Shown in pieces: positions 1-64,000 of a stretch of DNA of 64,000 bases (positions within the stretch are counted from its first letter, which is position 1; each line of letters starts with the position of its first letter). A program made the translations under genes and the position numbers. The notes under the pieces are model-generated. The model ran no database searches. It was not told the DNA's origin and saw nothing but the letters and a program-made list of their open reading frames with translations. Origin of the DNA: Inmirania thermothiophila (GTDB lineage: Bacteria; Pseudomonadota; Gammaproteobacteria; DSM-100275). Location: positions 784,726-848,725 of the forward strand of contig NZ_RJVI01000001.1 of assembly GCF_003751635.1 (NCBI RefSeq), given 5' to 3'.

Positions 1-1
1 C

Positions 2-91
2 CTGCCCCATGCCCTGGTGCGGGTGATCGTGGCCGAGCAGCTCTACCGCGCCTGGTCGCTGCTCGGCGGACATCCCTACCACCGCGGCTGA
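2..91 (+). CDS. rlmH: 23S rRNA (pseudouridine1915-N3)-methyltransferase RlmH, C-terminal end only
   Basis: Only the last 29 codons are in the window. They read LPHALVRVIVAEQLYRAWSL and end HPYHRG, which matches the C-terminus of RlmH (YbeA), where the tail LYRAW...HPYHR is nearly invariant. The family is a SPOUT methyltransferase that methylates pseudouridine 1915 in helix 69 of 23S rRNA. The stop TGA lies 45 bp before the maf start. The call rests on the tail alone, but that tail is diagnostic. Confidence 0.85.
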   Translation: MPHALVRVIVAEQLYRAWSLLGGHPYHRG

Positions 92-97
92 CGCCCC

Positions 98-127
98 TTG
101 CCCGCGCCGCCGCGCCGCCGCTACCTT
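98..127 (+). promoter_or_regulatory. Candidate sigma-70 promoter of maf, near-leaderless
   Basis: TTGCCC (98-103), an 18-bp spacer and TACCTT (122-127). The hexamer ends 9 nt before the ATG at 137, so transcription would begin a few bases before the start codon. Inferred by eye. Confidence 0.4.
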
Positions 128-136
128 GAGCGCGCC

Positions 137-733
137 ATGACCGCACCGACGATCCATCTCGCCTCCCGCTCGCCGCGCCGTCGCGCGCTGCTGGCGCAGA
201 TCGGGCTGGAGGCGGTGGTGGTGCCGGCGGACGTGGACGAGTCGCCGCGGGCCGGGGAGGCGCCGGCGGCGCGGGTCCTGCGCCTCGCGCGGGCGAAGGC
301 GCGTGCGGGGGCCGCCGCCGCCCCCGCGGGGGCGGTGGTCCTCGGCGCGGACACCGAGGTGGTGGTGGACGGCGAGCCCCTCGGCAAGCCCGCCGATCGC
401 GCCGAGGCGCGGGCGATGCTGGCGCGCCTCGCCGGGCGCTGGCACGAGGTCATGACCGGCGTGGCGGTGGTCCACGGCGGCGGCGAGGCGACGCGGCTGA
501 GCGTGACGCGGGTGCGGTTCCGCGACCTGGACGCGCGGGAGCTGGCCGCCTACGCCGCCAGCGGCGAGGGCGACGACAAGGCCGGCGGCTACGCCATCCA
601 GGGGCTCGGGGCGGTGCTGGTGGCGCGCATCGAGGGCAGCTACTCGGGGGTCGTCGGGCTGCCCCTGGCGGAGACCGCGGAGCTTCTCGCCGCGGCCGGA
701 GTCCGAGTCCTGGGGGGGCGCGAGGAGGCGTGA
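137..733 (+). CDS. maf: Maf-family nucleoside triphosphate pyrophosphatase (YhdE type, dTTP/UTP)
   Basis: This 198-aa protein belongs to the Maf/HAM1-like fold. It is predicted to hydrolyse dTTP, UTP and modified pyrimidine NTPs to the monophosphate plus PPi as housecleaning. Visible motifs are the N-terminal SRSPRR loop (about residues 10-15), LGADT (about 74) and [10 protein letters not shown] (about 149), all typical of YhdE. I chose the ATG at 137 because family homology begins there; an in-frame upstream start at 98 would add 13 non-conserved residues. No clear Shine-Dalgarno (SD) sequence precedes 137, but a TTGCCC/TACCTT promoter-like pair ends 9 nt before it. The stop overlaps the rng start (TGATG). 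The order maf-rng-yhdP is the same as in Escherichia coli. Confidence 0.93.
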
Positions 734-2205
734 TGGTCGAGCCGCTGAGCCAGGAGGTCCTGGTCAACGTCACCCCGCAGGAGACGCGCGTCGCCGTGGT
801 GGAGAACGGCGTCCTGCAGGAGGTCCACATCGAGCGCACGCGCAGCCGCGGCATCGTCGGCAACATCTACAAGGGGCGGGTGTCGCGGGTCCTGCCGGGC
901 ATGGACGCCGCCTTCGTGGACATCGGCCTCGAGCGCGCCGCCTTCCTGCACGCCTCCGACGTCTGCCGGGGGCGGCCGGAGCTGGATCCGGCGCGGTCCC
1001 AGCCCATCGCCGAGCTGTTGCGCGAGGGCGAGGAGCTGCTGGTGCAGGTGGTGAAGGACCCCCTCGGCAGCAAGGGGGCGCGCCTGACCACCCAGATCAC
1101 GGTCCCCTCGCGCTATCTGGTGATGGTGCCGTGCATGGGCCAGGTGGCGCTGTCCCAGCGCATCGAGGGCGAGGACGAGCGCGAGCGCCTGCGCGAGGTG
1201 GTGACCCGTCTCGGCGAGGCCGACGGGCACTGCGGCTACATCGTGCGCACCGCCGCGGAGGGGGCGGAGGAGGCCGCCCTCGCCGCCGACATGGCCTTCC
1301 TGAGGCGGCTGTGGGCGGGGATCGCCGAGCGCGCCGAGGCCGCGCGCCCCGGCACCCTGGTGCACGAGGACCTGCCCCTTGCGCTGCGCATCCTGCGCGA
1401 TCTCCTGGGGGATGCGGTGGAGAAGATCCGGGTCGACTCGCGCATGACCTTCCGCCGCATGCGCGAGTTCGCCGAGCGCTACGTGCCGGAGCTCGCCGGG
1501 CGGCTCGAGTACTACCCGGGCGAGCGGCCGGTGTTCGAGCTCTACGGCGTCGAGGACGAGCTCAAGCGCGCCCTGGAGCGGCGGGTGGAGCTCAAGTCCG
1601 GCGGCTACCTGATCATCGACCAGACCGAGGCGATGACCACCATCGACGTCAACACCGGCGCCTATGTGGGCCATCGCAACCTCGAGGAGACCATCTTCAA
1701 GACCAACCTGGAGGCGGCCCAGGCCATCGCCCGCCAGCTGCGCCTGCGCAACCTCGGCGGCATCATCATCGTCGACTTCATCGACATGGAAGTCGAGGAG
1801 CACCGCACGCAGGTGCTGCAGGCGCTGGAGCGGGCCCTCGCCCGCGACCGCGCGCGCACCCACATCAGCGAGATCTCCCGCCTGGGGCTGGTGGAGATGA
1901 CGCGCAAGCGCACGCGGGAGAGCCTCGCGCGCCAGCTCTGCGAGCCCTGCCCCACCTGCGAGGGCCGCGGCACGGTGAAGACCGTGGAGACCGTCTGCTA
2001 CGAGATCTTCCGCGAGATCATCCGCGAGGCCCGCCAGTTCGAGGCCCGCAGCTTCCTCGTGCTGGCGGCGCCGCAGGTGGTGGACCGGATGCTGGACGAG
2101 GAGTCGGCGGGGGTGGCCGAGCTCGAGGCCTTCATCGGGCGGGAGGTGCGCTTCCAGGCCGAGAGCTCCTACACCCAGGAGCAGTACGACGTCGTGCTCA
2201 TGTGA
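733..2205 (+). CDS. rng: Ribonuclease G
   Basis: RNase G/E-family endoribonuclease of 490 aa, the size of E. coli RNase G. It matures the 5' end of 16S rRNA and takes part in mRNA turnover. An S1 RNA-binding domain lies at about residues 36-125 (KGRVSRVLPGMDAAFVDIG). The catalytic magnesium-binding aspartates are D305 (IDVNTG) and D348 (VDFIDM). The zinc-link CPTC is at residues 406-409. The long C-terminal scaffold of RNase E is absent, so this is RNase G. The ATG at 733 overlaps the maf stop, indicating translational coupling; a GTG one codon upstream is also possible. Confidence 0.96.
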   Translation: MVEPLSQEVLVNVTPQETRVAVVENGVLQEVHIERTRSRGIVGNIYKGRVSRVLPGMDAAFVDIGLERAAFLHASDVCRGRPELDPARSQPIAELLREGEELLVQVVKDPLGSKGARLTTQITVPSRYLVMVPCMGQVALSQRIEGEDERERLREVVTRLGEADGHCGYIVRTAAEGAEEAALAADMAFLRRLWAGIAERAEAARPGTLVHEDLPLALRILRDLLGDAVEKIRVDSRMTFRRMREFAERYVPELAGRLEYYPGERPVFELYGVEDELKRALERRVELKSGGYLIIDQTEAMTTIDVNTGAYVGHRNLEETIFKTNLEAAQAIARQLRLRNLGGIIIVDFIDMEVEEHRTQVLQALERALARDRARTHISEISRLGLVEMTRKRTRESLARQLCEPCPTCEGRGTVKTVETVCYEIFREIIREARQFEARSFLVLAAPQVVDRMLDEESAGVAELEAFIGREVRFQAESSYTQEQYDVVLM

Positions 2206-2253
2206 CGTGCGGCGGGCGCGCCTGCGCCCGGACGCCGGGCGGCGAGGGGAACC

Positions 2254-5200
2254 GTGGGCCTGATCCTGCGCTGGGCGTGGCGGCTGGCGGCGGCGGGCGT
2301 GATCACGGCCGCGCTCCTGCTCTCGCTGGCGCGGCTGCTGCTGCCGGCCCTCGCCTCCTACCGCGCCGAGGTGGAGGCGCGCGTCTCGGCCGCGGTGGGC
2401 CAGCCGGTCTCCATCGAGGCCCTGGATGCGCGCTGGACCGGGCTTGCCCCCGAGCTCATCCTGCGCGGCGTGCGCCTGGGCGGCGCCGGGGCGGCGCCCA
2501 TGCTGCTGCAGGAGGTGCGCCTGCGGCTCTCCCCCGCGGCCCTGCTCCGCGGGCGCCTGGCGCCGCGGGTGGTGGATCTCGCGGGGGTGCGCTTCGGCCT
2601 CGAGCGCGACCCCGGAGGGAAGTGGCGGCTGGTGGGGCTCGGCCCGGCCCGCGGCGGCGCGGCGGGGCTGCCCGCAGGCTTCCGTCTGGTGCTCCGGGAC
2701 GGGGCGGTCCACGTGCGCGACGCCGCGCGCGGGCTCGACGAGGTGCTCGCCTTCCGGCGCCTGGACGCCGGGATCCAGGCGCGCCGGCTGGTCCTCGTGG
2801 GGGATGTCCTCTTGCCCGCGGCGCTCGGCGGCGGCGCGCTCGAGGCGGCGGCGGATCTCCGCCTGGAGGCGGGGGGCGCGCAGGGTACGGTCTACCTGGA
2901 CCTGGCCGAGGGGGATCTCGCCACCCTCGGGCGCAGCCTGGGCCTTGCGGTGCCGGCGGACGCCCGGCTCGCGGGCGGTGCGGCCCTCTGGCTCGACCTC
3001 GCCGGGGGGGGCGTCGTGCGCGCCGACGCCCGCGTGCGGCTCCATCGGCCGGCGCTCGGGGCGTGGGGACTCGACACGCTGGCCGCCGAGCTGCGCTGGC
3101 GGCGCCTCGACGGCGGCTGGCGGCTGCTCGCCCACGACGTCCTCGCGGCCCGGGGCGGCGCGGTCTGGCCGCGGGCGGACTGGGTCGTCGAGCGCCGCCC
3201 CGGGGGCTGGCGGCTGCGCCTGGGCTACCTGCGCGCGGAGGATGTGCTGCCGCTCGCCGCGCGGCTGCCGCAGGTGCCGGAGGCGGTGCGGACCTGGCTC
3301 GGGCGCATCGAGGGCGGTGTGGTGCGGGACCTCGCCCTGGATCTCGCCGACGGCGGCGGCTACCTCCTGCGCGGGCGCTTCCTCCACGCCGCCGTCGCGG
3401 CCACCGACCGGACCCCCGGGGTGGAGGGCCTCTCGGGCGAGGTCGCCGCCGCCCCCACCGGCGGCGTCCTGCGCGTCGCCGGCGCCGGCGTCGCCCTGGA
3501 GGCCCCGGGCGCCCACGAGGGGACGCTGCGCGCGGATTGGATCGAGGGCGGGGCGCGCTGGCGCCGCACCGCCGGCGGCTGGGCGGTGGAGGGGGCGCAG
3601 CTCCTGCTCGCCGCCCCGGGGCTGCACCTGCGTGCCGAGGGGGGGCTGCGGCCGACGCCGCAGGGGCCGCGGATCGAGCTCCTGGCGCGCGTGCCGGAGG
3701 CGGAGCTCGGCCGGCTTGCGGCGTGGATGACGCCGCAGCTCGTGGGGCGGGCCTTCGGGGCGTGGGTCGCGGACGCGGGGCTTGCCGGAACCCTGCGTGA
3801 CGGCGTGCTGCTCATGGCGGGGCCGGCGGCGGCCGTGCCCTTCCGCGCCCGCGAGGGGCGGCTCGTCGCGCGCGGGCGGATCGAGGGCGGGGCGCTCGCC
3901 TTCCGGCCGGACTGGCCGCGGGTGGAGCGGGTTGAGGCGCGGCTCGTCCTGGAGCAGGACACGCTGGCGCTTTCGGGGCGGGCGGCGACCCTGGGCGCGG
4001 CGGTGGAGGTCCGGCGGGTGGGCATCGGCGGCCTCGGCCGCGACAACCGGCTGGAGCTCGAGGCGGCGTCCAGGGCCCGGGCGGGGCAGGTGCTCGCCTA
4101 CCTCGTGGCCTCGCCCCTCGCCGATGCCCTGGACCCGGTGCTGGCGGCGGTGTCGGGCCGCGGGCGCGTGGATCTCGCACTGCGCCTGCGCCTGCCCCTG
4201 CGCCGGGAAGCCCGCCCCGAGGTGGAGGGCGAGGCGGTGCTGGAGGGGGTCGCCCTGGACTATCCCCCGGGCCGGGTCCGGCTTGCGGGGCTCCAGGGCC
4301 GCCTGCGCTTCACCGCCGAGGGGCTCGCCGCCGAGGGCGTCCGCGGCACCCTGCACGGGCGGCCCCTGCGCGCCGACCTCGCCGTCCCCCTGGGGCGCGC
4401 CTGGCGGGCGAGCCCGCGCGGCGAGGTGCGCCTTGCGGGACGCCTGGATCGGGGGCTGCTGGAGGCCCTCGTCCCCTCGCCGTGGTGGGCCTGGGTGGAG
4501 GGTGACACGGCGTGGACGGGCACCCTCGCGGTGCGCGGCGTCGAGGGGGAGGCGCCGCTTCGCCTCGAGGCGGAGAGCGATCTCGTCGGGGTGCAGGTGG
4601 GGCTGCCGGCGCCGGTGGGCAAGGCGGCGGCCGAGGCGCGCCCGCTGCGCCTCGCGGTGGAGCTGGGCGTGGCCCCGCGGCGGGCGCTGGAGGTGGTGGC
4701 GGCGGGCCTCGGTGCCGCCCGCATGGAGCTCGACGAGGCGGGCCGGGTGGCGCGCGGCGAGGTGCGCCTGGGCGCGGAGCGGGCGGTGCTGCCGGAGGCG
4801 GGGGTGCAGATCACGGGCCGGCTTCCCGCCTTCTCCGCGGACGCCTGGCGCGAGGCCTTGGGCGGCGGTGACGGCTGGCGGCTGGATGCAGGCCCGGTGG
4901 AGCGCATCCGCCTCGAGCTCGGCGAGGCCACCCTGCTCGCCTGCACCTACCACGAGGCCCGGATCGACGCGGTGCGCAAGGGCGGGCTGTGGTCGGGCAC
5001 AGTGGGGGCCCGGGAGGCGGCGGGCCGCTTCGTGCTCCCCGTGGATGCGGGGACGGCCCCGCTGAGCCTCGACCTCGAGCGCCTCCACCTGCCGCGGCTG
5101 CCCCCGCGCGAGAAGCGCGGGGAGACGGATCCGCGCACCCTGCCGGCGATGGAGGTCAAGGTGGGGGACCTGCGCTACGGCGAGGCCGTGCTGGGGCGCC

Positions 5201-5979
5201 TCGAGCTCGGCGCGGTGCGCCGCCCCGGGGGGCTCGAGGCCCGCCGCATCCTGCTCGCGCAGCCGCACTTCACGCTGCGCGCCACGGGCACGTGGCGGCA
5301 CGAGGCCGACGGGGTCCGGACCCGCCTGCGCGGGGTCGCCGACGTGGCCGACTTCGGCCGAGCGGTGGCCGCGCTGGGGATCGCATCGGCGGTGGCCAAG
5401 GGCGAGGGCCGGATCGAGGCCGATCTGGCCTGGCCGGGCGGCCCCGGGGACTTCGCCCTCGCCACGGTGGAGGGGACGCTGGAGGCCGAGCTCGCCAAGG
5501 GGGCGCTGGCGGAGGTGGACCCCGGGGCCGGCCGCCTGCTCGGGCTGCTCAGCCTCGGCGCGCTGCCGCGGCGTCTGCTGCTGGATTTTCGCGACCTCTT
5601 CGGGAAGGGCTTCGCCTTCGACCGCCTCGCGGCCACGATCCGGGTCGGCGGCGGGGAGGCCCACAGCGAACCCCTGATCATCGAGGGGCCGGCGGCGCGG
5701 ATCGAGGTGCGCGGGCGCACGGGGCTCGTGCGCCGCGACTACGACCAGCACGTGACGGTGACGCCCCGGGTGAGCTCGGGCCTGCCGGTGGTGGGGTGGA
5801 TCGCCGGCGGGCCGGCGGCGGGGGCGGCGCTGTTCTTCTTCGAGCGCATCCTCGGCCGGCAGATCGACAAGGGGGCCAAGGTGGAGTACCGCGTCACCGG
5901 TCCATGGGAGGACCCGCGCGTGGAGCGGCTGGCGCCGCAGGCGGAACCCCCCGCGGAGGCGCCGGGATCGCAGCGGTGA
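2254..5979 (+). CDS. yhdP: YhdP-family AsmA-like lipid transport protein
   Basis: A 1241-aa protein close in length to E. coli YhdP (1266 aa). It has one N-terminal membrane anchor (about residues 9-31) followed by a long repetitive beta-rich periplasmic region. AsmA/YhdP proteins are thought to bridge the inner and outer membranes and move phospholipids to the outer membrane. The C-terminal part (GFAFDRLAATIRVGGGEAHS, then a run ending PVVGWIAGG) is the conserved AsmA-like C-terminus. The GTG at 2254 is preceded by GAGGGGA at good spacing. It lies 48 bp after rng in the conserved yhdE-rng-yhdP-tldD order. Specific lipid transport is known for the family, not visible here. Confidence 0.9.
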   Translation: MGLILRWAWRLAAAGVITAALLLSLARLLLPALASYRAEVEARVSAAVGQPVSIEALDARWTGLAPELILRGVRLGGAGAAPMLLQEVRLRLSPAALLRGRLAPRVVDLAGVRFGLERDPGGKWRLVGLGPARGGAAGLPAGFRLVLRDGAVHVRDAARGLDEVLAFRRLDAGIQARRLVLVGDVLLPAALGGGALEAAADLRLEAGGAQGTVYLDLAEGDLATLGRSLGLAVPADARLAGGAALWLDLAGGGVVRADARVRLHRPALGAWGLDTLAAELRWRRLDGGWRLLAHDVLAARGGAVWPRADWVVERRPGGWRLRLGYLRAEDVLPLAARLPQVPEAVRTWLGRIEGGVVRDLALDLADGGGYLLRGRFLHAAVAATDRTPGVEGLSGEVAAAPTGGVLRVAGAGVALEAPGAHEGTLRADWIEGGARWRRTAGGWAVEGAQLLLAAPGLHLRAEGGLRPTPQGPRIELLARVPEAELGRLAAWMTPQLVGRAFGAWVADAGLAGTLRDGVLLMAGPAAAVPFRAREGRLVARGRIEGGALAFRPDWPRVERVEARLVLEQDTLALSGRAATLGAAVEVRRVGIGGLGRDNRLELEAASRARAGQVLAYLVASPLADALDPVLAAVSGRGRVDLALRLRLPLRREARPEVEGEAVLEGVALDYPPGRVRLAGLQGRLRFTAEGLAAEGVRGTLHGRPLRADLAVPLGRAWRASPRGEVRLAGRLDRGLLEALVPSPWWAWVEGDTAWTGTLAVRGVEGEAPLRLEAESDLVGVQVGLPAPVGKAAAEARPLRLAVELGVAPRRALEVVAAGLGAARMELDEAGRVARGEVRLGAERAVLPEAGVQITGRLPAFSADAWREALGGGDGWRLDAGPVERIRLELGEATLLACTYHEARIDAVRKGGLWSGTVGAREAAGRFVLPVDAGTAPLSLDLERLHLPRLPPREKRGETDPRTLPAMEVKVGDLRYGEAVLGRLELGAVRRPGGLEARRILLAQPHFTLRATGTWRHEADGVRTRLRGVADVADFGRAVAALGIASAVAKGEGRIEADLAWPGGPGDFALATVEGTLEAELAKGALAEVDPGAGRLLGLLSLGALPRRLLLDFRDLFGKGFAFDRLAATIRVGGGEAHSEPLIIEGPAARIEVRGRTGLVRRDYDQHVTVTPRVSSGLPVVGWIAGGPAAGAALFFFERILGRQIDKGAKVEYRVTGPWEDPRVERLAPQAEPPAEAPGSQR

Positions 5980-5987
5980 GGGCGTGA

Positions 5988-5993
5988 TATGCT
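5988..5993 (+). promoter_or_regulatory. Candidate -10 element TATGCT, 7 nt before ATG 6001
   Basis: TATGCT stands 7 nt before the ATG at 6001, so transcription would start at or next to the start codon. No convincing -35 is seen. It is one of seven similar cases in the window. Confidence 0.3.
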
Positions 5994-6000
5994 GAGCGGC

Positions 6001-6333
6001 ATGCGTGGATTCCTTGGGGTGCTGCTGGGGCTTGCCGCCGCGTCGGCGGCGGCGGCGCCGGTGCGGTGGCTGGATGCCGCGGCCTGGGCCCGGCCGCGCG
6101 ACGGCGCCTACGTCCGCACCCTGGCGCCGGTGGCGGAGACCGTCCGGGCCTACCTGCAGGCGCCCCATGCGCGCATCGTCATCCGCTACCCCAGCGGCGA
6201 GGAGGGCATCCTGTGGGCGGAGGAGCTGAGGGCGTGGCTGGTGGCGCTGGGGGTGCCCTCGGCGCAGGTGGAGACCCTGCCCGGCAGCGGGCGCGACGAC
6301 GCCCTCGCCCTCAGCGTGGAGCCTCGGCCGTGA
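6001..6333 (+). CDS. Small exported protein of unknown function
   Basis: A 110-aa protein with an N-terminal signal peptide (MRGFLGVLLGLAAASAAAAP, cleavage after the alanines around residue 19) and a compact mature domain containing RIVIRYPSGEEGILWAEELR. I do not recognise a named family. The mature part, with its WAEELRAWLVALGVPSA motif, suggests a periplasmic alpha/beta domain. It lies between yhdP and the nitrilase gene and overlaps the latter by 4 nt (GTGA), so it is probably in the same transcript. An ATG four codons upstream (5989) with GAGG before it is an alternative start. No function is proposed. Confidence 0.75.
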   Translation: MRGFLGVLLGLAAASAAAAPVRWLDAAAWARPRDGAYVRTLAPVAETVRAYLQAPHARIVIRYPSGEEGILWAEELRAWLVALGVPSAQVETLPGSGRDDALALSVEPRP

Positions 6334-7157
6334 GCCGGCGCTTTCTCGCCGCGGCGGTGCAGATGGCCTCCGGGCCCAACGTGGACGGCAACCTCCTCGA
6401 GGCCCGCCGGCTCATCGCCCGTGCCGCCGAGGGCGGGGCGCGCCTCGTGGTCCTGCCCGAGAACTTCGCCCTCATGGGCATGGCCGAGACCGACAAGGTG
6501 GCGCGGCGCGAGCGCCCGGGTGACGGCCCGATCCAGGCCTTCCTCGCCGAGGAGGCGCGGCGCCACGGCATCCACCTCGTGGGCGGCACGGTGCCGCTGG
6601 AGAGCGCCGACCCGGGGCGGATCAGGGCGGCCTGCCTCGTCTACGGCCCGGACGGCGCGCTGCTCGCCCGCTACGACAAGATCCATCTCTTCGACGTGGA
6701 CGTGCCCGGGAGCGACGAGCGCTACCAGGAGTCGGAGACCATCGAGGCGGGGACCGCGCCGGTGGTGGCCGAGACCGCGCTGGGCCGCATCGGCCTTGCG
6801 GTCTGCTACGATCTGCGCTTCCCGGAGCTGTTCCGCACCCTGCTCGCGCGCGGCGCCGAGCTCTTCGTCCTCCCCGCCGCCTTCACCGCCGTCACCGGGC
6901 GGGCGCACTGGGAGGTGCTGGTGCGGGCGCGCGCCATCGAGAACCTCTGCCACGTGGTGGCGGCGGCGCAGGGCGGCTACCACGTCAGCGGGCGCGAGAC
7001 CCACGGCGACAGCATGGTGGTGGACCCGTGGGGCACGGTCCTCGACCGCCTGCCGCGGGGCTCCGGGGTGGTCATCGGCGAGGTGGACCTGGATCGGCAG
7101 GAGGCCCTGCGCCGTCGCTTCCCGGTGGTGGCCCACCGCCGCCTGGCCGCCTGCTGA
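6330..7157 (+). CDS. Nitrilase-superfamily amidase (Nit/YbeM type)
   Basis: Carbon-nitrogen hydrolase of 275 aa. The catalytic triad is visible: E44 (LPENFALMG), K117 ([11 protein letters not shown]) and C159 (VCYDLRFPE). The sequence is of the Nit1/YbeM branch ([21 protein letters not shown]), whose characterised members hydrolyse deaminated glutathione to alpha-ketoglutarate and Cys-Gly. That substrate is inferred from family, not from the sequence. The start is a GTG overlapping the previous stop (GTGA). This gene commonly sits next to tldD in gammaproteobacteria. Confidence 0.9.
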
Positions 7158-7210
7158 GTCCGCTCCACCGCCTGCATGAGACGGGCCGCAGGGCGGCCCA
7201 CGGAGTGGAG

Positions 7211-8667
<1,457 letters not shown>

Positions 8668-8671
<4 letters not shown>

Positions 8672-10026
8672 GCGGGATCGCCGCGAGCCGGCAGCGGGCG
8701 GCGCTGCCGTCCGTGCAGGCGCTGGAGGAGGTGGTGGGCGAGGCCCTGGAGCGGGCGCGCGCCCTCGGTGCCGAGGCCGCCGAGGCGGGGCTCTCGGTGG
8801 ACCAGGGGCTCAGCGTCACCGTGCGCATGGGCGAGGTGGAGACGGTGGAGCACCACCGCGACCGCGGCCTCGGGATCACCGTCTACCTCGGCCGGCGCAA
8901 GGGCAGCGCCAGCACCAACGACCTCTCCCGAGAGGCGGTGCAGGCGGCGGTGGAGGCGGCGGTGCGCATCGCCCGCCACGCCGCCGAGGATCCCCACGCC
9001 GGCCTGCCGGACCCCGAGGACCTGGCACGGGAGATCCCGGACCTGGACCTCCACCACCCCTGGGGGATCGACGCCGAGGAGGCGGTGCGCCTCGCCAGCG
9101 CCTGCGAGGCGGCGGCCCGCGGCCACGACCGGCGCATCACCAACTCCGAGGGTGCCACCGTCACCAGCCACGAGGGCGTCCGCGTCTACGGCAACAGCCA
9201 CGGCTTCCTCGCCGGCTATCCCGCGACCCGCCACAGCGTCAGCTGCGCCGTGGTGGCCTCGGCGGGCGAGGCCATGGAGCGCGACTACTGGTACACGGTG
9301 GCGCGCGAGCCGGAGGCCATGGAGGCGGCGGAGGTGGTGGGCCGGCGCGCCGCCGAGCGGGCGCTGCGCCGGCTCGGGGCGCGCAAGCTGGCGACGCGGC
9401 GGGTGCCGGTGGTGTTCGTCGCCGAGCTCGCCCGCGGCCTCGTGGGGCACCTGGTGGGGGCGGTGCGCGGTCCCAGCCTCTACCGCCGCGCCTCCTTCCT
9501 CCTCGACGCCGCCGGGGAGCGCATCTTCCCCGAGTTCGTGCGCATGACCGAGCACCCGCACATCCCGCGGGCGCTGGGCAGCGCCCCCTTCGACGACGAG
9601 GGCGTCGCCACCCGGGAGCAGGACCTGGTGCGCGACGGCGTCCTCGTCCGCTACGTGCTGGACAGCTACTCCGCGCGCCGCTTGGGGCTGCGCACCACCG
9701 GCAACGCCGGCGGCGTCCACAACCTCACCGTCGAGCCCGGGGAGCACGACCTCGCGGGGATGCTGCGCGAGATGGGCACCGGGCTGCTGGTCACCGAGCT
9801 CCTGGGCCACGGCGTCAACCTCGTCACCGGCGACTACTCGCGCGGGGCCGCGGGGTTCTGGGTCGAGGGCGGCGAGATCGCCCACCCGGTGCACGAGATC
9901 ACGGTGGCGGGCAACCTGCGCGAGATGTTCGCCAACCTGCGCGCGGTCGGCCGCGACCTGGATCTTCGCGGCAGCGTGCGCACCGGCTCCTGGCTCGTGG
10001 ACGGGATGACCGTGGCGGGGGACTGA
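8668..10026 (+). CDS. pmbA: TldE/PmbA subunit of the TldD-TldE protease
   Basis: A 452-aa PmbA/TldE protein. It lacks the HExxxH metal motif, as expected for the non-catalytic partner of TldD. Typical stretches are [30 protein letters not shown] and the C-terminal [17 protein letters not shown] strong GGGGGAGG precedes the GTG start. In E. coli tldD and pmbA are unlinked; here they are adjacent and overlapping, which agrees with their function as a heterodimer. Confidence 0.95.
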
Positions 10027-10035
10027 CGCGGGGGC

Positions 10036-10041
10036 TAGACT
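10036..10041 (+). promoter_or_regulatory. Candidate -10 (TAGACT) for the TPR gene at 10072
   Basis: TAGACT in the 45-bp gap after pmbA, 30 nt before the ATG at 10072. No clear -35 hexamer. Confidence 0.3.
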
Positions 10042-10071
10042 CCCGGGCAAGGGGATCCGGGAGGGCGCGGG

Positions 10072-10491
10072 ATGGCCTGGCGAGCGTGGGCCGCGGCGCT
10101 GCTCCTTGCGGCCGCCCATGCGGCGGCGGCCGAGGAGAGCAGCGCGGAGATGTACACCCGCCTGGGCGCCGAGGTGGAGGCGCGCGGGGACTACCTGCGG
10201 GCGGTGGAGTACTACCGCAAGGCGCTGCTCTTCGACATCGGCTACGGGCCGGCCCTCAACCGCCTGGGCCACGCGCTGCGCCGTCTCGCCGAGATCTACG
10301 CCGAGGAGGCGGTGGGGGTCTACGAGCACGCCCTTCGCCGCGATCCGGCCAATGCCCGCGCCCTGCGCGAGCAGGGCGAGCTGCTCATCTGGCGCGGGGA
10401 GCTCGCGCGGGCGCGTGCGAACCTGCGCCGGCTGGAGGGGCTGGATCCCGAGGAGGCGGGCATCCTGCGCCGGGCCCTCGAGCGGCGCTAG
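10072..10491 (+). CDS. Exported tetratricopeptide-repeat protein
   Basis: A 139-aa protein with a signal peptide (MAWRAWAAALLLAAAHAAAA) followed by about three TPR motifs: LGAEVEARGDYLRAVEYYRKA, then a second around YAEEAVGVYEHALRRDP, then ELLIWRGELARARANLRRLE. It is probably a periplasmic scaffold. No specific partner can be named. GGGAGGGCGCGGG precedes the ATG. It is convergent with the YbaK-family gene, only 3 bp separating the two stop codons. Confidence 0.8.
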   Translation: MAWRAWAAALLLAAAHAAAAEESSAEMYTRLGAEVEARGDYLRAVEYYRKALLFDIGYGPALNRLGHALRRLAEIYAEEAVGVYEHALRRDPANARALREQGELLIWRGELARARANLRRLEGLDPEEAGILRRALERR

Positions 10492-10494
10492 CCC

Positions 10495-10968
10495 CTACTT
10501 GCGGATGCGCGCGATGCGGGCGCCGCAGGCGGCGACGAGATCGGCCGGCGCGATCTCCACCAGCGCCCGGTCGGAGCCGCCGCCGGTGAGGACGCGGGGC
10601 CGCTCCATCACCGCCTCGTCCACCAGGAACAGGGCCTCGTAGCCGAAGGACGGCACGCCGCCGGCGGGATAGCCGGTCAGGCGCAGGACCTCGTCGGGGC
10701 CCGCCGGGCGCGGCCGGGCAAGGCCGAGGGCGCGGCCGACGCGGCGCGTGCTCACGCGGTGGTCGCCGCGGGCGACGGCGACCACGAGCCGTCCGTCCTC
10801 GGTGATGAGGCACACGTTCTTGACGATGTCGTGCACCGCGACGCCGGCGGCCGCGGCGGCCTCGGCCGCGGTGTGGCACGAGGCGGCGAAGCGGCGCATC
10901 CGGCCGGGGACGCCGTGGTCCGCCATCCAGGCCTCGAGCCGGGCCTCGGCCTCGTCGCGTGCGCGCAT
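10495..10968 (-). CDS. YbaK/EbsC-family aminoacyl-tRNA deacylase
   Basis: A 157-aa member of the YbaK/ProX-like editing family. These proteins hydrolyse mischarged aminoacyl-tRNAs such as Cys-tRNA(Pro) or Ala-tRNA(Pro). Visible family features are VHDIVKNVCLI (the lysine-bearing core), RVGRALGLARPRPAGPDEVL, TGYPAGGVPSFG and the late VLTGGGSDRALVEI. The TGYPAGGVPPFG-like loop is diagnostic. Which mischarged tRNA it edits cannot be told. A GGGAG lies upstream of the ATG. It is divergent from the ArnT-like gene. Confidence 0.88.
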   Translation of the reverse strand: MRARDEAEARLEAWMADHGVPGRMRRFAASCHTAAEAAAAAGVAVHDIVKNVCLITEDGRLVVAVARGDHRVSTRRVGRALGLARPRPAGPDEVLRLTGYPAGGVPSFGYEALFLVDEAVMERPRVLTGGGSDRALVEIAPADLVAACGARIARIRK

Positions 10969-11028
10969 CGTCTCGCTCCCGCCGGGATCGCCGCCAGTGT
11001 CGGCGCCGGCGCCGCGGCCGGTCAAGGG

Positions 11029-11034
11029 TACAAT
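11029..11034 (+). promoter_or_regulatory. Candidate -10 (TACAAT) of the ArnT-like gene
   Basis: TACAAT ends 30 nt before the TTG start at 11065, in a region otherwise over 75 % G+C by eye. No -35 match is seen. GGGGGAG (11054-11060) serves as the ribosome-binding site. Confidence 0.4.
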
Positions 11035-11064
11035 GCCGCGCCAGGCAGGCATCGGGGGAGACCG

Positions 11065-12729
11065 TTGGCGCGGGCATGGAACCGGGAGCGGCTCGGGCTG
11101 CTGCTGCTCGGCCTCGTGGTGATCGGGGCGGGGCTCGGGCTGCGCGATCCGTGGCCCCCGGACGAGCCGCGCTTCGCCCTCGTGGCCAAGGAGATGGTGG
11201 AGAGCGGACAGTGGCTCTTCCCCACCCGCGGCGGCTTCTACTACGCCGACAAGCCGCCCCTCTACTTCTGGCTCATGGCCCTGGCCTACCGCCTCACGGG
11301 GGAGCTGCGCCTGGCCTTCCTCCTGCCCTCGCTCGCGGCCGGGCTCGGCACCCTGCTGCTGGTGCACGATCTCGGCCGGCGCCTGTGGGGCCGGCGCGCG
11401 GGCCGGTGGGCGGCGATGGCGCTGCTGGTCTCGGTGCAGTTTCCGCTCCAGGCGCGCAGCGCCCAGATCGACGCCACCCTGGCCTTCTGGACCACGCTGG
11501 GGCTCTACGGTCTGGCCCGCCACCTCCTCCTCGGGCCGGCGTGGCGCTGGTGGCGCATCGGCTGGGCGGCGATGGGGTTCGGGGTGATCACCAAGGGGGT
11601 GGGGTTCCTCCCGGCGCTGGCGCTGATCCCCTGGGGCTGGGCCGCGGCGCGCGGCTGGCGCCGCATCGCGCGCCCGCAGGGGGGGTGGCTCGCCTGGGCG
11701 GGCGGGCCGGCGTGGATGCTGGCCGCGGTCGGCGCGTGGCTCGTGCCGATGCTGCTTGCGGTGGCGGCGAGCGGCGATCCGGCCCTTGCCGCCTATCGCG
11801 ACGAGATCCTCTTCCGCCAGACCGCGGATCGCTACCTGGAGGGCCACGGTGGCCACGTGGCGCCGTGGTGGTACCTGCTGGTGCAGGTGGTGCCCTGGGC
11901 CTGGCTGCCGCTCACCGCGGCCCTGCCCTGGCTCGTGCCCGCCTGGTGGCGCCGGCTGCGCCGGCGCGATGGCCGCCATCTGGTGCTGCTCGGCTGGGTG
12001 GTGCTGGTGCTCGCCTTCTTCAGCCTCGCCGCGGGCAAGCGCGGCGTCTACATCCTCCCGGCGCTGCCGGCGCTGGCGCTGGCGGCGGCGCCCCTCGTCC
12101 CGGGGCTGGTGCGGCGGGTGGCGGTGCAGCGCACGGCCTGGGCCGTGCTCGCCGGCCTCGGCGCCCTCTTCGCCGGGCTTCTCGCCTGGCTCCACCTCGT
12201 CCCCGGGGCGCTGGATGCGGTGCGCACCCGCGAGCACCTGGATCCCACGCCGCCGCTCGCGGCCTTCGCGGCGCTGGCGGCGGCGGCGCTCGCCCTCGGG
12301 CCGCGGCGGGGGGTGGCGGCCCTCGCCGGCTTCCTGCTGGCCCTCTGGCCGGCCTACGGGCTCGTGGGCTACCCGGCGCTGGATCCCGGCCGCTCGACCC
12401 GCCCCTTCATGGCGGAGATCGGCCGGCGCATCGGTCCCCGCGCGGAGCTGGGGCTGACCTGGTGGAAGGAGCAGATGGTGCTGCTGGCGGACCGGCCGGT
12501 GCATGCGGTGCGCTGGCGCGGGCGGGCGCCGCGGGAGGTGCTGGCCGAGGCGGTGCGCTGGCAGGAGGTGGCGCCGGGGCGCTGGCTTGTGGTGCCGGAG
12601 GACCGGCTCGCGCCCTGCTTCGATCCGGCGCGCACGGTGGATCTGGGCCTTCGCCACGGCGTCCACTGGCACCTCGTGGGGTCGGAGGCTGCGACCGGGC
12701 GGTGCCGCGGCGGGGAGGTGCCGGGATGA
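11065..12729 (+). CDS. ArnT-like polyprenyl-phosphate glycosyltransferase (GT83/PMT family)
   Basis: A 554-aa polytopic membrane protein of the PMT/ArnT superfamily. These enzymes transfer a sugar from an undecaprenyl-phosphate carrier to lipid A or another periplasmic acceptor. The signature DEPRFALVAKEMVESGQW followed by YYADKPPLYFW (about residues 30-70) carries the catalytic acidic residue of the first periplasmic loop. About a dozen hydrophobic segments follow. The start is TTG, chosen because GGGGGAG lies 4 nt upstream and the first membrane helix follows immediately. It overlaps the response-regulator gene (ATGA). The sugar is unknown; a nearby ugd gene makes UDP-glucuronate, but arnA, arnB and arnD are not in the window. 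Confidence 0.88.
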   Translation: MARAWNRERLGLLLLGLVVIGAGLGLRDPWPPDEPRFALVAKEMVESGQWLFPTRGGFYYADKPPLYFWLMALAYRLTGELRLAFLLPSLAAGLGTLLLVHDLGRRLWGRRAGRWAAMALLVSVQFPLQARSAQIDATLAFWTTLGLYGLARHLLLGPAWRWWRIGWAAMGFGVITKGVGFLPALALIPWGWAAARGWRRIARPQGGWLAWAGGPAWMLAAVGAWLVPMLLAVAASGDPALAAYRDEILFRQTADRYLEGHGGHVAPWWYLLVQVVPWAWLPLTAALPWLVPAWWRRLRRRDGRHLVLLGWVVLVLAFFSLAAGKRGVYILPALPALALAAAPLVPGLVRRVAVQRTAWAVLAGLGALFAGLLAWLHLVPGALDAVRTREHLDPTPPLAAFAALAAAALALGPRRGVAALAGFLLALWPAYGLVGYPALDPGRSTRPFMAEIGRRIGPRAELGLTWWKEQMVLLADRPVHAVRWRGRAPREVLAEAVRWQEVAPGRWLVVPEDRLAPCFDPARTVDLGLRHGVHWHLVGSEAATGRCRGGEVPG

Positions 12730-13403
12730 GGGTGCTGGTGATCGAGGACGAGGCCGATGTCGCCGCCACCGTGTGCGACTTCCTCGAGGCCCGCGGCCAC
12801 GCCGCGGACTGGGCGGGGGACGGCCTCACGGGGCTGCACCGCGCCGTCACCGGCGCCTACGACGCCATCGTCCTCGACCTGATGCTGCCCGGGATCGACG
12901 GCCTCGAGCTCTGCCGCCGGCTGCGCGCCGAGGCCCGGCGCGCCACACCGCTGCTCATGCTCACCGCGCGCGACACGCTGGCGGACAAGCTGGCGGGCTT
13001 CGAGGCCGGGGCCGACGACTACCTGGTCAAGCCCTTCGAGCCGGAGGAGCTGGAGGCGCGGCTGCAGGCGCTGCTGCGCCGGGGACGGCACGGCGGGCGC
13101 CGCCTCGCGGTGGCCGATCTCGAGCTCGACCTCGACACCCGCGAGGTGCGCCGCGGCGGGCGTGTCCTGCGGGTCACGCCCACCGGCTTTGCGATCCTCG
13201 AGATCCTCGCCCGCAACAGCCACCGCGTGGTCGGGCGCGAGGAGCTCGAGCACGCGCTGTGGGGCGAGGAGCCCCCCGAGAGCGACGCCCTGCGCAGCCA
13301 CATCCACCAGCTGCGCGCCGTGGTCGACCGCCCATTCGCCGTGCCCCTGATCCGCACCGTGCACGGCGTCGGCTACCGGCTGAGCGCGCCCGATGCCCTT
13401 TAG
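12726..13403 (+). CDS. OmpR/PhoB-family response regulator
   Basis: A 225-aa regulator with a receiver domain (phospho-acceptor D51 in IVLDLMLPG, switch lysine in YLVKPF) and a C-terminal winged-helix DNA-binding domain ending TVHGVGYRLS. The domain pattern and gene context resemble ColR/CarR/PmrA-type regulators of envelope modification. The ATG overlaps the stop of the upstream transferase, and its end overlaps the kinase by 11 nt. A four-copy 11-bp direct repeat downstream of the kinase (14453-14496) is a plausible binding site, because this family binds tandem half-sites 11 bp apart. Confidence 0.93.
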   Translation: MRVLVIEDEADVAATVCDFLEARGHAADWAGDGLTGLHRAVTGAYDAIVLDLMLPGIDGLELCRRLRAEARRATPLLMLTARDTLADKLAGFEAGADDYLVKPFEPEELEARLQALLRRGRHGGRRLAVADLELDLDTREVRRGGRVLRVTPTGFAILEILARNSHRVVGREELEHALWGEEPPESDALRSHIHQLRAVVDRPFAVPLIRTVHGVGYRLSAPDAL

Positions 13404-14457
13404 GCGGCGGCTGCAGTCGCGCATCGTCCTCTTCGCCTTCGGCGTCGGTCTGCTGCTGGGCGTGCTCTTCGCCGGCACCGCCTGGCTGGGCTTCGATCAC
13501 CTCCAGGAGGAGCTCGTCGAGCTGATGCGGGGCGAGGAGGGCCCCGAGGAGATCGCCCGCCTGCGGCAGGTGGTGGCGGCGCTCCTGGTGGCGGGGGCGG
13601 GGGCGGCGGCCTACCTCGCCACCTGGCTCGGGCTGTGGGTCTCGGACCGCGTACTCGCGCCGCTCAACGAGCTCGCCCGCCGCGTCCACCGGCTCCGCCC
13701 GGGGGTGGCGGCGCCGGAGCCCCTGGCGCCGCAGTTCGCCGACGACGTGGTGCGCGAGCTCGCCGAGGCCTTCGACGCCTACGCCGCGCGGCTGGCCGAG
13801 GCGCTGGCGCGCGAGCGCGAGTTCACGGCCGCGGCGAGCCACGAGCTGCGCACGCCGCTGACCGTGATCCGCGGCAGCGCGGGCATCCTCCTCGCCGACG
13901 GGACGCTGCCGCCGCGCGCGCGCCGGGCCGCCGAGCGCATCGAGCGGGCGGCGCGGCGCATGACCGAGCTGGTGGAGGTGCTGCTGGTGCTGGCGCGCGG
14001 GGGTGAGGGGGCGGCGGCGCCGGTGCCGGTGGCGCCGCCGGTGCGCGAGGCGGTGGAGGCCCAGCGTCACCTGCTGCGGCCGGGCGTGACCCTCACCGTG
14101 GAGGCCGACGAGAGTGCACAGGTGGCGGCGGCCCCGGCGGCGGTGGCGATGGTGGCGGGCAATCTCGTCGCCAACGCGCTGCTCCACACCGAGGCGGGCG
14201 CGGTGCGGGTGCGCGCCGACGCCGCGGGCCTCGTGGTGGAGGACACGGGCCGGGGCATCGACCCGGCGGAGGCGGCACGCCTGTTCGAGCCGGGCTACCG
14301 CGGCGCCGGCGCCGCCCCCGGGGGCGAGGGTCTCGGCCTCACCGTGGTGCGGCGGATCTGCGCCCACTACGGCTGGGCGGTGCGGCTCGCGCCGCGCGAG
14401 GGCGGCGGCACCCGCGCCGAGGTGTGCTGGGGCGGGCGGGGCGGCGCCGGCCCTTGA
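13393..14457 (+). CDS. Membrane sensor histidine kinase, partner of the upstream regulator
   Basis: A 354-aa HisKA kinase. Two transmembrane segments (about residues 11-32 and 62-84) flank a short 30-residue periplasmic loop with several acidic residues (LQEELVELMRGEEGPEE). This could sense cations or cationic peptides, as in ColS/PmrB; that is an inference. A HAMP-like linker precedes the H-box H150 (ASHELRTPL). The N-box (GNLVANALLHT), G1 (EDTGRGID) and G2 (GEGLGLTVV) are intact. The start overlaps the regulator by 11 nt. Confidence 0.92.
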   Translation: MPFRRRLQSRIVLFAFGVGLLLGVLFAGTAWLGFDHLQEELVELMRGEEGPEEIARLRQVVAALLVAGAGAAAYLATWLGLWVSDRVLAPLNELARRVHRLRPGVAAPEPLAPQFADDVVRELAEAFDAYAARLAEALAREREFTAAASHELRTPLTVIRGSAGILLADGTLPPRARRAAERIERAARRMTELVEVLLVLARGGEGAAAPVPVAPPVREAVEAQRHLLRPGVTLTVEADESAQVAAAPAAVAMVAGNLVANALLHTEAGAVRVRADAAGLVVEDTGRGIDPAEAARLFEPGYRGAGAAPGGEGLGLTVVRRICAHYGWAVRLAPREGGGTRAEVCWGGRGGAGP

Positions 14458-14496
14458 CGAATCCTTCATGCCGCCTTCACGCCGGCTTCACGGCGG
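14453..14496 (+). promoter_or_regulatory. Four-copy 11-bp direct repeat, candidate operator of the upstream response regulator
   Basis: CTTGA or CTTCA begins at 14453, 14464, 14475 and 14486, exactly 11 bp apart. The last three units are CTTCATGCCGC, CTTCACGCCGG and CTTCACGGCGG. The array spans the kinase stop codon and ends 6 bp before a TATCCT -10-like hexamer (14503-14508) that has no recognisable -35. OmpR-family activators such as PmrA bind direct half-sites with this 11-bp period just upstream of weak promoters. The GT2-LAB_N-ugd operon starts at 14535. Confidence 0.65.
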
Positions 14497-14502
14497 CGCC
14501 GC

Positions 14503-14508
14503 TATCCT
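14503..14508 (+). promoter_or_regulatory. Candidate -10 (TATCCT) of the GT2-LAB_N-ugd operon
   Basis: TATCCT lies 26 nt before the GTG at 14535, with GGGGGAG (14522-14528) between. The -35 position (CGCCGG) is poor, as expected for an activator-dependent promoter. Confidence 0.45.
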
Positions 14509-14534
14509 TGCCGCGCCTGCAGGGGGAGCGATCC

Positions 14535-15254
14535 GTGGAGCTTTCGCTGGTCATTCCGATGCACAACGAGGCGGAGAACGTCGAGCCGCTGCTCGGCGAG
14601 ATCCGCGCCGCCCTCGAGGGGGCGGCCGACTACGAGGTGGTGGTGGTCGACGACGGCAGCGACGACGACACGCCGCGCATCCTCGCCCGGGTCGCGGCGG
14701 GTTTTCCGCGCCTGCGCGTGATCCGCCACCGCACGAGCTGCGGCCAGAGCACCGCCATCCGTACCGGCGTGCGCGCGGCGCGGGGGACGTGGATCTGCAC
14801 CCTCGACGGCGACGGCCAGAACGATCCCGCCGACATTCCGCGGCTGTGGGCGGTGGCGCGCGAGGAGGCCGCCGAGGGGCGGCCGTTGCTGGTTGCCGGC
14901 TGGCGCCGCAGCCGCCGCGACACCTGGATCCGGCGCCTGTCCTCGCGCATCGCCAACGGCGTGCGCGCGCGGCTGCTGCGTGATGCGACGCCGGACACCG
15001 GCTGCGGGCTCAAGGTGTTCCGCCGCGCCGACTTCCTGGAGCTGCCCTATTTCGACCACATGCACCGCTTCCTGCCGGCGCTGTTCCTGCGCGCGGGCGG
15101 GCGCGTGCGCTCGGTGGAGGTCCACCACCGGCCGCGCGAGCGCGGCCGCTCCCACTACGGCATCCGCAACCGCCTGTGGGTGGGGATCGTGGACCTGCTG
15201 GGGGTGATGTGGCTGATGCGGCGCGCCCGCGTGCCGGTGATCGAGGAGGCCTGA
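14535..15254 (+). CDS. GT2 glycosyltransferase, dolichol-phosphate-sugar synthase-like
   Basis: A 239-aa family-2 glycosyltransferase. It starts directly with the Rossmann strand ([18 protein letters not shown]), then has [26 protein letters not shown] and the GCGLKVFRR...F...HRF..AL pattern of polyprenyl-phosphate sugar synthases. It probably loads a sugar from UDP-sugar onto undecaprenyl phosphate for the ArnT-like enzyme. Unlike ArnC it has no pair of C-terminal membrane helices, only one hydrophobic stretch near the end; the adjacent LAB_N protein may provide membrane context. The GTG start is fixed by a well-spaced GGGGGAG. Confidence 0.87.
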
Positions 15255-15257
15255 GCC

Positions 15258-15560
15258 GTGCCGGAGCAGAATCTCGTCTGGCTCATCGTCGGGTTCACGG
15301 GGCAGGCGCTCTTCTCCATGCGCTTCCTCGTGCAGTGGCTGCAGAGCGAGCGCAAGCGCCGCAGCGTGGTGCCGGTGGAGTTCTGGTACTTCAGCGTCGC
15401 CGGCGGGGCGACCCTGCTCGCCTACGCGATCCACCGCGCCGACCCGGTCTTCATCGTCGGCCAGGCGACGGGGCTCTTCATCTACCTGCGCAACCTGCAC
15501 TTCATCCGCAAGGAGCGGGCGCGGCTCGCCGCCGCGGGCGACGGCAGGGAGGAGGGGTGA
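15258..15560 (+). CDS. LAB_N (lipid A biosynthesis N-terminal) domain membrane protein
   Basis: A 100-aa protein with three hydrophobic segments. The diagnostic pattern [19 protein letters not shown] and [13 protein letters not shown] identifies the stand-alone LAB_N domain (related to the N-terminus of some LpxB proteins and to PQ-loop carriers). Such proteins are recurrently encoded beside GT2 and ArnT-like genes in lipid-modification loci. Their exact activity is unproven; a flippase or scaffold role is possible. The GTG is preceded by GAGGAGG. It sits 3 bp after the GT2 stop and 1 bp before ugd. Confidence 0.85.
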
Positions 15561-15561
15561 G

Positions 15562-16902
15562 ATGCGCGTCACCATCTACGGCTGCGGCTACGTCGGGCTC
15601 GTGACGGGGGCGTGCCTCGCCCACGTCGGCAACCGCGTGCTCATGGTGGACGTGGACGCCGAGCGGGTGGCGCGGCTGCGCCGCGGCGAGCTGCCCATCT
15701 ACGAGCCCGGGCTCGACGACCTCGTCGCGGAGGCGGCGGCGGGAGGGCGGATCGCCTTCACCACCGACGCCGACGAGGCCGTGGCCCACGCCGAGGTCCA
15801 GTTCATCGCCGTGGGCACGCCGCCGGACGAGGACGGCTCGGCGGACCTGCGTCACGTCCTCGAGGTGGCCCGCACCATCGCCGAGCGCATGGACGGCTAC
15901 CGCCTCATCGTCAACAAGTCCACGGTCCCCGTGGGCACCGCCGACCGCGTGCGCGAGACCGTGCGCGAGGTGCTCGCCGCCCGCGGCCTCGAGCTCGACT
16001 TCGACGTCATCTCCAACCCCGAGTTCCTCAAGGAGGGGGCGGCGGTCGAGGACTTCATGAAGCCCGACCGCATCATCGTCGGCTGCGAGCGCGAGGACAG
16101 CGCCGAGCGCATGCGCGAGCTCTACGCGCCCTTCAACCGCAACCACGACCGCCTGCTGGTGATGGACACGCGCTCGGCGGAGCTGACCAAGTACGCGGCC
16201 AACGCCATGCTCGCAACCAAGATCAGCTTCATGAACGAGCTGGCCAACCTCGCCGAGCGCGTCGGCGCCGACATCGAGCGGGTGCGGGTGGGGATCGGCT
16301 CCGATCCGCGCATCGGCTACCACTTCATCTACCCCGGCTGCGGCTACGGCGGCTCCTGCTTTCCCAAGGACGTCAAGGCGCTGATCCGCACCGCCGAGGA
16401 GGCCGGCCACGACGCCCGCATCCTGCGCGCCGTGGACGGCGTCAACGAGCGGCAGAAGCGGCGCCTGTTCGAGAAGATCCGCGATCACTTCGGGGGGCGG
16501 CTCGCCGGGCGCACCCTCGCCCTCTGGGGCCTCGCCTTCAAGCCCAACACCGACGACATGCGCGAGGCGCCGAGCCGCACCCTCATGGAGGCGCTGTGGG
16601 CGGCCGGCGCGCGCGTGCGCGCCCACGACCCGGTGGCCATGGCCGAGGCGCGGCGCCTCTACGGCGGGCGCGACGACCTCGTCCTCTGCGCCGACCCCAT
16701 GGAGGCGCTGGAGGGCGCCGACGCCCTCGCCGTCGTCACCGAGTGGCACCTCTTCCGCAGCCCCGACTTCGACGCCGTCAAGGCGCGCCTGCGCCGGCCC
16801 GTGATCTTCGACGGGCGCAACCTCTACGATCCCGCCCGCCTCGCCGCCCTCGGCTTCACCTATTACGGCATCGGCCGCGGCACGGGCGCGCGAAGCGCGT
16901 AG
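15562..16902 (+). CDS. ugd: UDP-glucose 6-dehydrogenase
   Basis: A 446-aa enzyme that oxidises UDP-glucose to UDP-glucuronate with two NAD+. The N-terminal NAD-binding motif is GCGYVG (residues 7-12). The catalytic cysteine is C266 in [12 protein letters not shown], and the conserved lysine region reads [14 protein letters not shown]. The length matches the family. GGAGGGG precedes the ATG. As third gene of the operon it links the GT2/LAB_N/ArnT-like system to a uronic acid or pentose-type sugar. The last 31 bp of the gene lie inside a 75-bp sequence that is repeated downstream. Confidence 0.96.
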
Positions 16903-16946
16903 GTGCGGCCGCGGCCGATGATGCCGTGGGGCTGATGCGGGCGGTG
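16872..16946 (+). repeat. 75-bp direct repeat, copy 1 (spans the ugd 3' end)
   Basis: Identical over 75 bp to 17004-17078. It covers the last codons and stop of ugd plus 44 bp beyond. It contains a GC-rich inverted repeat (GGCCGCGGCAC facing GTGCGGCCGCGGCC) around a CGCGC-GAA-GCGCG hairpin. Partial similarity continues for about 17 bp past the exact repeat. Confidence 0.9.
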
Positions 16947-17003
16947 CGGGGGCGTGGGGTCGGGTCATGGGGGTGCGGTTGGGGAGCTGGCGGGGCAGGC
17001 ATG

Positions 17004-17078
17004 CGGCCGCGGCACGGGCGCGCGAAGCGCGTAGGTGCGGCCGCGGCCGATGATGCCGTGGGGCTGATGCGGGCGGTG
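17004..17078 (+). repeat. 75-bp direct repeat, copy 2 (detached ugd 3' end)
   Basis: A second exact copy beginning 132 bp after the first, in the gap between the convergent ugd and srkA genes. It carries a non-functional copy of the last ugd codons and the same hairpin. It may act as a second transcription stop for either gene. The rest of the 193-bp gap (16903-17095) holds no gene. Confidence 0.9.
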
Positions 17079-17095
17079 GGGAGGTGTGGGGTCGG

Positions 17096-18076
17096 TCAGG
17101 CGGCGGCGAGGGGCGGCTCCTGCATGGCCGCGAGCTGCTCGCGCAGGGTGAGGATCAGGTCCTGCCAGTAGCGCTGGGTGCCGAACCACGGGAAGGCCGC
17201 CGGGAAGGCGGGGTCGTCCCAGCGGCGCGCGATCCAGGCGGCGTGGCCGAGGATGCGCGCGGTGCGCAGCGCCTCCACCAGGTGCAGCTCGCGCCGGTCG
17301 AAGGGGCGGAAGGTCTCGTAGCCCTCCAGCAGTGCGGCGAGCTGCGCCTCGCGCGCGTCCCGCTCCCCCGCCAGCAGCATCCAGAGGTCCTGCACCGCCG
17401 GCCCCTGGCAGGCGTCGTCCAGGTCCACGAGGAGCGGCCCCTCGTCGCGCCAGAGGACGTTGCCGAGGTGGAGGTCGCCGTGGAGGCGGATGCGCTGCAC
17501 GGCGCCGGCGCGGTCCTCGGCGGCGGCCACCGCCGCCACCGCCTCGCGCGCAAGCCCCGACCAGGCCGGGCGCAGGTCGGCGGGGATCCACGCCCCCTCC
17601 TCCAGGACCCGGCAGGCGGCCTCGGTGCGGGCGGCGGCCTCCAGCCGCCCGCGGCGGCGGAAGGGGCGCGCGGCCCCCACGGCGTGGAGCCGTCCCAGGA
17701 GCCGGCCGAGCCGGCGCAGCACCTCGGGGTCGCCGGTCTCGGGGGCGCGGCCGCCGCAGCGCGGCCACAGGGCGAAGCGGAAGCCGGCGTGGCGGTGCAG
17801 GGTCCGCCCGCGGGCATCGGCCATGGGCGCGGCCACCTCCACCCCCGCCGCGGCGAGCTCGCGGGCGAAGCGGTGCTCCTCGAGGATCCGGGCGTCGCTC
17901 CAGCGCCCCGGCCGGTAGAACTTGGCCACCACCGGGGGGCCGTCCTCGAGGCCCACCTGGTAGACGCGGTTCTCGTAGCTCGCCAGGGGCAGGAGGCGCC
18001 CGTCCGGCCGCAGGCCCGCCGCCTCCACGGCGTCGAGCACGGTGTCGGGGGCGAGGCGGGTGTACGGATGGCCCAT
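17096..18076 (-). CDS. srkA: Stress response kinase A (YihE/RdoA family)
   Basis: A 326-aa kinase of the YihE family, near the 328 aa of E. coli SrkA. It is a cytoplasmic Ser/Thr kinase linked to envelope stress and to limiting death pathways. Matches include SYENRVYQVG, VVAKFYRPGRWSDARILEEH (nucleotide-binding lysine), the catalytic loop LHGDLHLGNVLW, LVDLDDA (metal-binding aspartate), GPAVQDLWMLL and the tail EPPL. I chose the ATG at 18076; starts at 18094 (same frame, six extra codons) are possible. A TAGCAT hexamer stands 8 nt upstream and no SD is seen. It is convergent with ugd. Confidence 0.94.
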   Translation of the reverse strand: MGHPYTRLAPDTVLDAVEAAGLRPDGRLLPLASYENRVYQVGLEDGPPVVAKFYRPGRWSDARILEEHRFARELAAAGVEVAAPMADARGRTLHRHAGFRFALWPRCGGRAPETGDPEVLRRLGRLLGRLHAVGAARPFRRRGRLEAAARTEAACRVLEEGAWIPADLRPAWSGLAREAVAAVAAAEDRAGAVQRIRLHGDLHLGNVLWRDEGPLLVDLDDACQGPAVQDLWMLLAGERDAREAQLAALLEGYETFRPFDRRELHLVEALRTARILGHAAWIARRWDDPAFPAAFPWFGTQRYWQDLILTLREQLAAMQEPPLAAA

Positions 18077-18084
18077 GGCGGCCC

Positions 18085-18094
18085 ATGCTACCAT
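18085..18094. promoter_or_regulatory. Overlapping divergent -10 elements for srkA and the methyltransferase gene
   Basis: The decamer ATGCTACCAT reads TAGCAT on the minus strand (18085-18090, 8 nt before the srkA ATG) and TACCAT on the plus strand (18089-18094, 26 nt before the methyltransferase GTG). The two start codons are only 44 bp apart. No strong -35 is visible on either side. Confidence 0.35.
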
Positions 18095-18120
18095 CGCGGC
18101 CTCGGGCGGGGACGGAAGGC

Positions 18121-18870
18121 GTGGCGGCGTTCAGCGACCACTTCGGGCCAGGGGCGGCGGCCTACGCGGCGGCCCGGCCCGGCTATCCGCCGGCGCTCTT
18201 CGATCTCCTGGCGCGGCGGGCCCCGGGGCGGGCGCTGGCGGTGGACTGCGGCGCGGGCAGCGGCCAGGCCAGCCTGGGCCTTGCCGGGCGCTTCGCGCGG
18301 GTGGTGGCGGTGGAGCCGAGCGCGGGGCAGATCGCCCGCGCGCGGCGCCACCCGGCGCTTCGCTGGGTGCGGGCCGCGGCGGAGGCGCTGCCGCTGGCCG
18401 ACGGAGTGGCCGACCTGTTGGCGGCGGCGCAGGCGGCGCACTGGTTCGAGCCGCGGCGCTTCCACGCCGAGGTGCGGCGGGTGCTCCGCCCCGGGGGGCT
18501 GGTGGCGCTGTGGTGCTACGGGCGGCCGACGGTGAGTCCGGAGGTGGATCGCGTGCTCGGTCGCTACTACCACGAGGTGGTGGGTCCCTTCTGGCCGCCC
18601 GAGCGGCGCCACGTGGAGACCGCCTACCGGGAGCTGCCCTTCCCCTACCGCCCGCTGGCGGCGCCGGCGCTGGCCATGGAGGCGCGCTGGGACTGCGCGC
18701 GGATGCGGACCTACCTTGCGAGCTGGTCGGCCAGCGCGCGTTACCGGGCGCACCACGGCAGCGACCCGCTGCGGGAGGTGGGCGAGGCGCTGGCGGAGGC
18801 GTGGGGCGGGGGGCTGCGCACGGTGCGCTGGCCGCTCAACCTGCGCCTCGGGCGGGTGGCGGCGTGCTGA
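18121..18870 (+). CDS. Class I SAM-dependent methyltransferase (UbiE/Tam-like)
   Basis: A 249-aa methyltransferase. Motif I (ALAVDCGAGSGQASLGLA, about residues 40-57), the acidic VEPSAGQI, motif II around LADGVADLLAAAQAAHWF and LRPGGLVALW are clear. The AHWF signature resembles the trans-aconitate methyltransferase/YafE group acting on small molecules. The substrate is unknown. The GTG is preceded by GGGGACGGAAGG. The gene is divergent from srkA and overlaps the next gene by 7 bp. Confidence 0.85.
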   Translation: MAAFSDHFGPGAAAYAAARPGYPPALFDLLARRAPGRALAVDCGAGSGQASLGLAGRFARVVAVEPSAGQIARARRHPALRWVRAAAEALPLADGVADLLAAAQAAHWFEPRRFHAEVRRVLRPGGLVALWCYGRPTVSPEVDRVLGRYYHEVVGPFWPPERRHVETAYRELPFPYRPLAAPALAMEARWDCARMRTYLASWSASARYRAHHGSDPLREVGEALAEAWGGGLRTVRWPLNLRLGRVAAC

Positions 18871-19379
18871 TCTCGCCGCTCGCCCGGCTCCTGCTCGCGG
18901 CGCTCGCCCTCGCCCTCGGCGCCTGGCTCCTCGCCGAGGGCTCCCCCTTCGGCTGGGCGGGGGTGGCGGCCTGCGGTCTCTTCGTCTGGGGATGGCTGCG
19001 CACGGGGGCGGTGCCGCTGGCGTTCCGGGCCTTCCAGCGCCGGGACCTGCCGGCGATGCGGCGCTGGCTCGCCCAGATCGTCTTTCCGGGGCTCTTGGGC
19101 CCGCGCAACCGCGCCTACTACCACTGGCTGCGCGCGGTGGAGCTCGCCGCCCGCGGCGAGCGCGGCCGGGCGCGGGTGCATGCGGAGCGGGCCGCGGCCG
19201 GGCGCGTCCCCAGCGCCAACGACCGCGCGCTGGTGCACTGCCTCGCCGCCGAGCTTGCCGCGGGCGAGGGGGACGCCGAGGCCGTCGCCCGCCATCTCGC
19301 CGCCGCGCGCGAGGCGGGCGGCGACGAGGCCGTGCGCCGTCTCGTGGCGCGGACGGCGGCGCGGCTCGGCGGGGCCTGA
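18864..19379 (+). CDS. Membrane-anchored TPR-like protein
   Basis: A 171-aa protein with two N-terminal hydrophobic helices (about residues 7-25 and 30-45). A helical cytoplasmic or periplasmic region follows with TPR-like repeats (YYHWLRAVELAARGERGRARVHAE and DRALVHCLAAELAAGEGDAEAVARHLAAA). It is a small conserved family of uncharacterised proteins in related bacteria. The GTG start overlaps the methyltransferase by 7 bp, so translation is coupled. No function can be assigned. Confidence 0.75.
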   Translation: MLISPLARLLLAALALALGAWLLAEGSPFGWAGVAACGLFVWGWLRTGAVPLAFRAFQRRDLPAMRRWLAQIVFPGLLGPRNRAYYHWLRAVELAARGERGRARVHAERAAAGRVPSANDRALVHCLAAELAAGEGDAEAVARHLAAAREAGGDEAVRRLVARTAARLGGA

Positions 19380-19418
19380 GCCCGCCCCGGCGGGGAGGCG
19401 CGGGCAGCGCCCAGCCGC

Positions 19419-19424
19419 TACAAT
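19419..19424 (+). promoter_or_regulatory. Candidate -10 (TACAAT) of der
   Basis: TACAAT, 32 nt before the ATG of der, in the 77-bp gap after the TPR-like gene. No -35 recognised. Confidence 0.4.
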
Positions 19425-19456
19425 AGCGCCCGACCTTCCGCTGTCTTCGGTGACCG

Positions 19457-20848
19457 ATGCTTCCCGTGATCGCCCTGGTGGGCCGGCCCAACGTCGGCAA
19501 GTCCACCCTGTTCAACCATCTCACCCGCAGCCGGGACGCGCTCGTGGCGAACCGGCCCGGGATCACCCGCGACCGCATCTACGGCATCGGGCGCGTCGGC
19601 GGCGGCGGCTACATGGTGGTGGACACCGGCGGGCTGTCGGGCGAGGGCGAGGGGATCGACGCCCACATGGCGGCCCAGACCTGGCGCGCGGTGGAGGAGG
19701 CGGACGCCGTCTTCTTCCTCGTCGACGGGCGCGAGGGGCTGACCGCGGCCGACGAGGAGGTGGCGGCGCGCCTGCGCGGGACCGGCAAGCCCGTGTGGCT
19801 GCTGGTGAACAAGACCGACGGCCTGGACGGCGAGCTGGCCTGCGCCGAGTTCCACCGCCTCGGCCTCGGCCGCCCCCACGCGGTCTCGGCGGCCCACGGC
19901 CGCGGGGTCAAGGCGGTGCTGCAGCGGGCGCTGGCCGAGCTGCCCCCGGGCGAGCCCGAGCCCCCGGAGGAGGACGATGCGGTGCGGGTGGCCATCGTCG
20001 GCCGCCCCAACGTCGGCAAGTCCACCCTGGTCAACCGCCTGCTGGGGGAGGAACGGGTGCTGGCCTACGACGAGCCGGGCACCACCCGCGACAGCATCCG
20101 CATCCCCTTCGTGCGCGACGGGCGGCGCTACCTGCTCATCGACACCGCCGGCGTGCGCCGCCGCGCGCGGATCCGCGACTTCGTGGAGAAGTTCAGCGTC
20201 GTCAAGGCCTTCCAGGCCATGGAGGCGGCCCACGTGGTGGTCCTGATGGTGGACGCGCGCGAGGGCGTGGTGGAGCAGGACGCGGCGCTTGCGGGCCTGG
20301 CGGTGGAGAGCGGGCGCGCCGTGGTGGTGGCGGTGAACAAGTGGGACCGCCTGCCCGAGGCCCAGCGCCGTGCGGTGGGGCGCGAGCTGGAGCTGCGCCT
20401 GGGCTTCCTGCTGGAGTTCGCCCCCGTGCGCCGCATCAGCGCCCTGCACGGCTCCGGCCTCGAGGAGCTGATGGCGGCGGTGGACCGCGCCCACCGCGCC
20501 GCCACCGCGGATCTCGCGACCCCCGAGCTCACCCGCATCCTCCAGGAGGCGGTGGCGCGCCACCAGCCGCCGCTGGTGCGCGGGCGGCGCATCAAGCTGC
20601 GCTACGCCCACCAGGGCGGGCGCAACCCGCCGGTGATCGTGGTCCACGGCAACCGCACCGAGCTCCTGCCCGAGCACTACCGCCGCTATCTCGCCAACGC
20701 CTTCCGCGAGGCCCTCGACCTCTTCGGCACGCCGGTGCGGGTGGAGCTGCGAAGCGGCGAGAACCCCTTCGCAGGGCGGCGCAACGAGCTCACCCCGCGC
20801 CAGATCCGCAAGCGCAGGCGGCTCATGCGCCACGTCAAGCGATCCTGA
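19457..20848 (+). CDS. der: Ribosome biogenesis GTPase Der (EngA)
   Basis: A 463-aa tandem-GTPase protein needed for 50S subunit assembly. Both G domains are present: G1 motifs [14 protein letters not shown] (near residue 10) and [15 protein letters not shown] (near residue 185). The G3 motifs are DTGGL and DTAGV, and the G4 motifs NKTDG and NKWD. The C-terminal KH-like domain ([20 protein letters not shown]) completes the family structure. It is monocistronic, with its own promoter-like hexamer and a small hairpin after it. Confidence 0.97.
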
Positions 20849-20856
20849 ACCGGCCG

Positions 20857-20873
20857 GACCCGTCCCCCGGGTC
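20857..20873 (+). terminator. Possible weak terminator after der
   Basis: GACCCG-TCCCC-CGGGTC followed by TTGAAA. A 6-bp stem without a true U-tract, 8 bp after the stop. Confidence 0.3.
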
Positions 20874-20976
20874 TTGAAAGCGGCGCCGCCGCCACCAAAT
20901 CGACGACCGCGGCCTGCGCCTGCGGGAGGCGGGGCCGCGGTGCGGTGCACGGTCACGAAAGCAGGGAGGACGCGTC

Positions 20977-22107
20977 ATGACCCAGCGACATCTCGCACTC
21001 GCCATGGCCACGGCCCTCCTCGCCGCCTGCGGCGGTGGGGGCGGCGACGGTTCGAGCGGAAGCGGCGCCGATGACAGTGGCGATGCGAGCAGTGGCGGCG
21101 GCGGGACCGCCACCGAGCTCGCCGGGGTCTGGAAGGGCAGCTACGAGAACACCAGCACCGGCGAGAAGGGGCCGGTCTGTCTCGAGCTCAGCCAGAACGG
21201 TGCCCAGGTCTCCGGCAAGGCCAACGTCGCCCTCCAGTTCTGGGGCGCGGACGTGTCGGGCGAGCTGAGCGGCGACAGCGTCAGCCTCACCGCCAGCGGC
21301 AAGGACCTTGAGGACCAGGACGTCACCGTGACCTTCGACGGCACCGTGACCGGGTCGGCCATCGACGGCACGGCCACCGTGAACAGCACGTCCTACCAGG
21401 TCTCGCTCACGCGCGTGGCGAGCGCCACGGGCTGCGGCTGGGCGGACCGCGAGACGGTGAACGCCTTCGCCACGGCGCTCGGCGCCGCCCTCAGCGGCGA
21501 TCCGAACAGCCCGGATTCCAAGGGTGCTGTGTACGCGGCGCTGATCTCGGAGCTTCCCGAGATCCGGCTCGAGACCGACTTCGGCGACGGCGCCGCCACC
21601 GAGGACGCCTGGACCTGCGTCTGGGAGATCCGCGACAACGTGAACACCGCGGAGCAGGTGCTCGGCGCGGTGGTCTCCAAGGACGGCAGCACCTGGGCGG
21701 GGTGGATGGCCGCCAACGACGGGGATCCCACGGATCCGGATCCCGTGATCGGAGTCCGGGCGTCCGACCGCGCGCCCCGCCCGGTGAAGGTCACCGCCCT
21801 CTCGAGTGGGGACCCTGCGGCGGCCGTCGCCGTCCAGGGTACGAAGGTCTTCACCGCCGATGGCGAGGAGACGGACGAGTACCGCACGGCCGGCACCTCG
21901 GGTGTGGCGGGCGCGGAGCCCTTCCTCGTCACCGCCTGCGAGGCGGGCCAGCGCTACAAGGTGTGGATGAGCGAGATCTCCGGCCTTCGCCTCACCTTCG
22001 ACGGCACCGGGATCGACACGGGGAGGGGCTCGGCCTCGGCGCCGCCGCAGGCAGAGCCCGACGCGGACGTGCCCGCCCTCTACATCGAGGTGGAGAGCTG
22101 CACCTGA
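20977..22107 (+). CDS. Lipoprotein of unknown function
   Basis: A 376-aa protein with a lipoprotein signal: the lipobox LLAAC puts the acylated cysteine at residue 18. A Gly/Ser/Asp-rich linker follows (about residues 19-43). The mature part reads as two domains. The first is beta-rich (ELAGVWKGSYENTSTGEKG, repeated Gly/Ser/Thr strands) and resembles the lipocalin-like or META-like outer-membrane lipoprotein folds; the second is unrecognised. Asp/Thr content is higher and arginine lower than in neighbours. It is isolated between der and the convergent M23/xseA operon, with GGGAGGACGCGTC before the ATG and a strong hairpin after the stop. A lineage-specific insertion is possible. Confidence 0.75.
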   Translation: MTQRHLALAMATALLAACGGGGGDGSSGSGADDSGDASSGGGGTATELAGVWKGSYENTSTGEKGPVCLELSQNGAQVSGKANVALQFWGADVSGELSGDSVSLTASGKDLEDQDVTVTFDGTVTGSAIDGTATVNSTSYQVSLTRVASATGCGWADRETVNAFATALGAALSGDPNSPDSKGAVYAALISELPEIRLETDFGDGAATEDAWTCVWEIRDNVNTAEQVLGAVVSKDGSTWAGWMAANDGDPTDPDPVIGVRASDRAPRPVKVTALSSGDPAAAVAVQGTKVFTADGEETDEYRTAGTSGVAGAEPFLVTACEAGQRYKVWMSEISGLRLTFDGTGIDTGRGSASAPPQAEPDADVPALYIEVESCT

Positions 22108-22127
22108 GGATCCCGCGGGTCCTCTGC

Positions 22128-22151
22128 GGGAGGGGCCGCGGGGCCCCTCCC
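22128..22151 (+). terminator. Strong hairpin after the lipoprotein gene
   Basis: A 10-bp perfect stem GGGAGGGGCC / GGCCCCTCCC with a GCGG loop, 20 bp after the stop. The U-tract is lacking. It probably terminates the lipoprotein transcript. Confidence 0.65.
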
Positions 22152-22227
22152 TCGCGTCCCGAGGCGACCGCGGTGCGGGCGGCGCCCGGTCGTCGGCGCC
22201 GCCGTCGAGGCGCAGCCCCGGGGTCTC

Positions 22228-22262
22228 GAACCGCCCCCCATGCCCAGGAGGCCGGGCGGTTC
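22228..22262 (-). terminator. Possible terminator at the end of the xseA-M23 operon
   Basis: A 9-bp stem GAACCGCCC / GGGCGGTTC with a 17-nt loop, overlapping the stop codon of the M23 peptidase gene. No T-run follows. Confidence 0.3.
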
Positions 22263-23070
22263 AGGGACGCTCGGCGAGCAGGAGGGTGGGGTCGATCATC
22301 GCCCCGTTGAGGGCCACCCCCCAGTGCAGATGCGGGCCGGTGACGCGCCCGGTGGCCCCCACCTCGCCGATCACCTCGCCGCGGCGCACCCGCTGTCCGG
22401 GACGGACGAGGATGCGGCGAAGGTGCATGTAGGCCGTGATCAGCCCCTGCCCGTGGTCGAGGAAGACGGTGCGGCCGTTGAAGTAGTACTCGCCGGTGTC
22501 GGCCACCACCGCGTCGGCGGGCGCCCGGACGGGGGTGCCGGCGCCGGCGGCGAGGTCGAGGCCGCTGTGGGGCCGGCGGGGCTCGCCGTTGAAGAAGCGG
22601 CGCAGGCCGAAGGGGCTGGAGACCGGGGCGCGCAGCGGCGGCGAGAGCGCAAGCGCCGGCTGCAGGTCCTCGCTGTAGCGGGCGAGGATCCGGCGCACCC
22701 GCGCCTGCTCGCGGCGGATGCGCGCAAGGGCCGCGGCGTCCGGGGCGACGTAGCGGCGCGGCACGGTGAGGTGCTGTTCGGGATAGCGCCGGGGACGGAC
22801 CTCGAAGGGGACGGCGGTGCCGTCCGCAAGCTGCAGCACGTGCCGTCCGGGGGCGAGATCCAGCCCCAGGCCCACCACCGCGACCCAGCGCCCCGCCTCG
22901 CCGCGGACGAGGACGCGGCGGCCGCCGAAGCGGGCCACCGGCGGCAGCGACCCCAGCGCCGGCAGGGGCAGTACGGCGATGCCGCCGGGGAAGGGGGCCG
23001 GGGCGGGGGCCGCCGCCCCGGCCGGGGGTACGAGCAGGGCGGCGAGGAGCAGCCCGGCCGGCCCCCGCAT
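22261..23070 (-). CDS. M23-family (LytM) peptidoglycan endopeptidase
   Basis: A 269-aa protein with a signal peptide ([20 protein letters not shown]). A middle region follows, then a LytM/M23 domain with both zinc-binding motifs, HSGLDLAAG (HxxxD) and HLHWG (HxH). The AYMHL...PGQRVRRGEVIGEVGATG pattern is typical. It is predicted to cut peptide cross-links in the periplasm, and the zinc ligands suggest an active enzyme. Its ATG overlaps the xseA stop (ATGA), so it is translated from the xseA transcript. Confidence 0.9.
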   Translation of the reverse strand: MRGPAGLLLAALLVPPAGAAAPAPAPFPGGIAVLPLPALGSLPPVARFGGRRVLVRGEAGRWVAVVGLGLDLAPGRHVLQLADGTAVPFEVRPRRYPEQHLTVPRRYVAPDAAALARIRREQARVRRILARYSEDLQPALALSPPLRAPVSSPFGLRRFFNGEPRRPHSGLDLAAGAGTPVRAPADAVVADTGEYYFNGRTVFLDHGQGLITAYMHLRRILVRPGQRVRRGEVIGEVGATGRVTGPHLHWGVALNGAMIDPTLLLAERP

Positions 23071-24491
23071 CAGGGCGTCTCTCCGCGGTGCACCGCCTCG
23101 ACGCGGCAGTCGAGGGCCCCGCGGGCGAGCCGCGCCCGCACCGCGTCGCCGGCGCGCACCGCGGCGGCATCGCGCAGGATGCGCCCGTCCGGCGTGATGA
23201 CGATGGCGTAGCCGCGCGCGAGGGTGCGCAGGGGGCTGGTGCCGTCGAGGCGGCCGGCGAGCCGCGCAAGCCGCGGCCGCCAGCGCTCCAGGGGGCGGCG
23301 CCCCCCCGCGCCGAGGGCGGCGCGCAGTGCGGCCAGGTGCCGGCGCCGCCGCTCGATCCCGCCGCGGGCGGCGGTGCCGAGGCGGACGCGCAGCTCGGCG
23401 AGGCGCGCGCGGCGCGCGGCGAGGCGACGGCGGGGGTGCTGGCGCGCAAGGCGCGCCGCGAGGAGCTCGAGCCGGCGGCGACGCGCCCCCACGAGGGCGC
23501 GCGCCGCCCGTTCGAGGCGGAGCGAGGCCTCGTCCAGGCGCTGGTTGCGCTGGCGCAGGATGCGGCGCGGGTGCTGGCGGGCGAGCCGGGCGGCGAGCCC
23601 CTCGAGACCCTCGCGGCGCCGGCGCAGCAGCCTGCGCGCGGCCTGCGCCAGGCGCTCGCGGTCCCGCGCAAGGCGCGCCCGCCACTCGCCCCGGTCCGGC
23701 ACCACCAGCTCGGCGGCGGCCGAGGGGGTGGGGGCGCGCAGGTCGGCGGCGAGGTCGGCGATGGTGACGTCCACCTCGTGGCCGACGCCGCTCACCACCG
23801 GGATCGGGCAGGCGCGGATGGCGCGGGCGACGGCCTCCTCGTTGAACGGCCACAGATCCTCCAGCGAGCCGCCGCCGCGGGCGAGGATGAGGACGTCGGC
23901 GCGCCGCTCGCGGCCGGCGCGCCGGATGGCGGCGACGATCTGCGCCGCCGCCCCCTCGCCCTGCACGGCGGTGGGGTAGACGTAGACGGGCACGGCGGGG
24001 AAGCGCCGGGCGAGGACGTGGAGGATGTCGCGGATGGCGGCGCCGGTGGGGGAGGTGACCACGGCGACGGCGCGGGGCAGGCGCGGCAGCGGCCGCTTGC
24101 GGTCGGCGTCGAAGAGGCCCTCGGCGGCGAGCCGGGCCTTGAGCGCCTCGAAGGCGCGGCGCAGGGCGCCGTCGCCCGCCTCCTCCACGGATTCCACCAG
24201 GAGCTGGTAGTCGCCGCGGGCCTCGTAGAGGCTGACGCGGGCGCGCACCAGCACCTGCATCCCGTCGGCGAGGGCCGGCATGCCCGGGCGGTGGCGGTTG
24301 CGGAAGAAGGCGCAGCGCACCTGGGCCGAGGCGTCCTTGAGGGTGAAGTAGAGGTGCCCGGAGCGGGGGCGGGCGAGGTTCGAGACCTCCCCCTCCACCC
24401 AGAGGAGGGGGAAGCCCTCCTCGAGCAGGGCGCGGGCCTCACGGTTGAGGCGGCTGACGGTGTAGATCTCGCGCCCGGCGTCCGCGGTCAT
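23070..24491 (-). CDS. xseA: Exodeoxyribonuclease VII large subunit
   Basis: A 473-aa XseA. The N-terminal OB-fold (about residues 1-110, [20 protein letters not shown] and [19 protein letters not shown]) leads into the catalytic region. That region has [28 protein letters not shown] and [20 protein letters not shown], followed by a long Arg/Leu-rich coiled-coil. With XseB it degrades single-stranded DNA to oligonucleotides. The coiled-coil is unusually arginine-rich, reflecting base composition. The ATG has no SD; a TCGACC/TAAGAT pair ends 6 nt before it. It diverges from guaB. Confidence 0.95.
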
Positions 24492-24497
24492 GGGGCG

Positions 24498-24526
24498 ATC
24501 TTAGCCGCGCCCCGCGGACGGGTCGA
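24498..24526 (-). promoter_or_regulatory. Candidate sigma-70 promoter of xseA, leaderless geometry
   Basis: On the minus strand TCGACC (24521-24526), a 17-bp spacer and TAAGAT (24498-24503). The -10 ends exactly 6 nt before the ATG, which would put +1 at the A of the start codon. Confidence 0.5.
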
Positions 24527-24542
24527 GCCGGCGCCGTTCTGG

Positions 24543-26063
<1,521 letters not shown>

Positions 26064-26085
26064 GCCCGGCGCGCGGGAGAGCAGC

Positions 26086-28135
<2,050 letters not shown>

Positions 28136-28140
28136 GGGCC

Positions 28141-29529
28141 TCAGGAGGCGAGGGCGGGGTCGAGCCAGCGCAGCAGCTGCTGGTAGAAGAGGCGGATGCG
28201 CTCGACGTAGACCACCGCCTCCTCACCGCGGGCGAAGCCGTAGCGGGTGCGCGCATACCACGCCCGCCGGCTGAGCAGCGGCAGGGTGTCGCGCACGTCC
28301 ACCCAGCGGTCCGGGTCGAGGCCGCGGCGCTCGGCGAGCGCGCGCGCGTCCAGCAGGTGCCCGAGGCCGACGTTGTAGGCCGCAAGAGCCATCCAGGTGC
28401 GGTCCGGCTCGCGGACCGAGGCCGGAAGGCGCTCGTGGAGGCTGCGCAGGTGACGGGCGCCGCCGAAGATGCTCTCGGCGGGGTCGAGACGGCTCGCCAC
28501 CCCCACGCGCGCCGCCGTCGCGAGGGTGAGCATCATGATGCCGCGCACGCCCGTGGGCGAGACCGCGCGCGGGTTCCACGCCGACTCCTGGTAGCCCACC
28601 GCGGCCAGCAGCCGCCAGTCCATGCCGGTCCGCCGCGCGGCCTCGACGAAGAGATCGCGGTAGCGGGGCAGCCGCCGGGCCAGCCGCCGGCGCAGGGCGC
28701 GGATCTCCAGCGGGTGGACGTGGGCGGTGTGGCCGAGATGGCGATCCTCGATCTGGGCCACCAGCCCGCCCGTGAAGGCCTCGTCGAAGAAGTCGGCGAG
28801 GGCCTCGGCGAGGCCGGTGTCGGAACCCGCCGGCAGGGCCCAGGCGAGCGGGATCGGTGATCCCAGCTCGAAGGCCGCGCGCAGGCCGGGCAGGAAGGCG
28901 CGGTGGTGGGCGAGGCTTGCAGCATCCACCACCGCCGCCTCGGCCCTGCCTTCGGCGAGGCGGCGCAGGACGGCGCCGTCGTCGGTCCCGCCGGGCTCGG
29001 TCCAGAGGAGCTGCGGCGCGCCGGCGGCGCGCACGGCCTCGAGCGCCGCCGCCCCGGTGCCGCCGGGCGCGGCCTCCACGTACACCCGGTGGAGGGCGCC
29101 GAGATCCGCGGGCCGGACCCCCCCGCGCCGGGCCACCACCACGGCCTGTCCGCTGCGGTGGACCGGGCCCGGCCGCAGCCCGGCGGCCCGGATCCGCACC
29201 ACCGGCATCGCCACCGCGGCGAGATCCGCCTCGCCGGAGCGCACCCGCGCCAGCGCCTCCGCCGCGCCCGCGGTGCGCACCGGCTCCATGCGCACGCCGA
29301 GCCGCTCGGCGAAGGCGGCCGCGAGATCGCGGTCCATCCCCGCGGGTCCGAGGGCCACGGCCGCCTCCGCCGCCGGCGCCGGGACGGCGACGCGGAGGAG
29401 GCCCGCGGCGCGGATGCGCGTCACCGGGTCGCGCTCCGGCGCAGGGGCCTGCGCCGCGGCGCAGGAGAGGAGCAGCGCCGCGCCGAGGGCGGGCGCTGCG
29501 GACCGGCGGATCTGGGCGCGCAGCTTCAT
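28141..29529 (-). CDS. mltF: MltF-like membrane-bound lytic murein transglycosylase
   Basis: A 462-aa protein combining an N-terminal periplasmic solute-binding (SBP-3) domain (about residues 40-265) and a C-terminal SLT lysozyme-like domain. The catalytic glutamate is in GYQESAWNPRAVSPTGVRG. The later NVGLGHLLDARALA and YVERIRLFYQQLL fit the MltF family. The signal peptide ends LLLSC, so it may be a lipoprotein with Cys at about residue 23, unlike E. coli MltF. It cleaves glycan strands to 1,6-anhydromuropeptides. The SBP domain is strongly diverged. There is no SD; TACCAT stands 6 nt before the ATG. Confidence 0.9.
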   Translation of the reverse strand: MKLRAQIRRSAAPALGAALLLSCAAAQAPAPERDPVTRIRAAGLLRVAVPAPAAEAAVALGPAGMDRDLAAAFAERLGVRMEPVRTAGAAEALARVRSGEADLAAVAMPVVRIRAAGLRPGPVHRSGQAVVVARRGGVRPADLGALHRVYVEAAPGGTGAAALEAVRAAGAPQLLWTEPGGTDDGAVLRRLAEGRAEAAVVDAASLAHHRAFLPGLRAAFELGSPIPLAWALPAGSDTGLAEALADFFDEAFTGGLVAQIEDRHLGHTAHVHPLEIRALRRRLARRLPRYRDLFVEAARRTGMDWRLLAAVGYQESAWNPRAVSPTGVRGIMMLTLATAARVGVASRLDPAESIFGGARHLRSLHERLPASVREPDRTWMALAAYNVGLGHLLDARALAERRGLDPDRWVDVRDTLPLLSRRAWYARTRYGFARGEEAVVYVERIRLFYQQLLRWLDPALAS

Positions 29530-29535
29530 CGGCCC

Positions 29536-29541
29536 ATGGTA
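29536..29541 (-). promoter_or_regulatory. Candidate -10 (TACCAT) of mltF, leaderless geometry
   Basis: On the minus strand TGC-TACCAT (extended -10) ends 6 nt before the ATG. No clear -35. The remaining 70 bp to pcm hold a short CGGCCGCGGCCG palindrome and no gene. Confidence 0.35.
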
Positions 29542-29610
29542 GCATCCAGACAACCCAGATGAACGAAATCGAGAAACCTTATTGATGGTGGGGCGTTCCG
29601 GCCGCGGCCG

Positions 29611-30273
<663 letters not shown>

Positions 30274-30283
30274 GGCCCCCCCG

Positions 30284-30577
30284 TCAGTCCTCGCGGTCGA
30301 TCTCGTCCAGGTAGTCGCCCACCGGCCCGTGGCCGGCGACATCCTCCCCGAGATCGTCCGGCTCGAGGTCGTCGAAGGGGCCGGACCAGTCCTCCGGCGG
30401 GTCGATGGGCTCGAGGTCGAGCTCGTACCAGCTCTCGAAGTCGAACTCCTCGAGGTCGCCGTCGAAGTACTGGATCTCCACCGTCTCGTCGGCCTCGTCC
30501 ACGGCCACGACCTCGAAGGTCTCGCCGTTGGGCTTGCGGTACCAGTCCCCCACCCGGGGCTCGAACGGCGTGCTCAT
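30284..30577 (-). CDS. Small acidic protein (probably the DUF6763 family)
   Basis: A 97-aa protein with very high Asp/Glu content. The order PRVGDWYRKPNGETFEVVAVD, EIQYFDGDLEEFDFESWYEL and DPPEDWSGPFDDLEPDDLG matches small conserved gammaproteobacterial proteins that I recall as DUF6763. The first half looks like a small beta-barrel, and the tail is likely disordered. No function is known. GGGGAGGTG precedes the ATG. It lies directly upstream of pcm in one transcript. Confidence 0.8.
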   Translation of the reverse strand: MSTPFEPRVGDWYRKPNGETFEVVAVDEADETVEIQYFDGDLEEFDFESWYELDLEPIDPPEDWSGPFDDLEPDDLGEDVAGHGPVGDYLDEIDRED

Positions 30578-30703
30578 GCCTGCACCTCCCCGCGTCCCAT
30601 GGATCCTGCCGCGCGCCCGCCGCGGCGGCGGGCGGGGTCCCTCCGTGTGCCCGTCCCTGGATCATAGGGAAAGAACCGGCCGGCCGCCATGCCGGCGCGG
30701 GGC

Positions 30704-30709
30704 TAGAAT
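30704..30709 (+). promoter_or_regulatory. Candidate -10 (TAGAAT) of relA
   Basis: TAGAAT in the 170-bp region between the divergent small acidic gene and relA, 38 nt before the ATG. AGGAGG provides the SD. No other element seen in the gap. Confidence 0.4.
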
Positions 30710-30747
30710 GGGGCGCGTGGAGGCGCGACGCTGCGCGCGGAGGAGGC

Positions 30748-32952
30748 ATGAACGAGGCCGGCGGCGAGGCGCTGCGGCCGGTGGCGGGGCTGACGGATCT
30801 GGCGGCGCGGGTGAGCGCGGCCTGCGGCCACTGGCCGGCGGAGGAGCACCGGCGGCTGCGGGCGGTGCTGCGCCATCTCGACGCCCGCACGGGGGCGGTG
30901 GCGCCGGCGGCGTGGGGGCGGGCCCACGAGGTGGCGTCCGTGCTCGCCGCTCTCCACGCCGACGCCGAGACGGTGGGGGCGGCGCTGCTGCACGTGCTGC
31001 TCGGGGCGGATGCGGATCGGGCCGCGGTGCGCGAGGCGCTGGGCGAGGGCATGGTGCGGCTCCTCGACGGTGCGGGCCGCATGGGCCAGGTGGCCGAGCA
31101 GCGGGCGGGGACGGCGGCGGCCTCGGCCGAGCAGGCCGAGGCCCTGCGCAAGATGCTGCTGGCGATGGTGGAGGACGTGCGCGTCGTCCTCCTGGTCCTC
31201 GCCCTGCGGCTGGTGGACCTGCGCCACGCCGCGGCCATCGGCTACGAGCGGCGGCGGGCGCTGGCGCGCGAGACCATGGACATCTACGCGCCGCTGGCCA
31301 ACCGGCTCGGCATCTGGCAGCTCAAGTGGGAGCTGGAGGACCTCGCCTTCCGCTACCTCGAGCCGCTCACCTACCGGCGGCTCGCGCAGCAGCTCGCCGA
31401 GCGGCGGGCCGACCGCGAGCGCTACCTGCGCGAGGTCACGGCGCAGCTCGGCGAGGCGCTGGCGCGCGAGGGCATCGAGGCCGACATCGCCGCCCGCCCC
31501 AAGCACCTCTACAGCATCTGGAAGAAGATGCAGCGCAAGGGGGTGGGCTTCGAGGAGATCTTCGACGTGCGCGCGGTGCGCGTCCTCGTGGCCGAGGTGG
31601 CGCAGTGCTACGCCGTGCTCGGCATCGTCCACAGCCTCTGGCACCCCATCCCGCGGGAGTTCGACGACTACATCGCCCGCCCCAAGCCCAACAACTACCG
31701 CTCGCTCCACACCGCGGTGGTGGGGCCGGAGGGGCGTACCCTCGAGGTGCAGATCCGCACCCACGAGATGCACCGCCAGGCCGAGCTGGGCATCGCCGCG
31801 CACTGGCGCTACAAGGAGGGCGTGCGCTTCGACCCCGGGGTCGAGCGCAAGGTGGCGTGGCTGCGCCAGCTCCTGGCCTGGCGCGAGGAGGTGGCCGACG
31901 GCGGGGAGTTCGTCGACCAGTTCCGGGCCGCGACCCAGGAGGAGCGGGTCTACGTCTTCACGCCCCGCGGCGAGGTGGTGGACCTGCCCGCGGGGGCCAC
32001 CGTGCTGGACTTCGCCTACCACATCCACACCGAGGTGGGGCACCGCTGCCGCGGGGCCAAGGTCAACGGCCGCATCGTGCCCCTGACCCACGAGCTCGCC
32101 ACCGGCGAGCAGGTGGAGATCCTCACCGCCAAGGCGCCGCGGCCGAGCCGCGACTGGCTCAGCCCCCACCTCGGCTACCTGCGCACGGCGCGCGCCCGGG
32201 CCAAGGTGCGGCACTGGTTCAAGCAGCTCGACCGCGAGGAGAACATCGCCGCCGGGCGGGCGGTGCTCGAGCGCGAGGCGCAGCGCCTCGGGGTCACGGT
32301 CGAGGCCGCGGCGCTCTGTGGGCGTCTGCGCCAGGCGAGCGAGGACGACCTGCTCGCCGCCGTCGGCCGCGGCGAGATCAGCGCCGCCCAGGTGGCGGCG
32401 GCGCTGGCCGAGCTCGGGGCGCCGCCCGGCGGGCGCGACGAGCCGGTGGTCGCGGTGCCGCGGCGGCGCGGCGAGGGCGGCAGCGGCGAGGTGCGCATCG
32501 CCGGCGTCGGCGACCTCCTCGCCCAGACCGCGCGCTGCTGCAAGCCCCTGCCGGGGGACCCGGTGCGGGGCTACATCACGCGCGGGCGCGGCGTCAGCAT
32601 CCACCACCGCGACTGCCGCAACCTCGCGCGCCTGGCCCTGGAGGACCCGGACCGGGTGATCACCGTGGACTGGCAGGGCGCGGGGCCGCGCCGGCGCTAC
32701 CCGGTGGACGTGCGGGTGCGGGCCTACGACCGGCCGGGGCTGCTGCGGGACGTGACCGCGCTGCTCGCGGCCGAGCACGTGGAGGTGGAGGCGGCGCGCA
32801 GCACAGGCGGGCGCAGGCGCCACGAGACGCACCTGGAGCTGCGTCTGCACGTCGGCGACATGGGCCAGCTCGCCCGCGTGCTGGCCCGCATCGGGGAGCT
32901 TCCCAACGTGCTCGACGTGCGCCGCGTGGGGGCGGCGGGCGAGGGCGGCTGA
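30748..32952 (+). CDS. relA: (p)ppGpp synthetase RelA
   Basis: A 734-aa long RSH protein. The N-terminal hydrolase domain is degenerate (no HD pair). The synthetase domain is intact, with PKHLYSIWKKMQRKG and the acidic EFDD motif at residue 304, which marks RelA rather than SpoT (RFKD). A TGS domain (VYVFTPRGEVVDLPAGATVL), a helical region, a zinc-finger-like segment (CCKPLPGD...HHRDC) and a C-terminal ACT domain follow. It makes (p)ppGpp from ATP and GTP or GDP on stalled ribosomes. A SpoT-type hydrolase must be encoded elsewhere. Confidence 0.96.
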   Translation: MNEAGGEALRPVAGLTDLAARVSAACGHWPAEEHRRLRAVLRHLDARTGAVAPAAWGRAHEVASVLAALHADAETVGAALLHVLLGADADRAAVREALGEGMVRLLDGAGRMGQVAEQRAGTAAASAEQAEALRKMLLAMVEDVRVVLLVLALRLVDLRHAAAIGYERRRALARETMDIYAPLANRLGIWQLKWELEDLAFRYLEPLTYRRLAQQLAERRADRERYLREVTAQLGEALAREGIEADIAARPKHLYSIWKKMQRKGVGFEEIFDVRAVRVLVAEVAQCYAVLGIVHSLWHPIPREFDDYIARPKPNNYRSLHTAVVGPEGRTLEVQIRTHEMHRQAELGIAAHWRYKEGVRFDPGVERKVAWLRQLLAWREEVADGGEFVDQFRAATQEERVYVFTPRGEVVDLPAGATVLDFAYHIHTEVGHRCRGAKVNGRIVPLTHELATGEQVEILTAKAPRPSRDWLSPHLGYLRTARARAKVRHWFKQLDREENIAAGRAVLEREAQRLGVTVEAAALCGRLRQASEDDLLAAVGRGEISAAQVAAALAELGAPPGGRDEPVVAVPRRRGEGGSGEVRIAGVGDLLAQTARCCKPLPGDPVRGYITRGRGVSIHHRDCRNLARLALEDPDRVITVDWQGAGPRRRYPVDVRVRAYDRPGLLRDVTALLAAEHVEVEAARSTGGRRRHETHLELRLHVGDMGQLARVLARIGELPNVLDVRRVGAAGEGG

Positions 32953-32961
32953 GCACGGGGA

Positions 32962-33038
32962 TGGCGCCCCGGGGAGGATTCGAACCCCCGACCCTCCCCT
33001 TAGGAGGGGGATGCTCTATCCGACTGAGCTACCGGGGC
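32962..33038 (-). tRNA. tRNA-Arg (anticodon CCT)
   Basis: A 77-nt cloverleaf read on the minus strand. The acceptor stem is GCCCCGG/CCGGGGC, the D-arm TAGCTCAGTCGGATAGAGC, the anticodon loop CT-CCT-AA on a CCCC/GGGG stem, and the T-loop TTCGAAT. The discriminator is G and CCA is encoded. Anticodon CCT reads AGG, a rare codon here. Confidence 0.95.
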
Positions 33039-33049
33039 GGCGCCGGAAA

Positions 33050-33079
33050 CGAAAGAGGCCGGGCCCCGGGCCCGGCCTC
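33050..33079 (-). terminator. Rho-independent terminator between the two tRNA genes
   Basis: On the minus strand an 11-bp stem GAGGCCGGGCC / GGCCCGGCCTC with a 3-nt loop is followed by TTTCGTTTC. It sits between tRNA-Ala (upstream) and tRNA-Arg (downstream). Confidence 0.75.
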
Positions 33080-33087
33080 GCGCCACA

Positions 33088-33163
<76 letters not shown>

Positions 33164-33204
33164 ACGAGAACGGCGCGCAATTGTAGCACCCTGCCCCGGG
33201 GCCG

Positions 33205-33744
33205 TCACCACCCGTCGCGGCCGCTCCCCTGGGGCGGCGGCTCCCGAACCGTGATGACCTGGGTCAGGAGGACGCTGTTGGGCACCAGATGGCGCCGTCC
33301 CTCGGTCTCGAGGATCGTGTAGCGCAGGTCGATGCTGCGCACCAGGCCCTCGGCCGCGCCCACCTGGACGTGGTCGCCGGGGCGGAAGGGGCGGTAGAAG
33401 AGGATCAGGACGCCGGCGAGGAGGTTGGAGAGGGCGTCGCGCAGGGCGAAGCCGAGGGCGAAGCCGGTCAGGCCGAGGCCGGCGACGAGGGCGCCCACCT
33501 CGATGCCGGCGGTGCCCAGCGCGCTCACCGCACCGACGGCGAGGATGCCGGCGTGGGCGGTGGCGGCGAGCAGCCGCACCACCTCGTCGCGCCCGGGCTC
33601 GAGCCGCGCGGCGAGTCGGCGCAGGAGCGAAGCCGCCACCTGCGCCCCGACCCAGAAGGCGAGGAGGACGGCCGCCGCGAGCACGGCCCGCCAGGCGAAG
33701 GGGCCGAGGCCGGCACGCAGGGCATCGAGGAGCGACTCCGTCAT
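33205..33744 (-). CDS. Short MscS-type mechanosensitive channel
   Basis: A 179-aa MscS-family protein. There is a transmembrane helix near residues 18-38, a second around 60-80, the pore helix (GIEVGALVAGLGLTGFALGFALRDALSNLLAGVLIL, described here only by its Gly/Ala pattern) and the beta-domain RPFRPGDHVQVG...VRSIDLRYT...VPNSVLL. It ends soon after the beta-domain, lacking the alpha/beta cage of E. coli MscS (286 aa). The product is therefore a minimal channel or a gated-pore variant. TAGACT lies 6 nt before the ATG, with no SD. Confidence 0.88.
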   Translation of the reverse strand: MTESLLDALRAGLGPFAWRAVLAAAVLLAFWVGAQVAASLLRRLAARLEPGRDEVVRLLAATAHAGILAVGAVSALGTAGIEVGALVAGLGLTGFALGFALRDALSNLLAGVLILFYRPFRPGDHVQVGAAEGLVRSIDLRYTILETEGRRHLVPNSVLLTQVITVREPPPQGSGRDGW

Positions 33745-33750
33745 GAAGGC

Positions 33751-33780
33751 AGTCTACGATGTATGCGCCGGGCCGGTAAG
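33751..33780 (-). promoter_or_regulatory. Candidate sigma-70 promoter of the MscS gene, leaderless geometry
   Basis: Minus strand: CTTACC (33775-33780), 18-bp spacer, TAGACT (33751-33756), ending exactly 6 nt before the ATG at 33744. Confidence 0.45.
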
Positions 33781-33850
33781 CCCGGGCGCCGCGACCGGGT
33801 CCCGTTGGCAGCGGAGAAGGCCCCGCCGGGGCGGGACGAAAGGAGGGACG

Positions 33851-34816
33851 ATGCATTCGACGCGCGAGCTCCTGATGGAGACCGACTTCCCGCCGCTTCT
33901 GCGGGGGCGGCTCGAGACGGTGCAGGTCAACGTCGGCTACCGCTGCAACCAGCGCTGCCTGCACTGTCACGTCGCCGCCGGGCCCCACCGCAGCGAGACC
34001 ATGGACTGGGCGACCATGGAGGCGGTGCTCGATCTGCTCGCCGCCTCCGGTGCCGGCACCCTGGACGTCACCGGCGGCGCCCCAGAGCTCAACCCCCACT
34101 TCCGCGAGCTGGTGCGGCAGGCGCGGGCGCTGGGGGTGCGGGTCATCGACCGCTGCAACCTCACGATCCTCGGCGAGCCGGGGCAGGAGGACCTGGCCGA
34201 GTTCCTCGCCGCGCACCGCGTCGAGGTGGTGGCCTCGCTGCCCTGCTACCTCGAGGAGAACGTCGACCGCCAGCGGGGCCGCGGCGTCTTCGCGCGCAGC
34301 ATCGAGGGGCTGCGCCGCCTCAACGCCCTCGGCTACGGCGATCCCGCCTCCGGCCTCGTGCTGAACCTGGTCTACAACCCGCAGGGGCCGGTCCTGCCGC
34401 CGCCGCAGGCGGAGCTGGAGGCTGACTACCGGCGCGAGCTCCTCGACCGCCACGGCGTGCGCTTCAACCGCCTGCTGGCGCTCGCCAACATGCCCATCCA
34501 GCGCTTCGGCAGCACCCTCGTCTCGCGGGGGCAGTTCCACGACTACATGGCGCTGCTGCGCGCAAGCCACCGCCCCGAGAACCTGGAGACGGTGATGTGC
34601 CGCAGCCTCGTCAGCATCGACTGGCGCGGCCAGGTCTACGACTGCGACTTCAACCAGATGCTGGGGCTGCCCCTCGCCCTCGGCGGCCGTCCCCGGGTGC
34701 ACGTGCGCGACCTGGTGGGGCGCGACCTGGAGGGCAATCCGGTGGTGGTGGGCGATCACTGCTACGGCTGCACCGCGGGCCAGGGTTCGAGCTGCGGGGG
34801 TGCCCTGAGCGGGTGA
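33851..34816 (+). CDS. arsS: Arsenosugar-biosynthesis radical SAM protein ArsS
   Basis: A 321-aa radical SAM enzyme. The iron-sulfur motif is C32-x3-C36-x2-C39 (CNQRCLHC). The ArsS-type features LDVTGGAPELNPHFR, CYLEENVDRQRG, LVYNPQGPVLPP and the cysteine-rich C-terminal DCDFNQMLGLPL...HCYGCTAG (DUF3641) are present. ArsS adds a deoxyadenosyl group to dimethylarsenite on the way to arsenosugars. AGGAGGGA precedes the ATG. It overlaps the next gene (GTGA). An arsM partner is not in the window. Confidence 0.88.
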   Translation: MHSTRELLMETDFPPLLRGRLETVQVNVGYRCNQRCLHCHVAAGPHRSETMDWATMEAVLDLLAASGAGTLDVTGGAPELNPHFRELVRQARALGVRVIDRCNLTILGEPGQEDLAEFLAAHRVEVVASLPCYLEENVDRQRGRGVFARSIEGLRRLNALGYGDPASGLVLNLVYNPQGPVLPPPQAELEADYRRELLDRHGVRFNRLLALANMPIQRFGSTLVSRGQFHDYMALLRASHRPENLETVMCRSLVSIDWRGQVYDCDFNQMLGLPLALGGRPRVHVRDLVGRDLEGNPVVVGDHCYGCTAGQGSSCGGALSG

Positions 34817-35499
34817 GCGGGCGCCTCTCGGTCGTCGTCCCGGCCCTGGGCGAGGCCGCCGTCATCGGCGCCGCGCTGCGGGCGCTGGCGCCCCTGCGCG
34901 CGGCGGGCGAGGAGGTGATCGTGGTGGACGGCGGCAGCGCCGACGGCACCGCGGAGGCCGCGCGCGGGCTCGCCGACCGGGTGCTGGTGTGCCGTCCGCC
35001 GGGGCGGGCGCGGCAGATGAACGCCGGCGCCGCCGTCGCCCGCGGGACGATCCTGTGGTTCCTCCATGCCGACACCCTGCCCGCACCCGGCGCGGCCGAG
35101 GCCATCCGGGCCGCCGTCGCCGCCGGTGCGGGCTGGGGCCGCTTCGACGTGCGCCTGAGCGGCGCCCACCCGCTGCTGCGGGTGGTGGAGCGCGCCATGA
35201 ACCTGCGCTCGCGCCTGACCGGCATCGCCACCGGGGATCAGGGCATCTTCGTACGCCGCGACTGGTTCGAGGCCGCGGGCGGCTTCCCGGACATCCCCCT
35301 CATGGAGGACATCGCCCTCAGCCGTGCCCTGCGCCGCCGCGGCCGGCCGGCCTGCCTCGCCGGCCCCCTCGTGACCTCCAGCCGCCGCTGGGAGGCGCAC
35401 GGCGTGGTGCGCACCATCCTCCTCATGTGGCGCCTGCGCCTCGCCTACTTCCTCGGCGCCGACCCGGCCCGGCTCGCGCGCCGCTACGCCCGGCCGTAA
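34813..35499 (+). CDS. GT2 glycosyltransferase of the TIGR04283 (arsenosugar-associated) type
   Basis: A 228-aa family-2 glycosyltransferase with LSVVVPALGEAAVIGAALRAL, EVIVVDGGSADGT, GRARQMNAGAA, LWFLHADT, GDQGIFVRR and PLMEDIALSRALRRRG. These match the group named for its association with arsenosugar loci. The product in these loci is not firmly established. It overlaps arsS (GTGA) and the next gene (TAATG), making a tightly coupled three-gene operon. Confidence 0.85.
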   Translation: MSGRLSVVVPALGEAAVIGAALRALAPLRAAGEEVIVVDGGSADGTAEAARGLADRVLVCRPPGRARQMNAGAAVARGTILWFLHADTLPAPGAAEAIRAAVAAGAGWGRFDVRLSGAHPLLRVVERAMNLRSRLTGIATGDQGIFVRRDWFEAAGGFPDIPLMEDIALSRALRRRGRPACLAGPLVTSSRRWEAHGVVRTILLMWRLRLAYFLGADPARLARRYARP

Positions 35500-36155
35500 T
35501 GCCCGTCGCCGTCGCCGTCTTCACCCGCCTGCCCGAGCCCGGGCGCGCCAAGACCCGGCTGATCCCGGTCCTCGGGGCGGCGGGGGCGGCCGAGCTGCAG
35601 CGGCGCCTCGCCGAGCATGCGGTGGCCGAGGCCGCCGCCGCGGCCTGCGGTCCGGTGACGGTGTGGGCGACGCCGCGCATCGACGCGCCGTGGCTCGTGG
35701 CCCTCGCCGACCGCCACGGCGCCGCGCTGGCGCTGCAGGAGGGGGCCGACCTCGGCGCCCGCATGCGGGGGGCGCTCGCCGAGGGGGTGCGCGCGACGGG
35801 GGCGGCGCTGGTCATGGGGTCGGATCTCCCCGACCTTCGGCGCGATGTGCTGCGCCGGGCGGCGGAGGCGCTCGGGGGCGCGGACGCGGTGCTGCTTCCG
35901 GTGGAGGACGGCGGCTACGGGCTGCTGGGGGTGCGGGGCGCGGTGCCGGACCTCTTCTCGGGCATCCCCTGGGGCGGTCCGGAGGTGGCGGCGGCGACCC
36001 GGCGGCGGGCGGCCGCGCTCGGGCTGCGGGTGGTGGAGCTCGAGCCCCTGTGGGACCTGGACCGCCCGGCCGACCTCGCCCGCCTCGACCCGGGCCGGTT
36101 CCCGCTCAGGGCTGGCGCTGGCGCCGGAGGAGCTCCCGTTCCACCTCGCGGATGA
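35499..36155 (+). CDS. TIGR04282/DUF2064-type transferase (arsenosugar-associated)
   Basis: A 218-aa protein of the DUF2064 nucleotidyl/glycosyl-transferase-like family: VAVFTRLPEPGRAKTRLIP at the N-terminus, LVMGSDLPDLRRDVLRRAAEAL and LLPVEDGGYGLLGVR. It resembles CofC/MobA-like transferases and is regularly paired with TIGR04283. Its start overlaps the previous stop. Its last 50 bp overlap the convergent ycgR gene, so the C-terminal Gly/Ala/Pro tail may be dispensable. Confidence 0.85.
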   Translation: MPVAVAVFTRLPEPGRAKTRLIPVLGAAGAAELQRRLAEHAVAEAAAAACGPVTVWATPRIDAPWLVALADRHGAALALQEGADLGARMRGALAEGVRATGAALVMGSDLPDLRRDVLRRAAEALGGADAVLLPVEDGGYGLLGVRGAVPDLFSGIPWGGPEVAAATRRRAAALGLRVVELEPLWDLDRPADLARLDPGRFPLRAGAGAGGAPVPPRG

Positions 36156-36825
36156 AGCGCTCCAGGCGGTGATCCTGGCCGCGTGGGATGCGCGAGAAGC
36201 GGGCCCCGACGCGGAGGGTCCCGTCGCTGCGGGGGTGGACGTTGCGCACCTCGAGCCCGGCGTGGAAGACGCCGCCGTCGGGAAGCTGGACGATGCAGCC
36301 CTCCACCGTCGCGAGATCCGCGGGCTCTCCGCGGCCCGCCATCAGCACCAGGCTCCCGAGGCCGCCGAGGGAGAGGTCCTCGAGTCGCCCGAAGAGGCTG
36401 CCCTCGGCGGCGTCGACCAGGGTCACGGGGACCTCGGCGACGGCCGCCACCGGCACCCGCACCCAGGCCCGGCGCTGGTGGTGCAGGAGCCGGTCCGGGA
36501 AGGCGATGCGGACCAGGACCTGGCCCCCCATGGGGGCCGCCTCGCGCACCCGGGCCACGAACTCGATGCGCTCGCCGGGGTGGTCGATGCGGCAGTGCAC
36601 GCCGCGGCCGGGCTCCGGCAGCGGCTCGCCCTTGGCGCGCCGGATGCCCTCGACGAGGAAGTATTCCTCGAGCGGGCGGACCGCGGCCACGGCGCCCCCG
36701 CGCGGCGCCGCCTCGGACTCGAAGCGCAGCACGAGGGGCCGGCGGTCGTCCTGGGCGCGGGCGAGCAGCTGCGCGATGCGCGCCGGGGAGGTGACCTCCA
36801 GGGTGTGGACGTGCGGCTGCGCCAC
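36106..36825 (-). CDS. ycgR: YcgR-type flagellar brake protein with PilZ domain
   Basis: A 239-aa protein with an N-terminal YcgR domain (about residues 10-110) and a C-terminal PilZ domain. The c-di-GMP motif RxxxR is at QRRAWVRV, and the second motif is the D-x-S-x-G-G-type LEDLSLGGLG. When bound to c-di-GMP, YcgR slows the motor. The start is GTG with only a weak SD. It is the last gene of flgA-flgM-flgN-ycgR, 29 bp after flgN, so it is expressed with the late flagellar genes. Its end overlaps the convergent DUF2064 gene. Confidence 0.88.
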   Translation of the reverse strand: MAQPHVHTLEVTSPARIAQLLARAQDDRRPLVLRFESEAAPRGGAVAAVRPLEEYFLVEGIRRAKGEPLPEPGRGVHCRIDHPGERIEFVARVREAAPMGGQVLVRIAFPDRLLHHQRRAWVRVPVAAVAEVPVTLVDAAEGSLFGRLEDLSLGGLGSLVLMAGRGEPADLATVEGCIVQLPDGGVFHAGLEVRNVHPRSDGTLRVGARFSRIPRGQDHRLERFIREVERELLRRQRQP

Positions 36826-36854
36826 CGTCGAGGCCGTCCCTGCGCGGCCCCGGG

Positions 36855-37322
36855 CTAGGCCTTGGCGATGGATGAGCCGGTGCCGGCGGCCGCCGGGGCG
36901 CCGTCCGGACCGTAGGTGCCGTCGCCGCCGCGAAGCAGGGCCAGGGCCTCCTCGAGACGGCGGCTCGAGGCCTGGACGATGCGGGCGTTGATCTCGTTGT
37001 CGCGGCGGCAGCGCAGCACCGCCTCCCGCACCGCCGCCCAGCGCCGCCCGAGGCCGCCTGCGGGGTCGAGCCGCGTCAGCAGCGCCTCGAAGGCCTCGGC
37101 ATCGCTTCCCGCCGCCTCCCGGCGCCGGGCCTCGGCGCGGTCGATGCGGTCGGCAAGCTCCGCCTTGCGCCTTGCGGTCTCGGCGATGGCCGCGGCATCG
37201 GCGCGGGCGAGCGCCCTGCGCTCGGCGGCCAGGGTCTCGGCGAGGGCGTCGAGGGCGGCGAGGGTCTCGTCGAGGATGCGGGCCAGCGCCTCGGCCCGCG
37301 CGGGATCCGCGGCGGCGCTCAT
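36855..37322 (-). CDS. flgN: Flagellar export chaperone FlgN
   Basis: A 155-aa mostly helical protein (ALARILDETLAALDALAETL, then LARADAAAIAETARRKAELADRI) with the FlgN pattern ending NEINARIVQASSRRLEEALALL. FlgN binds FlgK and FlgL before export. The ATG overlaps the flgM stop (ATGA), so translation is coupled to the anti-sigma factor gene. The C-terminal 20 residues are Ala/Gly-rich and probably disordered. Confidence 0.87.
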   Translation of the reverse strand: MSAAADPARAEALARILDETLAALDALAETLAAERRALARADAAAIAETARRKAELADRIDRAEARRREAAGSDAEAFEALLTRLDPAGGLGRRWAAVREAVLRCRRDNEINARIVQASSRRLEEALALLRGGDGTYGPDGAPAAAGTGSSIAKA

Positions 37323-37645
37323 CCCTTCCCGCCGAGGGCCGACTCGAAGGCGAGCAGCCGCGCCGCCACCCGCTGCGGGTCCACCTGGTAGCTGCCGTCG
37401 GCGATGGCCTGCCGCAGCTGCTCGACGCGCTGGGTGTCCACCACCGGGAGCTCGGCCAGGCGCTCGGTGAGCGACTGCAGCGTGCGGGCGGTGTCGGTGA
37501 GGCTCACGGTGTCGTAGGTGGCGGGCCGTCCGGTCTCCTGCTGGCGTGCCGACGGCTCGCTGCGCTCGACGTCCACGCGCGCACCCTCGCGCGCCTCGGT
37601 GGAGAGCCGCTGCGGGCCTCCGCTGCCGTTGATCTCGATCGCCAT
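37319..37645 (-). CDS. flgM: Anti-sigma-28 factor FlgM
   Basis: A 108-aa FlgM. The N-terminus is disordered and exported; the C-terminal helices (VDTQRVEQLRQAIADGSYQVDP, ARLLAFESAL) are the FliA-binding region. It holds sigma-28 inactive until the hook is complete. I chose ATG 37645 because GGGAG lies 8 nt upstream; a GTG two codons earlier (37651) is too close to that SD. It has its own sigma-28 promoter upstream, giving autoregulation. Confidence 0.92.
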   Translation of the reverse strand: MAIEINGSGGPQRLSTEAREGARVDVERSEPSARQQETGRPATYDTVSLTDTARTLQSLTERLAELPVVDTQRVEQLRQAIADGSYQVDPQRVAARLLAFESALGGKG

Positions 37646-37672
37646 CGTCACGCTCCCGGGGTTCTGTCCCCC

Positions 37673-37699
37673 TTATCGGCCGTCGGGCGCCGGGCTTGA
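37673..37699 (-). promoter_or_regulatory. Sigma-28 (FliA) promoter of flgM
   Basis: On the minus strand TCAAGCCC, 11-bp spacer, GCCGATAA. The -10 is a perfect match to the sigma-28 consensus and the spacer is the standard 11. It lies 28 nt before the flgM ATG, in the gap after flgA. Confidence 0.8.
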
Positions 37700-37735
37700 G
37701 GCGCGCCCCTGCGGATCGAGCCGATTCTAGCAGCC

Positions 37736-38437
37736 TCACATGATCACCTGCACCCGCCCGGGGCCCACCACCACGCCCTCCACGACGCGGCCGCTGCCCT
37801 CGTTGCGCACCCGCACCCGCGCGCCCAGGGGGGCGTCGCCGAGGGCGCGGCCGCTGCTGCGCACCCGCACCGGCCCGGCGCCGGCCTCGAGCACCACCCG
37901 CTCGCCGCGACGGACGAGGCGCGGCGGGCGCAGGGCCGCGGGGCTGACCACCTCGCCGGGGCGCAGCGGGCGCAGCGTCTCCTGGCCCACCGCCCGCTCG
38001 AGGGCGTCGAGGTAGCCCGCGGGCAGGGCGGCGAGGTCGCGCCGCTCCACCCGCAGGTCCTGCGCCGAGAGCGTCCGTCCGCGGGGCACGGGACGCGCCG
38101 CCACCACCACCGGGACGAGGCCGCGCACGGTCACCGACACGTACAGGGACCAGGGCCGCGGCCCCGGGCAGCGCACCCCCACGACGCGGCGGCCCACCGC
38201 GCGGCTGCCGGGGGGGTCGAAGGTCTCGAGGGCGCCGGCGCATCGGGGCAGGCGCAGGCGCGGGTCGAGGGCGCCGGCCCGCACCTCGATGTGCTCGGCG
38301 GCGGCCCCCGCGGCGGCGCGGGCATGGGCCTCGGCGGCCCGCCGGACGGCGTCGAGGGGCTGCAGGGCCGCCCGTCCGGACGCCGGCGCCGCCGCGAGCA
38401 GGAGGGCAAGGCAGGCGACGAGGCTTCGCTGGGTCAT
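37736..38437 (-). CDS. flgA: P-ring assembly chaperone FlgA
   Basis: A 233-aa protein with a signal peptide (MTQRSLVACLALLLAAAPA) and the SAF domain plus C-terminal FlgA region (RRGERVVLEAGAGPVRVRSSGRALGDAPLG, read with GEVVSPAALRPP). It helps assemble FlgI into the P-ring in the periplasm. I prefer the ATG at 38437 over 38455 because a sigma-54 promoter would start transcription only about 10 nt before the latter. First gene of flgA-flgM-flgN-ycgR. Confidence 0.9.
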   Translation of the reverse strand: MTQRSLVACLALLLAAAPASGRAALQPLDAVRRAAEAHARAAAGAAAEHIEVRAGALDPRLRLPRCAGALETFDPPGSRAVGRRVVGVRCPGPRPWSLYVSVTVRGLVPVVVAARPVPRGRTLSAQDLRVERRDLAALPAGYLDALERAVGQETLRPLRPGEVVSPAALRPPRLVRRGERVVLEAGAGPVRVRSSGRALGDAPLGARVRVRNEGSGRVVEGVVVGPGRVQVIM

Positions 38438-38474
38438 GGCTGCGACGCTCTTCATGGAGGCCTGCGCAAGGCCG

Positions 38475-38489
38475 TGCAAGCGCCGTGCC
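38475..38489 (-). promoter_or_regulatory. Sigma-54 promoter of flgA
   Basis: On the minus strand GGCACGGCGCTTGCA: GGCAC-N5-TTGCA, a full match to the -24/-12 consensus. It lies about 38 nt before the flgA ATG and is divergent from the flgB promoter. Confidence 0.85.
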
Positions 38490-38501
38490 GGGCGGCGGCG
38501 C

Positions 38502-38521
38502 GGCGGCAAGGGCTTGCCGCC
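38502..38521. promoter_or_regulatory. 20-bp palindrome GGCGGCAA-N4-TTGCCGCC, candidate FleQ box
   Basis: A perfect 8-bp inverted repeat with a 4-bp centre (GGGC), between the divergent sigma-54 promoters of flgA and flgB. The core GGCAA-N4-TTGCC has the dyad geometry of the Pseudomonas FleQ box (GTCAA-N4-TTGAC). A further TTGCCGCC half-site starts at 38535. An identical-arm copy is at 54824-54843. Confidence 0.5.
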
Positions 38522-38584
38522 CCCGCCGCCGCCCTTGCCGCCGCCGTCCGCCCCGGGGCGCGTCGTCACGGGGCCGCGGCGGGT

Positions 38585-38600
38585 TGGCACGCCTCCTGCA
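38585..38600 (+). promoter_or_regulatory. Sigma-54 promoter of the flgB operon
   Basis: TGGCACGCCTCCTGCA: GG and GC are 10 bp apart. It matches the -24 element fully and the -12 element except for C in place of the first T. It lies 40 nt before the flgB ATG. Confidence 0.75.
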
Positions 38601-38640
38601 TCGGGGTGGGCGCAGGCTCAAGGAATCCGCGCAAGTGCCG

Positions 38641-39030
38641 ATGAAGACCGATCCGCTGTTCGGAATCCACGCCAAGGCGTTGACGCTTCGGGCGCAGCGC
38701 GCCGGAATTCTGGCGTCCAACATCGCCAACGCGGACACCCCGCACTACAAGGCGCGCGACCTCGACTTCCGCGCCGCGCTGGCCGCGGTCGAGGGGCGTG
38801 CCGTGACCCTGCGGCGCACCGACGCCCGCCACCTGCCCGCGCCCGATCTGCTGCCCACCGCGGTGGCACTGCGCTACCGCGTCCCGGTGCAGCCCTCGCC
38901 GGACGGCAACACCGTCGATCCCCATGTGGAGCGTGCGGCCTTCGCCGACAACGCGCTGCGCTACCGCGCGAGCCTGCAGTTCCTCGGCGGCCGCATCCGG
39001 ACCCTCCTCACCGCGATCCGGGGGCAGTAG
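38641..39030 (+). CDS. flgB: Flagellar proximal rod protein FlgB
   Basis: A 129-aa FlgB. The N-terminal rod motif is RAGILASNIANADTPHYKARDLDF, described here only in part as SNIANADTPHYKARD. The family pattern NTVDPHVERAAFADNALRYRA follows. It is the first gene of flgBCDEFGHIJ-KL and is preceded by the sigma-54 promoter. The SD is weak (AAGTGCCG). Confidence 0.94.
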   Translation: MKTDPLFGIHAKALTLRAQRAGILASNIANADTPHYKARDLDFRAALAAVEGRAVTLRRTDARHLPAPDLLPTAVALRYRVPVQPSPDGNTVDPHVERAAFADNALRYRASLQFLGGRIRTLLTAIRGQ

Positions 39031-39032
39031 CC

Positions 39033-39446
39033 ATGTCGCTGATGCGCATCCTCGACATCTCCGCCCAGTCCCTTGCGGCCCAGTCGGTGCGGCTCAACGT
39101 CACCGCCAGCAACCTCGCCAACGCCAACAGCGAGGCGGGCTCGCCCGAGGCGGTCTACCGGCCGCGCCATCCGGTCTTCGCCGCCGTCCTCGATGCCCAG
39201 CGCCGGGATCCCGCCGCCGTCGGGGTGCGCGTGGCGGCGGTGGTGGAGAGCCAGGCGCCGCCGGAGAAGCGCTACGACCCCGGCCATCCCCTCGCCGATG
39301 CGCAGGGCTACGTCTACCTGCCGCGCATCGAGGTGGTGGAGGAGATGGCCGACATGATCTCGGCCTCGCGCAGCTACGAGGCCAGCGTCGAGGTCTTCAA
39401 CACCGCCAAGGAGCTGGCCCTGCGCACCCTGGCGCTGGGCCAGTAA
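39033..39446 (+). CDS. flgC: Flagellar proximal rod protein FlgC
   Basis: A 137-aa FlgC. It shows RLNVTASNLANANSEAGSP at the N-terminus, YVYLPRIEVVEEMADMISA and the C-terminal helix SYEASVEVFNTAKELALRTL. It forms the rod with FlgB, FlgF and FlgG. It starts 2 bp after flgB. Confidence 0.95.
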   Translation: MSLMRILDISAQSLAAQSVRLNVTASNLANANSEAGSPEAVYRPRHPVFAAVLDAQRRDPAAVGVRVAAVVESQAPPEKRYDPGHPLADAQGYVYLPRIEVVEEMADMISASRSYEASVEVFNTAKELALRTLALGQ

Positions 39447-39458
39447 GGAGGAGCCGCG

Positions 39459-40121
39459 ATGAGCACCATCGCCGACGTGGCCGCCGCCATCAACCCGCCC
39501 CAGGAGAGCCGCAGCGGGCCGCGCGACCGCCTGGGGCAGGAGGACTTCCTGCGCCTGATGGTGACGCAGCTGCGCAACCAGGACCCCTTCAAGCCGCTGC
39601 AGAGCGGGGAGTTTCTCGGCCAGATCGCCCAGTTCGGCACGGTCTCGGGGATCCAGGACCTGCAGCAGGCGTTCCGCGACTTCGCCGATTCCATGCACGG
39701 CGAGCAGGCCCTGCGGGCCGCCGCCCTGGTGGGTCGCAGGGTCCTGGTGCCGGGCGACGCGGTGCGCTTCGACGGCGAGCCCGTGCGCGGCGCGGTGGAG
39801 CTGGATGCGCCGGCCACGGAGCTGCGGCTCCGCGTCCACGACGCGGCGGGGGCGCTGGTGCGCACGGTGCCCCTCGGCGCCCACGAGGCCGGCCGGGTGG
39901 CCTTCACCTGGGACGGCCTCGACGACGCCGGTGCCCCCGTGCCGTCGGGCCGGTACCGGCTCGCGGTGGAGCGCGTCCGCGACGGCGAGACCGTGTCCCT
40001 GCAGCCGCTGGTGGCGGCACCCGTGGAGAGCGTCACCCTGCGCGCCGGCGGCGGGGCGCTCGAGCTCGAGCTCGAGGGCCTCGGCACCCGAACCCTCGAC
40101 GACGTCCGCCAGATCCTCTAG
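39459..40121 (+). CDS. flgD: Hook-capping protein FlgD
   Basis: A 220-aa FlgD. The N-terminal export and capping region has LGQEDFLRLMVTQLRNQDPF and GEFLGQIAQFGTVSGIQDLQ. A Tudor-like/FnIII C-terminal portion follows, with AGRVAFTWDGLDDAGAPVPS and GRYRLAV. It caps the growing hook. AGGAGGA precedes the ATG. Confidence 0.95.
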   Translation: MSTIADVAAAINPPQESRSGPRDRLGQEDFLRLMVTQLRNQDPFKPLQSGEFLGQIAQFGTVSGIQDLQQAFRDFADSMHGEQALRAAALVGRRVLVPGDAVRFDGEPVRGAVELDAPATELRLRVHDAAGALVRTVPLGAHEAGRVAFTWDGLDDAGAPVPSGRYRLAVERVRDGETVSLQPLVAAPVESVTLRAGGGALELELEGLGTRTLDDVRQIL

Positions 40122-40135
40122 GGGAGGTCCAGACC

Positions 40136-41404
40136 ATGGCCTTTGAGATCGCACTGACGGGACTCAACGCCGCATCGGCCGAGCTCAGCGTCATCGGCAA
40201 CAACATCGCCAACGCCGGCACCACCGGCTTCAAGCAGTCGCGGCCCGAGTTCGCCGACATCTTCGCCGTGTCCAACCTCGGGACCACGGCCTCGGGCATC
40301 GGCCAGGGGGTGCGCCTGAGCGGGGTGGCGCAGCAGTTCACCCAGGGCAACATCACCTTCACCGACAACCCCCTGGATCTTGCCATCAGCGGCGAGGGCT
40401 TCTTCCGCCTGAGCGACAACGGCGCCATCACCTACACCCGCGCCGGTGCCTTCCGCCTCGACAACCGGGGCTTCGTGGTGAACGGCCAGGGCCAGCGCCT
40501 GACCGCCTTCCAGGCCGACAGCGCGGGCAACATCACGGGCGCGCTGGGGGACCTCCAGATCTCCACCGCCAACATCCCGCCGCAGGCGACGAGCCAGCTC
40601 GATGCGCTGCTCAACCTCGACGCCAACGCCACGGTCTTCGGCGCCGGCGCGCCCGCCTTCAACCACAACGACCCCACCACCTTCAACCACGCCACCTCCA
40701 CCACGGTCTACGACACCCTCGGCAATCCGCTGCTCGCGACCATGTACTTCCGCAAGGTGGGGGCCAACAGCTGGCAGATGCACACCTGGGTGACGCAGCC
40801 GGACGGCACCGAGGTGGAGCTCGTTCCCGCGGGCGGCAGCCCCGGCAGCCCGGCGACCCTGACCTTCGACAACACCGGCCGCCTCACCGCCACGAGCCCC
40901 GCCGGCTCCCTCGCCCTCAGCGTCGACTACGACCCGGCGACCCTGACCACCGGCGGCGCGCCCCTGGACATGGACATCGTCCTTTCCGGGACCACCCAGT
41001 TCGGCGCCGACTTCGCGGTCTCGAGCCTGAGCCAGGACGGCTTCGCCACCGGGCGGCTGACCAGCATCGACATCGAGGACAACGGCATCGTCTTCGCCCG
41101 CTTCTCCAACGGCCAGTCCAGCGTCCTCGGCCAGGTGGCGCTCGCCACCTTCGCCAACCCGCAGGGGCTGCGTCCGGTGGGCGACACCGCCTGGGCGGAG
41201 AGCTTCGCCTCGGGGCCGCCCCTGGTGGCCGCCCCCGGCAGCGGCACCCTCGGCCTCATCCAGTCGGGCGCCCTGGAGGAGTCCAACGTGGAGATCTCCG
41301 AGCAGCTGGTGCGGCTGATCACCGCCCAGCGCAACTTCCAGGCCAACGCCCAGGTGGTGACCACCGCCGACCAGGTCACCCAGGCCATCCTCAACATCCG
41401 CTAG
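40136..41404 (+). CDS. flgE: Flagellar hook protein FlgE
   Basis: A 422-aa hook protein. N-terminal [20 protein letters not shown] and [16 protein letters not shown], then [20 protein letters not shown], a central domain, and the C-terminal helix [20 protein letters not shown]. The length is near that of E. coli FlgE (402 aa). It builds the extracellular hook. GGGGAGGT precedes the ATG. Confidence 0.96.
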
Positions 41405-41427
41405 CGTAGCGCGGCGGGAGCGGGGCC

Positions 41428-42171
41428 ATGGACCGCCTGATCTACATCGCCATGAACGCCGCCGGCCAGGCGCAGCTGGCGCAGGCGGCGACGGCGCAGA
41501 ACCTCGCCAACGTCGCCACCACCGGGTTCCGCGCCGCCCTCGCCCGCTTCGGCACCGTGGAGGTGGTGGGCGAGGGCGGCCCGACGCGGGCCTTCGGCGT
41601 CATCCTGCCGCCGACGGCCCATCTCGCGCCCGGGCCCGTCACCCCCACCGGGCGCGACCTCGACGTCGCGGTGGAGGGCGAGGGCTTCATCGCCGTGCAG
41701 GCCCCCGACGGCTCCGAGGGCTACACCCGCGCCGGGGACCTGCGCATCGACGCCAGCGGCCGCCTCCTCACCGGGGCGGGCTTCCCGGTGCTGGGCAACG
41801 GCGGCCCCATCGCCCTGCCGCCGGCGCAGAAGGTGGAGATCGGCGCCGACGGCACCGTCTCGGTGGTGCCGCTGGGCCAGGAGGCCTCCACGCTGGCGGT
41901 GGTGGACCGCATCAAGCTGGTGCGGCCCGACCCGGCGGCGCTGGTGCGCGGCGCCGACGGGCTGCTGCACCGGGCCGACGGGGGCGCGGAGCCTGCCGAT
42001 GCCGCGGTGCGGCTGACCAGCGGCAGTCTCGAGGGCAGCAACGTGGATCTCACCCGCGCCCTGGTGGAGATGATCGAGCTCGGGCGGCGCTTCGAGGTGC
42101 ACGTCAAGCTCATGCGGGAGGCCGAGGAGATGGACCGGGCGGCGGCGTCGCTGCTGCGGGTCGCGGGCTAG
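41428..42171 (+). CDS. flgF: Flagellar proximal rod protein FlgF
   Basis: A 247-aa rod protein. [20 protein letters not shown] at the N-terminus identifies Flg[20 protein letters not shown] and the C-terminal [20 protein letters not shown] are typical of the family. It lies between flgE and flgG, as in most gammaproteobacteria. Confidence 0.95.
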
Positions 42172-42182
42172 GAGGAGGAGCC

Positions 42183-42968
42183 ATGAGCCAGGCACTGTGG
42201 ATCGCCAAGACGGGCCTCGAGGCCCAGCAGACGAGGATGTCGGTGATCGCCAACAACCTCGCCAACGTCAACACCACCGGCTTCAAGCGGGGGCGGGCCC
42301 AGTTCGCCGACCTGCTCTACCAGAACGTGCGCCAGGCGGGGGGGCAGAGCTCCCAGGACACCATCCTGCCCTCGGGGCTCGTTCTGGGGACCGGCGTGCG
42401 GCTGGTCTCCACCGAGAAGATCTTCACCCAGGGCAGCCTCGTGGGGACCGAGAACGCCCTCGACCTCGCCATCCAGGGGCGCGGCTTCTTCCAGGTGCTG
42501 CTGCCGGACGGGCGCCTCGCCTACACCCGCGCCGGGGGCTTCCAGCGCGACGCCCAGGGGCAGCTCGTGACCCCCTCGGGCTACGTGCTGCAGCCCCCCC
42601 TCACCATCCCCGACGACGCCCTCAGCATCACCATCGGCACCGACGGCACCGTCACCGTCACCACCCCGGGCACCCCGAATCCGACCCAGGTGGGGACGCT
42701 GCAGCTCGCCGACTTCAGCAACCCGGCGGGGCTGCAGCCCATCGGCGACAACCTGTTCGTGGAGACCGCGGCGAGCGGGCCGCCCCAGCAAGGCACCCCG
42801 GGCCTCAACGGCCTCGGCACCACGGTGCAGGGGATGTTGGAGACCTCCAACGTCAACGTGGTGGAGGAGCTCGTCAACATGATCGAGACCCAGCGCGCCT
42901 ACGAGATGAACTCGAAGGCGGTCTCGACCCTGGACGACATGCTCCGCTTCGCCACCAACCAGCTCTGA
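42183..42968 (+). CDS. flgG: Flagellar distal rod protein FlgG
   Basis: A 261-aa FlgG, the standard length. [39 protein letters not shown], the distal-rod insert ([19 protein letters not shown]) and the C-terminus [19 protein letters not shown] are clear. GGAGGAG precedes the ATG. Confidence 0.97.
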
Positions 42969-42978
42969 GACGCACGCC

Positions 42979-43656
42979 ATGAGGCCGTCCCCGCGTCCCG
43001 CCGCCGTCGCCGCCGCGGCCCTGCTGCTGGGGGCCTGCGCCGCGACGCCGCCGCTGCACGACCCGGCCTTCGCGCCGGTGCCGCCGCCGGCGCCGCAGCC
43101 TGCGGCGCGTACCGCCGGCGCCGTCTACCAGGAGGGGTTCGGGCTTGCGCTCTTCGCCGACCGGCGCGCGCGGCGGGTGGGCGACATCCTCACCATCGTC
43201 CTCGTGGAGAGCACCGAGGCGAGCAAGAAGGCCGAGACCACCACCTCGCGCGAGGCGAGCATCGACGCCACGGGACCGACCCTGCTGGGGGACAAGGTGA
43301 TCCGCCATGGGCGCGAGATCCTCTCGGCCAGCGTCGACGCGACCCAGGAGAACACCGGCAGCGGCACCGCCGAGCAGAGCAACAGCCTCGAGGGGCGGAT
43401 CACGGTCACGGTGGCCGAGGTCCTGCCCAACGGCTACCTGCGGGTGCGCGGGGAGAAGGTGCTCACCCTCGGCCGCGGCGACGAGTTCGTGCGCTTCTCG
43501 GGCATCGTCCGTCCGGAGGACATCCGCGCCGACAACACGGTGCCCTCCACCCAGGTGGCCGATGCCCGGATCGTCTACAGCGGGCGCGGCGAGGTGGCCG
43601 ACGCCGCCGGCGCCGGCTGGCTGTCGCGGTTCTTCCTCAGGGTCTGGCCCTTCTGA
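42979..43656 (+). CDS. flgH: Flagellar L-ring lipoprotein FlgH
   Basis: A 225-aa FlgH with a lipobox LLLGAC, placing the acylated Cys near residue 17. A Pro/Ala-rich linker follows, then [20 protein letters not shown] and [15 protein letters not shown] with [13 protein letters not shown]. It forms the outer-membrane L-ring. It starts 10 bp after flgG. Confidence 0.96.
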
Positions 43657-43682
43657 CCGCGCGGGGCCGGGAGGTGAAGGCG

Positions 43683-44792
43683 ATGCGTAGGGCGGGAAGG
43701 CTTGCGACGATGGGTGCGGTGCTGCTGGCCCTGGCGGCGCCGGCGGGGGCCGAGCGGGTCAAGGACCTGGCCTCGGTGGCCGGCGTGCGCGCCAACCAGC
43801 TCGTGGGCTACGGGCTGGTGGTGGGCCTCGACGGCACCGGCGACCAGACCAGCCAGGCCCCGTTCACGGTGCAGAGCCTGCGCAGCATGCTGGCCCAGTT
43901 CGGGATCACCATCCCGCCCGGGGTGAGCCTGCAGACCAAGAACGTGGCCGCGGTGGCGGTGCACGCGGAGCTGCCCCCCTTCGCCAAGCCCGGCCAGACC
44001 ATCGACGTCACCGTCTCCTCCATCGGCAACGCCAAGAGCCTGCGCGGCGGCACCCTCCTCATGACGCCGCTGCGCGGCGCCGACGGCCGCATCTACGCCA
44101 TCGCCCAGGGCAACCTGGTGGTGAGCGGCTTCGGCGTCGCCGGGGCCGACGGCTCCAGCATCAAGGTCAACGTCCCCAGCGCCGGCCGCATCCCCAACGG
44201 CGCCACCGTGGAGCGGCCCGCGCCGGATCCCTTCAACGGCGGCGCGAGCCTCACCCTCAACCTCCACGAGCCGGACTTCACCACCGCCTACCGCGTCGCC
44301 AAGGCCATCGACCGCGTCTTCGGCCGCGGCACCGCGCGCCCGCTGGACGCCACCTCGGTCGAGGTCAGCGCCCCCGCCGACCCGGGTCAGCGCGTCGCCT
44401 TCCTCTCCCTCGTCGAGAACGTGGAGGTGGAGCCGGGGGAGGCGCCGGCGCGGGTCATCGTCAACTCGCGCACTGGCACCGTGGTCATCGGCAGCCACGT
44501 GCGCGTGATGCCGGCGGCGGTGAGCCACGGCAGCCTCACCGTCACCATCACCGAGCGGCCCGAGGTGAGCCAGCCCGCGCCGCTCTCCGGCGGGCAGACC
44601 ACGGTGGTGCCCCGGACCGAGATCCAGGCCGAGCAGGCCGGCGGGCGCATGTTCCTCTTCCGCTCCGGCGTGACCCTGGACGAGATCGTGCGCGCGGTGA
44701 ACCAGGTGGGGGCGGCGCCGGGCGACCTGGTGGCCATCCTCGAGGCGCTGCGTGCGGCCGGGGCCCTGCGCGCCGAGCTGATCGTGATCTGA
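43683..44792 (+). CDS. flgI: Flagellar P-ring protein FlgI
   Basis: A 369-aa FlgI with a signal peptide ([20 protein letters not shown], cleaved before ERVKDLASV). Core motifs: [51 protein letters not shown] and the C-terminal [19 protein letters not shown]. It makes the periplasmic P-ring. I chose the ATG at 43683 because GGAGGTGA lies 5 nt upstream; a GTG at 43674 would sit inside that SD. Confidence 0.95.
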
Positions 44793-44795
44793 GCC

Positions 44796-45668
44796 ATGCG
44801 CCCTGCGGCCGACAGCGCCGGCGCCGCCGCCCGCGTCTACCACGACCTGCGGGGTCTCGCCGCCCTGCGGGCGGACGCCGCCCGCGGCGAGCCCGGCAGC
44901 CTGCGCGAGGCGGCCGAGCAGTTCGAGGCGCTGCTGGTGCAGATGATGGTGCGCAGCATGCGCGCGGCGCGCCTTGCCGAGGACCCCTATGCGGGGCCGG
45001 GCGGCGAGCTCTACACGGATCTTCTCGACCGCCAGCTCGCCATCGAGCTGGCGGCGCGCGAGCGCCTCGGGCTCGCCGAGGCCATGGTGCGCCAGCTCGA
45101 GGGCGCGGCGCCGCGCCCGCCGGCGCCGCCGCCCGCCGAGGCCCCGCCCGCGTCGCGCGGCGAGGCGTTCGCCTCGCCGGCGGAGTTCGTGCAGCGGCTG
45201 CGGCCCCACGCCGAGCGGGCCGCACGCGCCCTCGGCACCCGACCCGAGCTGCTCCTCGCCCAGGCCGCCCTCGAGACCGGCTGGGGGCGGCGCGTGATCC
45301 GCCGCGACGACGGCACGAGCAGCCACAACCTCTTCAACATCAAGGCCGACGCGCGCTGGCAGGGCCCGCGCGTGGAGGTGGAGACCACCGAGTACCGCGA
45401 CGGGCGCGCGGTGCGCGAGCGGGCCGCCTTCCGCGCCTACGGCTCCTGGGCGGAGGCCTTCGACGACTACGTCGCCTTCCTGCGGGCGAGCCCGCGCTAC
45501 CGCGAGGCGGTGGCGCAGGCGGGGCGGCCGGCGGCCTTCGTGCGGGCGCTGGCCGAGGGCGGCTACGCCACCGACCCGGACTACACGGGCAAGGTCCTGG
45601 CGATCCTCGCGCGGCTCGAGGGCGACGGGTTCAAGTCTGCGGCGGCGGCGCCGACAGACGGGGCGTGA
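44796..45668 (+). CDS. flgJ: Flagellar rod-cap and peptidoglycan hydrolase FlgJ
   Basis: A 290-aa two-domain FlgJ. The N-terminal rod-capping region (about residues 25-100, LREAAEQFEALLVQMMVRSM) is joined by an Ala/Pro linker to a C-terminal GH73 glucosaminidase domain. The catalytic Glu is in LLAQAALETGWG, followed by HNLFNIKA. It opens the peptidoglycan layer for the rod. Its last codons contain a candidate sigma-28 promoter for flgK. Confidence 0.94.
   Translation: MRPAADSAGAAARVYHDLRGLAALRADAARGEPGSLREAAEQFEALLVQMMVRSMRAARLAEDPYAGPGGELYTDLLDRQLAIELAARERLGLAEAMVRQLEGAAPRPPAPPPAEAPPASRGEAFASPAEFVQRLRPHAERAARALGTRPELLLAQAALETGWGRRVIRRDDGTSSHNLFNIKADARWQGPRVEVETTEYRDGRAVRERAAFRAYGSWAEAFDDYVAFLRASPRYREAVAQAGRPAAFVRALAEGGYATDPDYTGKVLAILARLEGDGFKSAAAAPTDGA
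45631..45657 (+). promoter_or_regulatory. Candidate sigma-28 promoter of flgK, inside the flgJ end
   Basis: TCAAGTCT, 11-bp spacer, GCCGACAG. The -35 TCAAGT core is a perfect match and the -10 matches at 6 of 8 positions. It ends 28 nt before the flgK ATG, separating late flgKL expression from the sigma-54 flgB operon. Confidence 0.6.
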
Positions 45669-45685
45669 GGCGGAGGTAGGGCACC

Positions 45686-47635
45686 ATGGCCACGGGCAAC
45701 GTCTTCGGCATCAGCACCACGGCGCTGCTCGCCTTCCAGCGGGCCCTGGCCACCACCGGCCACAACATCGCCAACGTCAACACCCCCGGCTACAGCCGCC
45801 AGCGCGTGGACCTGGTGGCACGGCCGCCGCAGTACGTGGGCGGCGGCTTCATGGGCGCCGGCGTCATCGTCGACTCGGTCACCCGCGTGACCGACGAGTT
45901 CCTCACCGGGCAGGTGCGGGCGAGCACCTCCGCCCACGCCGAGGAGGCTGGGTTCCACGCGCTCGCCGCCCAGGTGGACGCGCTCCTCTCGGACCCCGAG
46001 GCGGGCCTGCTGCCGGGGCTCGAGCAGTTCTTCAACGGGCTGCAGGACCTCGCCGACCACCCCGACTCGGTGCCGGTGCGCGAGGCCCTGATCGGCGCCG
46101 CCGACAGCCTCGTCGGCCGCTTCGCCGCCCTCGGCGGGCGCCTCGACGACCTCAACCGCGAGGTCAACGCCCGCATCGGCGCCGAGGTGGAGGAGATCAA
46201 CGCCCTCGCCCGCGCCATCGCCGACCTCAACGTGCGCATCGTGCAGGCCCTCGGCATCGCCCAGGGCGACCCCCCCAACGACCTGCTGGACCAGCGCGAC
46301 GAGGCCCTGCGCCGGCTCGCCGAGCACGTCGGCGTCACCGTGGTGGCGCAGGACGACGGCGCGGTCAACGTCTTCCTCGGCCGCGGCCAGGTCCTGGTGC
46401 AGGCGGCGGTGGCCAACGAGCTCGCCGCGGTGGAGGACGCCTTCGACCCGAGCCGGCTCACGGTGGCCTTCCGCAAGGGCTCGGTGGTGGCAGACATCGG
46501 GCCCTACGTCTCGGGCGGGGCGCTGGGCGGCGTGCTGCGCTTTCGCGGCGAGATCCTCGATCCGGCGGCGCGCGAGCTCGGGCGTCTGGCGGTGGCGGTG
46601 AGCGACGCCGTCAACGACCAGCACCGCCTCGGCACCGACCTCGACGGCAACCTCGGCGGCGACTTCTTCACCGATCTTGCCGCCACCGCCGGGGTCGGGC
46701 TCGCCTCCCGGGCCAACGCCGCATCCACCGACGTCACGGTGGCGGTGGAGGTGACGGACGTGGCCGCGCTCGCCGCCAGCGACTACCGCATCGACTTCGA
46801 CGGCAGCGACTACACGGTGCGCCGCCTCGCCGACAACCAGGTCGTGGCCACGGTGGCGGCCGCGGGCTTTCCCCAGACCATCGACCTCACCGCCGGCGAG
46901 GGCCTGCGCCTGACCCTCTCGGGAAGCAGCGTCAGCGCCGGCGACGCCTTCCTGGTCCGGCCCACCGCCCGCGCCGCCGCCGCCATCGGCATCGAGGTCG
47001 GCGGCGTGCGCGAGATCGCCGCCGCCGCTCCCATCCTCGCCGAGGCCGACCTCGGCAACACCGGCAGCGCCACCGTGACCCTCGGCGAGGTGAGCGCGGG
47101 GCCGCCGCCGGATCCCAACCTGCAGCAGACGGTCACCATCACCTTCAACGATCCGCCGACCAGCTTCGACGTCAGCGGTACCGGCACCGGCAATCCCACC
47201 GGGGTCGCCTACACGCCCGGCGCCGAGATCAGCTACAACGGCTGGACCATCCGCATCGACGGCGCGCCGGCGGCGGGCGACCGCTTCACGGTGCGCGCGA
47301 GCACGGGGGCGACGGGCGACAACCGCAACGCCCTCGCCATGGCCGCGCTGCGCGAGCGCGCGCTGCTCGAGGGCGGCACCCTGCGCCTCGCCGACGCCTA
47401 CGGCGCCACCGTCGCCTCCGTGGGCAGCGCGACCCGCGAGGCCGAGGTCTCGGCCGAGGCCCAGCAGGCCCTGCTGGACCAGGCGGTGGCCCGGCGCGAG
47501 GCGGTCGCCGGGGTCAACCTCGACGAGGAGGCGGCCAACCTGCTCCGCCTGCAGCAGGCCTACCAGGCGGCGGCGCAGGTGATCCGCACCGCCTCCACCC
47601 TGTTCGACACCCTGTTGGCGGCGGTCGGGAGGTAG
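45686..47635 (+). CDS. flgK: Hook-associated protein 1 FlgK
   Basis: A 649-aa HAP1. N-terminal FGISTTALLAFQRALATTGH and NIANVNTPGYSRQRV, the DLLDQRDEALRRLAEHVGV segment, a central beta-rich part with DGAPAAGDRFTVRAS, and the C-terminal VNLDEEAANLLRLQQAYQAA. It is the first hook-filament junction protein. GCGGAGGTAGG precedes the ATG. Confidence 0.96.
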   Translation: MATGNVFGISTTALLAFQRALATTGHNIANVNTPGYSRQRVDLVARPPQYVGGGFMGAGVIVDSVTRVTDEFLTGQVRASTSAHAEEAGFHALAAQVDALLSDPEAGLLPGLEQFFNGLQDLADHPDSVPVREALIGAADSLVGRFAALGGRLDDLNREVNARIGAEVEEINALARAIADLNVRIVQALGIAQGDPPNDLLDQRDEALRRLAEHVGVTVVAQDDGAVNVFLGRGQVLVQAAVANELAAVEDAFDPSRLTVAFRKGSVVADIGPYVSGGALGGVLRFRGEILDPAARELGRLAVAVSDAVNDQHRLGTDLDGNLGGDFFTDLAATAGVGLASRANAASTDVTVAVEVTDVAALAASDYRIDFDGSDYTVRRLADNQVVATVAAAGFPQTIDLTAGEGLRLTLSGSSVSAGDAFLVRPTARAAAAIGIEVGGVREIAAAAPILAEADLGNTGSATVTLGEVSAGPPPDPNLQQTVTITFNDPPTSFDVSGTGTGNPTGVAYTPGAEISYNGWTIRIDGAPAAGDRFTVRASTGATGDNRNALAMAALRERALLEGGTLRLADAYGATVASVGSATREAEVSAEAQQALLDQAVARREAVAGVNLDEEAANLLRLQQAYQAAAQVIRTASTLFDTLLAAVGR

Positions 47636-47641
47636 CGGGCC

Positions 47642-48841
47642 ATGCGCGTCTCCACCTCGCAGATCCACACCGGCGCCCTGCGCGCCATGCTCGACGGCCA
47701 GGCGCGGCTGCAGGAGACGCAGCTGCAGCTCGCCACCGGCCGCCGCGTGCTCACCCCCGCGGACGACCCCGCGGCGGCGGCCCGCATCCTCTCCCTCACC
47801 GCCTCCACCGCGGGCCTCGAGCAGTACGGGGCCAACGCCGCCGCCGCCCGCGCCCGCCTGGGCGTGGAGGAGACGGCGCTCGCCGGGGCCCAGCGCCTGC
47901 TGGTGCGGGCGCGCGAGCTCGCGATCCAGGGCGGCGACGACGCCCTCGCCGCCGCCGACCGCGACGCCATCGCCGAGGAGGTGCGGGGGCTGCGGGCGGA
48001 GCTCGTGCGCATCGCCAACAGCCAGGACGCCAACGGCGAGTACGTCTTCGCCGGCTTCAAGGTACGCACCGAGCCCTTCACCGAGCGCGGCGCCGGCGTG
48101 ACCTACAACGGCGACGGCGGCCAGCGCTTCGTCGAGGTGGGGCCGGGGCGGCAGGTGGCGGTGGGCGATGCGGGCTCGGCGGTCTTCCTCGCGGTGCCCA
48201 CCGGCAACGGCGTCTTCGCCGTGGAGGCCGACGCCGCCAACACCGGCACCGGCGTCATCCACCAGGGCAGCGTCACCGGCACCTGGGTCCCCGACACCTA
48301 CACCATCCGCTTCAGCCAGCCCACGCCGTCGGATCCCGTGACCTACACCGTGACCGACTCGGGCGGCACCACCGTGGCCAGCGGCACCTACAGCGACGGG
48401 GCCGCCATCGCCTTCGCGGGGGCGGAGGTGGTGATCGAGGGCAGCCCCGCCGACGGCGACCGCTTCACCGTCGCCCCCAGCGGCAGCCAGGACCTCTTCG
48501 CCACCCTCGACCGCCTCCTCGAGGCGCTCGGCACCGGCGGCGACGCCGCCGCCGACGCGCTGCGCCACAACCGGCTGGGGCGGGTGCTCGCCGACCTCGA
48601 CCGCGGCCTCGAGCATCTCGACGTCGTGCGCGCGCGGGTGGGGGCGCGGCTTGCCGCCGTGGAGAGCCAGGAGGAGGTCAACGCCGACCTCCGGCTGCAG
48701 CTCGAGGCGACCCTGTCGGGCCTTCGCGACCTGGACTACGCCGAGGCGGTCAGCCGCTTCAACGTGCAGCTCACCGCCCTGCGGGCGGCGCAGCAGACCT
48801 TCGCCCGCGTGCAGGGGCTGAGCCTGTTCCAGTTCCTCTAG
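47642..48841 (+). CDS. flgL: Hook-associated protein 3 FlgL
   Basis: A 399-aa HAP3. MRVSTSQIHTGALRAMLDGQ and a QETQLQLATGRRVLTPADDP stretch at the N-terminus; the C-terminus has the flagellin-type helix ISRFNVQLTALRAAQQTF-like sequence. The central insert shares the GxPAxGDRFTV motif with FlgK. It starts 6 bp after flgK and links HAP1 to the filament. Confidence 0.95.
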   Translation: MRVSTSQIHTGALRAMLDGQARLQETQLQLATGRRVLTPADDPAAAARILSLTASTAGLEQYGANAAAARARLGVEETALAGAQRLLVRARELAIQGGDDALAAADRDAIAEEVRGLRAELVRIANSQDANGEYVFAGFKVRTEPFTERGAGVTYNGDGGQRFVEVGPGRQVAVGDAGSAVFLAVPTGNGVFAVEADAANTGTGVIHQGSVTGTWVPDTYTIRFSQPTPSDPVTYTVTDSGGTTVASGTYSDGAAIAFAGAEVVIEGSPADGDRFTVAPSGSQDLFATLDRLLEALGTGGDAAADALRHNRLGRVLADLDRGLEHLDVVRARVGARLAAVESQEEVNADLRLQLEATLSGLRDLDYAEAVSRFNVQLTALRAAQQTFARVQGLSLFQFL

Positions 48842-48872
48842 GACCGGTCCGCGCGGGCCGCCGGGAGACGCC

Positions 48873-49637
48873 ATGGAGACGAGACTGCAGGTGGCCTCGG
48901 AGCCCCGCCCCAAGGTGGCCGTGATCAGCCACGAGCGCTCCGGGACCCACTTCCTCATGAACACGCTGGCCGCCAACCTCGGCTACGTGGCGCGCCCCTG
49001 GTGGAACTTCGACTTCGAGCTCGGCCTCAACTTCCACGCCCCGCAGGGTCTGCGCGACTACTTCCGCCAGGTGCGCGGCCATGCCGTCCTCAACATCCTC
49101 AAGTCCCACCACCAGGCGGCCTTCTTCGAGCCCTTCGTCGCCGAGTTCCTGGAGGAGTTCCGCATCCTCTACATCGTGCGCGAGCCGCTGGCGGTGATGG
49201 CGAGCTTCTGGCGCCTGGTGCAGTCCCTGCCTTGGGACGAGGGCCCGCGCACGGAGAGTCCCGCGGCCTTCATGCGCGCGGCCCCCCGCGGTGCGCTGCT
49301 GCGCTACCAGAAGGCGCAGGTGCCGACCATGCTCGAGCGCTGGGCGGTGCACGTGGAGGGGTGGCTGGATCTGGCCGCCCGCCACCCCGAGGGCATCGTG
49401 GTGGTGCGCTACGAGCAGCTGGACGGGCGCTTCGGCGAGACCGTGGGCATGCTGGCCGGGCGGCTGGGGCTCGCGCCGCCGCCGGCGCCGGTGCGCCCCT
49501 CCCGCGAGGTCAACGTGGTGCGCGACACCGTCGGGCATGCGCGCACCCCGCCGTACACCGACGAGGACCGCGACTGGGCCGCGGGGCGCGTGGCGGCGAC
49601 CCTCCGCCGCATCGCCGCCCTCGCCCCCGCGGCCTGA
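48873..49637 (+). CDS. Sulfotransferase-domain protein in the flagellar cluster
   Basis: A 254-aa protein of the PAPS-dependent sulfotransferase fold. The 5'-phosphosulfate loop is ISHERSGTHFLMNTL (about residues 18-32). The 3'-phosphate motif YIVREPLAVMASFWRL (about residues 100-115) includes the expected Arg and Ser. VVVRYEQLDGRF later fits the family. It lies 31 bp after flgL with GGGAGACGCC before the ATG, so it is probably in the late flgKL transcript. It faces the convergent TPR-glycosyltransferase. The acceptor could be a flagellin glycan, but this is inferred from position only. Confidence 0.75.
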   Translation: METRLQVASEPRPKVAVISHERSGTHFLMNTLAANLGYVARPWWNFDFELGLNFHAPQGLRDYFRQVRGHAVLNILKSHHQAAFFEPFVAEFLEEFRILYIVREPLAVMASFWRLVQSLPWDEGPRTESPAAFMRAAPRGALLRYQKAQVPTMLERWAVHVEGWLDLAARHPEGIVVVRYEQLDGRFGETVGMLAGRLGLAPPPAPVRPSREVNVVRDTVGHARTPPYTDEDRDWAAGRVAATLRRIAALAPAA

Positions 49638-49640
49638 GGC

Positions 49641-52600
49641 TCAGGCGGCGAGGACCTCGGCGAGGCCCCGGCGGATGGCCTCCATGCGCTCGGCGAGCCG
49701 CTCCCGGTAGCGCCGTACCGCCTCGCGGTCGACCGGGAAGGCCTGCCCGGGCGGGTAGGCCCGGCCCAGCACCTCCACCAGCAGGGCGCGCACGGCGCGG
49801 GCCGAGGCCTCGGGCGCCGCGGGGTCGGGGTGCCACTGCATGCGTGCTGCGGCGGCGAGCCCCACGAGCACCGCGTCGGGACCGACGGCGACCACGCCGC
49901 CCGCCGCCGCCGCCTCCGCCGCCAGGGTCTCGGGCGGGGCGGCGGCGAGCGCCTGCGGCCCGATCCGCACCGCGCCCTCGGCGTCGTCGCGCGGCGCCGG
50001 GCGGAGGAAGGCGAGGGGCCAGACCCCCAGGTGGACCGCCCCGGAGGCGGCGTCGGCGGCGGTGAGGGCGAGGCGCAGCCGGAGCCTCGCCGGCGGCGCC
50101 GCCGCGGTGAAGGCGCCGGCGCAGGGCAGCGCCGGCGCGGCCGCGGCGAGGGCCTCGGCCGGGGCGGGGACGAGGCCGCCGGTGAGGAGGAGCGCGTCCG
50201 TCGCCTGCCCCTCCGCCACGAACTCGGTGCCGCCGGGCAGCAGCGCCGCCCACAGCCGCCCGGCCATGCGTGCCGGCAGGGAGTCGTCCAGGGCCAGCAG
50301 GCGCACCCGGCGCGGGACCGGGGTCTCGGGCGGCCGCCGCTCGAGGGCGAGATAGCAGCGCCCCTCGCCGCGCTCGGCGGCGCGCACCCCGAGACCCGCG
50401 GCGAGGAGCGCCTGCACCGTCCCCTCGAGGCGCTCGGAGGGGACCCCGAGGATCACCTCCGCAGCGGCCTCGCGCAGGGCCGCCGCCGCCTCCGCCGGGT
50501 CCCCAAGGTCCTCGGCCCGGGCCACCAGCAGATGGGTGAAGGGGCCGCCCTCGCCCTCCTCGTCGCCGACCCTGGTGAGCCGCGTCCCCTCCGGCAGCGG
50601 CACCGCCGGCGGCTCGCCCACCGCCAGCACCCGCGCCCCCGCAGGCAGCAGCGCCCCCGGTCCCTGCCAGGGGCCGGCGGCGGCGGCCGCCTGCGCCGCC
50701 TCGGCCTGCCGCGCCGCCACGAGATCGCGCAGGGCCGCCTCCACGCGTTCGAAGACGCTGTCCCAGTCGCCCGGTCGCGGCTGGCGGAAGAGCCGCATGG
50801 TGGGATACCACGGGCTGTCCTCGCGCTCCAGCATCCAGCGCCAGTCGCAGTCGTGCTGCAGCAGCGTCCACACGGGACGGCCCAGGGCGCCTGCGAGGTG
50901 GACCACGGAGGTGTCGACGCTGACCACGAGATCCAGGTGCATCAGGATCGCGGCGGTATCGGCCATGTCGCCGATGTCCGGCGTGGGATCCACCACCTCG
51001 ATCCCCTGGGCCCGCAGCTCCGCCACCTCCTCCCCGCGCAGCCCCTTCTGCAGGCTGTAGAGGGTGACGCCGGGGATGCGGCCGAGGCGGGCGAAGCGCA
51101 CCGCGGGCACCGAGCGGCGCGCGTCGTGGCGGTGGGTGGGGTTGCCGGCCCAGCAGATGCCCACGCGCAGCCCCGGCCCGGCCGGGAGCCGGCGGCGCCA
51201 CTCCTCCACCAGGAACTCGGGCGCGCGCAGATACGGGATCTCGGCGGGGATGCCCTCGAGGTCCGTGCCGAAGACGTGGGGCAGGCTCGCCATGGCGAGA
51301 TGGCAGGCGGGGGCCTCGATCCGCCCCTGGGCGGGGACGATGCGCGCCTGTGGGAAGGAGGCGGCGAAGAGCCGCAGCAGCGCCGGCGGGCTCGGCAGGA
51401 CCGGCACCCCGCCTCGGGCACCGATCAGGGGCAGGTAGCGGGCGAACTGGATGGTGTCGCCGAGCCCCTGCTCGGGGTGCAGGAGGAGGGTGCCGCCCTG
51501 CAGCGGTCGGCCGTCCCAGACCGGGTCGGGGGGCGGCTTCGGAAAGCCCGGGGTGCCGTGCCGGAAGCGCGCCTCGTAGGCGGCGAAGCCCTCCCGCAGC
51601 CGGCCGTGCAGGAGCAGGACGATGGCGCGCTGCCACTGCACCTCGGCGCTCTCGGGCCAGTGGCGCGCCAGCTCCTCGATCACGGCGAGGGATTCGTCGA
51701 AGCGCCCGGCGTGGAGGAGGGCGTCGGAGAGGTTGACCCCGGCCGCCGGATGGCGCGGATCGGCGTGGTGCGCGCGCTCCAAGTAGGCGATGGCCTCGGC
51801 CGGGTCGCCCCCCTCCTCGAGCATCGTCACCCCCAGGTGCGAGAGCACGTCGGGATCGTCGGGCGCGATCTCGAGGGCGCGGGCACGGGCCGCGGCCGCC
51901 TCCTCACCCCGGCCCTGGCGGCGCAGGGCGGCGGCGAGGTTCAGCCACGCCTCGACGCAACCCGGGTCCTCGGCCAGGATCTCCCGGCAGATCCGCTCCA
52001 CCTCGGCGTAGTCGCCGGTGCGCTGCAGCAGGTTGGCGTAGCCGAGCCGGCCCCGCCGGTGCCCGGGGTGGGCCTGCAGCAGCCGCCGGTAGGCGGCGAG
52101 GCCCAGTGACGCATCCACGATGGCCGCCGCCACCGCGGCGTTGCAGAGCGGCTCCGGATTCTCCGGCTCCAGCCCGGCGGCCCGCTCGAAGCAGGCCGTC
52201 GCCTCGCGGTGGCGGCCCTGGGCGAAGCGGAGCGCGCCGAGTTCCTGGAGCAGGCCCGCATGGGGGCCGTGGCGCGCCATCCACGCCTCCATCCAGGCCG
52301 CAGCCTGCTCGGGCTCGGCCGAGCGTGCCAGCGCCCACGCATGCAGCGCCGCCGCCTCGGTGTCGTCCGGCGCCTTCGCGAGCAGCCGCTCCGTGCAGGT
52401 GCGGGCCACCTCGGGCTCGTCGCGCCGCCGCGCCACCACGGCGCGGTTGCGCAGCCCCTGGGGGTGCTCGGGCGCGTGGGCGAGGAGGCGGTCGAGGAGG
52501 GCCGCGGCCTCGTCCAGGTGGTCCCGTTCGAGAAGCATCGCGCCCAGGTTGTTGAGGGCATCGACATGGTCCGGGTGGGCCGCGAGCACCTCCCGCAGCA

Positions 52601-52775
52601 TCGCCGCGCCGCGCTCCCACTGGCCGGCCTGGCACAGCGCGGTCCCCAGCAACACCCGCAGGTGCGGATCGTCGCGCCGCCCCAGCAGCCGTTCATAGCG
52701 GGCCGCCGCCTCGGCGGCCCGGCCGGCGCGGTGCAGGGCCAGCGCCTGCTCCAGTTCCTGGTCGCCCCTCGCCAC
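49641..52775 (-). CDS. TPR-glycosyltransferase (GT9/GT41-like) with unknown C-terminal domain
   Basis: A 1044-aa three-part protein. Residues 1 to about 430 are about ten TPR repeats (for example LGAMLLERDHLDEAAALLDR). Residues about 435-685 form a GT-B sugar-transferase domain: LLHPEQGLGDTIQFARYLP, VGICWAGNPTHRHDARRS, the nucleotide-binding SVDTSVVHLAGALGRPVWTL and WYPTMRLFRQ. About 350 further residues are unrecognised, with a segment weakly like a degenerate methyltransferase. The GTG at 52775 has GGAGG 5 nt upstream. A sigma-54 promoter lies before it, so it is likely a flagellar-regulated gene, probably for flagellin glycosylation. The sugar is unknown. Confidence 0.82.
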   Translation of the reverse strand: MARGDQELEQALALHRAGRAAEAAARYERLLGRRDDPHLRVLLGTALCQAGQWERGAAMLREVLAAHPDHVDALNNLGAMLLERDHLDEAAALLDRLLAHAPEHPQGLRNRAVVARRRDEPEVARTCTERLLAKAPDDTEAAALHAWALARSAEPEQAAAWMEAWMARHGPHAGLLQELGALRFAQGRHREATACFERAAGLEPENPEPLCNAAVAAAIVDASLGLAAYRRLLQAHPGHRRGRLGYANLLQRTGDYAEVERICREILAEDPGCVEAWLNLAAALRRQGRGEEAAAARARALEIAPDDPDVLSHLGVTMLEEGGDPAEAIAYLERAHHADPRHPAAGVNLSDALLHAGRFDESLAVIEELARHWPESAEVQWQRAIVLLLHGRLREGFAAYEARFRHGTPGFPKPPPDPVWDGRPLQGGTLLLHPEQGLGDTIQFARYLPLIGARGGVPVLPSPPALLRLFAASFPQARIVPAQGRIEAPACHLAMASLPHVFGTDLEGIPAEIPYLRAPEFLVEEWRRRLPAGPGLRVGICWAGNPTHRHDARRSVPAVRFARLGRIPGVTLYSLQKGLRGEEVAELRAQGIEVVDPTPDIGDMADTAAILMHLDLVVSVDTSVVHLAGALGRPVWTLLQHDCDWRWMLEREDSPWYPTMRLFRQPRPGDWDSVFERVEAALRDLVAARQAEAAQAAAAAGPWQGPGALLPAGARVLAVGEPPAVPLPEGTRLTRVGDEEGEGGPFTHLLVARAEDLGDPAEAAAALREAAAEVILGVPSERLEGTVQALLAAGLGVRAAERGEGRCYLALERRPPETPVPRRVRLLALDDSLPARMAGRLWAALLPGGTEFVAEGQATDALLLTGGLVPAPAEALAAAAPALPCAGAFTAAAPPARLRLRLALTAADAASGAVHLGVWPLAFLRPAPRDDAEGAVRIGPQALAAAPPETLAAEAAAAGGVVAVGPDAVLVGLAAAARMQWHPDPAAPEASARAVRALLVEVLGRAYPPGQAFPVDREAVRRYRERLAERMEAIRRGLAEVLAA

Positions 52776-52814
52776 CTTCGCCTCCGTCGGGAAGTCGACA
52801 GCCGCCCCACGTGT

Positions 52815-52829
52815 TGCAAGAACGATGCC
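52815..52829 (-). promoter_or_regulatory. Sigma-54 promoter of the TPR-glycosyltransferase gene
   Basis: On the minus strand GGCATCGTTCTTGCA: GGCAT-N5-TTGCA, one mismatch to the -24 element and a full -12. Transcription would start about 28 nt before the GTG, leaving room for its SD. A TAGACT hexamer at 52834-52839 is an alternative sigma-70 -10. Confidence 0.65.
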
Positions 52830-52862
52830 GGAGAGTCTAACCGCGCCGGGTCCGTGCGGGGC

Positions 52863-52890
52863 TAAAGGGGGCGAAGGGAGCGGCCGATAC
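52863..52890 (+). promoter_or_regulatory. Sigma-28 promoter of fliC
   Basis: TAAAGGGG, 12-bp spacer, GCCGATAC. The -35 TAAAG core and 7 of 8 bases of the -10 match; the spacer is one longer than usual. It lies 95 nt before the fliC ATG. The leader also contains the small hairpin TGCCG-ACC-GGCA. Confidence 0.7.
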
Positions 52891-52985
52891 GGGGTTCGGC
52901 AGCGGTGAATGCCGACCGGCATATCCGCTAGGTGCAACGCCCCCGCGCCCGCGGTGCGGGGGCTCGGAACAGGGGAGAACGAGCC

Positions 52986-54638
52986 ATGGCACTTGTGATC
53001 AACACCAACGTCGCGGCGCTCAACGCCCAGCGCAGCCTGAGCCGGACCCAGAGCGAACTCAACGTCGCCCTCGCCCGGCTCTCCACGGGCCTGCGCATCA
53101 ACAGCGCCAAGGACGACGCCGCCGGCCTCGCCATCGCCCAGCGCATGACGGCGCAGATCCGCGGCATGGAGCAGGCGGTGCGCAACGCCAACGACGGCAT
53201 CTCGCTGGCGCAGACCGCCGAGGGGGCGATGCAGGAGACCACCAACATCCTGCAGCGCATCCGCGAGCTCGCGGTGCAGTCGGCCAACGCCACCAACTCC
53301 TCGTCGGACCGCGCCGCGCTGCAGAAGGAGGTCAGCCAGCTGGTCGCCGAGCTCGACCGCATCGCCCAGACCACCGAGTTCAACGGCACCAAGCTCCTCG
53401 ACGGCAGCTTCGCGGCGCAGGCCTTCCAGGTGGGGGCCAACGCCAACCAGACCATCACCGTCTCCGTCTCCAGCGCCCGCACGGTGGACCTCGGCGCCGT
53501 GGTGGACGCGAACGGGACCTACAAGAGCACGCTGACAGGCGCCACCGCCACCACCGGCACCCGGACCATCAGCAACGGTGCCGGCAGCTTCGCGGCGAAG
53601 CGCACGCTGACGGGAGCGGTGTCGAGCTCCGCGCTCTCGGGCCTCACCATCAACGGCGTCACCATCGACAACTCCACCGCCTTCGCCGTGAGCGGCGACA
53701 CCTACCGCAGCGGCGACAGCGCCTACGCCAAGGCGCTCGCCATCAACGCCTCCAGCGATGACACCGGCGTGGAGGCCGTGGCCCAGACCCAGGTCACCTT
53801 CGGCGGCAACGGCGGCACCACCGGCGTCTCGGACTTCCTCGACATCACTCCCAGCAGCGGTACGGACACCATCTCCGGCTCCGGCAGCTACACGCTCAAG
53901 ATCAACGGCACCACGGTGTTCACCTACACTTTCTCCGCCGGCGACAAGGTCACGGCGGCCGATGTCGCCCTCGACACCGTGGTGGCCAAGATCAACGAGA
54001 ACAGCGACACCACCGGCGTCACCGCCACCAACAGCAACGGCAAGCTGGTGCTCACGGCCACGGACGGGCGCAACATCGAGGTCAACGAGGTGGTGTCGGG
54101 TTTCGACGCCAACGCCTCGGGCGGCGGCGACACCACCGCCACCATCAAGACCGTGTTCTCGAGCACCGCGTCGAACTCGGCGGGCACCATCGCGATGGAC
54201 GCCGCCGACACCTTCCGCGGCTCCATCACCCTGCAGTCGTCCAACGCCGTGGAGCTCGCGGGCGGGGGCAGCGCGCTCAACGCCATCGGCTTCACCACCG
54301 CGCAGGCCTCCATCGCCACCTCGGGCAGCCTCGAGGGCCTCGACATCTCCACCGTGAGCGGGGCCAACGACGCCATCAAGCGGGTGGACGCCGCCCTCGA
54401 CACCATCAACTCCGCGAGGGCGCAGCTCGGCGCGCTGCAGAGCCGCTTCGAGTCCACCATCCGCAACCTCGAGGTGACCGTGGAGAACGTCTCCGCGGCC
54501 CGCAGCCGGATCCAGGATGCGGACTTCGCCGCCGAGACGGCGCGTCTGACCCGGGCGCAGATCCTGCAGCAGGCGGGCACCGCCATGCTCGCCCAGGCCA
54601 ACGTCCTGCCGCAGAACGTCCTGGCGCTGCTGCAGTAA
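52986..54638 (+). CDS. fliC: Flagellin
   Basis: A 550-aa flagellin. The N-terminal D0/D1 helices ([38 protein letters not shown]) and C-terminal ones ([36 protein letters not shown]) are well conserved. The central D2/D3 region (about residues 145-440) is rich in Ser, Thr, Gly and Asn and carries a flagellin IN-type motif ([20 protein letters not shown]). It offers many O-glycosylation sites. Expressed from a sigma-28 promoter; a strong hairpin follows. Confidence 0.97.
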
Positions 54639-54657
54639 GGGGATGACGTCCGGGGTG

Positions 54658-54681
54658 GGGGGCGGCCGGCGGGCCGCCCCC
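54658..54681 (+). terminator. Terminator-like hairpin after fliC
   Basis: A 10-bp perfect stem GGGGGCGGCC / GGCCGCCCCC with loop GGCG, 19 bp after the fliC stop. There is no U-tract, so some readthrough into flaG is likely. Confidence 0.65.
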
Positions 54682-54712
54682 GCCCCGGGCGCGGACCCGG
54701 GAGGGTAGCGCA

Positions 54713-55123
54713 ATGGCCAACGAGATCAGCACCCGCGTCGCGGTGGCGGTCTCCGGGCCGGCGGACGGTGCGCGGACACGGCCCCAGGTGGAGGGGGCGG
54801 TGCGGCAGGAGGGTGCGGCAGCGGGCGGCAACGCCTTGCCGCCGCAGGCCCCAGGGCAGGCGCCCCGCGAGGCCGGGCAGCCCTCCAGGGCGCAGGTGGA
54901 GGAGGCGGTGTCGCGGCTTCGCGACCACGTCCAGAGCCTGCGGCGCGAGCTCCGGTTCAGCGTCGACGAGGAGAGCGGCCACACCGTGATCCGCGTCATC
55001 GACGCCGAGACCGACCAGGTCATCCGGCAGATCCCGCCGGAGGAGGTCCTGAGCATCGCCCGCCACCTGCGCGAGCTGCGCGACCCCGAGCAGCAGGGGA
55101 TCCTGCTCCGCGTGCAGGCCTGA
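54713..55123 (+). CDS. flaG: FlaG-family flagellar protein
   Basis: A 136-aa FlaG. The first 60 residues are low-complexity (Ala, Gly, Gln, Pro). The conserved C-terminal domain reads LRRELRFSVDEESGHTVIRV and DQVIRQIPPEEVLSIARHL. It is linked to control of filament length in other bacteria. It lies between fliC and fliD as usual, and contains a candidate FleQ palindrome at 54824-54843. GGGAGGGTAG precedes the ATG. Confidence 0.9.
   Translation: MANEISTRVAVAVSGPADGARTRPQVEGAVRQEGAAAGGNALPPQAPGQAPREAGQPSRAQVEEAVSRLRDHVQSLRRELRFSVDEESGHTVIRVIDAETDQVIRQIPPEEVLSIARHLRELRDPEQQGILLRVQA
54824..54843. promoter_or_regulatory. 20-bp palindrome GGCGGCAA-N4-TTGCCGCC, second copy
   Basis: It has exactly the same 8-bp arms and 4-bp centre length (CGCC) as 38502-38521. 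It lies inside the variable part of flaG, about 290 bp upstream of the fliD sigma-54 promoter, an enhancer-like distance. Confidence 0.4.
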
Positions 55124-55124
55124 C

Positions 55125-55140
55125 TGGCCCGGTTGTTGCT
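55125..55140 (+). promoter_or_regulatory. Sigma-54 promoter of fliD
   Basis: TGGCCCGGTTGTTGCT: GG and GC are 10 bp apart. The -12 element TTGCT fits the consensus TTGCW and the -24 has one change (GGCCC). It lies 73 nt before the fliD ATG, right after the flaG stop. Confidence 0.75.
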
Positions 55141-55212
55141 TGTCATCGGCAAAGGGCCGGGTCCCGTTCCCGGGGCCCGGCCCCTCCGGGGCGGACCGAC
55201 GGAGGCGGCATC

Positions 55213-56628
55213 ATGGCGAGCATCCAGTCGCTGGGCGTGGGATCGGGGCTGGACCTGGCGTCGCTGGTCACCGACCTGGTGGCGGCCGAGCGCCAGCCGA
55301 CGGAGCTTCGGCTCAACAAGCGCGAGGCCAAGACCCAGGCCACCCTGTCCGCCCTCGGCACGGTGAAGTCGGCGCTCGCCTCGCTGCGGGACGCCGTCGC
55401 CGCCCTCAAGGACACCGACACCTTCACCGGCCGCACCGCCACCTCGGGCGACACCTCGCTCTTCACCGCCAGCGCCGACGGCGACGCCGTCGCGGGCAGC
55501 TACGAGATCGAGGTGGTGCAGCGGGCGGCGGCGCACAAGGTCCGTTCCGGCGACTTCGCCTCCGCCGGCGACAACGTCGGCACCGGGACCCTCACCATCA
55601 GCGTCGGCGGCGACAGCTTCACGGTGGCGGTGGACGCCTCCGCGCAGACCCTCGCCGACGTGCGCGACGCCATCAACGCCGCCGACGGCAACGACGGCCT
55701 CGTCTCCGCCACCATCGTCCACGTGGACGACGGCGCCGGCGGCACCGTCTCGCGGCTCGTGCTCACCGCGGGCAGCACGGGCGCGGCCAACGCCATCTCC
55801 GTCACCGTCGCCGACGACGATGGCAACGACACCGACGCCGCCGGGCTGTCGCGCCTGGCCTCGGCCAATCTGGTGGAGATCCGGCCAGCGGCGGACGCCC
55901 AGATCCGCATCGACGGCCAGACCGTCTCCAGCGCCACCGACACCTTCGCGGACGCCATCGACGGCGTCACCATCACCGTGGTGGGCGAGCCGGAGACCCC
56001 GGGCACCACCGCCGAGCTGACCGTGGCCGTGGACCGCGGCGCCGTCACCGCGGCGGTGCAGGGCTTCGTGGACGCCTACAACGGGCTCGTGGCCACCCTC
56101 GGGGCCCTGACCGAATACAGCAGCGAGGGCGCCTCGGGCACCCTCATCGGCGACTTCACCGTGCGCACCCTCGAGAGCCGGCTGCGCGCCGAGCTCGGCG
56201 CCGCCGTGGACGGTGCGGACGCGGCCTACGACACCCTCGTGGAGCTCGGCATCACCACGGACGAGGACGGCATGCTGCAGCTCGACAGCGCGAAGCTGGA
56301 GGCGGCGATGGACGCCGGCCTCGACAAGCTCTCGACGCTCTTCGCCGGCAGCGACGGGGTCGCGGTGCGCCTCTACGACCTCATCGACGAGTACACCGGA
56401 AGCGACGGCATCCTCGACGCCCGCGAGGAGGGGCTGCAGGCGCTGCTCGACGACATCGAGGCGCAGCGCGAGGCCCTCGACCGCCGCATGGAGGCGCTCG
56501 AGGAGCGGCTCACGGCGCAGTTCAGCGCCCTCGACAGCCTCATCGCCGAGCTCAACACCACGAGCCAGTTCCTCGCCGGGCAGCTCGCCAACCTGCCCGG
56601 CGCCATCGACTCGGGCAGCAAGCGCTGA
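55213..56628 (+). CDS. fliD: Filament cap protein FliD (HAP2)
   Basis: A 471-aa FliD. N-terminal IQSLGVGSGLDLASLVTDLV and AERQPTELRLNKREAKTQATL; central FVDAYNGLVATLGALTEYSS and GTLIGDFTVRTLESRLR; C-terminal coiled helix LERRMEALEERLTAQFSALD-like sequence. It caps the filament and assists flagellin folding. First gene of fliD-fliS-fliT-like. Confidence 0.95.
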   Translation: MASIQSLGVGSGLDLASLVTDLVAAERQPTELRLNKREAKTQATLSALGTVKSALASLRDAVAALKDTDTFTGRTATSGDTSLFTASADGDAVAGSYEIEVVQRAAAHKVRSGDFASAGDNVGTGTLTISVGGDSFTVAVDASAQTLADVRDAINAADGNDGLVSATIVHVDDGAGGTVSRLVLTAGSTGAANAISVTVADDDGNDTDAAGLSRLASANLVEIRPAADAQIRIDGQTVSSATDTFADAIDGVTITVVGEPETPGTTAELTVAVDRGAVTAAVQGFVDAYNGLVATLGALTEYSSEGASGTLIGDFTVRTLESRLRAELGAAVDGADAAYDTLVELGITTDEDGMLQLDSAKLEAAMDAGLDKLSTLFAGSDGVAVRLYDLIDEYTGSDGILDAREEGLQALLDDIEAQREALDRRMEALEERLTAQFSALDSLIAELNTTSQFLAGQLANLPGAIDSGSKR

Positions 56629-56654
56629 ACCCAGACAACGAAAGGAGCGAGACC

Positions 56655-57071
56655 ATGAACCGCAGCGGCGCCATCCAGCAGTACCGCCAGGTCAGCACCC
56701 ACGCCGGGGTCACCGACGCCGATCCGCACCGCCTCGTCCAGATGCTGCTGGAGGGGGCGCTGGAGAAGGTCTGCACCGCCCGCGGCCACATGGTGCGGGG
56801 CGAGGTGGCGGCCAAGGGGGCCCAGATCGGTTGGGCCATCTCCATCCTCGAGGGGCTGCGGGCGAGCCTCGATCGCGAGCGCGGGGGCGAGATCGCGGCC
56901 AATCTCAACGACCTCTACGACTACATGGAGCGCCGGCTGCTGGAGGCCAACCTGCACAACGACCCCGCCATCCTCGACGAGGTGGCCAACCTCCTGCGCG
57001 AGATCAAGGGCGCCTGGGACGCGATCCCCGAGGCGGTGCGCGCCGGCGTCCCGGCGGCCGCGGGAGCCTGA
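56655..57071 (+). CDS. fliS: Flagellin export chaperone FliS
   Basis: A 138-aa four-helix FliS. QQYRQVSTHAGVTDADPHRL, VQMLLEGALEKVCTARGHM and LNDLYDYMERRLLEANLHND are typical. It binds the C-terminus of flagellin in the cytoplasm and prevents premature polymerisation. AAAGGAGCGA precedes the ATG. Confidence 0.95.
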   Translation: MNRSGAIQQYRQVSTHAGVTDADPHRLVQMLLEGALEKVCTARGHMVRGEVAAKGAQIGWAISILEGLRASLDRERGGEIAANLNDLYDYMERRLLEANLHNDPAILDEVANLLREIKGAWDAIPEAVRAGVPAAAGA

Positions 57072-57079
57072 GGCCGGCG

Positions 57080-57373
57080 GTGGACGAGGTCCTGGCCCTG
57101 ACCGAGGCCATGCTCGGCCACGCCCGCGCCGGATCCTGGGCGGCGGTGGCCGAGCTGCAGGGGCGGCGGCGCGAGGCCATCCGCCGCGCCTTCGCCGCCC
57201 CGCCCGACGCCGCCCGCGCCGAGGCCCTCGCCGAGGCCATCCGCGCCGTGCTCGCCCGCGACCGCGAGCTCGCGGCCCTGGCCCTGGCGGCGCGGGAGGA
57301 GGCGGCGGCGGCCCTGCGCGCCCTGCGCCGCGGCCGCGCCGCCGCCGCCGCCTACGGCGCCGCCGCCGGCTGA
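57080..57373 (+). CDS. FliT-like export chaperone
   Basis: A 97-aa helical protein with the position and size of FliT, immediately after fliS. Sequence: LALTEAMLGHARAGSWAAVA, ELQGRRREAIRRAFAAP and a long Ala/Arg/Glu helix. FliT chaperones FliD and modulates flagellar regulators in enteric bacteria. The assignment is mainly positional because similarity is weak. GTG start with GAGG 5 nt upstream. Confidence 0.65.
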   Translation: MDEVLALTEAMLGHARAGSWAAVAELQGRRREAIRRAFAAPPDAARAEALAEAIRAVLARDRELAALALAAREEAAAALRALRRGRAAAAAYGAAAG

Positions 57374-57377
57374 GCCC

Positions 57378-57406
57378 TTGCCGCCCCCGGCGGCGCCGGC
57401 TACGCT
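57378..57406 (+). promoter_or_regulatory. Sigma-70 promoter of the atypical PilZ gene, leaderless geometry
   Basis: TTGCCG (57378-57383), 17-bp spacer, TACGCT (57401-57406). The -10 ends exactly 6 nt before the ATG at 57413. Confidence 0.5.
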
Positions 57407-57412
57407 GCCGCC

Positions 57413-57973
57413 ATGGCCGGGGAGCCGCAGGAAGGTCTCGGCGCCGGCGTCGTCCACCGCGCGCGCATCCCCCTGCGCTGGCGCGCGGCGCCCGACGACG
57501 CCGTCCCCGACGCGCAGACCAACGCCCGCGTCCTCCGCCTCGCCCTCGCCCTCGACGAGTGGCCGCGGCGGGGCGAGCCCGCCGACGAGCCCGGCGCCGA
57601 TCCGGCGCTCGCGCGCATCGAACGCCGCCTCGACCTGATCCTGGAGCTCATGGGCCTGTGGCTCGCCCGCGAGGGCGGCGCGCCGCCGCCGCGGGCGGTG
57701 GCGTGGCGGCTGGACGCCCTGCGCTGGGAGGGCGACGGGCGGCCGGCGCCCGGGCAGCGGGTCTTCGTGGAGCTTGTCCTCGATCCGCGCCTGCCGGCGC
57801 CGCTGGTGCTCGCAGGCCGTGCCGGCGGCGACGGCACGGTGATCCTCGAGCCTGCGCCGCCGCCCGTGGCCGAGCTGCTCGAGCGCTACCTCTTCCGCCA
57901 GCATCGGCGCACCGTGGCGCGGGCGCGGGCGGGCGGCGCGCCGGCTGCGCCGCCCGGCGCGTCGGATTTTTGA
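57413..57973 (+). CDS. Atypical PilZ-domain protein, putative c-di-GMP receptor
   Basis: A 186-aa protein matching the small family of atypical PilZ (PF16823-like) proteins encoded near flagellar regulators. It has the N-terminal [13 protein letters not shown], a helical middle ([20 protein letters not shown]) and a beta-domain ([20 protein letters not shown]) ending in an Arg-rich helix ([16 protein letters not shown]). c-di-GMP binding is inferred from family. It sits between the fliS/fliT genes and fleQ. No SD; see the promoter at 57378. Confidence 0.7.
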
Positions 57974-57999
57974 CAACGCGCGGGCGGCGTCGCTACGCT
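57970..57999 (+). promoter_or_regulatory. Sigma-70-like promoter of fleQ
   Basis: TTGACA (57970-57975), 18-bp spacer, TACGCT (57994-57999). The best -35 in the window. It overlaps the PilZ gene's stop and lies 41 nt before the fleQ ATG. Consistent with class I, housekeeping expression of the master regulator. Confidence 0.65.
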
Positions 58000-58040
58000 T
58001 GCCGGGCCGCCGCGGGGGCGGGAGCACGGCAGGGGAGGGC

Positions 58041-59375
<1,335 letters not shown>

Positions 59376-59390
59376 GACCGCGCCGGAGTC

Positions 59391-59406
59391 CGGCACGCTT
59401 CCTGCA
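59391..59406 (+). promoter_or_regulatory. Sigma-54 promoter of fleSR
   Basis: CGGCACGCTTCCTGCA: GGCAC-N5-CTGCA with GG and GC 10 bp apart; nearly identical to the flgB promoter. About 22 nt before the fleS GTG. Confidence 0.75.
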
Positions 59407-59427
59407 TCCTCTCGGGGCAGGGAGCGT

Positions 59428-60629
59428 GTGCGACGGAATTCCGACGTCATGGCGCAGAACCAGCCCAGCGCGGAGCTTGCCGAGGCCTTCCGGCTCTTCA
59501 ACGACCTCTCGGAGCAGCTTGCGGCCGCCTACCGCGACCTCGAGGCGCGCGTGGCCGTCCTCACCGAGGAGCTGGCGGCGGCGCGCGGGGCGCGCATGCG
59601 CGAGCTGGCGGAGAAGGAGCGCCTCGCCGGGCGCCTGGCGCGGCTGCTGGAGGTGCTGCCGGTGGCGGTGCTGGTGCTGGACGCCGAGGGCCGGGTGGTC
59701 CAGCACAACCCGGCCGCCGAGCGCTTCCTCGGCCTCGTCCCGGCGGGGCGGCGCTGGGCCGAGCTCGCTGCGGGGCTGCGCCCGGCGAGCGCCGACGGGC
59801 GCGAGCTCGCCACCGCGGGGGGGCGCCGCCTGAGCCTCGCCCGCGCGGCGCTCGCCGACGGCGGGCGCATCCTCGTCCTCCACGACGTCACCGAGACCCG
59901 CCGCCTCGAGGCCCAGGCCGCGCGGCAGGCGCGGCTCGCCGACCTCGGCGAGGTCACCGCCCGCATCGCCCATCAGCTGCGCACGCCGCTGGCGGCGGCG
60001 CTGCTGCAGGCGGGACACCTCGCCCGCGACGACCTCGAGCCGGCGCTGCGCCGGCGCATCGCGGGGCGGCTGCAGGAGCGGCTGCGCGCCCTGGAGGGGC
60101 GCATCGCGGGGCTGCTGCGTTTCGCCCGCGGGGTCCCGGAGGCGGGCGGCGAGGCGCTCTTCGACGCCGTCGCCGCGGCCCGCGAGGCGGCGGCCGAGGC
60201 GGCGGGCTTCGGCCGCCCGCGGGTCGCGGTGCGCGCGCCCGCGGGCGAGGCCCTGGTGCGCGGCCGGCGCGAGGCCTTGGTGGAGGCGCTCGCGAACCTG
60301 GTGGACAACGCCCGCGAGGCCGGCGCCGCCGAGGTCACCCTCACCGTCGGGTGCGCCGACGGCTGGGTCACGGTGGAGGTGGCGGACGACGGCCCCGGCG
60401 TGCCCGCCGAGGCGCGGGAGCGGCTCTTCGAGCCCTTCTTCACGACCCGTCCCGACGGCACCGGGCTGGGGCTTGCGGTGGTGCGCGCGGTGGCGCGCGC
60501 CCACGGCGGCGAGGCGGCCTACGTCGGCGGCCCCGGCGCCCGCTTCGTCCTGCGCCTGCCGCAGGCGACGGCGGCCGAGCCCCTGGCGGGCGGGGCGGTG
60601 CGGATGGCGAAAGCAGGAAGGAGGAGGTG

Positions 60630-60630
<1 letters not shown>
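59428..60630 (+). CDS. fleS: Flagellar sensor histidine kinase FleS/FlrB
   Basis: A 400-aa soluble kinase without membrane helices. N-terminal helical region AEAFRLFNDLSEQLAAAYRD, PAS domain (about residues 80-155), H-box H182 (ARIAHQLRTPLAAALLQAG), N-box VDNAREAG and G boxes DDGPGVP and GTGLGLAVV. It phosphorylates FleR. I chose GTG 59428 (GGGAG upstream); ATG 59449, seven codons later, is an alternative that fits homology. The stop overlaps fleR (TGATG). Confidence 0.92.
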
Positions 60631-61952
<1,322 letters not shown>

Positions 61953-61965
61953 CGGGGGGACGGAC

Positions 61966-62289
61966 GTGAGCGAGATCGGCATCCAGGATCTCATCGCGCA
62001 GATGCGCGCCATGGCGGCGCGCGCCGCGGGCGGCGCCGAGCCCGCCGCCGGCGGCGAGGCCGCGGGGGGCGGCTTCGAGGCCCTGCTGCGCCGGGCGGTG
62101 GACGAGGTCAACGCCCGCCAGCAGCAGGCGGCGGGGCTCGCCGAGGCCTTCGAGCGCGGCGAGCCGGGGGTGGAGCTTGCGCAGGTGATGGTGGCCCTGC
62201 AGCGGGCCAACGTCTCCTTCCAGGCCATGACCCAGGTGCGCAACCGCCTGGTGGAGGCCTATCAGGAGATCTTCCGCATGCAGATCTGA
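61966..62289 (+). CDS. fliE: Flagellar hook-basal body protein FliE
   Basis: A 107-aa FliE. FEALLRRAVDEVNARQQQAA and LAQVMVALQRANVSFQAMTQ with RNRLVEAYQEIFRMQI are characteristic. It joins the MS-ring to the rod. GTG start, 13 bp after fleR, with GGGGGGACGGAC upstream. No separate sigma-54 promoter is visible. Confidence 0.95.
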   Translation: MSEIGIQDLIAQMRAMAARAAGGAEPAAGGEAAGGGFEALLRRAVDEVNARQQQAAGLAEAFERGEPGVELAQVMVALQRANVSFQAMTQVRNRLVEAYQEIFRMQI

Positions 62290-62344
62290 TCCCGGGTGAC
62301 GGGCCCCGAGGCGGGCGCCGTCGGTCGGTGCCGAGGAGGTTGCG

Positions 62345-63958
62345 ATGGCGGTGGTGAAGCTGGAGGATCTGGGGGCCTCGGTCAGCGGCCTCGGCCGCAT
62401 GCCGGTGGTGCGCCAGGTGGCGGCGATGGTGGGGGTGGCGGCGGCGGTGGCCATCGGCGTGGCGGTGGCGCTGTGGGCGCAGCGCCCGCCCATGGTGCCC
62501 CTCTACGGCAGCCTGGCGGCGCAGGACGCGGCCGAGGTGGCCGAGGCCCTGCGCCAGGCGGGGGCGTCGTTCCGCCTGGATCCCGCCACCGGCGCGATCC
62601 TCGTGCCCGAGGCCAAGGTCCACGAGCTGCGCCTGCGCCTCGCCGAGGCGGGGCTTCCGCGCGGCGCCGACACCGGCTTCGAGCTCCTCGACCAGCAGCA
62701 GGGCTTCGGCACCAGCCGCTTCATCGAGCAGGCCCGCTACCAGCGGGCGCTGGAGGGGGAGCTCGCGCGCACCATCTCTGCGCTCGCCAGCGTCGAGTCG
62801 GCGCGCGTGCACCTGGCCGTGCCCCGACCCTCGGTCTTCCTGCGCGAGCGCGAGGAGCCGAGCGCCTCGGTCCTGGTCAGGCTGCGCCCCGGCCGGACCC
62901 TGGAGCGGCCGCAGGTGGACGCCATCGTGCACCTGGTGGCCTCGAGCGTGCCGGGGCTCAAGGCCTCGCGGGTCAAGGTGGTGGACCACAAAGGCCGGCT
63001 CCTGACCCGCGACGAGAGCGGGCTCGCGGGTCTCAGCACCCGCCAGCTGGAGTACCAGAAGGCGGTGGAGGAGCGCTACGCCGAGCGCGTGCGGCAGCTG
63101 CTGGCGCCGGTCGTGGGCGCCGACGGCGTGCGGGTGCAGGTGGCGGCCGACCTGGACTTCACCGCCACGGAGTTCACCCGCGAGTCCTTCGACCCGCAGC
63201 GCAGCGCGGTGCGCAGCGAGGAGAGCAGCGAGGAGGTGAGCGGCGGCGCCGAGCCGGCGGGGGTGCCGGGTGCGCTCTCCAACCAGCCGCCCGCCGAGCC
63301 CGAGCTGGTGCCGGGGGCGCAGCCGGTGAGCCCGCCGGAGCAGTCGCCGGTGCGCAACAGCGCGCGGCGCGTGGTGCGCAACTACGAGATCGACCGCACC
63401 ATCAGTCACGTGCGCGAGCCCGTGGGCCGCATCAGCCGCCTCTCGGTGGCGGTGCTGGTGGACGACCGCGTGGTCACCCGCGAGGACGGCACCACGGCGC
63501 GCCAGCCGCGCACCCCGGAGGAGATGGAGCGCATCACCGCCCTGGTGCGCCAGGCGGTGGGCTTCGACCAGGCCCGCGGCGACACCGTGAGCGTCATCAA
63601 CGCCTCCTTCCAGCCGCCGGCCGCGCCCGAGCCGCTCCCGGAGCCGGCCCTGTGGGAGCGGCCGTGGGTGTGGGCGCTGGCCAAGCAGGTGGCGGCGGCG
63701 GCGCTTATACTGCTGCTGATCCTGGTGGTCCTCAGGCCGCTGGTGCGGGGCGCGGCCCAGGCCGGGGCGGCGCCCCCGCCGGCGCCGGCCCTGCCGCCCG
63801 GCGCCGGCGGCGCGGCGCAGCCCGCGCAGCTCCAGGGCCCGCAGCCGCAGCGTCCGGCGAGCTTCGAGGAGCAGCTCGGCGCGGCGCAGACGGTGGCGAG
63901 CCAGGACCCGAAGCGCGCGGCGCAGGTGGTGAAGACGTGGCTTGCGAGCGATGGCTGA
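62345..63958 (+). CDS. fliF: Flagellar MS-ring protein FliF
   Basis: A 537-aa FliF. It has two membrane helices (about residues 27-45 and 445-465) flanking the periplasmic ring-building motifs. Family sequence: GLPRGADTGFELLDQQQGFG, SRFIEQARYQRALEGELART and SARVHLAVPRPSVF. The C-terminal cytoplasmic tail (RPASFEEQLGAAQTVASQDP, VVKTWLASDG) binds FliG. GAGGAGG precedes the ATG. It overlaps fliG by 8 bp. Confidence 0.95.
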   Translation: MAVVKLEDLGASVSGLGRMPVVRQVAAMVGVAAAVAIGVAVALWAQRPPMVPLYGSLAAQDAAEVAEALRQAGASFRLDPATGAILVPEAKVHELRLRLAEAGLPRGADTGFELLDQQQGFGTSRFIEQARYQRALEGELARTISALASVESARVHLAVPRPSVFLREREEPSASVLVRLRPGRTLERPQVDAIVHLVASSVPGLKASRVKVVDHKGRLLTRDESGLAGLSTRQLEYQKAVEERYAERVRQLLAPVVGADGVRVQVAADLDFTATEFTRESFDPQRSAVRSEESSEEVSGGAEPAGVPGALSNQPPAEPELVPGAQPVSPPEQSPVRNSARRVVRNYEIDRTISHVREPVGRISRLSVAVLVDDRVVTREDGTTARQPRTPEEMERITALVRQAVGFDQARGDTVSVINASFQPPAAPEPLPEPALWERPWVWALAKQVAAAALILLLILVVLRPLVRGAAQAGAAPPPAPALPPGAGGAAQPAQLQGPQPQRPASFEEQLGAAQTVASQDPKRAAQVVKTWLASDG

Positions 63959-64000
63959 GGCGGGGAGCGCGAAGTTGAGCGGGGCCCAGCGCGCCGCGGT
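63951..64000 (+). CDS. fliG: Flagellar motor switch protein FliG, N-terminal fragment
   Basis: Only 16 codons are in the window (MAEAGSAKLSGAQRAA). The overlap with fliF (ATGGCTGA) and the start LSGAQRAA, typical of FliG, support the call. The gene continues beyond the window edge. Confidence 0.8.
   Translation, partial: MAEAGSAKLSGAQRAA

Follow-up and report, generated by a model that had tools for sequence, protein, structure and literature searches.

What are four short repeats, set exactly 11 bp apart, doing between the gene of a histidine kinase and that of a glycosyltransferase? The window (the whole 64-kb stretch of DNA analysed here) carries, in this order, genes for an ArnT/PMT-like glycosyltransferase, a response regulator and its partner kinase, then the array, and then GT2, LAB_N and ugd (Table 1). 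The array sits where the kinase gene ends (14457) and ahead of GT2, which begins with GTG at 14535; its first half-site overlaps the kinase stop codon (TGA, 14455-14457).

Table 1. Genes and promoter elements of the array locus (window positions)
Feature	Position	Strand	Basis or detail
ArnT/PMT-like lipid-A glycosyltransferase	11065..12729	+	PF13231, PF02366; weak ArnT match NF009784
ColR-type OmpR-family response regulator, 225 aa	12726..13403	+	Response_reg + Trans_reg_C
Partner histidine kinase, 354 aa	13393..14457	+	HisKA + HATPase_c
Half-site 1, CTTGAC	14453..14458	+	TTSAY core 14454-14458; sequence and tetrad pattern match
Half-site 2, CTTCAT	14464..14469	+	core 14465-14469; sequence and tetrad pattern match
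Half-site 3, CTTCAC	14475..14480	+	core 14476-14480; sequence and tetrad pattern match
Half-site 4, CTTCAC	14486..14491	+	core 14487-14491; sequence and tetrad pattern match
-10 element, TATCCT	14503..14508	+	position fixed in exact tetrad matches
GT2, family 2 glycosyltransferase, ArnC-like	14535..15254	+	PF00535; weak, below-cutoff match to NF007986 (ArnC model)
LAB_N-domain small membrane protein	15258..15560	+	PF07578, E 6e-34
ugd, UDP-sugar 6-dehydrogenase	15562..16902	+	TIGR03026 above cutoff

The array and its promoter

A preliminary description of this DNA had read four repeats starting at 14453, 14464, 14475 and 14486 with a period of 11, and both the letters and the shuffles agree with it. 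Read directly, the four half-site starts keep a period of exactly 11 bp; Tandem Repeats Finder reports the same period with 3.1 copies and a score of 47, and finds that half-sites 2-4 also have spacer letters in common (consensus CTTCACGCCGG). When the whole window was searched on both strands for phased TTSAY words with periods of 8 to 14, the longest run in 300 dinucleotide shuffles was two, against four in the real window, where the run of four is confined to period 11 and to the + strand. The four-part array is non-random. It is also solitary: three phased CTTSA words occur nowhere else in the 2.61-Mb genome, the tetrad followed by N11 and TAnnnT has one match in the genome even with three mismatches allowed (the reversed control pattern has none at up to three mismatches), and a pattern of only two half-sites plus the -10 element likewise leads to this site alone. 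The array had been expected to give a motif for a wider regulon, an expectation that a full-genome scan returning one site does not sustain. A second CTTCA pair of this genome (C3:56542) lies at the 3' end of a gene and is probably due to chance.

The core of half-site 4 (TTCAC) starts 16 bp before the -10 element, which places the half-site just downstream of the expected -35 position. A -35 element is missing; the hexamer 17 bp upstream of the -10 element is CGCCGG (14480-14485), and a promoter scan found no sigma-70 pair at the array promoter. The promoter is thus, as had been proposed, one with a -10 element (TATCCT) and without a -35. Since the -10 element lacks this partner and half-site 4 ends shortly before it, a bound regulator would stand in for the -35.

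A ColR-type regulatory pair beside probable lipid-A genes

Which regulator might this be? In the tree, the window regulator groups with 42 ColR-like regulators, among them the syntenic Pseudomonas ColR and the regulators of tetrad-bearing loci, and this clade is split at 100/99 from the other OmpR-family regulators of the genome. Both the tree and a comparison of recognition helices (that of the window regulator is ESDALRSHIHQLR) put it outside the PhoB, OmpR, PhoP-like and QseB-like branches of the genome, and nearly all regulators of the ColR-like clade have in common the signature SDxLRxHhxxLRxxhDxPF in their DNA-reading region. By sequence, then, the regulator next to the array falls in the ColR clade. 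It shares 54-57% identity with the regulator of a P. putida-syntenic colRS locus, the ColR reference row of the tree, which was assigned by gene order and is not P. putida ColR itself. This reference lies on a Pseudomonas aeruginosa plasmid, where PAP2 and LTA-synthase genes diverge from the regulator-kinase pair, and genes for a methyltransferase, an LPS kinase and a diacylglycerol kinase follow 3' of the kinase, an order that agrees with what is published for P. putida, both the surroundings of colRS and the list of its targets (PMC2689224, PMC4074579). Branching inside the clade comes without resolution, and it is by path length there that Xanthomonad-type rows are nearest to the window regulator.

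The partner kinase is ColS-like in its cytoplasmic part. An N-terminal alignment leaves its periplasmic loop with about 30 residues, ColS-like relatives having about 85 more; the loop is thus not of the ColS type, in which a loop of about 96 residues separates two membrane helices (PMC4074579). The inducing signal is perhaps metal ions, as for ColS of the zinc- and ferric-iron-induced ColRS; the loss of about 85 residues from the loop, where ColS senses its metals, suggests that it may differ from these. The loop has a Glu-rich stretch (EELVELMRGEEGPEE). The metal motif of ColS is an ExxE close to its second membrane helix; here an EGPE (ExxE) near membrane helix 2 (in GEEGPEEIARLRQ) belongs to a Glu-rich stretch and could be there by chance.

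All four enzyme or membrane-protein genes that adjoin the regulatory pair (GT2, LAB_N, ugd and the ArnT-like gene) belong with envelope or LPS targets. The ArnT-like gene, whose exact start is uncertain, probably shares a transcript with the regulator that follows it, and GT2 is a probable polyprenyl-phosphate sugar synthase. The nearest relative of this GT2, 75% identical, is found in genome G061, where a PMT homologue (61% identical over 451 residues) directly precedes it; between the two there is neither a regulator pair nor an array, and the promoter has the -10 element TATAAT. The joint lack of pair and array in that genome implies that the array comes with the regulator pair. As a separate observation, the sequence surrounding the ugd stop, about 70 bp long (ggcacgggcgcgcgaagcgcgtaggtgcggccgcggccgatgatgccgtggggctgatgcgggcggtg), occurs a second time directly downstream (window 16880-17080).

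Recurrence of the tetrad at ColR-like loci

Does the same array accompany ColR-type regulators elsewhere? The sample consisted of 40 ColR-like loci out of 369 genomes of the class (Gammaproteobacteria), with 80 GT2 loci lacking the regulator pair (632 kb) as negative control. At the ColR-like loci, pairs of TTSAC words were counted 28 times at a spacing of 11, 17 times at 22 and 14 times at 33, the average for other spacings being 2.2; the control loci gave two at spacing 11 versus a mean of 4.0 at the others, and in none of these 80 records was an array found at the GT2 gene. Most arrays at ColR-like loci reach four units. The earlier idea that the regulator here uses four half-sites rather than the usual two consequently stands as to the number and falls as to its being unusual, four being the common form at these loci. 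Among 39 arrays chosen by their half-sites alone, TAnnnT stands at offset 16 in 19, no other offset being represented more than five times, and the next-commonest one corresponds to an 11-bp register shift.

The full pattern of tetrad plus -10 element, with up to five mismatches, was found 41 times in the ColR-like loci, which total 320 kb (5, 5, 7, 4, 8 and 12 with zero to five mismatches, overlapping registers counted), and never in the 632 kb of control loci; counted by locus, the best tetrad has at most five mismatches at 24 of 41 ColR-like loci (plasmid reference included) versus 0 of 80 controls. At loci of other OmpR-family regulators the best tetrads have five mismatches (one locus), six (two loci) or more than six (the rest). 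In relatives, the regions upstream of the regulator are mostly without a box, which is usually found downstream of the kinase: 19 of the 37 ColR-like loci with a kinase carry a tetrad within 150 bp after its stop, and at the first TTGAC the overlap with the kinase stop has the same offset in the window and at L221, L229 and L296. The remaining 18 of the 37, including Xanthomonad-type rows, have no recognisable tetrad after the kinase. A scan of all 369 genomes gave exact matches in ten (G000, G036, G076, G083, G092, G118, G124, G153, G207 and G298), every one of them within the 60 genomes with a close regulator homologue (E <= 1e-55). Many of the matches with two mismatches are simple repeats, those in G329, G355, G217 and G317 among them, and were given no weight; the reversed control pattern also matches genomes having such repeats.

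Genes downstream of the tetrads are largely envelope-related. In G084 the tetrad precedes the GT2-LAB_N orthologue; across the related genomes it is present there and after ColR-like kinases, and is lacking at the GT2 locus of G061, which is without the regulator pair. In G185 it separates the kinase gene from LAB_N-PMT, in G149 from aminotransferase-GT2, and at the syntenic Pseudomonas colRS locus it follows the kinase. GtrA-GT2 genes come after it in G070, G074 and G178; other downstream genes encode a cyclopropane-synthase-like enzyme, a desaturase-like enzyme, a sulfate permease, members of the thermostable-hemolysin family and fasciclin proteins. The tetrad before GtrA-GT2 (L288, L289 and L290 in G074, G070 and G178, respectively) is a TTGATGTTTTTATGACC-type variant, a setting comparable to the P. 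putida ColR target PP0035.

A predicted ColR-type operator and its alternatives

Because the same tetrad occurs beside many ColR-like regulators, the array is very probably the predicted binding site of the neighbouring one, as the preliminary description had supposed; membership of the ColR-like clade, the enrichment of tetrads over controls and the G084 orthologue all agree with that view. We hold it to be highly probable that the array is the operator of this ColR-type system and that it serves to activate GT2-LAB_N-ugd through two dimers. On a signal received by the kinase, the phosphorylated regulator would bind the four head-to-tail TTSAY half-sites, whose spacing of 11 bp would align them on one helix face, as two adjacent dimers; from there it may replace the missing -35 and recruit RNA polymerase, in the manner of PhoB-like class II activation, switching on GT2-LAB_N-ugd. 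GT2, with the ArnT-like protein, would supply lipid A with a uronic or related sugar by way of a polyprenyl-phosphate-linked form, and the products of the operon, together with the ArnT-like protein, probably add a sugar of uronic-acid type to lipid A.

How does this compare with the ColR site as it is known? In Pseudomonas and its relatives, ColRS governs tolerance to metals and the remodelling of lipid A. Its site had been derived from seven P. putida footprints and described as a core of two direct repeats within 16 bp, with a T-tract (Kivistik 2009, PMC2689224). All seven footprints contain TTCAC or TTGAC, mostly paired at 11 bp (PMC2689224), which bears out the earlier statement of ColR half-sites 11 bp apart and is what the array contains. 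The published sequences hold more than two such units in places: three exact half-sites are in phase in the PP0900 footprint, and the footprints of PP0035 and PP0737 have two exact ones and one near (PMC2689224). The likeness extends to the regulator clade and its recognition-helix signature, to a P. putida site that closely follows the kinase gene (PP0903) and to envelope/LPS targets, which in P. putida include the ColR-activated GtrA-family operon PP0035 (PMC4074579). In contrast, the array has four clear half-sites instead of a two-repeat core and no T-tract between them, so that against the P. putida consensus YYNASNNYTTTTTSAC it reaches at best 13 of 16, a score common in the window; further differences are the very short periplasmic loop, the target GT2-LAB_N-ugd and the single genomic site. 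Since both loop and T-tract depart from the type, the system is classed as a ColR-type variant and not as plain ColRS. In the portions of the open-licence papers on the ColR site that were consulted, no description of a four-half-site form was found. Somewhat less firmly than for the operator itself, we consider it likely that the native ColR operator is a tetrad for two tandem dimers, conserved across Gammaproteobacteria (four TTSAY words at 11 bp, with 16 bp from the start of the fourth to the -10 element, placed shortly after the kinase gene), and that in this GC-rich lineage it has been reduced to a single-promoter circuit for lipid-A sugar modification, run by a kinase without most of its sensor loop. 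The strict pattern of four sites plus -10, found in distant families, offers a searchable signature for ColR-type targets in unstudied genomes, and the tetrad gives a testable model of the number of regulator dimers.

Other systems resemble this one in part. RaxRH of Xanthomonas, the ColRS orthologue (PMC8306577), also adjoins an arnT-like lipid-A glycosyltransferase gene, but the Xanthomonad-type regulators sampled (L207-L209, L295) are without a tetrad nearby. The window regulator scores 160.9 bits against the PmrA model, below its cutoff of 330. PmrA/BasR likewise controls lipid-A sugar modification from direct repeats at 11 bp, the half-site being CTTAA, unlike TTSAY. The Pho box has 11-bp direct repeats in place of a -35, and at this genome's own pstS the 16-bp spacing to the -10 is identical to that of the tetrad; it differs in its TGTCA half-sites, usually two, and in its regulator, the genome having a separate PhoB with a TGTCA/CGTCA box before pstS.

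Could another of the six OmpR-family regulators of the genome, a number that includes the window regulator, bind the array instead? A PhoP-like one would be the foremost candidate, its half-site also containing TTCA: the genome has two PhoP-like systems, and GTTCA direct repeats (GGTTCAG type) at 11 bp, candidate PhoP-type boxes, flank one of them (L173 and L174 around L158, C2:890-894 kb). These are pairs of the GTTCA type, however, not tetrads of TTSAY followed by a -10 element at a distance of 16 bp, and the tetrad tracks ColR-like loci whereas the best tetrads at other OmpR-family loci have at least five mismatches. By inspection, four of the other regulators have or adjoin candidate direct repeats, and the candidate boxes of PhoB, the QseB-like regulator and OmpR are of other kinds: TGTCAC/CGTCAC half-sites (CTGTCACGAAACCGTCACA) between phoR and pstS on C1 (L162), the last starting 16 bp before TAGGGT (-10); a TTAAC direct repeat at 11 bp (GTTAACGTGGCATTAACC) preceding the QseB/PmrA-like regulator (L156, C2:306 kb); and a GGTTAC repeat at 10 bp for the OmpR-like regulator. 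Binding by another regulator thus appears improbable.

It is about equally improbable that the site is of ColR type but serves repression, or that only two half-sites are used and the rest are remnants of local duplication. P. putida ColR does repress PP0268 and PP0737 (PMC4074579), but the fixed 16 bp from the last half-site to a -10 without -35 is activator geometry; the spacer letters common to half-sites 2-4 would suit duplication, but four half-sites recur in many families with unrelated spacers. That recurrence, in the same context, speaks equally against an array born of chance or tandem duplication with no regulatory role, as do the shuffles, which never exceeded a run of two; a single genomic copy and the ease with which slippage produces short tandem repeats fit such an origin, which we nevertheless regard as very remote. 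On sequence grounds, an activator site of ColR type in four-half-site form appears to be essentially the right description of the array.

The motif itself had been given as CTTCAnGCCG and thought special to a GC-rich genome. Neither part survives comparison: spacers between half-sites are unrelated across families, GCCG differs between species, and what is conserved is TTSAY repeated every 11 bp (TTSAY-N6, four times), while ColR-like loci elsewhere carry the same tetrad. CTTCA alone was tried and rejected, as a strict CTTCA triple in the 369 genomes catches unrelated repeats, mixing coding repeats (L119) with a tRNA region (L116), and is therefore the wrong motif. In G188, many TTTGAAGTCAC-type 11-bp repeats (L119/L124/L128) lie within coding sequence next to a ParA-like gene. 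In G300 (L121), the intergenic DNA that precedes the gene of a small membrane protein holds TGAAG (CTTCA) six times, each copy exactly 11 bp from the next; these repeats are of a type other than the tetrad.
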